A stretch of DNA of 50,215 bases, from the NCBI RefSeq assembly GCF_004010155.1, contig NZ_RRYH01000037.1:1-50215 (forward strand), given 5' to 3'. The stretch's first letter is position 1, and each line of letters opens with the position of its first letter. Position numbers and translations under genes: made by a program. This DNA is from Solirhodobacter olei (lineage in GTDB: Bacteria; Pseudomonadota; Alphaproteobacteria; Rhodobacterales; Rhodobacteraceae). The notes beneath the pieces are model-generated. The model saw only the letters and a list, made by a program, of their open reading frames with translations. It did no database searches and was not told the origin of the DNA. Shown here in pieces: positions 1-50,215 of the stretch.

Positions 1-50
1 AGCATGCCACCCAACGTCTTCCGCCGTGAGCCTGTCGAGGCCTCGCCGAG

Positions 51-323
51 TCAGGGCACGTCGGACATGCCGCTGGCAGGCTGAGAGAGCAACGGCGAGG
101 TGCTCAGAGACGTCGATCCGATGTATGTAGCGACCGCAGTCGGAAAGATCATGCGAGGCATGAAGTCCGGGGACGATTCGAAGTGACCGCTCTGGCAGCT
201 GTCGCATCCCCCGTCTGCGAATCCATCTTGATCGGGGCACCATCCGGCAGCAACGCTTCCTGCGACAGGGACCACAGCAGCCACCACAATTAGCACCACA
301 ATAAGATGATTCGATTTCCTCAT
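51..323 (-). CDS. Hypothetical small secreted protein (doubtful)
   Basis: The 90-residue product starts like a signal peptide: MRKSNH, then a hydrophobic run of about 18 residues ending GSVAAG. A short Cys-rich stretch with WCPDQD and GGCDSC follows. No family is recognised. No clear Shine-Dalgarno precedes the ATG, and the region is less GC-rich than the rest of the window, so it may be acquired DNA or non-coding. The main argument for coding is the signal-peptide shape. Confidence 0.35.
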   Translation of the reverse strand: MRKSNHLIVVLIVVAAVVPVAGSVAAGWCPDQDGFADGGCDSCQSGHFESSPDFMPRMIFPTAVATYIGSTSLSTSPLLSQPASGMSDVP

Positions 324-342
324 AAGTTATTGAAATCATTGG

Positions 343-432
343 TGGCGGATGGGGTGGGATTCGAACCCACGGTGGGGTCTCCCCCACGCCAGTTTTCAAG
401 ACTGGAGCCTTAGACCGCTCGGCCACCCATCC
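343..432 (-). tRNA. tRNA-Ser (anticodon UGA)
   Basis: On the minus strand a 7 bp acceptor stem pairs GGATGGG (5' end at 432) with CCCATCC, followed by discriminator G and an encoded CCA (343-345). The anticodon arm is CCAGT-CTTGAAA-ACTGG, giving anticodon UGA, which reads UCA serine codons. A long variable arm and the GGTTCGAATCC T-arm are both present, as expected for a class II serine tRNA. It lies in the same direction as the upstream transporter operon but has room for its own promoter. Confidence 0.97.
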
Positions 433-441
433 GGCGCGGCA

Positions 442-469
442 TCCATAGCATGCCGGGCCTGCCGCGCAA
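442..469 (-). promoter_or_regulatory. Candidate sigma70 promoter of tRNA-Ser
   Basis: The minus strand reads TTGCGC (464-469), a 16-base spacer, then TATGGA (442-447), ending 9 bases before the mature tRNA 5' end. The match is partial but the position is right, and the tRNA otherwise has only 42 bases separating it from the preceding stop codon. Confidence 0.4.
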
Positions 470-474
470 CCGGC

Positions 475-1284
475 TCACTTGATGCCGGCACGCATGAAGC
501 TCTGCACGAAGGCGCGCTGGAACAGCAGGAAGCCGAGGAGAAGCGGCGCCGAGGTCATAAGCGTCGCGGCATTGATCACCGACCAGTGCACCCCGCTGTC
601 AGCGGCCGAGAAGATCGACAGCCCCACGGTCAGCGGCCGGGCCGAAACGGAATTGGTAATGATCAGCGGCCACACGTAATTGTTCCAATGCGCCGAGACC
701 GAGATCAGCCCGAAGGCAATGTAGGTCGGCTTGCCAAGCGGCACATAGACCCGCCGGATCAGGCCGAGGAGCGAGGCTCCCTCGATCCGGGCCGCGTCGT
801 CAAGCTCGGTCGGGACCTGCAGGAAGGTCTGGCGCAAAAGGAAGATGAAGAATGCCGAGGCCATATAGGGCAGCCCGATGCCGAGGATCGTGTCGGTCAG
901 CCCCAGGATCCGCATGGTCTGGTAGTTCTCCACCAGAAGCACGTCGGGCATCACCATCAGCTGCAGCAGCACCAGCCCGAAAAGCAGGTTCTTGCCCGGA
1001 AACTTCAGCCGCGCAAAGGCAAAGGCCGCGAAGGTGCCGAGGACCAGCTGCACGGCCAGGATCATCGTCACCAGGATCACGGTATTCAGGAAATACCGGG
1101 CGAAGGGCGCCTGGGTCCAGGCGTCGGGGAAGTTCTGCAGCGTCAGCGGCGCGAGAAGGTCGAACTTCGTCTCGTAGGCGCCGGGGTGGAAGGCGGTCCA
1201 GACGGCATAGGCCAAGGGCAGGATCCAGAGCGCGGCCAGAACCCAGCCCCCGATGGTGATCAGTGTGTCGTCGCCCCGCTTCAT
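475..1284 (-). CDS. Carbohydrate ABC transporter permease, UgpE/MalG-like
   Basis: This 269-residue inner-membrane permease is half of the channel of an ABC importer. About six membrane segments are visible. The cytoplasmic EAA loop, which docks to the ATPase, reads ELDDAARIEGAS. The segments LPYMASAFFIFLLRQ and WNNYVWPLIITN closely resemble Escherichia coli UgpE. The ATG at 1284 overlaps the stop of the preceding permease by four bases (ATGA), so the two are probably translationally coupled. A much longer reading frame extends upstream through the other permease but is not plausible. It is the last gene of the operon. The Ugp assignment (sn-glycerol-3-phosphate or glycerophosphodiesters) is inferred; sugars are possible. 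Confidence 0.93.
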   Translation of the reverse strand: MKRGDDTLITIGGWVLAALWILPLAYAVWTAFHPGAYETKFDLLAPLTLQNFPDAWTQAPFARYFLNTVILVTMILAVQLVLGTFAAFAFARLKFPGKNLLFGLVLLQLMVMPDVLLVENYQTMRILGLTDTILGIGLPYMASAFFIFLLRQTFLQVPTELDDAARIEGASLLGLIRRVYVPLGKPTYIAFGLISVSAHWNNYVWPLIITNSVSARPLTVGLSIFSAADSGVHWSVINAATLMTSAPLLLGFLLFQRAFVQSFMRAGIK

Positions 1285-2150
1285 TTGTAGTGGATCCGCC
1301 TGTCGAGGAAGAGGACCTGGCCCAGCGCGAGGACCGAGAGGATGACGATCATCACCACCGTCAGCGTCGCGGCATAGGCCGTGTCCCAGAACTGAAAGCC
1401 GACCTGGTAGATGTAGTAGAAGAGGATCGCGGTCGCGTTGTTCGGCCCGCCCTGGGTCATCTGGAAGATCTGGTCGACCAGCCGCACCGCGTCGATCACC
1501 GCGTTGACGGAGATGAAGAGCGTCGTCGGCATGATCAGCGGCAGGGTGATGCGCCGGAAGATCTGCCAGCGCGAGGCCCCCTCCAGCTGGGCCGCCTCGA
1601 TCAGGCTGACCGGGATGGTCTGCAGCGCGGCAAGGTAGAAGATCATGAAGAACCCGGCCTGCTTCCAGACCGCCACCGCCGAGACGGCATAGAGCGCGGT
1701 CGAGCCTGTGCCGAGGAGGTTCGAGGCCGGAAGCCCGAAAAGGCCGCGGATCTGGTCGATCAGGCCGAAGCCGGGCGTGTAGAAGAAGATCCAGATATTG
1801 GCCACCGCGATCAGCGGCAGCACGGTCGGCGTGAAGAAGGCCATCCGCATGAAGCCGGTGCCCTTCAGCCGCCCCTGCACCAGAAGCGCCATGACCAGCG
1901 CGAGGCCCATCGAAAGCGGCACGGTGATGATCGCGTAGATCAGGTTGTTGTGCATCGCCTGCCAGAAGGTCGGGTCGGCGATCATCCTGTGGTAGTTCTT
2001 GAGGCCCACGAAATGCGAGGGCCGCATCCCGCGCGCCGTCGACCAGAACGAGGCGATGAAGGTCTCCACCGTCGGGACGTGCATGAAGGTCGCCAGCACC
2101 ACGAGCGCCGGCAACAGCATCAGATAGGCGTAGATCCACTCGCGCTTCAT
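1281..2150 (-). CDS. Sugar ABC transporter permease, UgpA/MalF-like
   Basis: This 289-residue membrane protein is the partner permease. It has an N-terminal hydrophobic segment after MKREWIY and about six membrane helices. The EAA loop reads SLIEAAQLEGAS, followed by FRRITLPLIMP. The stretch VWKQAGFFMIFYLAALQ is very close to the equivalent part of UgpA. It follows the binding-protein gene across a 50-base gap containing a strong hairpin, and overlaps the next permease by four bases. Function by family: passage of a phosphorylated or neutral carbohydrate from periplasm to cytoplasm, driven by the ATPase encoded first in this operon. Confidence 0.93.
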   Translation of the reverse strand: MKREWIYAYLMLLPALVVLATFMHVPTVETFIASFWSTARGMRPSHFVGLKNYHRMIADPTFWQAMHNNLIYAIITVPLSMGLALVMALLVQGRLKGTGFMRMAFFTPTVLPLIAVANIWIFFYTPGFGLIDQIRGLFGLPASNLLGTGSTALYAVSAVAVWKQAGFFMIFYLAALQTIPVSLIEAAQLEGASRWQIFRRITLPLIMPTTLFISVNAVIDAVRLVDQIFQMTQGGPNNATAILFYYIYQVGFQFWDTAYAATLTVVMIVILSVLALGQVLFLDRRIHYK

Positions 2151-2164
2151 ATGGGTCCGCTCGG

Positions 2165-2193
2165 GTCCGGGGGGCCGCGAAGGCCCCCCGGGC
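2165..2193 (-). terminator. Intercistronic hairpin between binding protein and permeases
   Basis: CCGGGGGGCC (2167-2176) pairs perfectly with GGCCCCCCGG (2182-2191) around a GCGAA loop. There is no T-tract. Hairpins at this position in binding-protein operons commonly protect the upstream mRNA and attenuate the permease genes, giving excess binding protein. That role here is inferred from position. Confidence 0.6.
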
Positions 2194-2200
2194 CTCGTCC

Positions 2201-3496
2201 TTACTGGTATTGCGCCAGCACGGCGGTGGCCTTCTTCTGGGCCTCCTCCAGCGCCGGCTTCACCTGCGCCTGGCCGGACATGATGCCTTCCAGCGCGTTG
2301 TTCAGGATCTGGGTGATCTGCGCGTTCTGGTAGACCGTCAGCTCGGGACCCGCGTATTTCAGCTGGTTGCGGGCGACGAGCGCGCCGGGGACCTTCTTGA
2401 CGTAGTCCTTCAGGGCCTTGGTGTCCCAGTCATCCGGCCGCGGGGCGACATAGCCGGTGGCCATGGTCCATTTCGCCGCCTGCTCGGGCGCGGTCATCCA
2501 CTTCACGAAGGCGACGGAGGCCTTCTTCTGCGCCTCAGTCGAATGCTTGAAGAGGTACCAGTTGCCGCCGCCCGTCGGCGCGCCGTAGTGCTTCTTGGCC
2601 GGCAGGAAACCCACGCCAAAGGGGAAAGGCGCGTTCTTGGTGATGTTCGTCAGGTTGCCGGTCGTCGTCCAGATGATCGCCGCATTGCCGGTGAAGAAGG
2701 CCTTGGGCGTCGCGCCCCAGTCCAGCGTGCCGGGCTCCATCACCTTGTACTTGGTGGTCAGGTCCAGCATGAACTGCGCCGCCTCGATCGCAGCGGGGCT
2801 GTCGAAGAACACCTTCTTGCCGTCGGCCGAGGCAAGCGTCGCGCCGGCCGGGATGGCCAGACCCTGGTAGAGCCAGTAGGGGAAGCCCGCCGTCGGGATC
2901 CTGAGGCCCCACTGAGTGACCTTGCCGGAGGCGTCCTTGATGGTCAGCTTCTCGGCATCCTTGACCAGCTCATCCCAGTTGGCCGGCGGCTTGTTCGGGT
3001 CGAGCCCCGCCTTCTTGAAGGCGTCCTTGTTCCAGTACATGACCGGGGTGGAGCGCTGGAACGGGATGCCCCAGGTCTTCCCGAAGGCCTGCGAGTTCGC
3101 CATGAACGCCGGGTAGAAGCCGCCCAGCCAGTCCTTCTTGTCCTTGGCCGAGACGTAGTCGTCGAACGGCACGATCATGTCCTCGTCGATGAGGTTGAAC
3201 ATCTCGGCCGCGCCGATCACCGAAAGCTGGGGCGGGTTGCCGCCGCGCGCCGCGGTGATCGCCTTGGCGATCGTGTCGGTGTAGGAGCCGGTGTAGACCG
3301 GCTTGATATGCACGTCGGGGTGCATCTTCATGTAGTCGTCGGTCAGGCCCTGGATGGTCTTCGACGCGCCGCCACCGACGGCGACGGGGAAGAAGAACTG
3401 CAGGTCCACCGCCAGCGCAGGCGATGCGGCGAGGAGGGCCGCAACCGCTGCGGCGCCGATCTGCCGGGTCACTCGGGAAAAGCTCATCGAGGTCAT
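2201..3496 (-). CDS. Extracellular solute-binding protein, UgpB-like
   Basis: This 431-residue periplasmic binding protein (solute-binding family 1) delivers substrate to the two permeases. A signal peptide is clear: MTSMSFSRVTRQ, a hydrophobic alanine-rich segment, and a likely cleavage at ASPALA/VD. The region STPVMYWNKDAFKKAGLDP is nearly the same as in UgpB, as is the GGGNWYLFKHSTE segment in type. Length fits the family (about 430-440). It is the second gene of the operon, 21 bases after the ATPase gene. The ligand cannot be read from sequence alone. The similarity to UgpB and the candidate PHO box at the operon head favour a glycerophosphate-type substrate. Confidence 0.92.
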   Translation of the reverse strand: MTSMSFSRVTRQIGAAAVAALLAASPALAVDLQFFFPVAVGGGASKTIQGLTDDYMKMHPDVHIKPVYTGSYTDTIAKAITAARGGNPPQLSVIGAAEMFNLIDEDMIVPFDDYVSAKDKKDWLGGFYPAFMANSQAFGKTWGIPFQRSTPVMYWNKDAFKKAGLDPNKPPANWDELVKDAEKLTIKDASGKVTQWGLRIPTAGFPYWLYQGLAIPAGATLASADGKKVFFDSPAAIEAAQFMLDLTTKYKVMEPGTLDWGATPKAFFTGNAAIIWTTTGNLTNITKNAPFPFGVGFLPAKKHYGAPTGGGNWYLFKHSTEAQKKASVAFVKWMTAPEQAAKWTMATGYVAPRPDDWDTKALKDYVKKVPGALVARNQLKYAGPELTVYQNAQITQILNNALEGIMSGQAQVKPALEEAQKKATAVLAQYQ

Positions 3497-3517
3497 CCTC
3501 TCTGTTGGGAACTCTGG

Positions 3518-4573
3518 TTATTGCCGGGGGGGAAGCGCGCGGCCGGTCCCCGGGTCGAACAGCCGGAGCGCGTCGGGCGCCCAGGTGATGTGAAACGCCT
3601 CGCCCGCGGGCAGGCCGGCGCGGGCCGGCTGGCGCAGCACGGCCTCGGTGCCGCCGATATCGAGCGTCACGAACAGATCCGCGCCAAGGTATTCCGACCC
3701 CACCAGACGCGCGGCCACCCCGGCGCCCGCAAGCGTCATGTCCTCGGGCCGAAGCCCCGCCACCGTGCATTCCGGCGCCGCGATCCCCAGCGCTGCGGCC
3801 GGGATCAGGTTCATCGGCGGGCTGCCGATGAAGCGCGCCGCGAAGGTAGAGGCGGGATGGGCGTAGATCTCCTCCGGCCGCCCCTCCTGCTCCACCCGGC
3901 CGGCGTTCATCAGCACGATCCGGTCGGCCATCGTCATCGCCTCGACCTGGTCGTGGGTGACGTAGACCATGGTCAGGCCAAGCCGTTTCTGCAGGTTGCG
4001 GATCTCCACCCGCATCTCGGCGCGCAGTTTGGCGTCGAGGTTCGAGAGCGGCTCGTCCATCAGGCAGACCGGGCGTTCCGAGATCACGGCGCGGGCCAGC
4101 GCCACGCGCTGCTGCTGGCCGCCCGAAAGCTGCGCCGGTTTGCGTTCGAGAAGCGTCTCCAGCCCCATCAGCCGGGCGACAGCGGCCAGCCGCTCCGCCG
4201 TCTCGGCCCTGCCGGTGCGGCGGACGGAAAGGCCGAAGGTGATATTCTCGGCCACCGTCAGATGCGGGAAGAGCGCGTAATTCTGGAACACCATGGCGAT
4301 GTCGCGCTTGGCCGGGGGCAGATCGCCAAGGCTGTGATCGCCGAGCACGATCTCGCCGCGGCTGGGCGACTCGAAGCCGGCGATCATCCTCAGAAGCGTG
4401 GACTTGCCGCACCCCGAGGGGCCGAGAAGCACCGTCAGTTCGCCCGCGCCGACCTCGACATCGACCCCGTCGACGGCGATATGGCCCGGAAACTCCTTGC
4501 CGAGCCCGCGAAGGCGGATGCCCGGCGCCGGCCGCCCGCCGGCCGTCGCGAAAGTCATCGTGCTGGACGCCAT
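3518..4573 (-). CDS. ABC transporter ATP-binding protein, UgpC/MalK-like
   Basis: This 351-residue ATPase energises the importer. It has Walker A GPSGCGKST, the Q-loop region VFQNYALFP, the signature LSGGQQQR, Walker B VCLMDEPLSNLD and switch histidine VTHDQ. A C-terminal TOBE-type region of about 110 residues includes LRPEDM. The start at 4573 (MASSTMTF) is chosen because GGGGAAC precedes it; ATGs at 4585 and 4558 are alternatives. The ATPase comes first in the operon, unlike the usual ugpBAEC order. It sits directly behind a PHO-box-like sequence. Confidence 0.92.
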   Translation of the reverse strand: MASSTMTFATAGGRPAPGIRLRGLGKEFPGHIAVDGVDVEVGAGELTVLLGPSGCGKSTLLRMIAGFESPSRGEIVLGDHSLGDLPPAKRDIAMVFQNYALFPHLTVAENITFGLSVRRTGRAETAERLAAVARLMGLETLLERKPAQLSGGQQQRVALARAVISERPVCLMDEPLSNLDAKLRAEMRVEIRNLQKRLGLTMVYVTHDQVEAMTMADRIVLMNAGRVEQEGRPEEIYAHPASTFAARFIGSPPMNLIPAAALGIAAPECTVAGLRPEDMTLAGAGVAARLVGSEYLGADLFVTLDIGGTEAVLRQPARAGLPAGEAFHITWAPDALRLFDPGTGRALPPRQ

Positions 4574-4629
4574 CCCGTTCCCCATGCGGACCGGATAGTA
4601 ACCATCCGTAACAATCGCGCAATTCATAT

Positions 4630-4647
4630 GTGAAGGTTTTGTGACGG
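4630..4647 (-). promoter_or_regulatory. Candidate PHO box upstream of the Ugp-like operon
   Basis: The minus strand reads CCGTCAC-AAAA-CCTTCAC: two 7-base repeats with a 4-base A-rich spacer, matching the layout of a PhoB-binding PHO box. It lies 57 bases before the chosen start of the ATPase gene. Phosphate-starvation control is known for ugp operons; here it is inferred. No convincing -10 was found at the ideal distance. Confidence 0.5.
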
Positions 4648-4676
4648 CGCAGGGAGGCGGCACGCCCGCCCTGAAA

Positions 4677-4695
4677 GAGGGCCAGCGCCCGTCCG
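4677..4695. repeat. Partial copy of the long interspersed repeat (left arm only)
   Basis: These 19 bases are identical to the left arm of the full copy near 36575-36593 (core GGGCCAGCGCCCGTCCG). The rest of the element is missing. It sits between the Ugp-like operon head and the degP terminator. Confidence 0.55.
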
Positions 4696-4706
4696 CCCCC
4701 CGCAAA

Positions 4707-4736
4707 CGAAAAGGGGCGCCCGGCGGGGCGCCCCTT
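4707..4736 (-). terminator. Rho-independent terminator of degP
   Basis: On the minus strand AAGGGGCGCCC and GGGCGCCCCTT form an 11 bp stem with a 4-base loop, followed by TTCG and further T residues. It starts 25 bases after the degP stop codon and closes the hflK-hflC-DUF2065-degP block. Confidence 0.85.
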
Positions 4737-4761
4737 GCAACTCGCGTCGGCCGGTCCGGCC

Positions 4762-6249
<1,488 letters not shown>

Positions 6250-6314
6250 GTCGAGCTCCTTTCGCTCCTCCTCGCCGGGCGCCGGCCGTGGGGCGGCGCC
6301 GGGGCGACATAAGG

Positions 6315-6342
6315 CAAATAGGGTTGAGGCGTGACAACTCAA
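6315..6342 (-). promoter_or_regulatory. Candidate promoter for degP
   Basis: The minus strand reads TTGAGT (6337-6342), 16 bases, then TATTTG (6315-6320). An inverted repeat GGGTGT-G-ACACCC (6365-6377) lies just upstream. The 181-base gap before degP suggests some independent expression. No stress-sigma motif was convincing. Confidence 0.3.
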
Positions 6343-6430
6343 TCCCACTCGCCAGGCCTCAAATGGGTGTGACACCCTGTAACATGCGGCCGTTGCCCGA
6401 TGGTGGCGGTTTTCTCAGGCCGCGAGTGTC

Positions 6431-6622
6431 TCAGGCGATGTGCCACCGGGCAAGCGCAATCAGCACCACACCCAGCGCCAGCGCGCCCAGCCCGATGCTG
6501 CGGCGCGCCTCGAGGCTGAGGCGGGCGAAGACCGCCATCGCCTGCTCGAGCCGCCGCGGGGCCAGCGCCAGCACCAGCCCCTCGAAGGCCAGCACCATCC
6601 CCAGGCCCAGAAGCAGGGTCAA
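6431..6622 (-). CDS. DUF2065 family membrane protein (YjeT-like)
   Basis: This 63-residue protein has two hydrophobic segments (LLLGLGMVLAFEGLVLAL and SIGLGALALGVVLIALAR) separated by a short basic stretch RRLEQAM. Length, topology and position immediately after hflC match the DUF2065/YjeT family, which is often linked to hflKC. Its role is unknown; an accessory role with the HflKC complex is a guess from context. Its start overlaps the hflC stop by four bases. Confidence 0.85.
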   Translation of the reverse strand: MTLLLGLGMVLAFEGLVLALAPRRLEQAMAVFARLSLEARRSIGLGALALGVVLIALARWHIA

Positions 6623-7533
6623 TTCCCTGCCCCGGCCGGTTTCGCCGCCGCCGCGCTGCCGGCGCGCCCGGCTTCCGAGTTCAGGAAGTCGAAGAACTGG
6701 CTGTTCGGGCTCAGCACCATCGTTGTGTCCGATCCCTTCAGCGCGGTCTTGTAGGCCTGAAGCGACCGGTAGAAGGCGAAGAACTTCGGATCCTTCGAAT
6801 AGGCGCCGGCATAGATCTTGTTGCGCTCCGCATCGGCCTGGCCGCGGATCACCTCGGCCTTCTTCTGCGCCGCCGAGGTCAGCTCCAGCGCGTTGCGGTC
6901 GGCGGTTGCGCGGATCGTCTGCGCCTCCTGGTTGCCGAGCGCCAGCTCCTGCGCCGCCTCCTTCTGCCGCTCCGCCTTCATCCGCCCGTAGGTGGATGCG
7001 AGGTTCTGGTCCGGAAGGTCGGTCCGCGTCAGCCGCACGTCGATCACGTCGATGCCCAGAGAGTCCGCCTCCTTGCGGGACAGGTCGCGGATCTGGTTCA
7101 TCAGATTGGTGCGGTCGTTCGACAGGATCGCGTCGGAATTGACCGAGCCGAGCACCTGGCGCACGGCGGCGTTCAGGATCTGCTCCAGCCGGCTCTGCGC
7201 GAAGCGCACGCCCTCGGGGCCGGTCGCCTGCCGGAAGGTCACCAGGTTGGTGATCCGCCAGCGCGCGAAGGCATCGACGACAAGCCGGCGGTCATCCAGC
7301 GGGGTCACTTCCAGCGGCTGCGTCGGCAGGCCGAGGATGCGGCCGTCGTAGCGCACCACCTGCTGCAGGAACGGAACCTTGAAATAGAGGCCCGGCTTCT
7401 CGCGCACCTGGGTGACCTGGCCGAACTGCAGCACCAGCGCCTTCTCGCGCGGATCCACGATATAGACCGAGGACAGCGCCAGCGCGGCGAGGATCACGAT
7501 GCCCGGAAGGATGTAGGTCCAGCGGTTGTTCAT
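6619..7533 (-). CDS. hflC: Protease modulator HflC
   Basis: This 304-residue SPFH/band-7 protein has one N-terminal membrane segment (YILPGIVILAALALSSVYIV), a band-7 domain (about 25-200, including DPREKALVLQFGQ) and a coiled region rich in Ala, Glu and Arg (about 190-250). With HflK it forms a large periplasmic cage around FtsH and modulates its proteolysis. Its start overlaps the hflK stop by four bases (ATGA). The Ala/Pro-rich C-terminus after NSQFFDFLNSE is typical. Confidence 0.95.
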   Translation of the reverse strand: MNNRWTYILPGIVILAALALSSVYIVDPREKALVLQFGQVTQVREKPGLYFKVPFLQQVVRYDGRILGLPTQPLEVTPLDDRRLVVDAFARWRITNLVTFRQATGPEGVRFAQSRLEQILNAAVRQVLGSVNSDAILSNDRTNLMNQIRDLSRKEADSLGIDVIDVRLTRTDLPDQNLASTYGRMKAERQKEAAQELALGNQEAQTIRATADRNALELTSAAQKKAEVIRGQADAERNKIYAGAYSKDPKFFAFYRSLQAYKTALKGSDTTMVLSPNSQFFDFLNSEAGRAGSAAAAKPAGAGN

Positions 7534-8753
7534 TGGCCCGATCCTCCCTGCGTCCCGCCCGTCGCGGACGCGCTTCCGCCCTGCGTCCCGTCCGTCGAGG
7601 CGGGCTTGGCCGGCGCAGACTTGCCCGCCTGCTGCATCAGCTTGTCGAGCGGCAGATAGGGCACAACGCCGTTCGCCGCCGTCCCGGCACTGCCAACGCC
7701 GTCGAGGATCATCTTGTGCATGCCACCCAGCACGCTCTCCATGGTTTCGAGATACATCCGCTTCCGCGTCACCTCCGGCGCCGCGAGATAGGATTTGTAG
7801 ACCGAGTCGAAGCGGCTCGCGTCACCCTCGGCGAGGTTGACGACCTGGGCCTTGTAGCCCTCCGCCTCCTGCACCAGCTGCGAGGCCTGGCCGCGCGCGG
7901 CGCCAAGCGCCTTGTTCGCATAGGCCTGCGCCACGTTGACCAGCTGGTCGCGCTGCTGCTGTGCCGCCTGCACCGCGCGGAAGGCGTTGATGACCTCCTT
8001 CGGCGGGTCGGCGCTGTCGAAGTTCACCCGGATCACCCGGATCCCGGCGCCATAGCTGTTGAGCGTCTTCTGCACGCTGATCTGCAGCTGGGCCGAGATC
8101 GCGCCGCGGTCCTTGTTCAGGATCGGTGCGAGGTCGGTGCGCGCGATGATGTCGCGCATCGCGCTTTCGGAGACCGCACGCACCGTCTCGGTCGGATCGG
8201 CGAGGTTGAAGAGGAACTTCGACGGGTCCTCGACGTTCCAGACCACCTGGAAGTGGACGTCGACGATGTTCTGGTCGTTCGTCAGCATCAGCCCGGTGTC
8301 GTTCGACCCGCCCTGCCCGGCGCCGATGTCCGTCGTCCGCTCGCCCGTGGTGGGGATCACCTTGTAGGTGACGACCGGCCAGGGCGCGAAATTGAGGCCC
8401 GGCTCGCCGATCTTGTAGAACTTGCCCAGGAACAGCTCGACCGAGCGTTCCTCCGGCCGGACGGTGTAGAACGAGGCGAAGGCCCAGATCAGAACCAGCA
8501 CCGCGGCCACGCCGAGGCCGATGACACGTGGCCCCGGCCCGTCGCCGCGGCCCCGGCCCGCCGGGCCCGTCGGCCCGCCGCCGCGCCCGCCCAGCAGCAC
8601 CTTCAGCCGCTGCTGGCCCTTCTTGACCATGTCATCGATATCGCCGAACCCGGGGCCCTCGCCCGGACGCCGGCCACCGCCACCATTGCGATTGTCGTCC
8701 CCGCCCGGGCCGCTCGGGCCTCCGCCCCAGGGTCCGCCGCTGTTACCCGCCAT
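7530..8753 (-). CDS. hflK: FtsH protease activity modulator HflK
   Basis: This 407-residue partner of HflC has a Gly/Pro-rich cytoplasmic N-terminus (about 1-75), one membrane segment (VIGLGVAAVLVLIWAFASF) and the band-7 domain starting YTVRPEERSVELFLGK. A helical region with AQQQRDQLVNVAQAYANKA follows, then a low-complexity Gly/Ser/Ala tail. It is the first gene of hflK-hflC-DUF2065-degP on the minus strand, 53 bases after the gor stop codon. Confidence 0.95.
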   Translation of the reverse strand: MAGNSGGPWGGGPSGPGGDDNRNGGGGRRPGEGPGFGDIDDMVKKGQQRLKVLLGGRGGGPTGPAGRGRGDGPGPRVIGLGVAAVLVLIWAFASFYTVRPEERSVELFLGKFYKIGEPGLNFAPWPVVTYKVIPTTGERTTDIGAGQGGSNDTGLMLTNDQNIVDVHFQVVWNVEDPSKFLFNLADPTETVRAVSESAMRDIIARTDLAPILNKDRGAISAQLQISVQKTLNSYGAGIRVIRVNFDSADPPKEVINAFRAVQAAQQQRDQLVNVAQAYANKALGAARGQASQLVQEAEGYKAQVVNLAEGDASRFDSVYKSYLAAPEVTRKRMYLETMESVLGGMHKMILDGVGSAGTAANGVVPYLPLDKLMQQAGKSAPAKPASTDGTQGGSASATGGTQGGSGQ

Positions 8754-8806
8754 ATAAAGCCGTTCCTCTTCCTAGCCTTCCCGACTTGGCCACGCGCGCG
8801 CGAATG

Positions 8807-10165
8807 TCAAGCCTTGCGTACCGGCCTGCGTAGCGTCACCAGTTCCTCGCCCATGGTCGGATGCACCGCCACGGTGCGGTCGAAATCCTCCTTCGTCGCC
8901 CCCATCTTGATCGCGATGGCGGCGAGCTGGATCATCTCGCCCGCCTCCGGTGCGACGATATGGCAGCCCAGCACCTTGCGGCTGTCCTGGCTGACGATCA
9001 GCTTCATCAGCACCCGCTCCTCCTGCCCGGCGAAGAGGCTGCGCATCGGCCGGAAGGCGGCGGAATAGACCTCGATCGGCTCGCGGTCCCGCGCCTCCTC
9101 CTCGCTGAGGCCCACCGAGCCCAGTTCCGGCTGGGTGAAGACGGCAGAGGCGACCAGCTCGTGATCCGCCGCGACGACCTTTCCGCCGAAAACGGTATCG
9201 GCGAAGGCATGGCCCTCGCGGATCGCGACCGGGGTAAGGTTGATCCGGTCGGTCACGTCGCCCACGGCGTAGATCGAGGGCACCGCGGTCTGGCTGTGGC
9301 CGTCGACCACGATCTCGCCCCGCCGGCCAAGTTTAACGCCCAGCGCCTCCAGCCCCAGGCCATGCGAATTCGGCACCCGGCCGGTGGCGTAGAGCACCGC
9401 GTCGAACGTCCGGTCCTTGCCGTCGGTGGCCGTGACCTTCACGCCCTCTCCGGCGCGCTCCATCTCCATCACCTCGGTGCCGCAGTGGATCTCGATCCCG
9501 CGGGCCCGCATGGCCTCGGCGACATGGCCGCGGGCCTCGTCATCGAAGCCGCGCAGGATCTGGGCGCCGCGGTAATACTGTGTAACTTCGACGCCCAGAC
9601 CGTTGAATATCCCCGCGAATTCGCAGGCGATATAGCCGCCGCCGACGACCAGAAGCCGCTTCGGCAACTTCTCCAGGTGGAACATGTCGTTGGAGGTCAG
9701 CGCCAGCTCCGAGCCCGGGAACTCCGGCACGAAGGGCCAGCCGCCGGTGGCGACGAGGATATGCTTGGCGGTGACCGTCTCGCCGGTGGAAAGCTTCACC
9801 GTATGCGCGTCTTCCAGCACCGCGCGGCAGTCGTGGATCGTCACCCCGGCATTCAGCAGCGTCTTGCGATAGGCGCCTTCGAGCCGGTCAAGCTCCGCCT
9901 CCAGCTTGCCGCGGAACATCGGCCAGTCGAAGGCGCCGGCCGAGGCGTTCCAGCCATAGGCCCGCGCCTCCTCCACCGCCGCCGGATAGGACGAGGCGAA
10001 AACCATCAGCTTCTTGGGCACGCAGCCGCGGATGACGCAGGTGCCGCCCATGCGGCTTTCCTCCGCCAGCCCGACCTTCGCGCCATGATCCGCGGCCGCC
10101 ACCCGCGCCGCGCGAACCCCGCCGGAGCCGCCGCCGATGACGAAAAGATCATAGTCGAAATTCAT
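8807..10165 (-). CDS. gor: Glutathione-disulfide reductase
   Basis: This 452-residue FAD/NADPH enzyme reduces glutathione disulfide in the cytoplasm. The N-terminal FAD motif is VIGGGSGGVRAARVAA and the redox-active disulfide is GGTCVIRGCVPKK. The NAD(P) motif is VVGGGYIACEFAGI, followed by the second FAD segment IYAVGDVTDRINLTPVA. The dimerisation domain ends with the catalytic His-Glu pair in VHPTMGEE. Length is typical (about 450). It starts three bases after the rpiA stop codon, so the two are cotranscribed; RpiA feeds pentose phosphates while Gor consumes NADPH. Confidence 0.96.
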   Translation of the reverse strand: MNFDYDLFVIGGGSGGVRAARVAAADHGAKVGLAEESRMGGTCVIRGCVPKKLMVFASSYPAAVEEARAYGWNASAGAFDWPMFRGKLEAELDRLEGAYRKTLLNAGVTIHDCRAVLEDAHTVKLSTGETVTAKHILVATGGWPFVPEFPGSELALTSNDMFHLEKLPKRLLVVGGGYIACEFAGIFNGLGVEVTQYYRGAQILRGFDDEARGHVAEAMRARGIEIHCGTEVMEMERAGEGVKVTATDGKDRTFDAVLYATGRVPNSHGLGLEALGVKLGRRGEIVVDGHSQTAVPSIYAVGDVTDRINLTPVAIREGHAFADTVFGGKVVAADHELVASAVFTQPELGSVGLSEEEARDREPIEVYSAAFRPMRSLFAGQEERVLMKLIVSQDSRKVLGCHIVAPEAGEMIQLAAIAIKMGATKEDFDRTVAVHPTMGEELVTLRRPVRKA

Positions 10166-10168
10166 TGC

Positions 10169-10957
10169 CTACTCCCCGAGGTCGGAGAACAGGTTCGTGG
10201 TCTCGATGAACTCCACCTGCCCCTCCTCGCTTACCGCGCCGGAGATGTCGCGCACCGACACCCGGCCATCGCCATGGCCCACCACGACGATATCGCAGAT
10301 ATCGATGAACAGGCCGTTCTCCACCACGCCCGGGATCTGGTTCAGCACGAGCGCAAGCTGGCGCGCGTTGCCGATCCGGTTCAGGTGCAGATCGACGATG
10401 TAGTTCCCTTCGTCGGTGAGGAAAGCATGGTCCCCGTTCATGCGGAGCGAGGTGGTCTGCCCCAGCACATCCATCGCGCCGAGGGTTTCCTCGATCAGCG
10501 CCTTGGTGGTCTGCCAGCCGAAGGGCACCACCTCCACCGGCAAAGGGAAGGCGCCGAGCTGGGCCACTTCCTTCGCCGCATCGGCGATGACGATCATCCG
10601 GTCAGACGCGGTCGCGACGATCTTCTCCTGCAGCAGCGCGCCGCCGCCGCCCTTGATCAGGTTCAGTTCCGGATCGAACTCGTCGGCGCCGTCGATGGTC
10701 AGGTCCAGCCATTTCGCCTCGTCTAGGCTGACCACCTTGATGCCGACCTGCCGCGCCAGATCCGCCGTGCGGGTGGAGGTGGGCACGCCGGTGATCTTCA
10801 GCCCGTCCTCGCGCACCATCTCGCCCAGGCAGCGCACCATCCAGGCGGCGGTGGAGCCGGTGCCGAGCCCGACCTTCATCCCGCTTTCGACGAATTCGAC
10901 CGCCCGTCTGGCGGCCACGAACTTCGCCTTGTCGATCGGAGAGAGGTCGGCGGGCAT
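10169..10957 (-). CDS. rpiA: Ribose-5-phosphate isomerase A
   Basis: This 262-residue cytoplasmic enzyme interconverts ribose 5-phosphate and ribulose 5-phosphate. Family motifs are GLGTGSTAAWMV, TIDGADEFDPELNLIKGGGGA with the catalytic Asp/Glu and Lys, and LQEKIVA. AGGAG lies before the ATG. A short C-terminal extension after DISGAVSEEG is common in alphaproteobacteria. It heads the rpiA-gor operon. Confidence 0.96.
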   Translation of the reverse strand: MPADLSPIDKAKFVAARRAVEFVESGMKVGLGTGSTAAWMVRCLGEMVREDGLKITGVPTSTRTADLARQVGIKVVSLDEAKWLDLTIDGADEFDPELNLIKGGGGALLQEKIVATASDRMIVIADAAKEVAQLGAFPLPVEVVPFGWQTTKALIEETLGAMDVLGQTTSLRMNGDHAFLTDEGNYIVDLHLNRIGNARQLALVLNQIPGVVENGLFIDICDIVVVGHGDGRVSVRDISGAVSEEGQVEFIETTNLFSDLGE

Positions 10958-11058
10958 GATCGGCTCCTACGCTGCGCTGCCCCGGTTATAGGCAAACTGC
11001 CCCGGGGGTGCGAGGCCGTTTTGCGCCGCAGCGTCCCGCGCGGGAAGGCGCCGCCGAA

Positions 11059-11079
11059 CGGTGCGCAATGAATGCGCAC
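11059..11079 (-). repeat. 21 bp palindromic repeat, copy 1 (inverted)
   Basis: Arms GGTGCGCA and TGCGCACC form a perfect 8 bp stem around a 5-base loop. The loop reads ATGAA here, the reverse complement of TTCAT in the other three copies. It lies between rpiA and the gene at 11175. Confidence 0.8.
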
Positions 11080-11174
11080 CCAATGCCGGGAAGATCAACC
11101 AGAACGTGCATCCCGCCGCCGCCGCGCTATACTCGCACCCGTACCAGTTCCCAGCCGGCAAGGTTGCCCGCCGC

Positions 11175-12164
11175 ATGACCGAGGCCCCCGCCTTCAACCT
11201 CCTCGCCATCTTCCAGGCCGGCCGCCTGCAATACGAGGCGCTGCTGCTGGCCGCGAGCCTCGCCGAGACGAACCCCGCCCTCCTTTCCCGCCTGCACCTG
11301 GCAGAGCCGGAACCCGGGCCCCTCTGGCCCGCCGACCCGCACGTCAGGGACAAGGCGCTCCGCGGTCTTCTGGCCGAGATGGGCGTGACCTTCCTCAGCT
11401 TCCCCTCGCGCCATTTCGGCGCCGCCTACCCCTATGGCAACAAGATCGAGGCCCTGGCCGCCCTGCCGCCCGTCCCCTTCGTCTTCTTCGACACCGACAC
11501 GCTCTTTCTCGGCCCGCTCGCCGATGTCCCCTTCGACTTCGACCGCCCCACGGCCTCGCTCAACCGCGAGGACACATGGCCGAAACCCGACCTCTACGGC
11601 CCCGGCACGGACGAAATCTGGCGCAGCCTTTACGGGAAATTCTCGCTGGATTTCCAAAGCTCTCTGGACCTTTCCGAACCCGACGGGTCCTGGCGGCGCT
11701 ACCTCTATTTCAACGCCGGCTGGTTCTTCCACCGCGATCCGCAGGCCTTCGGGCAGCGCTTCCTGTCCTGCGCGCTCGCGATCCGCGACGACCCGCCGCC
11801 GCAGCTCACCGGACAGTCGCTCGACCCGTGGCTCGACCAGGTCGCCCTGCCGCTCGTCATCCACAGCTTCGGCGGCGGGCGCGCGACGCTGCCGCCCGGC
11901 CTGCTCGACGGGCGGATCAGCTGCCATTACCGGACCCTGCCGTTGCTCTACGCGAAGGAAAGCGACCAGGCCGTTGAAATGCTGGAAAAGATCGCCGCAA
12001 CCCCCGCCTACCGCCGGATCCTGCGCGACCACGCGCCGGTGAAGGCCTGCGTCTACCGCAACCAGGGCCGCCGCGCCCGCGCCCTGTTCGACCGCGCGAA
12101 CCTGCCCCGCCGCGAACAGGCGATCCGCAACCGGCTGAAACGCGAAGGGCTCTGGATCCGCTGA
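11175..12164 (+). CDS. Putative glycosyltransferase-like protein
   Basis: The 329-residue product has no signal peptide. It carries FVFFDTDTLFLGPLADVPFDF near residues 110-130, a DxD motif typical of GT-A glycosyltransferases that bind nucleotide-sugars with a metal. Upstream YGNKIEALAALP and downstream YLYFNAGWFFHRDP, WLDQVALPLVIHSFGG resemble the fold of GT8/GT-A relatives. The C-terminus is basic (RREQAIRNRLKREG). The ATG at 11175 is chosen because AAGG precedes it and the upstream frame runs through a repeat. No donor or acceptor can be named. It converges on the next gene. Confidence 0.75.
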   Translation: MTEAPAFNLLAIFQAGRLQYEALLLAASLAETNPALLSRLHLAEPEPGPLWPADPHVRDKALRGLLAEMGVTFLSFPSRHFGAAYPYGNKIEALAALPPVPFVFFDTDTLFLGPLADVPFDFDRPTASLNREDTWPKPDLYGPGTDEIWRSLYGKFSLDFQSSLDLSEPDGSWRRYLYFNAGWFFHRDPQAFGQRFLSCALAIRDDPPPQLTGQSLDPWLDQVALPLVIHSFGGGRATLPPGLLDGRISCHYRTLPLLYAKESDQAVEMLEKIAATPAYRRILRDHAPVKACVYRNQGRRARALFDRANLPRREQAIRNRLKREGLWIR

Positions 12165-12176
12165 GGCCGCCTCAGC
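12160..12176. terminator. Bidirectional hairpin between convergent genes
   Basis: GCTGAGG and CCTCAGC form a perfect 7 bp stem with a 3-base loop spanning both stop codons (12162-12164 plus strand, 12172-12174 minus strand). There is no T-tract on either side, so its efficiency as a terminator is uncertain. Confidence 0.4.
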
Positions 12177-12888
12177 CGTATTTGACGAAGAACTGCCGGT
12201 AGGGCCCCCGCAGCCCCTCGATCGCCGCCTTCACCTGCGCCGGGTCGCCCGCGGCCACGGCATTGACGAGCGCGTCCACCGAGGCACGGAAGGCCGCCTC
12301 CAGCGGGGCGTAGTCGGCCTCCGACGCCTCCGGCGCGGGATGCGCCTCGATCTGGCCGACGAGGTAGTCGAGCACACCCGCCAGTTCCGCCACCTTCGGC
12401 GCGACCTTGCCGGTGTAAAGCGCGGGATCCAGCGCCAGCACCTTCTCCATCTCGGCGTGATAGGCATTCATCCGGTCGGAGAAGCCGATGATCCCGTTGC
12501 GCTCGTGCAGCTTCCACAGCGCCAGCCGCACCGCCTCCAGCGTCATGTGCGCGTCGGGCACGTTGCCGGCCTTTGCCTGCGCCTTGGCCGTGTCGAGCGA
12601 CGAAGCGACCTTGGCGAGGGTGTCGCTCCACTTCGGGTCATCGGCATATTGCGGCGGGGGCGTGCTGCGCCAGTCGGTCATCAGCCCCGCCCATTGCGCC
12701 GAAAACTTGTTGATCGCCTCCGCCGTCGCCGACGCATCGCCCTGGTTGCTGTCGAACAGCGCCACCCTGTAGCTGGCATAGGCCTTGCGCAGCCCGGCCT
12801 CGAAATCGGCGATCTTGCCGGCATGGGCGGCGGGGGCGACCAGCGCGGCGACCAGCGCCAGGGCCGGAAGGAAACTGCGGTGCGGCAT
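12172..12888 (-). CDS. Hypothetical periplasmic helical protein
   Basis: The 238-residue product has a clean signal peptide (MPHRSFLPALALVAALVAPAAHA/GK). The mature part is almost entirely predicted helix, with segments such as ALWKLHERNGIIGFSDRMN and YHAEMEKVLALDP. The layout suggests a helical-bundle binding protein, but no family is recognised. GGAAG precedes the ATG. The next gene upstream on this strand starts as a separate unit at 13309. Confidence 0.75.
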   Translation of the reverse strand: MPHRSFLPALALVAALVAPAAHAGKIADFEAGLRKAYASYRVALFDSNQGDASATAEAINKFSAQWAGLMTDWRSTPPPQYADDPKWSDTLAKVASSLDTAKAQAKAGNVPDAHMTLEAVRLALWKLHERNGIIGFSDRMNAYHAEMEKVLALDPALYTGKVAPKVAELAGVLDYLVGQIEAHPAPEASEADYAPLEAAFRASVDALVNAVAAGDPAQVKAAIEGLRGPYRQFFVKYG

Positions 12889-12976
12889 AGGTGTTCTTCC
12901 TGACTTGTCCTTCGAACTCTGCGTGCGCGGCACGGCCCCCCAACCGGCCCCGCATCGCCTTACGTCAATTCTGCGG

Positions 12977-13309
12977 CTAGAGCGGCCGGGCCGCAAGCCG
13001 ATCCCGCCAAATCGAGACAGCTTCTTTCAGAACCCGCGCCCGCGCCATCGGCGAAAGCTCGGCATCGAGCCGCTCCAGCACCTCGAAGCGGAAGCCCTCG
13101 CCGCCCGCCCCGCCCCAGGCGGCGGCCAGCTCCGCCGGTGCTGGCCCGCCGGTGCGCAGCACGAAGCGCAGCCGGTTCTCGGCCGCGCCCAGCGACCGGG
13201 CCGCGCCCACCCAGCACGCCCCGTCCGGCGCGCGGAACGCGTAAACCCCGGCGTCCACGGCCCTTTCCTTCCAGGCCGCCACCGCCGCCCGTCGCGCATC
13301 TTTCTCCAT
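12977..13309 (-). CDS. GIY-YIG nuclease family protein
   Basis: The 110-residue protein carries a degenerate GIY-YIG motif: AGVYAFR then CWVGAARSLGAAENRLRF (about 20-48), where the second signature is reduced to WVG. The usual nuclease core continues with GFRFEVLERLD and a helical end VLKEAVSIWRDRLAA. Such small proteins are seen next to DUF2239 genes, as here, where the two diverge across 75 bases. Whether it still cuts DNA is uncertain. An in-frame start further upstream (13349) is unlikely because it overlaps the promoter region. Confidence 0.75.
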   Translation of the reverse strand: MEKDARRAAVAAWKERAVDAGVYAFRAPDGACWVGAARSLGAAENRLRFVLRTGGPAPAELAAAWGGAGGEGFRFEVLERLDAELSPMARARVLKEAVSIWRDRLAARPL

Positions 13310-13350
13310 CTTGGCCGCTCCGCTCTTGTGTCCGGCGGCTCTCTCGCATA

Positions 13351-13370
13351 TTTTAACCCGGGTATAAATA
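13351..13370. promoter_or_regulatory. Candidate shared operator between GIY-YIG and DUF2239 genes
   Basis: A perfect ACCCGGGT palindrome (13356-13363) is flanked by AT-rich bases that extend it imperfectly (TTAACCCGGGTATA). It sits in the middle of the 75-base divergent gap, where a protein bound there would affect both promoters. Confidence 0.4.
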
Positions 13371-13384
13371 GCAAAGTGATCCCC

Positions 13385-13897
13385 ATGGACCGTCAGCTCC
13401 TCCTCTTCGAAGGCGACCGGCGCATCGCCGCCGGGCCAGAGGCCGAAATCCGCGCAGCCCTCCTCGCCCGTCGCGCCGCCCGCGCCGAACCCGAGGCCGG
13501 ACCCCGCCTCGCAGTCTTCGAGGCGGAAAGCGGCCGGGTGACCGACATCGACCTGCGGGACCCGCCACGCGGCCGCGGCCGCCCCCGGCTCGGCGTGACG
13601 CCGCGCGAGGTGACGCTTCTGCCGCGCGACTGGGACTGGCTTGCCGCCCAGCCCGGCGGCGCCTCAGCGACGCTAAGGCGGCTGGTGGAGGCCGCGCGCC
13701 GCACCGAGAGCCCGACCAGCCGCCTGCGCCTGCGCCGAGACGCGGCCTATCGCATCCTGACCGAGCTCGCCGGCGACCGCCCGGGCTACGAGGAGGCGAT
13801 GCGCGCCCTCTTCCGCGGCGACCACGGCGCCTTCGCCGCCGCGACCGAGGGCTGGGCCGAGGACCTCCGCGCCCTCTACCCGGAGGACGGCGCGTGA
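13385..13897 (+). CDS. DUF2239 family protein
   Basis: The 170-residue product matches the DUF2239 pattern: an N-terminal LLLFEGDRRIAAGPEAEI, then DIDLRDPPRGRGRPRLGV, the hallmark PREVTLLPRDWDWLAAQPGG, and a helical C-terminus with RDAAYRILTELAGDRPGYEE. The RGRPRLGV stretch is AT-hook-like and suggests nucleic-acid contact. The family's function is not established. The ATG at 13385 is preferred although no strong ribosome site is visible; the far longer upstream frame overlaps the GIY-YIG gene. The stop overlaps the start of the next gene. Confidence 0.85.
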   Translation: MDRQLLLFEGDRRIAAGPEAEIRAALLARRAARAEPEAGPRLAVFEAESGRVTDIDLRDPPRGRGRPRLGVTPREVTLLPRDWDWLAAQPGGASATLRRLVEAARRTESPTSRLRLRRDAAYRILTELAGDRPGYEEAMRALFRGDHGAFAAATEGWAEDLRALYPEDGA

Positions 13898-14307
13898 CCC
13901 ATCTGGAGCCCACCGAGGCCGCCGCCATCGCCACCCTGCGCCGCGGCATTCGCGGCCCGGTCGTGATGCTGAACCTGCTGCGTTTCCGCCGGGTGGCCGA
14001 TTACGCGGCCACCCCCGACCTCGCCCCGCCCGCCCCGGTCACCGGGGCCGAGGCCTATGCCCGCTACATCGCCCACACCCGCCCGCATCTGGAGGCAAGC
14101 GGCGGCGCGATCCTGTTCGACGGCACCGGCGGGCCGTGGTTCATCGGGCCGGAGGCCGAACACTGGCACCGCGCGCTGCTGATCCGGCAGGCGAGCCTCG
14201 AGGCCTTCCTCGCCTTCGCCCGGAACGAGGCCTACCTCGGCGGTATCGGCCACCGCACCGCCGCGCTGGAGGACAGCCGCCTGCTGCCCCTCGCCCCCGT
14301 CGGCTGA
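13894..14307 (+). CDS. DUF1330-like protein (dimeric alpha-beta barrel)
   Basis: The 137-residue protein starts with GTG overlapping the DUF2239 stop by four bases, so it is probably coupled. The pattern GPVVMLNLLRFRRVADY, then GAEAYARYIAHTRPHLEASGG, LLIRQASLEAFLAFARNEAY and a final HRTAALEDSRLLP fits DUF1330-type small alpha-beta barrel proteins. No catalytic role is known. Confidence 0.75.
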   Translation: MTHLEPTEAAAIATLRRGIRGPVVMLNLLRFRRVADYAATPDLAPPAPVTGAEAYARYIAHTRPHLEASGGAILFDGTGGPWFIGPEAEHWHRALLIRQASLEAFLAFARNEAYLGGIGHRTAALEDSRLLPLAPVG

Positions 14308-14467
14308 GCCGGGCCCCGAATCCTGCCCCGGAACCGCGTTCCGCCCGCGCCGCGCAGGGCGGAACGGCATTTGCGCCGGGCCCTTCCGCCCGGAACCCCG
14401 GCCCTCAGCACGCCGTTGTGCGGCACCGGCCAAGCCCCTAGGCTCAGACCAGACCAAGGAGGATCCG

Positions 14468-15754
14468 ATGACAACAACCTATGGCTTCGACACGCTGCAA
14501 ATCCACGCCGGGGCGCGGCCCGACCCGGCCACGGGAGCCCGGCAGACCCCGATCTACCAGAGCACGGCCTTCGTCTTCCGCGACGCGGACCATGCCGCCG
14601 CCCTCTTCAACCTGCAGGAGGTCGGCTACATCTACTCGCGGCTGACCAATCCCACCGTCTCGGTCCTGCAGGAGCGGATCGCGACGCTGGAAGGCGGCGC
14701 GGGCGCGGTCTGCTGCTCCTCCGGGCACGCGGCACAGCTCCTGGCGCTCTTCCCGCTGATGGCGCCGGGGCGCAACGTCGTGGCCTCGACCCGGCTCTAC
14801 GGCGGCACCGTGCAGCAATTCTCCAACACGATCCGCAAGTTCGGCTGGTCGGCCAAGTTCGTCGATTTCGACGACGAGGCCGCGCTCGCCGCCGCGATCG
14901 ACGACGACACCCGCGCGATCTTCTGCGAGTCGATCGCCAACCCCGGCGGCTACATCACCGATCTCGACGCGGTGGCGAAGATCGCAGAGGCCGCCGGCGT
15001 GCCGCTGGTGGTCGACAACACCTCCGCCACGCCCTGGCTCTGCCGCCCGATCGAGCATGGCGCGACGCTGGTGATCCACTCGACGACCAAGTACCTCACC
15101 GGCAACGGCACCGTCACCGGCGGCGCGGTGGTGGACTCCGGCCGCTTCGACTGGTCCGCCTCCGGCAAGTTCCCGGCGCTGTCCGAGCCGGAGCCCGCCT
15201 ATCACGGTCTGAAGTTCCACGAGACCTTCGGCCCCCTCGCCTACACCTTCTACGGCATCGCCATCGGCCTGCGCGATCTCGGCATGACGATGAACCCGCA
15301 GGCCGCGCATTACACGCTGATGGGAATCGAGACGCTCTCGCTCCGGATGGAGCGGCACGTCGCCAACGCGGTGAAGGTCGCGACCTGGCTGGAGAAGAAT
15401 CCAAGGGTAGAAAGCGTGACCTATGCCGGGCTGAAGTCCTCGCCATATTTCAACCGGATCGAGCGGATCTGCCCCCGCGGCGCCGGCGCTCTTTTCACTT
15501 TTGCGATAAAAGGCGGCTACGAGGCCTGCGTGAAGCTGGTCAATTCGGTGGAGCTGTTCAGCCATGTCGCCAACCTCGGCGACGCGCGTTCGCTGATCAT
15601 CCACCCGGCCTCCACCACCCACCGCCAGCTGTCGGAGGAGGCGCAGGAGAAGGCCGGCGCCGGGCCGAAGATCATCCGCCTCTCGATCGGCATCGAGGAT
15701 GCCGACGACCTGATCGCGGATCTCGACCAGGCGCTCGCCAAGGCCACGGCCTGA
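14468..15754 (+). CDS. metY: O-acetylhomoserine aminocarboxypropyltransferase/cysteine synthase family
   Basis: This 428-residue PLP enzyme of the Cys/Met metabolism family makes homocysteine (or methionine) from O-acetylhomoserine and sulfide or methanethiol. Motifs seen: DTLQIHAGARPDP, RQTPIYQSTAFVF, YSRLTNPTV, LEGGAGAVCCSSGHAAQ, LVVDNTSATPWLCRPIEHGA, and the PLP lysine in HSTTKYLTGNG. Length matches the O-acetylhomoserine branch (about 425-435), longer than cystathionine gamma-synthase (about 390). AGGAGG lies before the ATG. It is monocistronic and ends at a strong hairpin. Methionine gamma-lyase activity cannot be excluded. Confidence 0.9.
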   Translation: MTTTYGFDTLQIHAGARPDPATGARQTPIYQSTAFVFRDADHAAALFNLQEVGYIYSRLTNPTVSVLQERIATLEGGAGAVCCSSGHAAQLLALFPLMAPGRNVVASTRLYGGTVQQFSNTIRKFGWSAKFVDFDDEAALAAAIDDDTRAIFCESIANPGGYITDLDAVAKIAEAAGVPLVVDNTSATPWLCRPIEHGATLVIHSTTKYLTGNGTVTGGAVVDSGRFDWSASGKFPALSEPEPAYHGLKFHETFGPLAYTFYGIAIGLRDLGMTMNPQAAHYTLMGIETLSLRMERHVANAVKVATWLEKNPRVESVTYAGLKSSPYFNRIERICPRGAGALFTFAIKGGYEACVKLVNSVELFSHVANLGDARSLIIHPASTTHRQLSEEAQEKAGAGPKIIRLSIGIEDADDLIADLDQALAKATA

Positions 15755-15759
15755 GCCTC

Positions 15760-15793
15760 GGGAGGGCGCGCCGCGACGGGCGCGCCCTTCCCC
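15760..15793. terminator. Bidirectional hairpin after metY
   Basis: GGGAGGGCGCGCC pairs with GGGCGCGCCCTTCCC across a short loop, with one bulged T. It begins six bases after the metY stop and lies 14 bases from the stop codon of the convergent SIMPL gene. No T-tract follows on either strand. Confidence 0.6.
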
Positions 15794-15806
15794 TCACCCG
15801 GCCCCC

Positions 15807-16517
15807 TCACTCGGAGAGGCCGAAGACCATCTGCACCTCTGCCTTCACGTCCACCTCGCCCTGCGCCACCGGCACGGGAGAGGAGACCTTCAGCATCATC
15901 GGCGCGGCCCGCATCAGCGGCACCGGCGCGTTCCCGGCTTCCGAGATCGACTGCACGGGGCCGAGTTTCACCCCCGCCGCCGCCGCCAGGACCGAGGCCC
16001 GGTGCATCGCGTCCGCCACCGCCGCCTTGCGCGCGGCGTCCTGGTAGGGCGCCGGATCGGACAGCCCGAAGCTCAGGCCAGAGATCCGGTTCGCCCCGTC
16101 GCTCACCACCGCGTCCAGCACGTGGCCCAGACGGTCCAGCGCGTGCACCTTCACCCGCACCGTGCCGGAGGCGGCGAAGCCGACGATCTTCGACGCCTGC
16201 CCGGTCTGCGCATTCGGGTTCGACCAGCGCGGCGAAAGATCGAGGCCCGAAGACTGCATGTCGCGTGCGGCGATCCCCTCGGCGCCCAGCCGCTTCAGCA
16301 CCGCCGCAAGCTGGGCGGAGGCCTGCGCCACGGCCGCGGCGGCGGTCTTGCCCTCCGCCGTCACCCCCAGCGTGATCTCCGCCATGTCGGGCACATGCGA
16401 GACCGATCCCTCGCCCGTCACCGTCAGCGTCGGCCCGGCCCAGGCCGCCCGCACCCCTCCGAGGCCCGCAAGCCCCGCCACCATTGCCGCCGCAAGGGCA
16501 TGTTTCCAAAGCACCAT
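15807..16517 (-). CDS. SIMPL domain-containing periplasmic protein
   Basis: The 236-residue product has a signal peptide (MVLWKHALAAAMVAGLAGLGG...AAWA/GP) and one SIMPL (DUF541, BP26-like) domain: LTVTGEGSVSHVPDMAEITLGV at the start, DRLGHVLDAVVSDGANRISGL in the middle and VDVKAEVQMVFGL at the end. Relatives form channel-like oligomers or are surface antigens; the function is not settled. GGAGGG precedes the ATG at 16517; the upstream frame extension is rejected. It diverges from the next gene. Confidence 0.9.
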   Translation of the reverse strand: MVLWKHALAAAMVAGLAGLGGVRAAWAGPTLTVTGEGSVSHVPDMAEITLGVTAEGKTAAAAVAQASAQLAAVLKRLGAEGIAARDMQSSGLDLSPRWSNPNAQTGQASKIVGFAASGTVRVKVHALDRLGHVLDAVVSDGANRISGLSFGLSDPAPYQDAARKAAVADAMHRASVLAAAAGVKLGPVQSISEAGNAPVPLMRAAPMMLKVSSPVPVAQGEVDVKAEVQMVFGLSE

Positions 16518-16693
16518 CACCGGCCCTCCTTTCGCACCGACCCTGCGGCCCGCCGCCGCGCGAGACAAGCCGAAACCGGGCCGGAACCGGGCCGGAACCG
16601 CGCGCGCCTTCCCCTCGGCGGTTTCCTGCTGTACATATTCAGGCAGCCAGCGGCCGCCTCCCCCGGCCCCATATCCTGTGTTACAGCCTTCGA

Positions 16694-18985
16694 ATGAAGC
16701 CAAGTTTCGCCCTGAATCTCAGCCATGACGGGATCGGCCTCCTGCACCGGACCCCGAATGGCTGGAGCAGCGTAGGCGAAGTCGCGCTCGACAGCGCCGA
16801 CCTGGGCAAGGCGATGGGCTTCCTGCGCTCCACCGCGCTGGCGCTGGAGCCGCGCGGCCTGGTGACGAAGGTGATCCTGCCGGCCTCGCAGGTCCTTTAC
16901 ACCACCGTCACCGCCCCGGGGCCGACCACGCCGCAGCGGCGCAACCAGATCTCCCGCGCGCTGGAGGGGCTGACGCCCTATACCGCGGCAGAGCTGGTCT
17001 TCGACTGGTCCGGCCCCGGGCCGGAGCTGAAGGTCGCCGTCGTCGCGCGCGAGACGCTGGCCGAAGCAGAGCACTTCGCGACCGAGCACCGCTTCCACCC
17101 GGTCTGCTTCGTCGCCATGCCCGACCCCGAACAGTTCGACGGCGAGCCGTTCTTCGGCGAGACAAAGGGCGCCTCGGCCTTCCTGTCCGGCGAGACGCTG
17201 GAGCGCGACACCGCCCCCGTCCGCATCACCGCCACCGCGCCGAAACCCGCCCCGGCGGCGCAGGAAGCGCCCGAACCCGCCCGGGCCGCGCCCAAAGACG
17301 CCCGGGACGATGCGGCCCCCGTGGATGAAGCTCGGGTCGACGCGGCACTGGGCGACATCGCCGTCACCGACCCCGCCCTTCCCGACCCGGAGGCCCCGCC
17401 CGCGACAAGACCCGCCAGCCCCGCGCCGGTGGCCGAATTCGCCGACGCCCCGGGCCAGCCCGCATTCTCCACCCGCCGCAGCGCGGAGGAAGCCGCGCTC
17501 GCCGCCCCCGTCGGCACCGACCAGCCCGCCCGCCTGCGCTTCCTGCCGGAGGCCTTCCAGCACGCCGCCGAAGGCCTGACCGCCGCGCCGCCCGCAGCCG
17601 AGGCGCCCGCGCCGAAGCCCGCCGGGCGCAAGCCGCCGAAGCCCCGCCGGGGCCGCGCCGGCAAAAGCCGCGCCCGATCCGGCTCCTCCACCGGCGAGGT
17701 GATCCCGGCCCCGCCGCCGCTCAGGCCGCCCTCGACCGAAGAGGAGGCGATGACGCTCTTCGGCGCCCGGCAGCGAGAGCCCGACCGACGCCGCCTGCCG
17801 CTGACCGTCCTGGTGCTCGCGGCGGTGCTGCTGATCGCGCTCGGTGCGGCCTATGCCCTCTGGGCGGTGCTGGAGCCGCAGCACGCCGCGCTCGACCGCC
17901 CCGCCGTCAACCAGACGGCCGCCATCGCCCCCGCCGGCCCGGCGCGCGTGCCCGCAAGCACCGCCGCGCCCAGCGCGCCCTCGGGCGAGACCACGCCCGC
18001 CCCCGGTGCCGCCGCAGCCCTTTCGCCCGCGCCGCATCCCGCGACCGACACGGTCACAGCCGCCGCCGCGCAGACGGCCGCCCCGACGACGCCGCGCGCG
18101 CCCGGTCCGGACGCCACCGCGCCCGCGCCCCGGGCAGAGACTGGCCCCGCCGGCAGCGCGCCGCAGCTTGCCGCCCTGCCCTTGGCGCCGGCCTCGCATG
18201 CCGCGGCCCCGGCCGCGCCGGGTCGGGGCGTGCCGACTCTGCGGCCCATCGCGGTGACCGATGTCAAAGGCTCCGTCACGCCCGACGCGCCCGATACCGC
18301 GTCCGATATCATCCTTGCCGCAATCGACCCGGCGGTGGCCGGCCAGCTGCAGCCGGGCCTGCCTGCCCCGACCGCCTTCGCGACCGACAGCCCTCCCGGC
18401 AGCACCCCGGCGGCCGACACCACCGCCGCGATCGACAGCACCGCCGTGGCCCACAGCCTCGCCACGGCCGACAGCGCCCCGACACCCCCCGCGCCGGGCG
18501 GGCTCGGCGCGATCCGCCCGATGCCGCGCCCGGCCAATATCCCGGCAGAGGCCACCCCGGCCACCCCGGCCGCGCCCAAGGTCTCCCCCCTCGCCGTGGC
18601 CACCTCCATCCGCCCGGCGCGCCGGCCGAACGATATCTCGCGCAGCGTCAATGCCGCTGTCGCCTCCGCCCTCGCCCCGGCGGCGAAACCCGCCGCCGCC
18701 TCTCCTCCCGAACCTAAAAAAAGAGCACTGATGATCCCCTCCAACCCATCCGTCTCGCAGGAAGCGACGATCAAGCGGGCGATGCGCCTGAACCGCATCA
18801 ACCTCCTCGGCGTCTTCGGCACGACGGCCGACCGAACCGCGCTGGTGCGCCTGTCCAATGGCAGCGTGAAGCGGGTGAAAGTGGGTGACCGCCTCGACGG
18901 CGGCAAGGTCGCCGCGATCGGTGACGACAACCTCTACTATGTCCGCAGCGGCCAGAACATCCAGCTGGTGATCCCGAGCGGCTGA
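16694..18985 (+). CDS. Large bitopic protein: GspL/PilM-like N-terminus, GspC/PilP-like C-terminus
   Basis: The 763-residue product has four parts. Residues 1-170 look like the actin-like cytoplasmic domain of GspL/PilM (FALNLSHDGIGLLHR, KVILPASQVLYTTVTAPG, ISRALEGLTPYTAAELVFDW). About 180-355 is acidic then basic linker. One membrane segment (LPLTVLVLAAVLLIALGAAY) is near 372-392. The periplasmic part is very rich in Ala, Pro and Thr, and ends with about 75 residues (RAMRLNRINLLGVFGT, NGSVKRVKVGDRLDGGKV) like the HR domain of GspC or PilP. No other secretion or pilus genes are nearby. The ATG at 16694 begins MKPSFALNLS; the frame upstream overlaps the divergent SIMPL gene. Confidence 0.75.
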   Translation: MKPSFALNLSHDGIGLLHRTPNGWSSVGEVALDSADLGKAMGFLRSTALALEPRGLVTKVILPASQVLYTTVTAPGPTTPQRRNQISRALEGLTPYTAAELVFDWSGPGPELKVAVVARETLAEAEHFATEHRFHPVCFVAMPDPEQFDGEPFFGETKGASAFLSGETLERDTAPVRITATAPKPAPAAQEAPEPARAAPKDARDDAAPVDEARVDAALGDIAVTDPALPDPEAPPATRPASPAPVAEFADAPGQPAFSTRRSAEEAALAAPVGTDQPARLRFLPEAFQHAAEGLTAAPPAAEAPAPKPAGRKPPKPRRGRAGKSRARSGSSTGEVIPAPPPLRPPSTEEEAMTLFGARQREPDRRRLPLTVLVLAAVLLIALGAAYALWAVLEPQHAALDRPAVNQTAAIAPAGPARVPASTAAPSAPSGETTPAPGAAAALSPAPHPATDTVTAAAAQTAAPTTPRAPGPDATAPAPRAETGPAGSAPQLAALPLAPASHAAAPAAPGRGVPTLRPIAVTDVKGSVTPDAPDTASDIILAAIDPAVAGQLQPGLPAPTAFATDSPPGSTPAADTTAAIDSTAVAHSLATADSAPTPPAPGGLGAIRPMPRPANIPAEATPATPAAPKVSPLAVATSIRPARRPNDISRSVNAAVASALAPAAKPAAASPPEPKKRALMIPSNPSVSQEATIKRAMRLNRINLLGVFGTTADRTALVRLSNGSVKRVKVGDRLDGGKVAAIGDDNLYYVRSGQNIQLVIPSG

Positions 18986-19006
18986 TCCCCCCTCGCCGCC
19001 GCGTAG

Positions 19007-19027
19007 GGTGCGCATTCATTGCGCACC
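19007..19027 (+). repeat. 21 bp palindromic repeat, copy 2
   Basis: Perfect stem GGTGCGCA/TGCGCACC with loop TTCAT, preceded by GTAG. It lies 21 bases after the stop of the GspL/GspC-like gene and could act as its transcription end. Confidence 0.85.
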
Positions 19028-19062
19028 GCGCTCACCGACGGAGCCCCCCACGCAAACCCATG

Positions 19063-19091
19063 CAAAAGGCCGCGCCTTGATGGCGCGGCCT
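19063..19091 (-). terminator. Rho-independent terminator of hpd
   Basis: On the minus strand AGGCCGCGCC pairs with GGCGCGGCCT around a 5-base loop and is followed by TTTTGC. It lies 22 bases downstream of the hpd stop codon. Confidence 0.85.
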
Positions 19092-19113
19092 CTGTCCATT
19101 CTGCCGACGGGCC

Positions 19114-20208
19114 TCAGGAGGCCTTCAGCACCCCGCGCTCGATCTGGTCCTGTTCGATCGACTCGAAAAGCGCCTTGAAGTTGCCCTCGCCGAAGCCGTC
19201 GTCACCCTTCCTCTGGATGAACTCGAAGAAGATCGGCCCGATGACGGTGCGCGAGAAGATCTGAAGCAGAATCTTCGTCTCGCCCCCGTCGACCACGCCC
19301 TCGCCGTCGATCAGGATGCCGTTCTTCTCCAGCTTGTCGAGCGGCTCCTCGTGGCCGACGACGCGCTCATGGCTCATCTCGTAATAGGACTTCGGCGGCT
19401 TCGGCATGAACTTCAGCCCCCGCGACGCGATCGCGTCGGTGGCGGCGTAGATGTCCTCGCTGCCCACCGCGATATGCTGGATGCCCTCGCCGTTGTAGCG
19501 CTTGAGGTATTCGACGATCTGCCCGGTCTCGCCCCGGTCCTCGTTGATCGGGATCCGGATCCGCCCGCAGGGCGAGGTCAGCGCGCGCGAATGCAGCCCC
19601 GAATACTTGCCCTCGATGTCGAAGAAGCGGATCTGGCGAAAGTTGAACAGATCCCCGTAGAACTTGAACCAGGTGTCCATGTTCCCCTTGTGGACGTTAT
19701 GGGTCAGGTGATCGAGGTAGTAGAAGCCCACGCCCTCGGGCTTGGGCGTCGCGACCCAGTCGAATTCCGCGTCATAGGGGTTCGCATCGCCGTAGCGGTC
19801 GGTGAAGTAGAGCAGGCTGCCCCCGATCCCCTCGATCGCCGGCAGGTCGATCACCCGGCCCGGGCCTTCGTAGGGCTTGGCGCCTTTCGCGATGGCATGC
19901 TTGTAGGCGTGATCGGCATCGACCACCCGCCAGCACATCGAGGGCGCGCAGGGCCCGTGCTTCTCCACGAACTCGCGGCCATGGCTGCCCGGCTCGGCGT
20001 TGATGACATAGGTGATGTCGCCCTGCTGCCAAAGCTCGACCGCCTTGGTCTTGTGCGTCGCGGTCTTCGAGAAACCCATGCGGGCGAAAAGCGCGCGCAG
20101 CTCCTCGGGCTCCGGATGGGCGAATTCGACGAATTCGAACCCGTCGGTGCCGGCGGGGTTCTCGGGGCTGATCTTGGCTTTCGGGGCCTGGTGCGGGAAG
20201 GGTCCCAT
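19114..20208 (-). CDS. hpd: 4-hydroxyphenylpyruvate dioxygenase
   Basis: This 364-residue iron(II) enzyme converts 4-hydroxyphenylpyruvate to homogentisate in tyrosine catabolism. It has two vicinal-oxygen-chelate domains. The C-terminal one holds the metal ligands: His in DHLTHNVHKGNM, His in GIQHIAVGSED and Glu in IFFEFIQRKGDDGFG. Length fits bacterial HPPD (about 355-370). The start MGPFPHQ is chosen because AGGAGG precedes it. Downstream homogentisate genes are not in the window. It is divergent from an Lrp/AsnC-type regulator, which probably controls it. Confidence 0.96.
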   Translation of the reverse strand: MGPFPHQAPKAKISPENPAGTDGFEFVEFAHPEPEELRALFARMGFSKTATHKTKAVELWQQGDITYVINAEPGSHGREFVEKHGPCAPSMCWRVVDADHAYKHAIAKGAKPYEGPGRVIDLPAIEGIGGSLLYFTDRYGDANPYDAEFDWVATPKPEGVGFYYLDHLTHNVHKGNMDTWFKFYGDLFNFRQIRFFDIEGKYSGLHSRALTSPCGRIRIPINEDRGETGQIVEYLKRYNGEGIQHIAVGSEDIYAATDAIASRGLKFMPKPPKSYYEMSHERVVGHEEPLDKLEKNGILIDGEGVVDGGETKILLQIFSRTVIGPIFFEFIQRKGDDGFGEGNFKALFESIEQDQIERGVLKAS

Positions 20209-20254
20209 GCGCGTCCTCCTGTCTGCGATTGCGGAAAAGATACGCGCAGGCCTT

Positions 20255-20325
20255 CGCATTATTCGCGCATTCTACGGCATCCCGTGCTACCATTATGCGC
20301 AATTGCCGCACCATGTAGCCATCAC
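20255..20325. promoter_or_regulatory. Candidate Lrp/AsnC-type operator region
   Basis: The gap between hpd and the regulator holds a perfect 8-base palindrome GCAATTGC (20299-20306) within the imperfect dyad TGCGCAATTGCCGCA (20296-20310). A related TGCGATTGCGGA lies closer to hpd (20224-20235). Repeated half-sites are usual for Lrp-type regulators. Confidence 0.35.
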
Positions 20326-20343
20326 ATGCGAGAAGACCGCAAA

Positions 20344-20799
20344 ATGCTCGATGCCACCGATTCCCGCCTGCTCGCCGAACTGCAGCGCGACGCCCATGTC
20401 ACCGCCGAGGCGCTCGGCCAGGCGCTCAACCTCTCGCCCAGCCAGGCCGGCCGCCGCCGCCAGCGGCTGGAGGCAGAGGGCTACATCCGCGGCTATGCCG
20501 CCCGGGTCGATCCGCTGAAGGCGGGGCTCACCGTGCAGGCCTTCGTGCAGGTGCAGATGGCCAGCCAGTCGCCCGATCTCGTCCGCTCCTTCGCCCGGCT
20601 GGTGGCGACGCGGGCAGAGATCGTCAGCGCCTGGACCCTTACGGGAGAGGCCGATTACCTGCTGCGCGTCTACTGCCCCGACCTCGCCGGCCTCAACCGG
20701 CTGATCCACGAGGTGATGCTGCCGCACCCGGCCGTGGCGCGGGTGCAGAGCCAGATCGTCATGGACCAGTTCAAGCCCGACGCGCCGCTGCCGGTCTGA
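20344..20799 (+). CDS. Lrp/AsnC family transcriptional regulator
   Basis: The 151-residue product has an N-terminal winged helix-turn-helix (about 1-60: DATDSRLLAELQRDAH, LNLSPSQAGRRRQRLEAEGYI). A C-terminal RAM ligand domain follows (VQAFVQVQM, SAWTLTGEADYLLRVYCPDL). Such proteins sense amino acids or aromatic acids. It is divergent from hpd with 135 bases between, so hpd control by an aromatic amino acid or its keto acid is likely. An in-frame ATG at 20326 is an alternative start; GAGAAG supports 20344. Confidence 0.92.
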   Translation: MLDATDSRLLAELQRDAHVTAEALGQALNLSPSQAGRRRQRLEAEGYIRGYAARVDPLKAGLTVQAFVQVQMASQSPDLVRSFARLVATRAEIVSAWTLTGEADYLLRVYCPDLAGLNRLIHEVMLPHPAVARVQSQIVMDQFKPDAPLPV

Positions 20800-20805
20800 C
20801 CCGCC

Positions 20806-22674
20806 TCAGCGCGGGCGCACCGGCCGCATGAAGGCATCGAGGAACCCCTGCACCTCCGCCAGCCCGTCGAGCGGCAGCACCTGCGCCACGTACTGGTCCG
20901 GCCTGACGAGAACCAGCGCCCCCTCCGCCCGGTCGATCCCGCGCAGGTCGAAGATGTCGGGGGCTTTCACGGCCGGGCAGAAGACCTTTTCGTAGTCGAT
21001 CAACCCGTAGCGCCCCTTGGCGGGCCGCAGGATCTGCGGCAGAGCGCCGAAATCCATCTGCCGGTGCGGAATCTGGAAGACCGCGCGCAGGTCGATGACA
21101 GTGTCGATATCCGCCCCCTCGGGCGTGTAGCGGCGGATGAGTCGCTCCACCGCCGGGCAGAGCCCTGCGATGGCCCCGCCCGCCGCGCCGCTGTCGCCCC
21201 TGGGCGCGAAGGCCACCAGCCGCCAGCGCCCGTCCGCCTTGAAGGCATGGGCAAGCTCGACGGGCTTGGCATCGGCAAGCCGCACCACCGGCGCCGAGTG
21301 GAAGCGCTTTCCCACCACCAGCCCCGCGGCCCGCGCCTGATGCGCGCGCCCGCCAACCAGAAGCCCCGCGTCATAGCGCGTCTCCACCCCGGCGGTATAG
21401 CGGCCGTGCTTCTGGAAATAGCGCTGGAATTCCGCCGCGGCCTCCGGCGTCTTCGGCTTCTCGCTGAACAGCCGCGCCATGTCGCGGTCGAAATCGATCA
21501 GCTCCTTCGCCTTGGCCCGCCGCTCCGCCGAATAGGTGTCGAGCAGGCCCTCCTCCGCCTGCCCCCGCAGCACCGCGGCCAGCTTCCAGCCGAGGTTGAA
21601 CGCGTCGGCCATCGAGACGTTCATCCCCTGCCCCGCTTTCGGGCTGTGGGTGTGGCAGGCGTCGCCCGCGATGAAGATCCGCGGCGCGCGGCGGCCCCGC
21701 TCGCCCTCGGGCACGTCGTCGAACCCGTCGCAGACGCGCTGGCCGATCTCGTAGGCCGACCACCAGGAGACCTCCTTCACGTCGAGGCTGTAAGGCGCGA
21801 GGATCGCTGCCGCCTTCGCCGCCAGCATCTCGGCGCTCAGCGCACGGTCGGCGACCCGTTCGTCGCCCCTCAGCGCGTCCATCTCGATATAGAGGCGGGT
21901 GAGGTAGCCGCCCTCGCGCGGGATCACCAGCAGGCTGCCCGCCCCGGCCGACTGGATCGCGCATTTCAGCCGGATGTCCGGGAAATCCGTCACCGCCAGC
22001 ACGTCCATCACGCCCCAGAGCTGCCGCGCCGCCTCGCCGCGCAGCTCGTGCCCCATCGCGCGCCGCACGACAGAGCGCGCGCCGTCGCAGCCGACGACAT
22101 AGCGCGCGCGGATCACCTCCGTCCCGCCGTCCGGCCCAAGGCAGTTGAAGGTCGCCTCCACCGGATAGTCGCCGCCGATCCGTTCCAGCCCCACCAGCTC
22201 GCGCTCGTAATCGGGGGTGAGGCGGCGCGCCCCGTTCCGCATCACCTCCAGAAAGAAGTCATGCACCCGCGCCTGGTTCAGGATCACGTGCGGCATCTCG
22301 GACAGGTCATCCTCCACGTCCTGAATCCGGTCGGCGCGGGCAAGCCCGCCCGCCTCCCCCGGCCGCCAGAAGGAGACCTCGTTGACCCAGTAGCCTTCCT
22401 TCACCACCTTCTCGGCAAAACCGAAGGCCTCGAACATCTCGATGGAGCGGCAGGCGATGCCGTCGGCCTGCCCCAGCTCCAGCGGTCCCGCCTTGCGCTC
22501 CGCGATGCGGACGGAGATCTCCGGAAAGGCCGAAAGCTGCGCCGCGAGCGTCAGCCCCGCCGGGCCGCACCCGACGATCAGCACATCCACCTCGGCCGGC
22601 CGCGCGCCCGCGCCCGGGGCGGCCTCCGCCACGGCCGGATCGCCCCGCCGCACCCCGTCCAGATGAAACTGCAT
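20806..22674 (-). CDS. mobA: FAD-dependent monooxygenase, probable 3-hydroxybenzoate 4-monooxygenase (MobA-like)
   Basis: The 622-residue flavoprotein belongs to the phenol 2-monooxygenase/MobA group. It has the FAD motif VDVLIVGCGPAGLTLAAQL, the DG motif VVGCDGARSVVRRAMG, the GD motif IFIAGDACHTHSPKAGQGMN, and a C-terminal thioredoxin-like domain (about 430-622). The start MQFHLDGVRRGDP is the typical N-terminus of 3-hydroxybenzoate 4-monooxygenase, which makes protocatechuate. GGGAGG precedes it. It is divergent from a MarR regulator, as in known mobA-mobR pairs, and two operators flank its promoter. A related hydroxybenzoate or phenol substrate is the alternative. Confidence 0.85.
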   Translation of the reverse strand: MQFHLDGVRRGDPAVAEAAPGAGARPAEVDVLIVGCGPAGLTLAAQLSAFPEISVRIAERKAGPLELGQADGIACRSIEMFEAFGFAEKVVKEGYWVNEVSFWRPGEAGGLARADRIQDVEDDLSEMPHVILNQARVHDFFLEVMRNGARRLTPDYERELVGLERIGGDYPVEATFNCLGPDGGTEVIRARYVVGCDGARSVVRRAMGHELRGEAARQLWGVMDVLAVTDFPDIRLKCAIQSAGAGSLLVIPREGGYLTRLYIEMDALRGDERVADRALSAEMLAAKAAAILAPYSLDVKEVSWWSAYEIGQRVCDGFDDVPEGERGRRAPRIFIAGDACHTHSPKAGQGMNVSMADAFNLGWKLAAVLRGQAEEGLLDTYSAERRAKAKELIDFDRDMARLFSEKPKTPEAAAEFQRYFQKHGRYTAGVETRYDAGLLVGGRAHQARAAGLVVGKRFHSAPVVRLADAKPVELAHAFKADGRWRLVAFAPRGDSGAAGGAIAGLCPAVERLIRRYTPEGADIDTVIDLRAVFQIPHRQMDFGALPQILRPAKGRYGLIDYEKVFCPAVKAPDIFDLRGIDRAEGALVLVRPDQYVAQVLPLDGLAEVQGFLDAFMRPVRPR

Positions 22675-22691
22675 GGCGCCCTCCCAAATGA

Positions 22692-22703
22692 TAAGTCTAC
22701 TTA
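22692..22703. promoter_or_regulatory. Operator 2 for the MarR regulator (mobA side)
   Basis: TAAGT-CT-ACTTA is a 5+5 inverted repeat with a 2-base centre. It differs by one base from the perfect site at 22738-22749. It sits directly downstream of the candidate mobA -10, where a bound repressor would block transcription. Confidence 0.75.
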
Positions 22704-22732
22704 CCATACGCGGCTGGACGGCCCCCCGTCAA
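22703..22732 (-). promoter_or_regulatory. Candidate mobA promoter
   Basis: The minus strand has TTGACG (22727-22732), an 18-base spacer and TATGGT (22703-22708). It lies between the two operators. Confidence 0.5.
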
Positions 22733-22736
22733 TATA

Positions 22737-22750
22737 GTAAGTATACTTAC
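22737..22750. promoter_or_regulatory. Operator 1 for the MarR regulator, with its own -10
   Basis: GTAAGTATACTTAC is a perfect 14-base palindrome. Its centre contains TATACT (22742-22747), a 5/6 match to a -10 for the regulator gene starting at 22771, so binding would give autoregulation. No good -35 is seen for this direction. Confidence 0.75.
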
Positions 22751-22770
22751 CGAATAATGGGGGACAGACC

Positions 22771-23196
22771 GTGAGCCAGCCGATAGACGAGATGCCGGGC
22801 CATCTCATCCGCCGCCTGAACCAGCGCTCCACGGCGGTGTTCCAGGCCGGGATCAAGCCCGCGCCGATAGAGATGACATCGGTCCAGTTCGCGGCCCTCG
22901 ACGTGCTCTGGCGCCATCCCGGCATCGATCAGGCCCAGCTCGCCGCGCTGATCTTCTACGACCGCGCGACGATCGGCGAGGTGGTCAGGCGGCTGGTGCA
23001 GAAGGGCCTCGTCGCCCGCGAGGTCAGCCCCGAGGACCGCCGCGCCCGCATCTTGGGCCTCACGCCCGCTGGCCAAGCCGCGCTGACCGCAGCCCGCCCG
23101 CTGGTCGAGGGCCTGCAGGCCGACATCCTCGCCCCCCTCACGGCCGAGGAGACAGCCCAATTCATGGCCCTCGCCCGCAAGGCGCTGGCGGGTTAG
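22771..23196 (+). CDS. MarR family transcriptional regulator (MobR-like)
   Basis: The 141-residue protein has the MarR winged helix: MTSVQFAALDVLWRHPGIDQ, the recognition helix YDRATIGEVVRRLVQKGLV and the wing EDRRARILGLTPAG. A C-terminal dimer helix follows. It starts with GTG. The position, divergent from the MobA-like gene, and the two matching palindromes between them support a repressor that responds to 3-hydroxybenzoate. Its stop codon overlaps the convergent trmB stop. Confidence 0.92.
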   Translation: MSQPIDEMPGHLIRRLNQRSTAVFQAGIKPAPIEMTSVQFAALDVLWRHPGIDQAQLAALIFYDRATIGEVVRRLVQKGLVAREVSPEDRRARILGLTPAGQAALTAARPLVEGLQADILAPLTAEETAQFMALARKALAG

Positions 23197-23888
23197 GCGC
23201 GCCGGAAGGTCAGGTAATGCGGCGGGCGTCCCTCGCGGATCGCCTTCTGCTCGTAGCGGGTCGAGAACCAGTCCGCCCAGGGCTCGCCGCTCTCCTGCTC
23301 CAGCACGAAGCCCGCCCGCGGCACCTCCTCCAGCGTCTGGCGCACGTAATCGGGAATATCGGTCGCCACCCGGAACTCCGCCCCCGGCCGCAGCACGCGG
23401 GCCAGCGGGCCCAGATGCCCCTGCGTCACGAAACGCCGCTTGTGATGGCGTTTCTTCGGCCAGGGGTCGGGATAGTTCAGGAATGCTTTCGAGATAGACG
23501 CCTCCGGCAGCACGTCGAACAGGTCCCGCGCATCGCCGGGGTAGACGGCGAGGTTCGTCACCCCCGCCTGGCGGATCTTGCCCAGAAGCATCGCCACGCC
23601 GTTCACGAAGGGCTCGCAGCCGATCAGCCCGATCTCCGGGTAGCGCGAGGCCATGTGGACCATGTGCTCGCCACCGCCGAAGCCGATCTCCAGCCAGATC
23701 TCGCGGTCCCCCTCGAAGAAGGCCGCCGGATCGACCGGCGCCCGCTCCGGGTTCTCGGCGAAGCTCACCCCCTCGGGCGCGAGCGCGGCGAGGTCGTGGT
23801 CGAGGTATTCCCGCTGGCTGTCGCGCAGGGTCTTGCCATGGCGACGGCCATAGAAGTTGCGCCATTCGGTGGGCTTGGGATCGGACAT
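23193..23888 (-). CDS. trmB: tRNA (guanine-N7-)-methyltransferase
   Basis: The 231-residue SAM enzyme forms m7G at position 46 of tRNAs. Motifs: the SAM site EIGFGGGEHMVHMASRYPEIG, and the family signature LNYPDPWPKKRHHKRRFV with the catalytic Asp. The N-terminal basic GRRHGKTL is typical of TrmB. It ends convergently with the MarR gene, sharing TTAG. In many alphaproteobacteria trmB follows metK; here queF and a yghU gene lie between. Confidence 0.95.
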   Translation of the reverse strand: MSDPKPTEWRNFYGRRHGKTLRDSQREYLDHDLAALAPEGVSFAENPERAPVDPAAFFEGDREIWLEIGFGGGEHMVHMASRYPEIGLIGCEPFVNGVAMLLGKIRQAGVTNLAVYPGDARDLFDVLPEASISKAFLNYPDPWPKKRHHKRRFVTQGHLGPLARVLRPGAEFRVATDIPDYVRQTLEEVPRAGFVLEQESGEPWADWFSTRYEQKAIREGRPPHYLTFRRA

Positions 23889-24024
23889 GGCTCTTCGCTG
23901 CGTTTCGGGGCCGCCGGGGTCTATCCCCCGCCCCTGCCCAGCGTCAACCCACGCGAGGGAAAATAGGAAAGGGCGAAGCCTCTCAGCCCCGCCCCCATAT
24001 TTCCTGTCTCCAAATATCCCGCTG

Positions 24025-24053
24025 GGGGCCCGGGGGGCGCGAAGCCCCCCGGC
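24025..24053 (-). terminator. Hairpin downstream of yghU
   Basis: CCGGGGGGC (24030-24038) pairs with GCCCCCCGG (24044-24052) around a GCGAA-type loop, 20 bases after the yghU stop on the minus strand. No T-tract follows. The sequence is almost the same as the hairpin at 2167-2191. The rest of 23889-24073 holds no gene. Confidence 0.5.
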
Positions 24054-24073
24054 CTTGGCCGCCGCGCGCGGCC

Positions 24074-24952
24074 CTAGCCTTCCAGCTTGTCCTGCGTCTT
24101 CGTCTCGAAATCCGACGCGTCGTGCCGCTCGTGCAGCTGCTCGGAAGGCTCCCCGAAGGTGCGGTTCACCATCCGCCCGCGCTTGACCGCCGGCCGGGCG
24201 TCGATCTCCTTCGCCCAGCGCTGGACATGTTCGTAGGTCTCGACATCAAGGAACTCGCCCGCGCCGTATTGCCGCCCCAGCGCCAGCTGCCCGTACCAGG
24301 GCCAGATCGCGAAATCGGCGATGGAAATCTCGTCGCCTGCCATGAAGCGCCGGTCGGCAAGGTTGCGGTTCAGCACGTCGAGCTGCCGCTTCGTCTCCAT
24401 CGTGAAGCGGTCGATCGCGTATTCGATCTTCACCGGCGCATAGGCGTAGAAATGCCCGAAGCCGCCGCCGAGGTAGGGGGCGGAGCCCATCTGCCAGAAG
24501 AGCCAGTTCAGCACCTCGGTCCGCGCGGGCCCCGAGGCCGGCAGGAAGGCCCCGAACTTCTCGGCCAGGTGGACGAGGATCGAGCCACTCTCGAACACCC
24601 GCACCGGCTCAGGCCCGGAGCGGTCCATCAGCGCCGGGATCTTGGAGTTCGGGTTGATGTCGACGAAACCCGATCCGAACTGGTCGCCGTCCCCGATCCT
24701 GATCAGCCAGGCGTCGTATTCCGCGCCGGTGTGGCCGGCGGCGAGCAACTCCTCGAACATCACCGTGACCTTCACGCCATTCGGCGTGGCCAGCGAATAA
24801 AGCTGGAACGGGTGCTTGCCGACCGGTAGCGCCTTCTCATGCGTCGGCCCGGCGATCGGCCGGTTGATGGAGGCGAAATGCCCACCGGAGGGTTTTTCCC
24901 AGGTCCAGACCTTGGGGGGCACATAGCCGCTGTCGCTCGGCATGTCGTTCAT
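24074..24952 (-). CDS. yghU: Glutathione S-transferase family protein, YghU-type disulfide-bond oxidoreductase
   Basis: The 292-residue protein has the length and N-terminal extension of the YghU/Nu-class transferases (VPPKVWTWEKPSGGHFASINRPIAGPT). A thioredoxin-like domain follows (LYSLATPNGVKVTVMFEELL, NPNSKIPAL, VFESGSILVHLAEK), then a helical domain (about 135-280, MAGDEISIADFAIWPW). This class binds two glutathiones and acts as a disulfide reductase. It lies alone between trmB and queF on the same strand. GAGG is six bases before the ATG. Confidence 0.92.
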   Translation of the reverse strand: MNDMPSDSGYVPPKVWTWEKPSGGHFASINRPIAGPTHEKALPVGKHPFQLYSLATPNGVKVTVMFEELLAAGHTGAEYDAWLIRIGDGDQFGSGFVDINPNSKIPALMDRSGPEPVRVFESGSILVHLAEKFGAFLPASGPARTEVLNWLFWQMGSAPYLGGGFGHFYAYAPVKIEYAIDRFTMETKRQLDVLNRNLADRRFMAGDEISIADFAIWPWYGQLALGRQYGAGEFLDVETYEHVQRWAKEIDARPAVKRGRMVNRTFGEPSEQLHERHDASDFETKTQDKLEG

Positions 24953-24998
24953 GGCGTCCTCGCTTACGGAAGTATCTGTCCCGGCTCAGGTAGTCCGC

Positions 24999-25023
24999 GA
25001 GGCCGCCGTGCATAGGCGGCCTC
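24999..25023 (-). terminator. Terminator hairpin of the metK-queF operon
   Basis: GAGGCCGCC pairs with GGCGGCCTC (9 bp, 7-base loop), 9 bases after the queF stop codon. No T-tract follows on the minus strand. Confidence 0.55.
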
Positions 25024-25032
25024 ACGCCACCG

Positions 25033-25493
25033 TTACCCGCGGCCGCGGTAGGTCGGCACGCCCTGGTCGGGCAGCCAGATCCCCTGCGGCGGCTCCCCGG
25101 TCTGCCAGAAGACATCGATCGGGATCCCGCCGCGCGGGTACCAGTAGGCTCCGATGCGCAGCCATTGCGGTGCCAGAAGCTCCACCAGCCGCTTGCCGAT
25201 GTAGACCGAGCAGTCCTCGTGGAACGCCCCGTGATTGCGGAAACTCGTCAGGAACAGCTTCAGCGACTTCGATTCCACCAGCCACTCGCCCGGGATGTAG
25301 TCGATCACGATATGGGCGAAATCCGGCTGCCCCGTCATCGGGCAGAGAGAGGTGAACTCCGGCGCGGTGAAGCGCACCACGTAGGCCGAGCCCTGGTGCG
25401 GCGAGGGCACGCGCTCCATCACCGCCTCTTCGGGGCTCTTGGGCGCCTCGACATGGGCGCCCAGCTGGGTCAGTCCGGAGACATCCGTCGTCA

Positions 25494-25494
<1 letters not shown>
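25033..25494 (-). CDS. queF: NADPH-dependent 7-cyano-7-deazaguanine reductase QueF
   Basis: The 153-residue enzyme reduces preQ0 to preQ1 in queuosine synthesis. It is the short, single-domain form. The catalytic Cys and Asp are in [16 protein letters not shown], the substrate-binding Glu in [19 protein letters not shown], and ESKSLK is the QueF hallmark. Its ATG overlaps the metK stop by one base (TGATG), so it is cotranscribed with metK and probably also under the SAM/SAH riboswitch. Confidence 0.95.
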
Positions 25495-26663
<1,169 letters not shown>

Positions 26664-26669
26664 AGGTGA

Positions 26670-26717
26670 GTGCTCCATTGGAAAGAAATCCGCCACGCCA
26701 GGAAGCCGTTGTGACGG
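26670..26717 (-). ncRNA. SAM/SAH riboswitch upstream of metK
   Basis: The minus strand carries P1 arms CCGTCAC (26711-26717) and GTGGCGG (26690-26696), enclosing the conserved loop AACGGCTTCCTGGC. A short linker leads to AATGGAGCA, whose GGAGC can form a pseudoknot with GCTTCC of the loop. This matches the SAM/SAH motif known from metK leaders of Rhodobacterales. GGAG is also the metK ribosome site, so ligand binding would hide it and lower translation when S-adenosylmethionine is plentiful. Confidence 0.93.
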
Positions 26718-26798
26718 TTCAAGCCTCTGAGTTAGACCTCGGCGGCACCCGGGTCAATGGTGCTGCCGTTTTTGTCCACAGGGGCGGCGCCGGCGCGC

Positions 26799-28313
26799 TC
26801 AGCCCCGCCGCCGCCGTCGGCGGCCCGCCAGCAGCGCCCCGGCGCCGAGGAGCAGGACAAGCGCCACCGGCCAGTCCCCGGTCCGGCTGTAGGGCGTCGC
26901 GGGCAGCGCGCCGGGGATGACCGTGTCGATGATGCCCTGCTTGCCAAGCGGGACCGACTTCAGGATCCGGCCCTTGGCGTCGATCACCGCGCTCACGCCG
27001 GTATTGGCCGCGCGCAGGATCGGCAGCCCCTGCTCGATCGCGCGAAGCCGCACCTGCGCAAGGTGCTGGTAGGGCCCGGAAAGCGTGCCGAACCAGCCGT
27101 CGTCGGTGATTTGCAGGATCCAGTCCGGCCGGGTCTTCGTGCGCAGGTCCTGCGGAAAGATCGCCTCGTAGCAGATCAGCGGCAGCATGCGGCCGAGCGG
27201 GCCGAGGTCCAGCACCTCCGCCCCCGGCCCGGGCGTGTAGCCATAGCCCTGCGAGGGCGCGAAATCCGGGTTGCCGGTGATGTCGAAGTAGAGATCGCCG
27301 AACGGGATATACTCGCCGAAGGGCACGAGGTGGTGCTTGTCATAGACCTGCTGCACCTTGCCCCCCGCCCCGATCAGGGCAAGGCTGTTATAGGCGTACA
27401 TCCCCTCGGTCCGCTGGATGCCCAGCGCCACCTCGCGCCCGCCCGCGGCCTCAGAGATCAGCTTCAGCCCCTCGCCCGCCCGGTTCAGCAGGAACGGCAC
27501 CGAGGTCTCGGGCCAGACCGTCAGGTCCGGCGCGCCGGGCGCCTCGGTCTGCCGCAGCATCCGGTCGAAGAACATCGGCGCATAGTCGCGCCGCCATTTC
27601 AGCTTCTGCGGCGCGTTGGGCTGCACCAGCCGCACCGTCTGCGCCCGCGGCGCCGGCATCGGCAGGCCCAGCCGCCACTGGCCATAGCCGGCGGCGGCCC
27701 CCAGAACCGCCCAGCCGAAGATCAGGCCCCGGACCGGACCGAAGGCCACCGGAGCGGCGGCGGCGAGCGCCGTCAGCAGGCTCAGCCCCACCGGCCCGGC
27801 GATCGCATCCGCCTGCGCCACCCAGGTGCCGACCCAGACGTGGCCGATCAGGGCCCAGGGCAGCCCGGTGAAGATGTAGGTGCGCAGAAGCCCGCCCCCC
27901 GCCATTGCAAGCGCGAAGCCCAGCGCCCGGCCGCGCCGGTCAGCGCCCCCCAGCGCCACGGCAAGCCCGCCCGCGAGCGCCCAGAAAAGCGCCATCCCGC
28001 CCGCCATCAGGACCAGCGCGAAGGGCGCCATCCAGCCGTCGGTCCGGGCAAAGACCATGAAGGGATCGACGATCCAGAACATCGCGGCGGCGAAATACCC
28101 CGCCCCCGCGGCCCAGCCGGTCAGGGCCGCCCAACGCCAGCCCGGCGCCGTCGCCACCAGCCAGGTGAGCCCCAAGAGCCCCGCGAGCGTCAGCCCCCAG
28201 AGCCCCAGCGGCGCCTGCCCGCCCGCCGCGAGCGCGCCCAGCGCGAAGGCTGCCGGCAGGGGCCACAGCGCCCGCACGCGGCTGCGCCCGAAATCGAGCG
28301 ATCCGACCGCCAT
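26799..28313 (-). CDS. lnt: Apolipoprotein N-acyltransferase
   Basis: The 504-residue inner-membrane enzyme adds the third acyl chain to lipoproteins. About seven N-terminal membrane segments (to about 200) precede a nitrilase-like domain with the catalytic Glu in TVWPETSVPFLLN, Lys in VYDKHHLVPFGEYIP and Cys in LPLICYEAIFP. ITDDGWFGTLSGPYQHL follows and a last membrane helix ends the protein. It lies two bases after the corC stop codon, in the phoH-ybeY-corC-lnt series. Confidence 0.95.
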   Translation of the reverse strand: MAVGSLDFGRSRVRALWPLPAAFALGALAAGGQAPLGLWGLTLAGLLGLTWLVATAPGWRWAALTGWAAGAGYFAAAMFWIVDPFMVFARTDGWMAPFALVLMAGGMALFWALAGGLAVALGGADRRGRALGFALAMAGGGLLRTYIFTGLPWALIGHVWVGTWVAQADAIAGPVGLSLLTALAAAAPVAFGPVRGLIFGWAVLGAAAGYGQWRLGLPMPAPRAQTVRLVQPNAPQKLKWRRDYAPMFFDRMLRQTEAPGAPDLTVWPETSVPFLLNRAGEGLKLISEAAGGREVALGIQRTEGMYAYNSLALIGAGGKVQQVYDKHHLVPFGEYIPFGDLYFDITGNPDFAPSQGYGYTPGPGAEVLDLGPLGRMLPLICYEAIFPQDLRTKTRPDWILQITDDGWFGTLSGPYQHLAQVRLRAIEQGLPILRAANTGVSAVIDAKGRILKSVPLGKQGIIDTVIPGALPATPYSRTGDWPVALVLLLGAGALLAGRRRRRRG

Positions 28314-28315
28314 CC

Positions 28316-29197
28316 TCAGCCGTCTTCCTCGTCCAGCAGCCGCGCGGGAAGCCGCACCCTCAGCCGCTTGATCCGCCGCGGATCGGCATCGACCACCTCG
28401 AAGGCCACGCCGCTCTCATGCGGGATCACCTCGCCGCGGGCCGGCACCCGGCCGCACAGCAGGAAGACCAGCCCGCCCAGGGTGTCCACCTCCTCCTCCT
28501 CGTCCTCGGGGGCAAGGCGGATGCCGATCAGGGCCTCGAACTCGTCGAGCGGTGCCCTGGACTGCACGAGGTAGACGCCGGGCTTCTCCTCGATCCAGAG
28601 ATCGCCCTCCACCTCGTCATGCTCGTCCTCGATCTCGCCGACGATGGTCTCGATCAGATCCTCGATCGTCACCAGGCCGTCGACCCCGCCGTATTCGTCG
28701 ATCACCAGCGCCATGTGCATCCGGTCGCGCTGCATTTTCTGCAGCAGCACGCCGACCGGCATCGAGGGCGGGGCGTAAAGCAGCGGCCGCAACAGCTTGC
28801 GAAGGTTGAACCGCCCGCCGCCGGTGCCGAAACCGTAGCCCAGCGCCAGGTCCTTCAGCATGACAAGGCCCAGCGGCGTGTCGAGCGTGCCCTTGTAGAC
28901 CGGCAGACGGGAATAGCCGTGCTCGCGGAAGATCTCGACCAGCTCCTCCTTGCCGATGGTCACCGGCACGGCGACGATCTCTGCCTTGGGAATGGCGACG
29001 TCGTCGACGCGCAGGCGGCGCAGGTTCGACAGGCCCAGCACCGGCGCGACCGCAGGCGCCCCTCCGCCGCTTTCGGCGCCCTCGCGGACCTCGCTCTCGC
29101 GCCCCTTGAACAGCCGGCCCAGGAGGCCCCGCCCGTTTCGCTCGGGCTCTGAAAGCTCGCCCCCGGCCTCCGCGGCCCCTTCGCTCGTACTGCCCAT
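28316..29197 (-). CDS. CorC/HlyC family CBS-domain protein
   Basis: The 293-residue cytoplasmic protein has two CBS domains (about 65-190, with [32 protein letters not shown] and [20 protein letters not shown]). A C-terminal CorC_HlyC transporter-associated domain follows ([12 protein letters not shown]... [22 protein letters not shown]). The family is tied to magnesium/cobalt efflux. It is third in the conserved phoH-ybeY-corC-lnt operon. Confidence 0.92.
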
Positions 29198-29233
29198 GGT
29201 CCTTTCGTCCCTAGAAATCCGGCCAGGCGGCCG

Positions 29234-29764
29234 TCATGAATCCGGCTCGGAATATGGGTCCGGCAGGCCCATCCCGGCAAGGATGCGCGTCTCCAGCCCT
29301 TCCATCAGCGCCGCGTCGCCTTCCCGGATGTGATCATACCCGAGAAGATGCAAGGTCGCATGAACGACCAGATGCATTGCGTGATCTGAAAGCGGCTTTC
29401 CCGCCGCCTCGGCCTCCCGCGCGCAGGTCTCCCAGGCGATGGCGATATCGCCCAGCTCCCGCGGCATCCCGGCGCCTCCCGGCTCAGGCAGGTCCGGGCG
29501 GGCACCCTCGGCCCCGGCCCCGCGTTCCTCGGCGGGCCAGCTCAGCACGTTGGTCGCAGACCCCTTGCCCCGGAATGTGCCGTTCAGCGCCGCGATCCGC
29601 GCGTCGTCGCAGGCCAGAAGCGCGACCGAGAACCCGTCCGGCATCAGCCCGACACCGGCCAGCGCCGCCCGGGCCCCGCGTTCGGCGATCTGGCCCAGCC
29701 CGATGCCGTCCCAGCGCCTGTCCTCGATCACGGTCTCAACCAGCGGCCTCATCGTCGCGCTCAT
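29234..29764 (-). CDS. ybeY: Endoribonuclease/rRNA maturation factor YbeY
   Basis: The 176-residue metal-dependent RNase acts in 16S rRNA maturation and ribosome quality control. The zinc site is VVHATLHLLGYDH (three His). Upstream are LNGTFRGKGSATNVLSWPAEE and GDIAIAWETCAREA. The start at 29764 (MSATMRPL) has GAGG nearby; 29752 (MRPLVET) is the alternative. It overlaps the end of phoH by about 29 bases, so the two are tightly coupled. Confidence 0.93.
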   Translation of the reverse strand: MSATMRPLVETVIEDRRWDGIGLGQIAERGARAALAGVGLMPDGFSVALLACDDARIAALNGTFRGKGSATNVLSWPAEERGAGAEGARPDLPEPGGAGMPRELGDIAIAWETCAREAEAAGKPLSDHAMHLVVHATLHLLGYDHIREGDAALMEGLETRILAGMGLPDPYSEPDS

Positions 29765-30758
29765 ACGCCTCGATGATGCGGGCGACAAGCGGATGGCGCA
29801 CCACGTCCTTCGACGTGAAGTAGTTGAGGCTGACACCCTTGACCCCGCCGAGGATCCGCTCGGCCTCCGACAGGCCAGAGGCCTGCCCCCGCGGCAGGTC
29901 GACCTGCGTGCGGTCCCCGGTGATGACCATGCGGGAGCCTTCGCCGAGGCGGGTCAGGAACATCTTCATCTGCATGGAGGTGGCGTTCTGCGCCTCGTCC
30001 AGCACCACGAAGGCGCTGGAGAGCGTGCGGCCCCGCATGAAGGCCAGCGGCGCGATCTCGATGGTCTTCTCCTCCATCATCTTCTGCAGCTGCTTGGCGG
30101 GAAGGAAATCGTTCAGCGCGTCGTAGAGCGGCTGCATGTAGGGGTCGACCTTCTCCTTCATGTCGCCGGGCAGGAAGCCCAGCCGCTCGCCCGCCTCGAC
30201 GGCGGGGCGCGAGAGGATGATCTTGTCGACATGCCCGCCGATCAGCATCGACACGCCCACCGCGACCGCCAGGTAGGTCTTGCCGGTACCCGCCGGGCCG
30301 ATCCCGAAGGCCAGCTCGTTGGCATAGAGTGCGCGGACATAGTCGCGCTGCGCCTCGGTCCGGGGCTCGACGATCTTGCGGCGGGTGCGAATCTCGACCC
30401 GCCCCCCCTGGAACATCTCCAGCTGGTCGGCCGGGGTGGTGGCGCCATCGTCGCGCGCAGGCCCGCCAAGGCGGATCGCTGCATCGACATCGCCCGCCTC
30501 CAGCGGCCGTCCCGCCTCGAGCCGCGCGTAGAGGGTGCGCAGGACGATGGAGGCCTGCGCGCGGGCCGCGCCGTCACCGGCCACCGAGAGCTGATTGCCG
30601 CGCCTCACGATCTGCACGCCGAGCTGATGCTCTATCTGCGCGAGATTCCGGTCGAACTGCCCGCAGAGGTCGATCATCAGGCGGTTGTCGGGAAATTCCA
30701 GAAGCGCGTCGAGTGGGGCTTCGGGACGGGGCGGGGGGGTCAGCGCTGTGATGCCCAA
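29736..30758 (-). CDS. phoH: PhoH family protein (PhoH-like ATPase)
   Basis: The 340-residue ATPase has Walker A GPAGTGKTYLAVAVGV, followed by DKIILSRPAVEAGERLGFLP, FMRGRTLSSAFVVLDEAQNA and MVITGDRTQVDLP. These are all signature parts of PhoH/PhoL. The N-terminal KH-like region is about 20-100. The start codon is TTG, supported by AAGGAG eight bases ahead. It heads the phoH-ybeY-corC-lnt genes. The usual upstream partner miaB is on the same strand but 1.7 kb away behind repeats and two envelope genes. Confidence 0.94.
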   Translation of the reverse strand: MGITALTPPPRPEAPLDALLEFPDNRLMIDLCGQFDRNLAQIEHQLGVQIVRRGNQLSVAGDGAARAQASIVLRTLYARLEAGRPLEAGDVDAAIRLGGPARDDGATTPADQLEMFQGGRVEIRTRRKIVEPRTEAQRDYVRALYANELAFGIGPAGTGKTYLAVAVGVSMLIGGHVDKIILSRPAVEAGERLGFLPGDMKEKVDPYMQPLYDALNDFLPAKQLQKMMEEKTIEIAPLAFMRGRTLSSAFVVLDEAQNATSMQMKMFLTRLGEGSRMVITGDRTQVDLPRGQASGLSEAERILGGVKGVSLNYFTSKDVVRHPLVARIIEAYERDDEAAG

Positions 30759-30927
30759 TAACGACTCCTTGGCTAAGCCTTACTTTATGGTGGGCCTTCA
30801 GGTCGGTTCGCGCAAGGTATTGTGTGGAAATAAAGCCGATGTGACAAAATCAAGCTCGGCCGCGTCATTTCTGCACGGATCCGCCCACCCTGCAGGCAGC
30901 TTCGGCACGCACCCGCCACCCCGCACG
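30759..30927 (-). other. Leader and promoter region of phoH
   Basis: No gene is seen. The part next to phoH (30780-30860) is relatively AT-rich and probably carries its promoter, but no clear -35/-10 pair could be chosen. The rest of the 644-base gap to 31402 is filled by two copies of the long repeat and one short palindrome. Confidence 0.3.
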
Positions 30928-31118
30928 GCAGAGGGCCGCGCCCGACCGCGGGCGGGCGCGGACCACGCCCCCGGTCTGTCCGTTTATGGTGAAGCCCCCC
31001 CATCGGCATACCCCGCCGCGCGGGTGAAGAAGCGCCCGCCCTCAGGGGCGGCCAGGCGCTGCCCGGTGGTGCTGCGCACCACGCATCGGGCGGGGCGAGG
31101 CCCAAGGCCCCGCCACCT
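30928..31118. repeat. Long interspersed repeat, copy 1
   Basis: The left arm GGGCCGCGCCCGACCG (30933-30948) is roughly complementary to the right arm at 31049-31064 (13 of 16). The conserved middle GGTCTGTCCGTTTATGGTGA starts at 30973. A second internal arm AGCGCC begins at 31031. It is the most diverged full copy and is followed at once by copy 2. Confidence 0.85.
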
Positions 31119-31124
31119 CGCGCA

Positions 31125-31310
31125 AGCGGAGGGCCGCGCGCGACCGCGGGTGGGCGCCTCAACGCCGCCGGTCTGTCCGTTTACGGTGAAGCTCCCCCTA
31201 CGCCATCCTCCTCCGCGCGGGTGAAGAAGCGCCCGCCCGTCGGGGCGGTCGGGCGCTGCCCGGCGGCACTTCGTGCCGCGTATCGGGCAGGGGCTGCGCC
31301 CTATCCCGCC
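31125..31310. repeat. Long interspersed repeat, copy 2
   Basis: The left arm is 31131-31146, and the right arm CGGTCGGGCGCTGCCC is 31246-31261 (14 of 16 paired). The middle GGTCTGTCCGTTTACGGTGA starts at 31170. A third arm AGCGCCCGCCC at 31229 can pair with the same right arm instead. The 21 bp palindrome abuts its end. Confidence 0.9.
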
Positions 31311-31314
31311 GTAG

Positions 31315-31335
31315 GGTGCGCATTCATTGCGCACC
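31315..31335 (+). repeat. 21 bp palindromic repeat, copy 3
   Basis: Identical to the copies at 19007 and 34962 (stem GGTGCGCA/TGCGCACC, loop TTCAT), preceded by GTAG, directly after the long repeat. Confidence 0.9.
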
Positions 31336-31402
31336 ACACCGCCCGCAAGCGAAAGGGGAAGGCCGGTTTTCCGCCCTCCCCCGTCTCGCGATCCCCTCCG
31401 GG

Positions 31403-31660
31403 TCAGCTCTCCGCACCCGCCTTGGGCGGCATCCCCGGCGCATTGCACACGGGCTTCCCGCTCGGCGCGATGCGCGGTGTCATGAAGGCCCCGGTGCCCT
31501 CGATGAAATACCAGTTCTGGCACCCCTCCGGGCTGGTCCAGAGGCCGACCGCCTCGGCCCGGGGATGGGCCAGCGGCTTGTCGAACCGCGCGTTGATCAC
31601 GCCCGAGCAGGCCGAAACCGCGGCCGACCCGATCAGGGCAAGCATCATCTTCATCCGCAT
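31403..31660 (-). CDS. Small lipoprotein with W-x-P-x-GCQ motif
   Basis: The 85-residue product has a lipoprotein signal (MRMKMMLALIGSAAVSAC, lipobox VSAC). The mature part contains GLWTSPEGCQNWYFIEG and FMTPRIAPSGKPVC. The same motif order occurs in the adjacent OmpA-type protein, so they share a small domain. GGGAGG precedes the ATG at 31660. It follows the OmpA gene by 14 bases, so the two form one unit. The role is unknown; a cell-envelope role is inferred. Confidence 0.75.
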   Translation of the reverse strand: MRMKMMLALIGSAAVSACSGVINARFDKPLAHPRAEAVGLWTSPEGCQNWYFIEGTGAFMTPRIAPSGKPVCNAPGMPPKAGAES

Positions 31661-31674
31661 CTGCCTCCCCCCTC

Positions 31675-32241
31675 TCACTGCTCGCACATGACTTCGACGC
31701 GGCGGTTCTCCGCCCGGCCCTCGGCTGTCGCGTTCGAGGCCCGCGGCTCGGTGTAGCCCAGCCCCTCGATGCTCGAGACGGTCGCCCCCGCCCCGCGCGC
31801 GATCGCGGCCACCGCGTTCGCCCGCCGCACCGAAAGGCGCATGTTGTAGCCATAGGCACCGACATTGTCGGTATGGCCGTGGATCACGTAGGAGGAGGAG
31901 CGGTCCTGCCGGAAGAACTCCCGCAGCCGCCGCCGCCCCTCGGGGCCGATCACGGCGCTGCCGCTCGCGAAAAGCTGGTCGGCCGAGGCCACGAGGCAGG
32001 GCCGCGCGGCACAGTCCATCGTCCCGTCGGCGCGGAAGCGCGGCGCCATGAACCCCTGCCAGCCGTTGTAGACCGCGTAATGCTGGCAGCCGTCCGGATC
32101 GGTCCAGATCGAAGGCTTGGCATCGTCGAGGTAATTTGCCGCCCGCGCGGCCCCGGCAGCGGCGCTCGCCGCAAGAAAGACCGCCGCGCCCATCGCGGCA
32201 AGTCCCGATCCGGCATGCGCCGGCCGTTGGTCACTCGTCAT
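31675..32241 (-). CDS. OmpA family protein
   Basis: The 188-residue product has an export signal (about 10-38, GAAVFLAASAAAGAARA). A segment IWTDPDGCQHYAVYNGWQG and FMAPRFRADGTMDC is shared with the next gene. A C-terminal OmpA-like peptidoglycan-binding domain follows (about 90-188: SSSYVIHGHTDNVGAYGYN, LSVRRANAVAAIA, GLGYTEPRASN, GRAENRRVEVMC). GAGAGG lies before the ATG at 32241. It probably sits in the periplasm holding the wall. Confidence 0.85.
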   Translation of the reverse strand: MTSDQRPAHAGSGLAAMGAAVFLAASAAAGAARAANYLDDAKPSIWTDPDGCQHYAVYNGWQGFMAPRFRADGTMDCAARPCLVASADQLFASGSAVIGPEGRRRLREFFRQDRSSSYVIHGHTDNVGAYGYNMRLSVRRANAVAAIARGAGATVSSIEGLGYTEPRASNATAEGRAENRRVEVMCEQ

Positions 32242-32460
32242 AGAGGCACCTCTCTCGCACTCGTACAAACACACGGAAGGGGAAGGGCACATCCCTCCCC
32301 AGACCCCTGAACTGTGACCGCCCGCGTCGGATTTGTGAAGAATTTCAGGCGCGCGCCGTGGCCCTTCGGGCGACAGAGGCGACTACAACCCGAAATTGTT
32401 TAGTCTCGAGCGCCAATCAGCGGAAAAGTGTCCCCGCCGCGCGCCTGTCCCCGCCCCGGA

Positions 32461-33777
32461 TCAGGCCGGATCCACCACCGTCCCGGCCAGCGAGTTGGGA
32501 TCGGCCCGGGTGATTCGCACCCGCGCGATCTCGCCGATCAGCCGCTCCGGCGCCTCGGCATGAACCGCCTGCAGATGTTCCGACTTGCCGGTGATCTGCC
32601 CCGCCATCCGGCCCGGCTTCTCGAACAGGACGGAGGTCTCGCGCCCCACCATCGCCTCCTGCGCCGCGCGTTGCTGGCGGGTGATCAGGGCCTGAAGCCG
32701 CTGCAGCCGCTCGTCCGCCTCGGCCGGATCGACGCCCGGCTTCTCCGCCGCCGGCGTCCCCGGACGGGCGGAGTATTTGAACGAGAACGCCGCGCCGTAG
32801 CCCACCGCCTCGATCAGCGCCAGCGTCGCGGCGAAATCCGCCTCGGTCTCGCCCGGGAAGCCGACGATGAAATCCGAGGTCAGAAGGATATCCGGCCGCG
32901 CCGCGCGGATCTTCTCCACCAGCCGCAGATAGGCCTCGGCCGTATGCTTGCGCGCCATCGCCTTCAGGATCCGGTCCGACCCGGACTGCACCGGCAGGTG
33001 CAGGTAGGGCATCAGCTCGGCCACCTCGCCATGCGCGGCGATCAGGTCGTCGTCCATGTCGTTCGGGTGCGAGGTCGTGTAGCGGATCCGCTCCAGCCCC
33101 TCGATCTTCGCCAGCCGCCGGATCAGCCCGCCAAGCCCCGCCTGCCCGCCATGCCAGGCGTTGACGTTCTGGCCCAGGAGCGTGATCTCCTTCGCGCCCT
33201 TGTCGACCAGCCCCTCGGCTTCCGAGATCAGCCGCGCCTCGGGGCGCGAGACCTCGGCGCCCCGCGTATAAGGCACCACGCAGAAGGCGCAGAACTTGTC
33301 GCAGCCCTCCTGCACGGTCAGGAAGGCCGTCGGCCCGATCGAGCGGCGCGGGCGCTCGGGCAGATGCTCGAACTTGTCCTCTTCGGGGAAATCGGTGTCG
33401 ACGGCGCGGGCCCCGCCCGCCACCGCCTCGGCCATCGCCGGCAGGCGGTGATAGCTCTGCGGGCCGACGACGAGATCGACCAGCGGCATCCGGCGCAGGA
33501 TCTCCTCGCCCTCGGCCTGGGCGACGCAGCCGGCCACGCCGATCTTGAGATCGGGCTTCGCGCCCTTCAGCGGCCGGAGGCGGCCGAGGTCGGAATAGAC
33601 CTTCTCCGCCGCCTTCTCGCGGATGTGGCAGGTGTTGAGGAGGACCATATCCGCCTCCTCGGCCGAGCCCACGCTTTCGTAGCCGGCGGCGCCCAGCGCC
33701 TCGGCCATCCGTTCGCTGTCATAGACGTTCATCTGACAGCCGTAGGACTTGATGAAGAGCTTTTTCGTCTCGGTCAT
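32461..33777 (-). CDS. miaB: tRNA-2-methylthio-N6-isopentenyladenosine37 methylthiotransferase
   Basis: The 438-residue radical-SAM enzyme makes ms2i6A37 in tRNA. The N-terminal UPF0004 cluster cysteines are in [21 protein letters not shown] and [11 protein letters not shown]. The radical-SAM Cys triad is in [20 protein letters not shown] domain ends it ([19 protein letters not shown]). Length is typical. It is divergent from the next gene. In related genomes it directly precedes phoH; here it is separated. Confidence 0.96.
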
Positions 33778-33892
33778 GGCCCCGGTCCCTTTCCGGCGGC
33801 CCTCCTACTCCCAAGGGGCCGCCGCCGCAACGCTTGCATTGCGTCCGGGCCTGGGGGAACCTGCCCGTTCCAGCGCCACCGCCGGAGGCCCT

Positions 33893-34762
33893 ATGGAGCA
33901 CGCGAGCCTCGACGCCTTCCTTTCCGACCGTGCCGCAGTGCTCGCGGACGGGCCGGTGGCCCTGATCTTCGCCGAGGACGCGGTAGAGCTGGAAAGCACG
34001 ATCCGCCACCATCTCGGCCTCGGCTTCCCGACGCTCCTGCTGCTGGGGCAGGAGACGGGCGGCCTGCCGCGGGACCTGCTCCCCCGCCTTCACCGCATCG
34101 CCTATGACATTCATGCCGAGGGGGCCGTGCCCGCCGCCGTCAACCGGCTGATCGCGGCGGCGCCGGGGACATGGTTCTACTACGGCTACAATGCCGAATA
34201 CCTGTTCTACCCGTTCTGCGAGAGCCGCTCGATCCGCGACATGCTGCGGTTCCATGCCGAGGAGCGGCGCGACGCCATGCTGGCCTATGTGGTGGATCTC
34301 TACGCCGCGGACCTCGGACGGCATCCCGACGCGGTCTCGCTGCAATCGCCGCTGATGGACCGCTCGGGCTATTACGCGCTCGCCCGGCCGGACCCGGCGC
34401 GCGGCGGCGCCCCGAAGGACCGCCAGCTCGATTTCTTCGGCGGCCTGCGCTGGCGGTTCGAGGAGCACATCCCCGAGGACCGCCGCCGCATCGACCGCAT
34501 CGCCCTCTTCCGCGCCGCGCCGGGGCTGGAGCTGCGCGAGGGGCACCTCTTCAATGTCGAGGAATACAACACCTATGCCTGCCCCTGGCACAACAACCTG
34601 ACGGCCGCGATCTGCTCGTTCCGGACGGCCAAGGCGCTGAAGCTGAACCCGGGGTCGACCTTCGACATCCCGGATTTCCGCTGGCACAACTCGACCCCTT
34701 TCGAGTGGCGCTCGCAGCAGCTGATGGACCTCGGCCTGATGGAGCCGGGCCAGTGGTTCTGA
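33893..34762 (+). CDS. Glycosyltransferase family 2-like protein, conserved in Rhodobacterales
   Basis: The 289-residue product starts MEHASLDAFLSD after GGAGG. It has FYYGYNAEYLFYPFCESRS, RRDAMLAYVVDLYAADLG, RQLDFFGGLRWRFEEHIP and ends FRWHNSTPFEWRSQQLMDLG. The long highly conserved blocks fit a family usually labelled glycosyltransferase 2 in this order, but no classic DxD donor site is clear, so the enzymatic call is weak. There is no signal peptide. It ends just before a long repeat. Confidence 0.75.
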   Translation: MEHASLDAFLSDRAAVLADGPVALIFAEDAVELESTIRHHLGLGFPTLLLLGQETGGLPRDLLPRLHRIAYDIHAEGAVPAAVNRLIAAAPGTWFYYGYNAEYLFYPFCESRSIRDMLRFHAEERRDAMLAYVVDLYAADLGRHPDAVSLQSPLMDRSGYYALARPDPARGGAPKDRQLDFFGGLRWRFEEHIPEDRRRIDRIALFRAAPGLELREGHLFNVEEYNTYACPWHNNLTAAICSFRTAKALKLNPGSTFDIPDFRWHNSTPFEWRSQQLMDLGLMEPGQWF

Positions 34763-34781
34763 GCCCCTTGCACCCTCACAA

Positions 34782-34957
34782 ACGGAGGGCGGCGCCCGAC
34801 CGCGGGTGGGCGCGAACCACGCCCCGGTCTGTCCGTTTATGGTGAAGCTCCCCGAAAACCCGAACCGCGCCGCGGGGTGAAGAAGCGCCCGCCCGGGGGG
34901 CGGTCGGGCGCTGCCCGGCGGTGCTGCGCACCACGCATCGGGCGGGGGCTAGGCCGC
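34782..34957. repeat. Long interspersed repeat, copy 3
   Basis: The left arm GGGCGGCGCCCGACCG (34787-34802) and right arm CGGTCGGGCGCTGCCC (34901-34916) pair at all 16 positions, counting one G-T. The middle GGTCTGTCCGTTTATGGTGA starts at 34826. The internal arm AGCGCCCG is at 34884-34891. The 21 bp palindrome follows. Confidence 0.9.
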
Positions 34958-34961
34958 GTAG

Positions 34962-34982
34962 GGTGCGCATTCATTGCGCACC
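34962..34982 (+). repeat. 21 bp palindromic repeat, copy 4
   Basis: Same sequence as at 31315 and again right after the long repeat. It is 27 bases beyond the stop of the convergent FKBP gene and could end both transcripts. Confidence 0.9.
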
Positions 34983-35009
34983 CCCACATCGCTCGGCGTC
35001 TCCGCCGCC

Positions 35010-35438
35010 TCAGGCGATCTCGACCACGGCGACCTTGAAGGTCAGGTCCTGCCCGGCCAGCGGATGGTTGGTGTCGAGCACCACCACCTCCTCGGTGACC
35101 TCGGCCACCGTGACCGGGATCGCCCCGCCATCGGCGCGCGACAGCTGCAGCCGCGTGCCCGGGTCCAGCGGAATGCCGTCGGGCACCTGCGCCCGCGGCA
35201 CTTCCTGCCGGCCGGAGGGATCGTGCGGCCCGTAGGCGTCGGCCGCGGGCACGGTGACCGTGCGCTCCTCGCCCGGCGCCATGCCGAGGATGGCGGCGTC
35301 CAGCCCGGGGATGATCTGGCCGCTGCCGGCGGTGAACTCCAGCGGGTCGCGGCCTTCGGAACTGTCGAACACGGACCCGTCGGTCAGGGTGCCGGTGTAA
35401 TGAATGCGTACGGTGTCGCCCGATTTTACCTGGGTCAT
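35010..35438 (-). CDS. FKBP-type peptidyl-prolyl isomerase (SlyD/FkpB-like)
   Basis: The 142-residue cytoplasmic protein has the FKBP core (VRIHYTGTLTDGSVFDSSEG, IPGLDAAILGMAPGEERTV) with an inserted flap (about 70-120) as in SlyD. It ends VVLDTNHPLAGQDLTFKV, the SlyD/FkpB signature. It lacks the His-rich metal tail of SlyD. The role is catalysis of proline isomerisation and chaperoning. Confidence 0.93.
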   Translation of the reverse strand: MTQVKSGDTVRIHYTGTLTDGSVFDSSEGRDPLEFTAGSGQIIPGLDAAILGMAPGEERTVTVPAADAYGPHDPSGRQEVPRAQVPDGIPLDPGTRLQLSRADGGAIPVTVAEVTEEVVVLDTNHPLAGQDLTFKVAVVEIA

Positions 35439-35558
35439 GGGGAATCTCGCTCTGCGGGAGGAATTTCAGAGGCCGCGCCAGTGGGCGCAGGTACTCCGGC
35501 TCCCCTAAAGCCTGCCCCCCATGGCCCCGGATGTAAACCCCGCCGCCCCCGCCCGGCA

Positions 35559-36506
35559 TCATCCGGCCGCCGCGAAGCGATCCGTCGCTGCCCGCAGCTG
35601 CGCCATCATCTTCGGCCCCCCATGGCCTTCGTCCTCCACGATCACCAGCCGGCTCGCTGGCCAGCGCCGGTGCAGTGCCCAGGCTGTGCCCACCGGAAGC
35701 GAGATATCCCGCCGGCCGTGGATCAGGACCGCCGGAACATGCCCAATCGCACCGATCCGGGGCAGGATCTCGGACCCGGGCCCAAGGAAGCCATCGGCGG
35801 CGAAGTAATGCGTTACCAACGTCGCGAAGCTCAGCGCAGCCGCCTCGTCCATCCGTCGCCCCGGCCCGCCGGCGGCGAGTGAGACATGCACCTCCTCCCA
35901 GGCGTTCCAGGCCTGCGCCGCCGCCAGCCGCTCCGCCCGCGTCCCGGCCGAGAGCCTGCGCGCATAGGCCTTCACCACCCGCTCGCCTTCGCGCCGGCCG
36001 GAGGCGGCCTCGAACGCCTCCCAGGCCTCGGGAAAGATCCGTCCCATGCCCTCGACGAGCCAGTCGACCTCGGCCCGACTCGTGGTCGCCACCGCCGCCA
36101 GCGCCAGCGCCTCCACCCGGCCGGGATGCTCCAGCGCATAGGCCAGCGCGAGCGTCGCCCCCCAGGAGACGCCCGCGACCAGCCAGGCATCGATCCCGAG
36201 ATGCGCCCGCAGCCGTTCGATATCCGCGATCAGCACCTCCGTCCGGTTGCCGCCAAGGCTCTCCGGCACCTCCCCCGCCAGGGGCCGGCTCCTCCCGCAG
36301 CCGCGCTGGTCGAGCCCGATGAGGAGGTAGCGTTCCGGATCGAACCAGCTGCGATACGACCGGCTCCCGAGCCCGCTGCCCGGCCCGCCATGCAGGTAGA
36401 GCGCCGGCCGCCCCTCCGGGTTGCCAGAGGCCTCCCAATAGACCTCCGCCCCATCCCCCATCGCCAGATGGCCCGAGGCAAAGGGCTCCTGCAATTCATC
36501 CGACAC
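35559..36506 (-). CDS. pip: Prolyl aminopeptidase (S33 family)
   Basis: The 315-residue alpha/beta hydrolase removes N-terminal proline. The oxyanion motif LYLHGGPGSGLG, DQRGCGRSRP, nucleophile GVSWGATLALAYA, and the late His in EDEGHGGP fit the family. It starts with GTG, supported by AAGGA seven bases ahead. It is a single gene on the minus strand, divergent from the next genes across long repeat copy 4. Confidence 0.9.
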   Translation of the reverse strand: MSDELQEPFASGHLAMGDGAEVYWEASGNPEGRPALYLHGGPGSGLGSRSYRSWFDPERYLLIGLDQRGCGRSRPLAGEVPESLGGNRTEVLIADIERLRAHLGIDAWLVAGVSWGATLALAYALEHPGRVEALALAAVATTSRAEVDWLVEGMGRIFPEAWEAFEAASGRREGERVVKAYARRLSAGTRAERLAAAQAWNAWEEVHVSLAAGGPGRRMDEAAALSFATLVTHYFAADGFLGPGSEILPRIGAIGHVPAVLIHGRRDISLPVGTAWALHRRWPASRLVIVEDEGHGGPKMMAQLRAATDRFAAAG

Positions 36507-36572
36507 GGCATTCCTTCCAACACGTTCGCCGGCACCCTAACGCCCCCGCAAGACCGATCCCACCCCACCCGG

Positions 36573-36741
36573 CAGAGGGCCAGCGCCCGTCCGTGGGTGG
36601 GCGCGAGCAGCGAACGCGGTCTGTCCGTTTACGGCGTAAAGAACCCCTTCGGCATTCTCGCGCGGTGAGGTGCGAGAAGCGCCCATCCGTCCGGGCGGAC
36701 GGGCGCTGGCCCGGCGGCGCTGCGCGCCTTGTCCCGGGCCG
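36573..36741. repeat. Long interspersed repeat, copy 4
   Basis: The left arm GGGCCAGCGCCCGTCCG (36577-36593) and right arm CGGACGGGCGCTGGCCC (36696-36712) are exact complements over 17 bases. The centre GGTCTGTCCGTTTACGG starts at 36618. GTCCG here replaces GACCG of the other copies, with the partner changed to match. It fills most of the 315-base gap between pip and the dehalogenase gene. Confidence 0.92.
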
Positions 36742-36821
36742 GGGCCCCGGAGGCACGCCCGCCCCCGTCCCGCCCTTCCCCTCCCCTGCCGCCTGTGCCA
36801 GTCTCCGCGCCGGAGGCCCCC

Positions 36822-37508
36822 ATGACCATCACCACCTGCGTCTTCGACGCCTACGGAACGCTCTTCGACGTCAACGCCGCCGCCCGCGCCGCCGCGGCCG
36901 AGCCGGGCGGCGAGGCGCTCGCCGCCATCTGGCCGCGCCTGGCCGAGGACTGGCGCCGCAATCAGCTGGAATATTCCTGGCTCCGCGCCATCACCGGCGC
37001 CCATGCCGACTTCCGTCAGGTCACCGCCGAAGGGCTGGACTGGGCGATGGAGGCCGCGGGCCTTGCCGACCCCGCTCTCCACAGCCGCCTCATGGCGCTC
37101 TACGACAACCTCGCGGCCTACGCGGAAGTCCCCGCCATGCTCGCCACGCTGAAGGCGCAGGGCCTCGCCACCGCGATCCTGTCGAACGGCGCGCCGGGCA
37201 TGCTCGCCTCGGCGACGGCCTCCGCCGGGATCGGCGACCTCCTCGACGCCACCCTCTCGGTCGAGAGCGTCGGCATCTTCAAACCTGCGCCGCAGGTCTA
37301 CGACCTGGTCGGCCAGCACTTCGGCTGCGCGCCCGCCGAGGTCCTCTTCGTCTCCTCCAACGGATGGGACGCGGGCTGCGCCACCGGATACGGCTTCACC
37401 ACCGCCTGGGTGAACCGCGCGGGCCTGCCGGTGGACCGCCTGCCCTGGCGCCCCGCCCATATCCTGCCCGACCTCCACCCCATCCCCGATCTCGCGAGGC
37501 GCCTCTGA
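36822..37508 (+). CDS. Haloacid dehalogenase, type II
   Basis: The 228-residue HAD enzyme hydrolyses L-2-haloacids. The nucleophile Asp is in VFDAYGTLFDVN, motif II Ser in AILSNGAPGML, Lys in ESVGIFKPAPQVYDL, and the last acidic/metal part in FVSSNGWDAGCATGYGF. The last block with WDAG is the type II dehalogenase hallmark, not a generic phosphatase. GGAGG precedes the ATG. The stop overlaps the next ATG (TGATG). Confidence 0.9.
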   Translation: MTITTCVFDAYGTLFDVNAAARAAAAEPGGEALAAIWPRLAEDWRRNQLEYSWLRAITGAHADFRQVTAEGLDWAMEAAGLADPALHSRLMALYDNLAAYAEVPAMLATLKAQGLATAILSNGAPGMLASATASAGIGDLLDATLSVESVGIFKPAPQVYDLVGQHFGCAPAEVLFVSSNGWDAGCATGYGFTTAWVNRAGLPVDRLPWRPAHILPDLHPIPDLARRL

Positions 37509-38341
37509 TGTTCTTCACCGCCCCCGACGGCGCCAGCCTGCATTACGAGGACGAGGGCGAGGGCCTTCCCCTCCTCTGCCTGTCCGGCCTCACCCGCAAC
37601 ACCGAGGATTTCTCCTACCTCGCGCCGCACCTGCCGCCCTGCCGGCTGATCCGGATGGATTACCGCGGCCGCGGCCGCTCCGCCTTCACCGGGCCGAAGA
37701 CCTACAACGTCCCGCAGGAAGGGGCCGACGCGATCGCGCTGCTCGACCATCTCGGCCTGCCGAAGGCGGCGATCCTCGGCACCTCGCGCGGCGGGCTCAT
37801 TGCGCTCTACCTCGCGGCCACGGCGAAGCCCCGCCTCTCCGGCATCTGCCTCAACGACGTCGGCCCGGTGGTCGAACCCGCCGGCCTCGCCCGGATCGAG
37901 GGCTACCTCGGCCATCGCCCCCGCGCCCGCACGCTTGCCGAGATGGCGAAGGTCTACGCCATGTCCCCCGGTTTCTCCGGCGTCCCCGAAAGCCGCTGGC
38001 TGGAGGAGGCCCGCCACCATTACATCGAAACCCCCTCGGGCCTTGACCTGCGCTACGACCCGGCGCTGCGCGAGCCGTTCATCGAGGCGATGAAGGGCGC
38101 CGCCCCCGGCGCCCCGCCGCCCGACGCCTGGCCGCTCTTCGACGCCACCGCCGGGCTGCCGCTGGCGCTTCTGCGCGGCGCGCATTCCGAGATCCTCTCC
38201 GCCGCCACGGCCGCGGAGATGCGCCGCCGCCGCCCCGACATGATCTTCGCCGAGATCGAGGGCCGCGCCCATATCCCCTTCCTCGACGAGCCCGCCTCGC
38301 TGGCCGCCATCCGTGCCTGGCTCGGCCGTCTTACCCCCTGA
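37508..38341 (+). CDS. Alpha/beta hydrolase
   Basis: The 277-residue hydrolase has a nucleophile elbow ILGTSRGGLIALYLA (Ser in TSRGG), a DYRGRGRS oxyanion-region motif, and a late His in EGRAHIPFLDEP. Substrate unknown; lactone or ester hydrolysis is a reasonable guess. It is coupled to the dehalogenase gene by one-base overlap. Confidence 0.85.
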   Translation: MFFTAPDGASLHYEDEGEGLPLLCLSGLTRNTEDFSYLAPHLPPCRLIRMDYRGRGRSAFTGPKTYNVPQEGADAIALLDHLGLPKAAILGTSRGGLIALYLAATAKPRLSGICLNDVGPVVEPAGLARIEGYLGHRPRARTLAEMAKVYAMSPGFSGVPESRWLEEARHHYIETPSGLDLRYDPALREPFIEAMKGAAPGAPPPDAWPLFDATAGLPLALLRGAHSEILSAATAAEMRRRRPDMIFAEIEGRAHIPFLDEPASLAAIRAWLGRLTP

Positions 38342-38419
38342 CACCCCTTTCCGTCCGAAAATATCCCCGCCGGAGGCCCCCGCCGCCTCCGCCCATCGCC
38401 AGACCGCCCAGAGGACCCG

Positions 38420-39397
38420 ATGACAGACATCCGCATGATCGAAGCCGCCGCCGCGCGCCTTGCCGGGCATGTGCGCCGCACGCCGCTGCTTTCCTCGCCG
38501 TTCCTTGAGGAGATCGCCGGCCGGCGGCTCTTCGTGAAGGCCGAATGCCTGCAGCATACGGGCAGCTTCAAGTTCCGCGGCGGCTGGTCGGCGGTCTCGG
38601 CGCTGGATCCCGAGACCCGCGCCCGCGGCGTGATCGCCTTCTCCTCCGGCAACCACGCGCAGGGCGTGGCGCTTGCCGCGAAGCTCCACGGCGTGCCCGC
38701 CGTCATCGTCATGCCCTCGGACGCGCCGGCGCTGAAGATCGCCAACACCCGCGGCTTCGGGGCCGAGGTCGTCCTTTACGACCGCGCCACCGGCGACCGC
38801 GACGCGATCGGCGCCCAGCTCGCGGCCGAGCGCGGGCTGACGCTCATCAAGCCCTTCGACGAGCCGCAGGTGATCGCGGGCCAGGGCACCACGGGGCTGG
38901 AGATCGCCGAACAGGCGGCCGAGGCCGGCGTGACGCAGGCCGACGTCCTCGTCCCCTGCGGCGGCGGCGGGCTGACCTCCGGCATCGCTCTGGCGCTTGA
39001 GGCCCGCGCCCCGGGCCTGCGCGCCCGCCCGGCAGAGCCGGCAGGCTTCGACGACGCCACCCGCTCCCTCGGCTCGGGGCAGATCGAGCGCAACCCGGCG
39101 ATGACCGGCTCGATCTGCGACGCGATCGTCACGCCGCAGCCGGGCAACATCACCTTCCCGATCCTCAAGCGGCTCTGCGGCCCCGGCATCGTGGTGACGG
39201 ACGACGAGGCGCTCCACGCCATGGCGCTCGCCTTCCTCAGGCTGAAGATCGTGGTGGAACCCGGCGGCGCGGTGGCGCTGGCCGCCGCCCTCTTCCACCC
39301 CGAGCAGGTAGAGGGCGCGGCAGTGATCGCCGTCACCTCCGGCGGCAACGTCGACCCGGCGATGTTCTGCACCGCGCTGGAACGCTACGCCGGCTGA
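38420..39397 (+). CDS. Threonine/serine dehydratase (PLP)
   Basis: The 325-residue enzyme of the type II PLP fold deaminates L-threonine or serine. The PLP lysine is in TGSFKFRGG, the substrate loop is SSGNHAQGVALAA, the glycine loop is PCGGGGLTSG, and VTSGGNVD is near the end. There is no ACT regulatory domain, so it is the catabolic or racemase-like form. It follows the hydrolase by 78 bases and overlaps the end of the convergent MFS gene by 13 bases. Confidence 0.88.
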   Translation: MTDIRMIEAAAARLAGHVRRTPLLSSPFLEEIAGRRLFVKAECLQHTGSFKFRGGWSAVSALDPETRARGVIAFSSGNHAQGVALAAKLHGVPAVIVMPSDAPALKIANTRGFGAEVVLYDRATGDRDAIGAQLAAERGLTLIKPFDEPQVIAGQGTTGLEIAEQAAEAGVTQADVLVPCGGGGLTSGIALALEARAPGLRARPAEPAGFDDATRSLGSGQIERNPAMTGSICDAIVTPQPGNITFPILKRLCGPGIVVTDDEALHAMALAFLRLKIVVEPGGAVALAAALFHPEQVEGAAVIAVTSGGNVDPAMFCTALERYAG

Positions 39398-40644
39398 GCC
39401 AGCCCCTCCTCGCGCGCCCGGCGCGCGAGGATCCTGCGCGAGGCGATCGTCAGGCAGAGGCTCGCCACCGCACACCAGACCGCCATGCCCAGCATCTGGG
39501 TCGGCAGCGGCACGCCCCGGTCGATCAGAACCCCCGAAACCCCCGGCCCGATCGCCGTCGACAGCACCATCGCCGCCACGATGATCGAGCGGATCCCGCC
39601 GAGATTGGCCAGCCCATAGACCTCCGGCCAAAGGGCGCCCATCAGCGTCCCGGTGAAGCCGAAGCTGACGCCAAGCAGCAGCATGAAGACATAGACACCC
39701 CAGACCGGGGTGACGAGCGCGACCGCGAGCGAGGCGAAGCCCAGCGGGATCAGCAGGTAGGGAAGCAGGCGCAGCGCGCCGTACCGGTCGATCAGCGCGC
39801 CGCAGACGAAGCCGAAAAGGACGGTCGCCACCGACATCACCGGGAAGGCCGCCGCGAATTCCAGCGCCGAATAGCCCCTGAGCGAGATCAGATAGCCCTG
39901 CTGGAAGAAGATCGTCGTGCCGATGAAGGGCGGCGCCAGCAGCCCGACGAGGAGCAGGTAGAGCATCGGATCCCGCACCACCTCGCCCCGTGTCCAGTCC
40001 CGCGCGGTCTGCGCCTCCCGGGCACCTATATCGGCGGATCGCGGCTCCCGCTCCACCCGCATCAGCGTCGCGATCAGCGGCAGGCCGACCAGCATCAGCA
40101 CCGCGGCCGAAAGCCACCAGGCCATGTGCCAGCCCCCGCTCGCCTGGTCGATCAGCACCACGACCACCGGCAGCAGCGCCGAGCCCAGCGGCTGCCCCGG
40201 CACCACGATCGCCATCGCCCGGCCGCGGTTCGCCACGAACCAGCGCCCGATTTCGGTAAAGGCGATCTCGGTCATCATCCCCTGCCCGAAAAGCCTGAGC
40301 AGGTAGAGCGCGATCCCCAGCACCGCCACGTTCGGCGCCACCGTGATCAGCACGCAGGCCACCGCGAGGACGGGCATCGAGAAGCCCACCACCTTCCAGC
40401 CCGCCATCAGGTCCAGCGTGCGCCCGATGAACGGCAGGGTCGAGGCGCTCGCCAGCGTCGCAAGCATGTAAAGCGCGCCGAACTCCCCGCCCGACAGGTG
40501 ATAGGCCGCCCGCAGGTGATTGCCCGCCAACCCGATGAAGAAGGTCTGCCCGAAGGACGAAAACAGCGTCAGCAGAAACCCCGCCGTCAGCCAGCGGGCG
40601 TTCTCCGCGAAGAAGGAAATATTGTCTTTAAAATGTTTGCGCAT
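39385..40644 (-). CDS. MFS transporter
   Basis: The 419-residue membrane protein has about 12 hydrophobic segments, a central charged loop (near residue 195-225, REPRSADIGAREAQ) and the MFS-like FIGRTLDLMAG between helices 2 and 3. A second related loop is CGALIDRYGALRLLP. The start MRKHFKDN is chosen; an in-frame extension upstream is not credible. It is divergent from pobA across 171 bases, so uptake of an aromatic acid is possible, but the substrate cannot be read from sequence. Confidence 0.88.
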   Translation of the reverse strand: MRKHFKDNISFFAENARWLTAGFLLTLFSSFGQTFFIGLAGNHLRAAYHLSGGEFGALYMLATLASASTLPFIGRTLDLMAGWKVVGFSMPVLAVACVLITVAPNVAVLGIALYLLRLFGQGMMTEIAFTEIGRWFVANRGRAMAIVVPGQPLGSALLPVVVVLIDQASGGWHMAWWLSAAVLMLVGLPLIATLMRVEREPRSADIGAREAQTARDWTRGEVVRDPMLYLLLVGLLAPPFIGTTIFFQQGYLISLRGYSALEFAAAFPVMSVATVLFGFVCGALIDRYGALRLLPYLLIPLGFASLAVALVTPVWGVYVFMLLLGVSFGFTGTLMGALWPEVYGLANLGGIRSIIVAAMVLSTAIGPGVSGVLIDRGVPLPTQMLGMAVWCAVASLCLTIASRRILARRAREEGLAQPA

Positions 40645-40656
40645 GACGTCGCTTAG

Positions 40657-41982
<1,326 letters not shown>

Positions 41983-41990
41983 GAGGGGTC

Positions 41991-42779
41991 ATGAAGGTCA
42001 TCGACATCGACGGGCTCCATACCCATTACGCCGAGGATGGCGACCCGGCCGGCCGGCCCGTGGTCTTCGCCAATTCTCTGGGGACGGACCTGAGGCTCTG
42101 GGACCAGGTGATCCCGCTCCTGCCGCAATCGCTCCGCCTGATCCGCTACGACAAGCGCGGCCACGGCCTCAGCGACTGCCCGCCCGGCCCCTACGCGATG
42201 GGCACGCTCGTGCGCGACGCCGAACGGCTGATGGAGGCGCTCGGGGTGCGTGACGCCTGCTTCGTCGGCCTCTCCATCGGCGGGCTGATCGCCCAGGGGC
42301 TGGCCACCAAGCGGCTCGACCTCGTGCGCACGCTGGTGCTCTCCAACACTGCCGCCAAGATCGGCACCAAGGACAGCTGGGCCACGCGGATAGAGGCGAT
42401 CCGGAAGGGCGGGATCGAACCGATCGCCGACGGCATCCTGGAACGCTGGTTCGCCAGGCCCTTCCGCGCCAGCCCCGAATTCGCCGCCTGGCGCAACATG
42501 CTGATCCGCCAGCCCGCCGAGGGCTACGCCGGCTGCTGCGCCGCGATCTCCGGCACTGATTTCTACACCACCACCGCGGCCCTGACGCTCCCCACCCTCG
42601 GCATCGCCGGGGCGGAGGACGGATCCACGCCCCCCGATCTCGTCCGCGAGACGGTGGACCTCGTGAAGGGCAGCCGGTTCGAGATCATCCGCGGCGCGGG
42701 CCACCTGCCCTGCGTCGAGAAACCAGCGACCTACGCGGCGCTCCTCACCAAGTTCCTCAGGGAGACCGGCCATGTCTGA
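41991..42779 (+). CDS. pcaD: 3-oxoadipate enol-lactonase
   Basis: The 262-residue alpha/beta hydrolase opens the enol-lactone to 3-oxoadipate. Motifs: FANSLGTDLRLWDQ, RYDKRGHGLSDCP, nucleophile CFVGLSIGGLIAQGLA and late His in GAGHLPCVEKP. It overlaps pcaC by eight bases. Confidence 0.95.
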   Translation: MKVIDIDGLHTHYAEDGDPAGRPVVFANSLGTDLRLWDQVIPLLPQSLRLIRYDKRGHGLSDCPPGPYAMGTLVRDAERLMEALGVRDACFVGLSIGGLIAQGLATKRLDLVRTLVLSNTAAKIGTKDSWATRIEAIRKGGIEPIADGILERWFARPFRASPEFAAWRNMLIRQPAEGYAGCCAAISGTDFYTTTAALTLPTLGIAGAEDGSTPPDLVRETVDLVKGSRFEIIRGAGHLPCVEKPATYAALLTKFLRETGHV

Positions 42780-43170
42780 CAACCCGAAATCCGAAATGCG
42801 CAAGGCGGGAGAGGCCACCCGTCGTCGCACCCTGGGCGACGCCCATGTGAACCGCTCGCAGGGGGCCGAGAACGCCTTCGCCGCCCCCTTCATCGACCTG
42901 ATCACCGAGGCCGCCTGGGGCCATGTCTGGTCCCGCGACACGCTCACGCCCCGCGAACGCTCGCTGGTGACGCTCAGCCTCCTCGCGGGCCTCGGCAACT
43001 GGGAGGAGTTCGAGCTGCACCTGCGCGCCACCGCCAACACCGGCGCCAGCCGCGCGGATGTGCAGGACGCGCTGCTCCATGTCGCGATCTACGCGGGCGT
43101 GCCCCGCGCCAACACCGCCTTCAAGCTCGCCACCCGCATCCTCGACGAGATGGCAAAGGAGGAGAAATGA
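42772..43170 (+). CDS. pcaC: 4-carboxymuconolactone decarboxylase
   Basis: The 132-residue AhpD-like protein decarboxylates 4-carboxymuconolactone. Motifs: LGDAHVNRSQ, TEAAWGHVWSRDTLTPRERS, LATRILDE at the end. It is a separate gene, not fused to pcaD. The stop overlaps pcaH by four bases. Confidence 0.95.
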   Translation: MSDNPKSEMRKAGEATRRRTLGDAHVNRSQGAENAFAAPFIDLITEAAWGHVWSRDTLTPRERSLVTLSLLAGLGNWEEFELHLRATANTGASRADVQDALLHVAIYAGVPRANTAFKLATRILDEMAKEEK

Positions 43171-43898
43171 CAGACGCCCCCAGCACCGGCCCGCTTCTGG
43201 CCCGCAACCGCCTCTGGCATCCGCCGGCCTATACGCCGGGCTACAAGACCTCGGTCACCCGCGCCCCCTCCCGCGCGCTGATCGCACTTCCCTCGACGCT
43301 CTCCGAGGAGACCGGCCCCGCCTTCGGCCGCGACATGCTGGGCGAGCTGGACAACAACCTGATCCTCAACTTCACCGGCGAACCCGCCCAGGGCCCGCGC
43401 ATGATCATGCACGGCCGAGTGCTGGACGAGATGGCCCGCCCCGTCCCCCATGTGCTGGTCGAGATCTGGCAGGCCAATGCCGGCGGCCGCTACCGCCACA
43501 AGAAGGACGGCTACGCGGCCCCCCTTGATCCGAACTTCGGCGGCTGCGGCCGCACCGTGACCAACGCGGCGGGCGAATACGAGTTCCTGACCATTCGCCC
43601 CGGCCCCTATCCCTGGCCCAACGGCCCGAACGACTGGCGCCCGATGCATATCCACATCTCGGTCTTCGGCTCCGGCTTCGGCCAGCGCCTGATCACCCAG
43701 ATGTATTTCGAGGGCGACCCCCTGATCCCGCTCTGCCCGATCGTCAACACGATCCCCGACAAGGCCGCGATCGAGAGCCTGACGGCCCCCCTCGACATGC
43801 AGAACTCTATCGGCATGGACTGCCTCGCCTGGAAGTTCGACATCGTCCTGCGCGGCCGCCGCCAGACCTATTTCGAGAACCGCAAGGAAGGCCTCTGA
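43167..43898 (+). CDS. pcaH: Protocatechuate 3,4-dioxygenase subunit beta
   Basis: The 243-residue beta subunit holds the iron(III) site: Tyr in GGRYRHKKDGYAAPLDPNF or nearby, Tyr in RPGPYPWPNGPNDWRPMHIH and the two His of MHIHISVFG. The enzyme cleaves protocatechuate to 3-carboxy-cis,cis-muconate. It overlaps pcaG by one base, giving equal subunit production. Confidence 0.96.
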   Translation: MTDAPSTGPLLARNRLWHPPAYTPGYKTSVTRAPSRALIALPSTLSEETGPAFGRDMLGELDNNLILNFTGEPAQGPRMIMHGRVLDEMARPVPHVLVEIWQANAGGRYRHKKDGYAAPLDPNFGGCGRTVTNAAGEYEFLTIRPGPYPWPNGPNDWRPMHIHISVFGSGFGQRLITQMYFEGDPLIPLCPIVNTIPDKAAIESLTAPLDMQNSIGMDCLAWKFDIVLRGRRQTYFENRKEGL

Positions 43899-44515
43899 TG
43901 CCCCAGCCGCTCTCCTACCTCAAGGAAACCCCGTCCCAGACGGCAGGCCCCTACGTCCACATCGGCCTCACGCCGAACCTTCTCGGCAACGGCGGGATCT
44001 TCCCGCAGGACCTCGGCCTTTCGCCGATCAAACCCGGCGCGAAGGGCGAGAAGATCACCATCACCGGACAGGTCCGCGACGGCGCCGGCATGGTGCTGCG
44101 CGACGCGCTCATGGAAAGCTGGCAGGCCGACGCCGCGGGCCTCTACAACTCTCCATCCGAGACCCGCGGCACGGCGGATCCGAACGTCATCGGCTGGGCC
44201 CGCATCGTCGCCGATTTCGACACCGGCGACTGGCGGCTCGACACCATCAAGCCCGGCCGCGTCACGCTGCCCCAGGGAGGCACGATGGCGCCCCATATCT
44301 CGCTCTGGATCGTCGCGCGCGGCATCAACACCGGCCTGCAGACCCGGATCTATTTCGAGGACGAGGAAGAGGCCAACGCCACCTGCCCGGTGCTGTCGCG
44401 CATCGAGCATCGCGGCCGGGTGCCCACGCTTCTGGCGAAGAAGACCGGCCCCGGCCAGTACCGCTTCGACGTGGTGCTGCAGGGCGAGGACGAGACGGTG
44501 TTCTTCGACCTCTGA
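43898..44515 (+). CDS. pcaG: Protocatechuate 3,4-dioxygenase subunit alpha
   Basis: The 205-residue alpha subunit shares the fold but not the iron ligands. Motifs: TPSQTAGPYVHIGL, ESWQADAAGLYNSP, MAPHISLWIVARGINTGLQT and TRIYFEDE. It is followed directly by a hydrolase gene (TGATG overlap). Confidence 0.95.
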   Translation: MPQPLSYLKETPSQTAGPYVHIGLTPNLLGNGGIFPQDLGLSPIKPGAKGEKITITGQVRDGAGMVLRDALMESWQADAAGLYNSPSETRGTADPNVIGWARIVADFDTGDWRLDTIKPGRVTLPQGGTMAPHISLWIVARGINTGLQTRIYFEDEEEANATCPVLSRIEHRGRVPTLLAKKTGPGQYRFDVVLQGEDETVFFDL

Positions 44516-45237
44516 TGGCGCGGTTCCTGCTGATCCACGGCGCGGCGCACGGCGCGTGGTGCTGGCGTGACCTGCTGCCGCTGCTCGCGGCGGCGGGGCA
44601 CGAGGCCGCCGCCATCGACCTGCCCTCGCATGGCGCGGACCGCACGCCCGTCGGCGATGTCACGCTCGACCTCTACGCCGACGCGATCCTGGCCGCCATC
44701 GGCACGGTGCTGCCGGCCCCGGTGATCCTCGTCGGCCATTCCATGGCGGGCTACCCGATCACGCTCGCCGCCGAGCGCGCGCCGGAGAAGATCGCCAAGC
44801 TCGTCTACCTCTGCGCCTACCTCCCCGCCCCCGGCCGGACGCTCTCAGACCGGCGCCGAGAGGCACCCTATCAGCCGCTCCTGCCCGCCATCCGCCTCGC
44901 CCCCGACCGGCTCAGCTGGACGGCAGACCCCGCGATGGCGGGCGATGTCTTCTACCAGGACTGCCCGCCCGGCACGCTCGACTACGCCCTGCCGCGCCTC
45001 ACCCCGCAGGCCGTCCGCCCGACAGAAACGGTGGTCGAACTCACCGGGGCCTCCGCCCGCCTCCCCCGACACTACATCCGCTGCGAAAGGGACGGCACCA
45101 TCCCGCCGGAGTTCCAGGTGACGATGACCGCGGACTGGCCCGAGGGCACCGTCTCCACCCTGCCCACCGGGCACTCGCCCTTCTTCTCCGCCCCCGCTAT
45201 GCTCGCCCAACTGCTGCAAGAGATCGCCCAGCCATGA
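44515..45237 (+). CDS. Alpha/beta hydrolase, plant-methylesterase-like
   Basis: The 240-residue protein starts FLLIHGAAHGAWCWRDLLP, has the nucleophile VILVGHSMAGYPITLAA and a late His in LPTGHSPFF. These fit the esterase group that includes salicylate and methyl-ester hydrolases. It is not a standard member of the pca pathway. It overlaps pcaG by one base and the BKACE gene by four, so it is made with them. It may release hydroxybenzoates from esters or help with the oxoadipate step. Confidence 0.85.
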   Translation: MARFLLIHGAAHGAWCWRDLLPLLAAAGHEAAAIDLPSHGADRTPVGDVTLDLYADAILAAIGTVLPAPVILVGHSMAGYPITLAAERAPEKIAKLVYLCAYLPAPGRTLSDRRREAPYQPLLPAIRLAPDRLSWTADPAMAGDVFYQDCPPGTLDYALPRLTPQAVRPTETVVELTGASARLPRHYIRCERDGTIPPEFQVTMTADWPEGTVSTLPTGHSPFFSAPAMLAQLLQEIAQP

Positions 45238-46064
45238 CCAACCCCTGCATCATCTGCGTCGCCATCACCGGCTCGCTGCCCCAGAAGTCGCACAACCCCG
45301 GTGTGCCGATCACCGTCTCCGAGCAGATCGAGAGCACGCAGGAGGCCTTCGAGGCCGGCGCCACCATCGCCCATTGCCACGTCCGCAATGACGACGGCTC
45401 GACCACCTCCGACCCGGAGAAATTCGCCCGCCTGCAGGAAGGCATCCGCAAGCACTGCCCCGGCATGATCATGCAGATGTCCACCGGCGGGCGCTCCGGC
45501 GCGGGCCAGGCGCGCGGCGGGATGCTGCCCCTGCGCCCCGACATGGCCTCGCTCTCCGTCGGCTCCAACAACTTCCCGACGCGGGTCTACGAGAACCCGC
45601 CCGATCTGGTCGACTGGCTCGCCTCCGAAATGCTGAAATACGACGTGAAGCCCGAGATCGAGGCCTTCGACCTGTCGCACATCTTCCAGGCCGTGAAGAT
45701 GGCCGAGGACGGGCGGCTGAAAAAGCCGCTCTACATCCAGTTCGTGATGAACGTGAAGAACGCCATGCCCGCCGACAAGCGCGTCTTCGACTTCTACGTC
45801 GAGACCGTGAACCGCCTCGCGCCGGACGCCCAGTGGTGCGCCGCCGGCATCGGCCCGGCGCAGATCCTCGTCAACGAATGGTCCATCGCCGCCGGCGGCC
45901 ATACCCGGACCGGGATGGAGGACAACCTGAGGCTCGACCGCGAGACCCTCGCGCCCTCGAACGCCGCGCTGGTGCGCCGCGCCGCCGAGCTCTGCGCCAA
46001 ATACGACCGCCCCGTCGCCACCCCTGCCGAGGCGAGGGCCATCCTCGGCCTCCGCCCCGCCTGA
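45234..46064 (+). CDS. Beta-keto acid cleavage enzyme (BKACE, DUF849)
   Basis: The 276-residue TIM-barrel protein belongs to the family of 3-keto-5-aminohexanoate cleavage enzyme. It starts CIICVAITGSLPQKSHNPG. The zinc ligands are in AHCHVRNDDGSTTSD and the last in GGHTRTGMEDNLRL. The reaction by family is a beta-keto acid plus acetyl-CoA giving acetoacetate and a shorter acyl-CoA. In this operon the likely substrate is 3-oxoadipate, giving succinyl-CoA. That would replace PcaIJ and PcaF. The substrate is inferred from context; the chemistry is known for the family. Confidence 0.9.
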   Translation: MTNPCIICVAITGSLPQKSHNPGVPITVSEQIESTQEAFEAGATIAHCHVRNDDGSTTSDPEKFARLQEGIRKHCPGMIMQMSTGGRSGAGQARGGMLPLRPDMASLSVGSNNFPTRVYENPPDLVDWLASEMLKYDVKPEIEAFDLSHIFQAVKMAEDGRLKKPLYIQFVMNVKNAMPADKRVFDFYVETVNRLAPDAQWCAAGIGPAQILVNEWSIAAGGHTRTGMEDNLRLDRETLAPSNAALVRRAAELCAKYDRPVATPAEARAILGLRPA

Positions 46065-46093
46065 GCGGATGCGGGGGACCATGACACTGCACC

Positions 46094-46114
46094 GCCCGGC
46101 GCCCAACGCCGGGC
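46094..46114 (+). terminator. Intercistronic hairpin before pcaB
   Basis: GCCCGGCG (46094-46101) and CGCCGGGC (46107-46114) form a perfect 8 bp stem with a 5-base loop in the 87-base gap between the BKACE gene and pcaB. No T-tract follows. It may lower or separate pcaB expression. Confidence 0.45.
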
Positions 46115-46151
46115 CGCGCCTTCCAGCCTCCCAAGACCAAAGGCCCGCCTG

Positions 46152-47477
46152 ATGCCCGCCTCGCCCCTCGACAGCGCCCTCTACCGCGACCTCTTCGGGG
46201 ATGCAGAGCTTGCCCGCCTCTTCTCCGACACCGCCGAGATCCGCGCCATGCTGCTGGTCGAGGGCGCGCTGGCCCGCGCCCAGGGTCAGCTCGGGCTGAT
46301 CCCGGAAGCCTCCGCCGCCTTCCTCCACCGCGCCCTGCGCGAGATCCAGATCGACCCCGCCGGCCTCGCCCCCGAAACCGGCGCCAACGCCGTTCCCGTC
46401 CCCGCCCTCGTCGCCGCCGCCAGCAAGGCGCTGGAGGCCCCGGCCCATGCGCAATACCTGCACTGGGGTGCGACCTCGCAGGACATCATGGACACCGCGC
46501 TGACGCTCCGCCTGCGCCAGGTCACCGCCACCCTCGACACCCGGCTCGCCGCCCTCCTCGCCACCCTCGGGCAGCTCGCCGAAACCCATGCCGAGCTTCC
46601 GATGGCCGCCCGGACCTATGCCCAGGTCGCCACGCCCACCAGCTTCGGCGCCGTCGTCGCCGGCTGGGGCCTGCCGCTCCTGCGCCACCGCGCCCGCCTC
46701 GCCCCGGTCCGGGCGGAGCTGCTCTCCGTCTCCCTCTCCGGCGCCGCCGGCACCAATGCCGCGATCGGCCCCGAGGCCCCGAAGGTCCGCGCCCTGATGG
46801 CGGAAGAGCTCGGCCTCGCCGACCCCGGCGCGTCCTGGCATTCCGCGCGCGACACCGTCGCAGGCTTCGCCCAATGGCTGGCGCTGGCCGCCCAGCTCCT
46901 CGGCCGCATCGGCGAAGACGTGATCCTGATGACCCAGTCCGGCATCGAAGAGCTGCGCCTCACCGCCTCCGGCGCCTCCTCCACCATGCCGCAGAAGACC
47001 AACCCCGTCGCCGCCTCCGCCCTCGTGGCGCTGGCCCATCACGCGGCCGCCCTCGGCAGCGCCATGACCTCCGCCGCGCTCCACCGCCAGCAACGCGACG
47101 CCACCGCCTGGCTCACCGAATGGCTGAGCCTCCCGCAGCTCACCCTCACCCTCGGCCGCGCCCTCCTCACCGCCCAGGCCCTGGCCGACAGCATCGCCCC
47201 CGACGCCCCCCGCATGCGCGCCCCGCTGGCCGAGCCGCCGGGGCTTCTCTATGCCGAGGCCCTGACCTTCGCGCTCGCCCGCCAGATGCCCCGGCCAGAG
47301 GCGCAGGCCGCCGTCAAGGCGCTGGCCGCAGAGGCCCGCGCAACCGGCACGCCCCTCGCCGATCTCGCCACCCGGGACCACCCCGGCCCGGACTGGCACG
47401 CCCTCCTCTCCCCCGAGGCGCAATTGGGGGAGGCCCCGTCCGAAGCCCGCGCCTTCGCCGCCGCCACGCGCGGCTGA
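46152..47477 (+). CDS. pcaB: 3-carboxy-cis,cis-muconate cycloisomerase
   Basis: The 441-residue fumarase-superfamily enzyme closes 3-carboxymuconate to the lactone. The signature is SGASSTMPQKTNPVAASALV; HWGATSQDIMDTALTLRL and AARTYAQVATPTSFG are further conserved parts. It is the last pca gene, after a hairpin, and completes the steps from protocatechuate to 3-oxoadipate. Confidence 0.95.
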   Translation: MPASPLDSALYRDLFGDAELARLFSDTAEIRAMLLVEGALARAQGQLGLIPEASAAFLHRALREIQIDPAGLAPETGANAVPVPALVAAASKALEAPAHAQYLHWGATSQDIMDTALTLRLRQVTATLDTRLAALLATLGQLAETHAELPMAARTYAQVATPTSFGAVVAGWGLPLLRHRARLAPVRAELLSVSLSGAAGTNAAIGPEAPKVRALMAEELGLADPGASWHSARDTVAGFAQWLALAAQLLGRIGEDVILMTQSGIEELRLTASGASSTMPQKTNPVAASALVALAHHAAALGSAMTSAALHRQQRDATAWLTEWLSLPQLTLTLGRALLTAQALADSIAPDAPRMRAPLAEPPGLLYAEALTFALARQMPRPEAQAAVKALAAEARATGTPLADLATRDHPGPDWHALLSPEAQLGEAPSEARAFAAATRG

Positions 47478-47658
47478 GCGCCCCTCCCCCTCTCCGGGCC
47501 GATGGTCGTTTGCGTCGCCCCCCATGTCGCCCACCCGCGCGCCCCCGCCACCGCCTGCCCCCTAGGCTCCCCCAAAGCCGGCCACCCCCCTGGCCCGAAA
47601 ATCCCGGGGACCGGGGCAGCGCCCCCGGCCGCCGACAGAGACAAAAAAAGGAGCACCC

Positions 47659-48897
47659 ATGCGCCTCAAGGACCTCCAGCTCTTCACCGTCGCCCCCCCG
47701 GCCCCCGGCTGGGGCGGCCGCTACTGGACCTTCGTCAAGCTCACCACCGACGACGGCATAGAGGGCATCGGCGAATGCTACGTCTCCACCGTCGGCCCGG
47801 CGGCCATGAAGGCGGTGATCGAGGACGTCTTCACCCGCCACATGGAAGGCGAAAGCGCCGAGAACATCGAACTGATGTACCGCCGCGTCTATTCCTCGGG
47901 CTTCACCCAGCGCCCCGACCCCACCGTCATGGGCGCCTTCGCGGGGCTGGAGATCGCCTGCTGGGATATCCTCGGCAAGGCGCGGAACCGGCCCGTCTGG
48001 GCGCTCCTCGGCGGCAAGATGAACGAACGCATCCGCGCCTACACCTACCTCTACCCCGCCCCGGGCGACACCGACCCCGACTTCTGGGTGAACCCCGACA
48101 AGGCCGCCGAGGCCGCCCTGCGCTACGTGGGCCTCGGCTTCACCGCGGTGAAATTCGACCCCGCCGGCCCCTACACCATCCGCGGCGGCCACCAGCCGGC
48201 CATGTCCGACATCACCCGCTCCGTCGCCTTCTGCAAGGCGATCCGCGAGGCCGTCGGCGACCGCGCCGACCTCCTCTTCGGCACCCACGGCCAGTTCACC
48301 ACCGCCGGCGCCATCCGCCTCGCCCAGGCGATCGAGCCCTACCAGCCGCTGTGGTTCGAGGAGCCGATCCCCCCCGACAACCTGCTGGAATTCGCCGAGG
48401 TCTCGCGCCACACCTCGCTGCCCATCGCCACGGGCGAGCGCTTCACGACCAAGACCGAATTCGCCACGGTCCTGCGCACCGGCGGCGCCAAGATCCTGCA
48501 GCCCGCCCTCGGCCGCCTCGGCGGCATCTGGGAGGCCAAGAAGCTCGCCGCCATCGCCGAGCCCTTCAACGCCGAGATGGCGCCGCACCTCTATGCCGGC
48601 CCCGTCGAATGGGCCGCCAACATCCACCTCGCCACCTCGATCCCGAACCTGCTGATCGCCGAGACGATCGAGACCGGCGGCAGCTTCCACCAGGCCCTGA
48701 TCAACCACACCATCACCTGGGAGGACGGCTACATCCTGCCGCCAGAGGAGCCCGGCCTCGGCATCGAGTTCAACGAGGCCCTGGCGCTGGCCCATCCCTA
48801 CGAGGGCAGCCGCCTTCACCTGGAGATGCAGGAGGCCCCCTGCGACTACCGCCACGGCAACCGCTTCGAGGGCGGCGCGCCGTCAAGCGAGACCTGA
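47659..48897 (+). CDS. Mandelate racemase/muconate lactonizing enzyme family protein
   Basis: The 412-residue enolase-superfamily protein has the N-terminal capping domain (YWTFVKLTTDDGIEGIGECY, VMGAFAGLEIACWDILGKA). The barrel carries KFDPAGPYTI, LLFGTHGQFTTAGAIRLA, LWFEEPIPPDN and IATGERFTTKTEF, and ends HLYAGPVEWAANIHLATSIP. Residues near GTHG replace the usual first metal Asp, so the activity is not predictable; relatives dehydrate sugar acids. AAGGAG precedes the ATG. It is 181 bases after pcaB, so linkage to the aromatic operon is uncertain. Confidence 0.85.
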   Translation: MRLKDLQLFTVAPPAPGWGGRYWTFVKLTTDDGIEGIGECYVSTVGPAAMKAVIEDVFTRHMEGESAENIELMYRRVYSSGFTQRPDPTVMGAFAGLEIACWDILGKARNRPVWALLGGKMNERIRAYTYLYPAPGDTDPDFWVNPDKAAEAALRYVGLGFTAVKFDPAGPYTIRGGHQPAMSDITRSVAFCKAIREAVGDRADLLFGTHGQFTTAGAIRLAQAIEPYQPLWFEEPIPPDNLLEFAEVSRHTSLPIATGERFTTKTEFATVLRTGGAKILQPALGRLGGIWEAKKLAAIAEPFNAEMAPHLYAGPVEWAANIHLATSIPNLLIAETIETGGSFHQALINHTITWEDGYILPPEEPGLGIEFNEALALAHPYEGSRLHLEMQEAPCDYRHGNRFEGGAPSSET

Positions 48898-49203
48898 CCC
48901 GGGCGCGCCTGCGGGCGGGGGCACCGGCCCTTCCGGCAGGCGCCCCATCTCTCCCGTCGCCCAATGTCCCAAGGGGGAGCTGGGTGTGCCCCCCCTGCTC
49001 CCGCCTCGCCAGCGCCCGCTCCGATGGCGAGCAAGGCACGACGGGCGGTGAACTGTCGTTAGCCGCACGGCACTGAGGTCCACTCTGCGCAGCTTGCCGC
49101 CGGTCACCACAGCGCTCTTGGGCAAAGAGACCGCGCAGATAGCTGAATTTGCAAGGTCAATTTGGGTGACGAATGCCAGAGTTTGCAACTGCGCCGAATG
49201 CCG
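48898..49203. other. 306-base region between sugar-acid enzyme and Abi gene
   Basis: No supported gene. The first 50 bases hold an imperfect hairpin (GGGC, GCCTGC against GCAGGC, GCCC, 48901-48945) that may end the upstream transcript. From about 49050 the composition falls towards AT, marking the change to the Abi region. A minus-strand frame here has no family features. Confidence 0.5.
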
Positions 49204-50046
49204 TCAAGTGTTCCGTGCGATCAAGTAAGAAACAAACGACGCGCAAGCTCCCAACATGAACAATGCGTCAGTTTCGTCAACAGCTTCATCTTCCCCATAA
49301 ACGTTGGCATGTCGGACGCCAGTTTTCTTGTCACTCGTATATCCGTACAACGCTCCAAATGCCTTCTTCAGGCCACCGTGGAGTTTCCCACGCCTTTCGA
49401 GTTCGGTCAGAGCGGGGCCGAGGGTCTCTCCAGGCGCGAAACTTATTGCTGCCGCTTCAACGGCGTGAATACTCTCCCGAACACTTCCAACCCAATCGGC
49501 ATCCGCAAGTTTTTTTCCGGCGTCAATCAAATGTTGCCTTGCCCCTAAATTATTCGAACCCTCAGCGTCATCTATCGCCCTTAGCAGCGCTTGGGCTTGC
49601 TCGTTGGTACCAACTGCAATGACGAGACCGTCTTTGAGGCGGTATGCCGTTCGAGCATCGACAAATGCTTGGGCCAAGTCTGTTTTGACTTGCTCTGTGC
49701 ACCCGCGGTGCTTGGCAAAGAACTCAATAATATTAAACAGTTCATCATAACGAACCTTTGCAATAGAGTGCTCCAGTTCTCTGTTCAATTTTGAGGGATT
49801 GTTTTCGAACGAACTGATTGGCTTTCCAAAGAACCTGACGTGCAAGTCTTGAGCAACTCGATGCCACTCACGGTCGAAATGGGCGCTCATGGCACCATGA
49901 CGCGCGACCCGGTGGATTTCTTGATCCAACGCGTAGTGGATCAATCGGCGAAACTCGCTTGATACCTGCTCAAGCTTCAACTGCTCTGGAATGGGCAGCA
50001 AGCCGTTGCGTTGAGAATAATTGAGGCCCTCACTTTCATCAGACAT
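49204..50046 (-). CDS. AbiJ-like abortive infection protein (HEPN-type C-terminus)
   Basis: The 280-residue protein has an N-terminal AbiJ_NTD4-like domain (about 1-110: NYSQRNGLLPIPEQLKLEQV, SSEFRRLIHYALDQ). The C-terminal helical domain is about 150-280 (VGSVRESIHAVEAAAI, KTGVRHANVYGEDEAVDETD, ALFMLGACASFVSYLIAR), where VRHA and the final helix fit Abi HEPN-type RNases. Such proteins act in phage defence by halting the host. The gene is AT-rich against its surroundings and stands alone, both signs of transfer. Activity and trigger are unknown; GGAAG is seen upstream. Confidence 0.75.
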   Translation of the reverse strand: MSDESEGLNYSQRNGLLPIPEQLKLEQVSSEFRRLIHYALDQEIHRVARHGAMSAHFDREWHRVAQDLHVRFFGKPISSFENNPSKLNRELEHSIAKVRYDELFNIIEFFAKHRGCTEQVKTDLAQAFVDARTAYRLKDGLVIAVGTNEQAQALLRAIDDAEGSNNLGARQHLIDAGKKLADADWVGSVRESIHAVEAAAISFAPGETLGPALTELERRGKLHGGLKKAFGALYGYTSDKKTGVRHANVYGEDEAVDETDALFMLGACASFVSYLIARNT

Positions 50047-50215
50047 AACGGCTTCCTTTCTGGAGAGCGGCTTCGCTATGGGCGCAGGTTAGTTGGTTCC
50101 ATGAGAGGATCAAGTCATTCCAGATTCGTCCCAATTTTGAAAGTCTGCTCGTCCAAGAATGGAGTGGCTCTTTCACCCCACGATATTCACCGGCCCGCGT
50201 CTCTTGGGCTCTTGA
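50047..50215. other. Right edge, AT-rich, no gene seen
   Basis: The last 169 bases contain the leader of the Abi-like gene and no coding frame or repeat that I can support. A gene could enter from beyond the window. Confidence 0.4.

Follow-up and report, generated by a model that had tools for sequence, protein, structure and literature searches.

Four copies of a folded repeat in the window

The window (the whole stretch of 50,215 nucleotides of Solirhodobacter olei DNA that was analysed) contains four copies of a repeat, all matched on the + strand by R1, a covariance model built on 31 copies of the source genome. Copies 1 (30927..31094; 124.1 bits) and 2 (31125..31291; 126.3 bits) belong to a GACCG subfamily, and copy 1 has an imperfect right arm. 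Copy 3 (34781..34946; 110.1 bits) is flanked by the 3' ends of the convergent genes 33893-34762 (+) and 35010-35438 (-). Copy 4 (36572..36742; 150.4 bits), of a GTCCG subfamily, lies within the divergent gap between genes 35559-36506 (-) and 36822-37508 (+). All gene calls in this analysis come from a home-made caller that relies on codon usage and was trained on the loci. The best other copy matched copy 4 with E 1e-42 in blastn, which excludes a chance likeness. A second short palindrome lies on the + strand by copy 2 (31310..31335, direct repeat D17) and by copy 3 (34957..34982, direct repeat search), and was present near 12/29 own-genome copies.

The original prediction had described four copies of about 170-190 bp; all four are where it placed them, with R1 lengths of 166-171 nt, nearer to 170. 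The conserved middle, GGTCTGTCCGTTTAYGG, is present in all of them. Arms pairing over 16-17 bases were found in copy 4 (17/17) and copy 3 (94% over 17), but copy 1 pairs worse, its left arm having three mismatches out of 17 against its own right arm. The sequence bears out the exchange of GTCCG/CGGAC in copy 4 for GACCG/CGGTC in both copy 2 and copy 3, as well as the G-T pair of copy 3. Because this paired change mostly reflects the distinction between two subfamilies within one genome, the four copies alone are weak evidence, and it is larger sets that confirm the pairing.

In the consensus fold, the repeat forms a single long hairpin followed by a tail hairpin; the long hairpin is composed of an outer stem, a bulge on the 3' side only, an inner stem, and a variable apical loop with TTTA. 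In copy 4, the fully complementary arms of the outer stem occupy 36577..36593 and 36696..36712 (all parts on the + strand), and the inner stem, seen in the copy's own fold and in the consensus fold, pairs GGGTGGGCGC (36595..36604) with GCGCCCATCC (36679..36688). The apical region carries the motif GGTCTGTCCGTTTACGG (36618..36634), conserved in the alignment, and the fold leaves a bulge at 36689..36695. The tail hairpin (36708..36742, read from the sequence) has a GGCCC foot that overlaps the outer right arm, and the two pairings therefore compete. The fold of copy 4 gave z = -2.97 on the + strand and -2.80 on the - strand against shuffles. The apical TTTA is kept in 167/185 copies of other genomes and in 32/33 own copies; short forms of the repeat keep the stems and lack the apical region, and most of those folded from other genera have a similar bulge. 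Features beyond the original prediction are the tail hairpin, the inner stem and its bulge on one side, and the short forms, besides the genome-wide copy number and the placement at gene ends reported below.

Pairing is maintained by compensated changes

The proposed selection on a base-paired structure was borne out in three alignments, in each of which changes on both sides of a pair outnumbered those in every control with the partners slid. The sequence-only MAFFT alignment A2 (28 copies from 15 genomes and 10 genera) had 61 cells changed on both sides vs 11-20 in slid controls, and A1 (31 copies of the source genome) had 39 vs 0-9. Alignment A4 had 125 vs 10-34; its 97 copies, among the matches listed, were fitted to the model and so lean to it, and include a few antisense or partial rows. 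In the own-genome alignment, the tail helix has more pairs changed on both sides than any other (4/7). In another genus, that of genomes G136 and G445, pairing is kept despite wholly different arm letters. Judged from these alignments, the folded hairpin shape is conserved by evolution while its letters change; as the repeat is amplified and lineage-specific, this selection may be exerted at the mobilisation step rather than on copies already resident.

It had also been argued that selection does not act on a protein, and the gene calls agree: the copies lying more than half within a called gene were 0/33 own copies, 1/28 from relatives and, among the matches listed, 3/87 of the named set, and one own copy overlaps a gene call by 74 bp. 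With almost all copies outside called genes, a protein-coding repeat was rejected.

The repeat is abundant in Rhodobacteraceae and amplified within lineages

Searching the source genome with R1, as had been proposed for a model built from copies of this genome and relatives, gave 110 matches at E<=1e-3, dispersed over contigs. The repeat is present in at least 99 of the 150 Rhodobacteraceae genera sampled, and strict filters, with the best 18 or fewer candidates per genome scored, gave no match in 51/150. In a sample of 289 genomes of the class, the model R2 matched four, namely the source genome and three more Rhodobacteraceae, and nothing outside this family. Matches per genome range from 0 to at least 148, two genomes reaching at least 122 and at least 148; these are lower bounds from scoring the best 150 or fewer candidates per genome. 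The named set is biased by a search pattern that favours arms like those of the source genome, and its counts apply among the matches listed. A plasmid- or phage-borne repeat was rejected, as one plasmid record (Paroceanicella profunda) had a 67-base match and no phage record matched. A known RNA family was likewise rejected: no copy matched Rfam at the gathering score, and the best match for the stretch of copies 1-2 had E 2.3. In the openly available papers covered by the search, no description of the repeat appeared.

Lineage-specific amplification is shown by the likeness of copies within a genome, by their absence from syntenic sites of relatives and by the high numbers that they reach. 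The nearest neighbour lay in the same genome for 51/51 source-genome copies, for 110/111 copies over three well-sampled genomes, and for 121/135 overall vs 33.7 expected, the copies of G136 and G445 in this set being the best-scoring ones. In relatives G001, G002, G003, G004, and G006, the gap that holds copies 1 and 2 is free of the element, both on reading and in an R2 scan of their loci (L221-L225, L227-L231). The gene end beside copy 3 is element-free in the same five relatives, where the next neighbour differs; the G006 sequence ends about 100 bp past this gene end. At two G136 sites the aligned blocks are separated by 345 and 450 bp vs 83 and 39 bp in G445, and the own site L035 has 76 bp vs 660 in G003. 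At these empty sites, the intergenic flanks are too diverged to align, so that neither the joint nor a target-site duplication can be placed. An element occupies the cysS-cimA site in Ruegeria, Roseovarius and Pelagimonas as well as in an uncultured member; the source genome (L025) and L191 share an occupied locus. Since sites are occupied in several genera, some copies may be old and useful.

A G·U over A·C bias points to one strand

G·U exceeded A·C in all three alignments (58 vs 9 in A2, 80 vs 9 in A1, and 204 vs 37 in A4, the last among the matches listed). Between records the excess was 42 vs 15 (p = 0.0005) with two GU-rich columns left out; this count took a single row for each locus, 53 of the 91 aligned, from an alignment fitted to R2, in which L196 and L204 come from one genome and other rows may be near kin. 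Private changes of resident copies gave GU vs AC counts of 14 vs 8 in the source genome, 1 vs 3 in G136 and 2 vs 4 in G445, pooled 17 vs 15, with no clear excess; the contrast of 42:15 with 17:15 reached only p = 0.06. When the count also took in changes found in as many as three copies, the ratio became 15:5 in G136 (p = 0.04), 9:4 in G445, and 14:3 in own A-type copies (p = 0.01), which had 9:3 for private changes alone. The counts for G136, G445 and the own A-type copies used rows at least 80% like the consensus (37/40 in G136 and 15/20 in G445) and 24/31 own rows. This lean of resident copies towards GU would agree with selection acting on them, or with its being inherited from biased source copies. 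In DNA, too, G·T has a higher stability than A·C, so RNA and single-stranded DNA are not told apart by this bias.

Copies sit at gene 3' ends

The repeats sit at the 3' ends of genes in either orientation. Gaps between convergent genes hold 14/32 own copies and 37/79 of the named set (among the matches listed) vs 35/242 element-free gaps, and divergent gaps hold 1/32 and 8/79 (same scope) vs 81/242. Between codirectional genes, 7 own copies, 7 from relatives and 20 of the named set (among the matches listed) are sense and 10, 8, and 14 antisense, so that orientation is unbiased. We counted 33 own copies and 87 of the 97 among the matches listed (cut, partial, and antisense copies left out) and dropped 11 without a gene on both sides (1 own, 2 from relatives, 8 named). 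A neighbouring gene as partner was rejected, stop-to-stop frames of 28 loci yielding no such gene; three clusters comprised three to five loci, in which 12/12 frames overlap the elements themselves, and the remaining clusters were two pairs of loci.

This convergent, 3'-end placement is what would be seen if the repeats worked in place as transcript-end structures whose fold is kept by host selection; the roles considered were exonuclease barrier, bidirectional terminator, and RNase substrate. A terminator-like hairpin outside the element was rarer at gene ends with an element (21/114) than at controls (90/264, p = 0.002), but matching the windows for length narrows the difference (5/20 vs 19/59, 2/25 vs 16/43, and 10/34 vs 55/162), and terminator replacement, positive at first, was set aside as weak after this stratification. 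The repeated occupation of cysS-cimA, the GU lean among less rare resident changes, and other GC-rich hairpins seen by eye in relatives at the position syntenic with copies 1-2 would also agree with a resident function. Against it, codirectional copies show no orientation bias although one strand is favoured, and the strictly filtered search left 51/150 genera of the family without a match; we regard this reading as rather unlikely. Very improbable, in our view, is a family of expressed small RNA genes read from the + strand from their own promoter: the G·U over A·C bias indicates one strand and TTTA is kept in the apical region, but short forms keep the stems without that region, and no conserved promoter was apparent by eye outside the element in the alignment.

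A proposed strand-specific folded intermediate

Bulged hairpins at gene ends and one Y1 gene in the source genome recall REP/REPIN-like elements moved by RAYT (Y1), yet movement by this enzyme, by an IS91-type (Y2) enzyme or by a reverse transcriptase is hardly credible and was rejected, as most of the carriers searched lack these genes: Y1 occurs in 3/23 genomes, with no element near five Y1 loci (best E 0.27), Y2 in 5/30, and RVT_1 in 10/30, with none in the source genome, G006, G015, G021, G067, G068, G136, G147, G159, or G445. This already weak reading could be saved by an enzyme since lost. No related autonomous transposon was seen in about 70 of the 110 own matches, whose sequence was read.

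We consider it probable that the repeat is a non-autonomous, MITE-like structured element of Rhodobacteraceae, selected through a strand-specific folded intermediate. Source copies would propagate via a single-stranded intermediate, RNA or single-stranded DNA of the + strand, which a putative enzyme would recognise by its fold; inserted copies would be tolerated where transcripts end, at a distance from promoters, before decaying. Resident copies may act as orientation-independent 3'-end hairpins, as barriers to exonuclease or transcription; a 3'-end barrier role has been suggested for other intergenic palindromic repeats. Against this explanation stand the lack of a mobilising enzyme among the Y1, Y2, and reverse-transcriptase genes of the carriers searched, the target-site duplication that could not be placed, the contrast of 42:15 with 17:15 at no better than p = 0.06, the GU lean of resident copies once shared changes are counted, and the sites occupied in several genera. 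More tentatively, and with a modest chance of being right, the repeat could represent an undescribed class of bacterial mobile element: one that moves in the form of a folded, strand-specific single strand, relies on an enzyme other than Y1, Y2 or a reverse transcriptase, combines a family-wide fold with drifting sequence, is made up of nested modules, and has a possible tie to GANTC methylation via the tail.

The movement of small bacterial palindromic repeats is called an open question in one source (PMC2229807). With many species, copy numbers that range from 0 to at least 148, and a strand-specific fold, this question becomes directly testable. In the ecologically important Rhodobacteraceae (roseobacters, Rhodobacter, Paracoccus), few structured elements would be more abundant than this repeat, whose compensated evolution is clear.

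Comparison with known intergenic repeats

REP/BIME elements with RAYT are bulged hairpins at gene 3' ends in high copy number; the present repeat is much longer, and 20/23 genomes have no Y1 match. RIME and Bru-RS of Rhizobiales are alphaproteobacterial palindromic intergenic repeats, set apart here by range, R2 finding nothing outside Rhodobacteraceae.

The nearest known kind is the CIR/ERIC type of intergenic repeat; the CIR, Caulobacter methyltransferase-associated intergenic repeats, were reportedly described by Chen & Shapiro in 2003. CIR are presented as alphaproteobacterial elements of about 110 bp with a two-arm RNA fold, intergenic, without an ORF, with GANTC in an exposed place and an unknown mode of movement (PMC2229807). 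The repeat described here is also alphaproteobacterial, intergenic, folded, and ORF-free. Its tail carries TTGANTC in 15/23 single-genus copies, 40/40 copies of G136, 17/20 of G445 and 32/74 named long forms (among the matches listed), and near-GATTC tail words differ at N in 12 cases and at the other four sites together in 10. GANTC was rejected as a defining part, being absent from the own genome's tails: the tail has it in 0/33 own copies, 4/28 from relatives and 2/45 named short forms (among the matches listed), and the 17/33 own copies with GANTC anywhere (18 sites vs 13.4 expected) have none in the tail. Whereas a linker joins the two arms of CIR, the tail here abuts the right arm and has GGCCC in common with it. 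R2 had no match outside Rhodobacteraceae in a sample assumed to include Caulobacter- and Brucella-type genomes, and CIR-type 5'-TA-3' termini were not seen at the ends of the aligned region, which may differ from the exact joints.

ERIC, RUP, Correia/NEMIS, and other bacterial MITEs are characterised in the same source as dispersed elements of 100-200 bp whose 5' and 3' ends pair into a long stem and which have no enzyme of their own (PMC2229807). Inverted terminal arms, dispersed copies, and the lack of an ORF place the present repeat close to them. A target-site duplication was not seen, the flanks being too diverged, and the repeat differs from these elements in its tail hairpin past the right arm, its one-sided bulge, its modular apical region, and its family-wide compensated evolution.

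Copies and anatomy of the repeat

The four copies of the folding repeat that the original prediction had placed in the window exist at the correct positions, as seen both in the sequence and by covariance-model search (30927-31094, 31125-31291, 34781-34946 and 36572-36742, all on the + strand). A model built from 31 copies of the S. olei genome (4.78 Mb, 122 contigs) gave 110 matches there at E <= 1e-3, of which about half were full length and many were short forms of 68-80 nt. According to Pfam, the genes around the window copies are ordinary and include no mover; they encode PhoH, OmpA, a UPF0004/radical-SAM/TRAM protein, a glycosyl transferase, FKBP, an alpha/beta hydrolase and a HAD hydrolase, and a nearby 85-aa protein has no Pfam match. 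The window also holds a tRNA gene (346-432, - strand), a SAM/SAH riboswitch (26671-26720, - strand, 61.5 bits) and a second short palindrome, GGTGCGCATTCATTGCGCACC, at 31315, 34962 and 19007 (+) and 11060 (-). Of 29 own-genome copies of the repeat, 12 have this palindrome within 250 bp; elsewhere the same loci, amounting to 71 kb of mostly coding DNA, contain it only once. It may be a partner of the repeat, or share its niche or its mover.

In the long form, of about 168 nt, the outer stem (GGGCCAGCGCCCGTCCGC / GCGGACGGGCGCTGGCCC) is separated from the inner stem (GGGTGGGCGC / GCGCCCGCCC) by a 3' bulge of 6-7 nt that has no counterpart on the 5' side. The inner stem is capped by some 75 nt of apical region, in which a TTTA is conserved, and the main hairpin is followed by a tail hairpin whose bulge is asymmetric. 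Read from the sequence, the tail has its foot in the GGCCC that also belongs to the outer stem, and the two pairings would therefore compete. Short forms in other genera retain the stems and, for the most part, the bulge, with a few bases instead of the apical region. The modules are nested: in four own copies (L102, L103, L104 and L105) an additional module of about 50 nt is inserted inside the stem, and in L104 and L105 this module replaces the usual apical region. In the genus of two other genomes, G136 and G445, a further outer inverted repeat frames the element (by eye, in three G136 copies); at the G136 loci L324 and L327 it reads GGCCTGGAGCGG/CCGCTCCAGGCC and would make the element roughly 240-270 bp long.

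Selection on the fold

Comparison of the copies indicates that the structure is under selection, as had been proposed from paired changes in the window. In an alignment made from sequence alone (28 copies, 15 genomes, 10 genera), 94.2% of cells were paired and 61 cells showed both-side changes, versus 11-20 with the partners slid and 15.8 in shuffles. The corresponding counts were 125 versus 10-34 slid for 97 matches aligned to the model, and 39 versus 0-9 slid for own copies. The left arm of G136, GCCGCGCCATCGCCGACCCGC, differs from the own-genome arm with pairing retained; in single own copies the left arm is often broken (columns 7, 10, 14 and 16-18) and the right arm is intact there.

G·U pairs outnumbered A·C mismatches in the 28-copy alignment (58:9), the 31 own copies (80:9) and the 97 matches (204:37), and still did so in 53 rows with two GU-rich columns removed (42:15, p = 0.0005). 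One strand counts here; a double-stranded palindrome should give parity. Changes private to one resident copy were nearer parity (14:8 in 51 own copies, 1:3 in G136, 2:4 in G445; pooled 17:15), the contrast with 42:15 having p = 0.06. This points, though it is no proof, to selection that acts on source copies as they propagate rather than on residents. Against this reading, private changes in own A-type copies alone stood at 9:3, and changes common to at most three copies lean towards GU (15:5 in G136, 14:3 in own A-type copies), a lean that may have come down from the sources or result from selection on residents.

Distribution, amplification and position

The own-genome model matched 18 of 41 relatives, every one within the 25 of these genomes that belong to the family, and none of the 16 outside it. 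With each family genus represented by a single genome, the own genome counted, a second model matched 99 of 150; of 289 class genomes it matched four, namely the own genome and three others of the same family. Among the matches listed, a pattern scan found the repeat in named records that include Leisingera, Ruegeria, Roseovarius, Pelagimonas, Paracoccus, Rhodobacter, Thioclava and Frigidibacter, all of which we take to be Rhodobacteraceae. Pararhodobacter oceanensis has a row of three short-form copies (L208).

The nearest neighbour of a copy lay within the same genome for 51/51 copies in S. olei, 40/40 in G136 and 19/20 in G445; at least 122 copies are present in G136 and at least 148 in G445. 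The gap of window copies 1 and 2 measures about 545-570 bp between aligned blocks versus 112-169 bp in the relatives G003, G006, G004 and G002; the gap DNA of these four and of G001 contained no element when read, and the surrounding loci had no match to the second model. The gene end adjoining copy 3 is element-free in the same five genomes, where its neighbours differ. Two sites are filled in G136 and empty in G445. In G006 and G004 some copies are arranged in tandem, about 205 bp from one to the next. Arrays of this period at L063, L080, L141, L169 and L201 were placed in one MAG of the own genus, those at L063 and L080 inside long stop-to-stop open frames, which are common at this G+C.

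Repeats reside behind genes and avoid promoters, without preference of direction, as judged from copy placement against element-free gaps. Among the matches listed, a class could be assigned to 79 of 87 named copies, of which 37 were convergent, 20 codirectional in the sense direction, 14 antisense and 8 divergent; the counts were 14, 7, 10 and 1 for 32 own copies and 8, 7, 8 and 3 for 26 copies from relatives, compared with 35 convergent, 126 codirectional and 81 divergent among gaps of at least 60 bp without the element at the named loci. A few sites recur, such as the gap between genes that we take, from their protein starts, to be cysS and cimA, occupied in Ruegeria, Roseovarius, Pelagimonas and an uncultured member. 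Here the L136 copy is reversed relative to those of L187, L172 and L126, and this suggests that the copies arrived separately.

Relation to known repeats

Candidate movers were present in 3/23 (Y1), 5/30 (Y2) and 10/30 (reverse transcriptase) genomes, and in these sets none was visibly linked to copy number. We read the repeat as a structured, mobile but non-autonomous element of the CIR/ERIC kind, and as at most a candidate member of either. The GANTC that many genera carry in the tail is reminiscent of CIR; it is missing from the tail in the own genome and in most short forms.
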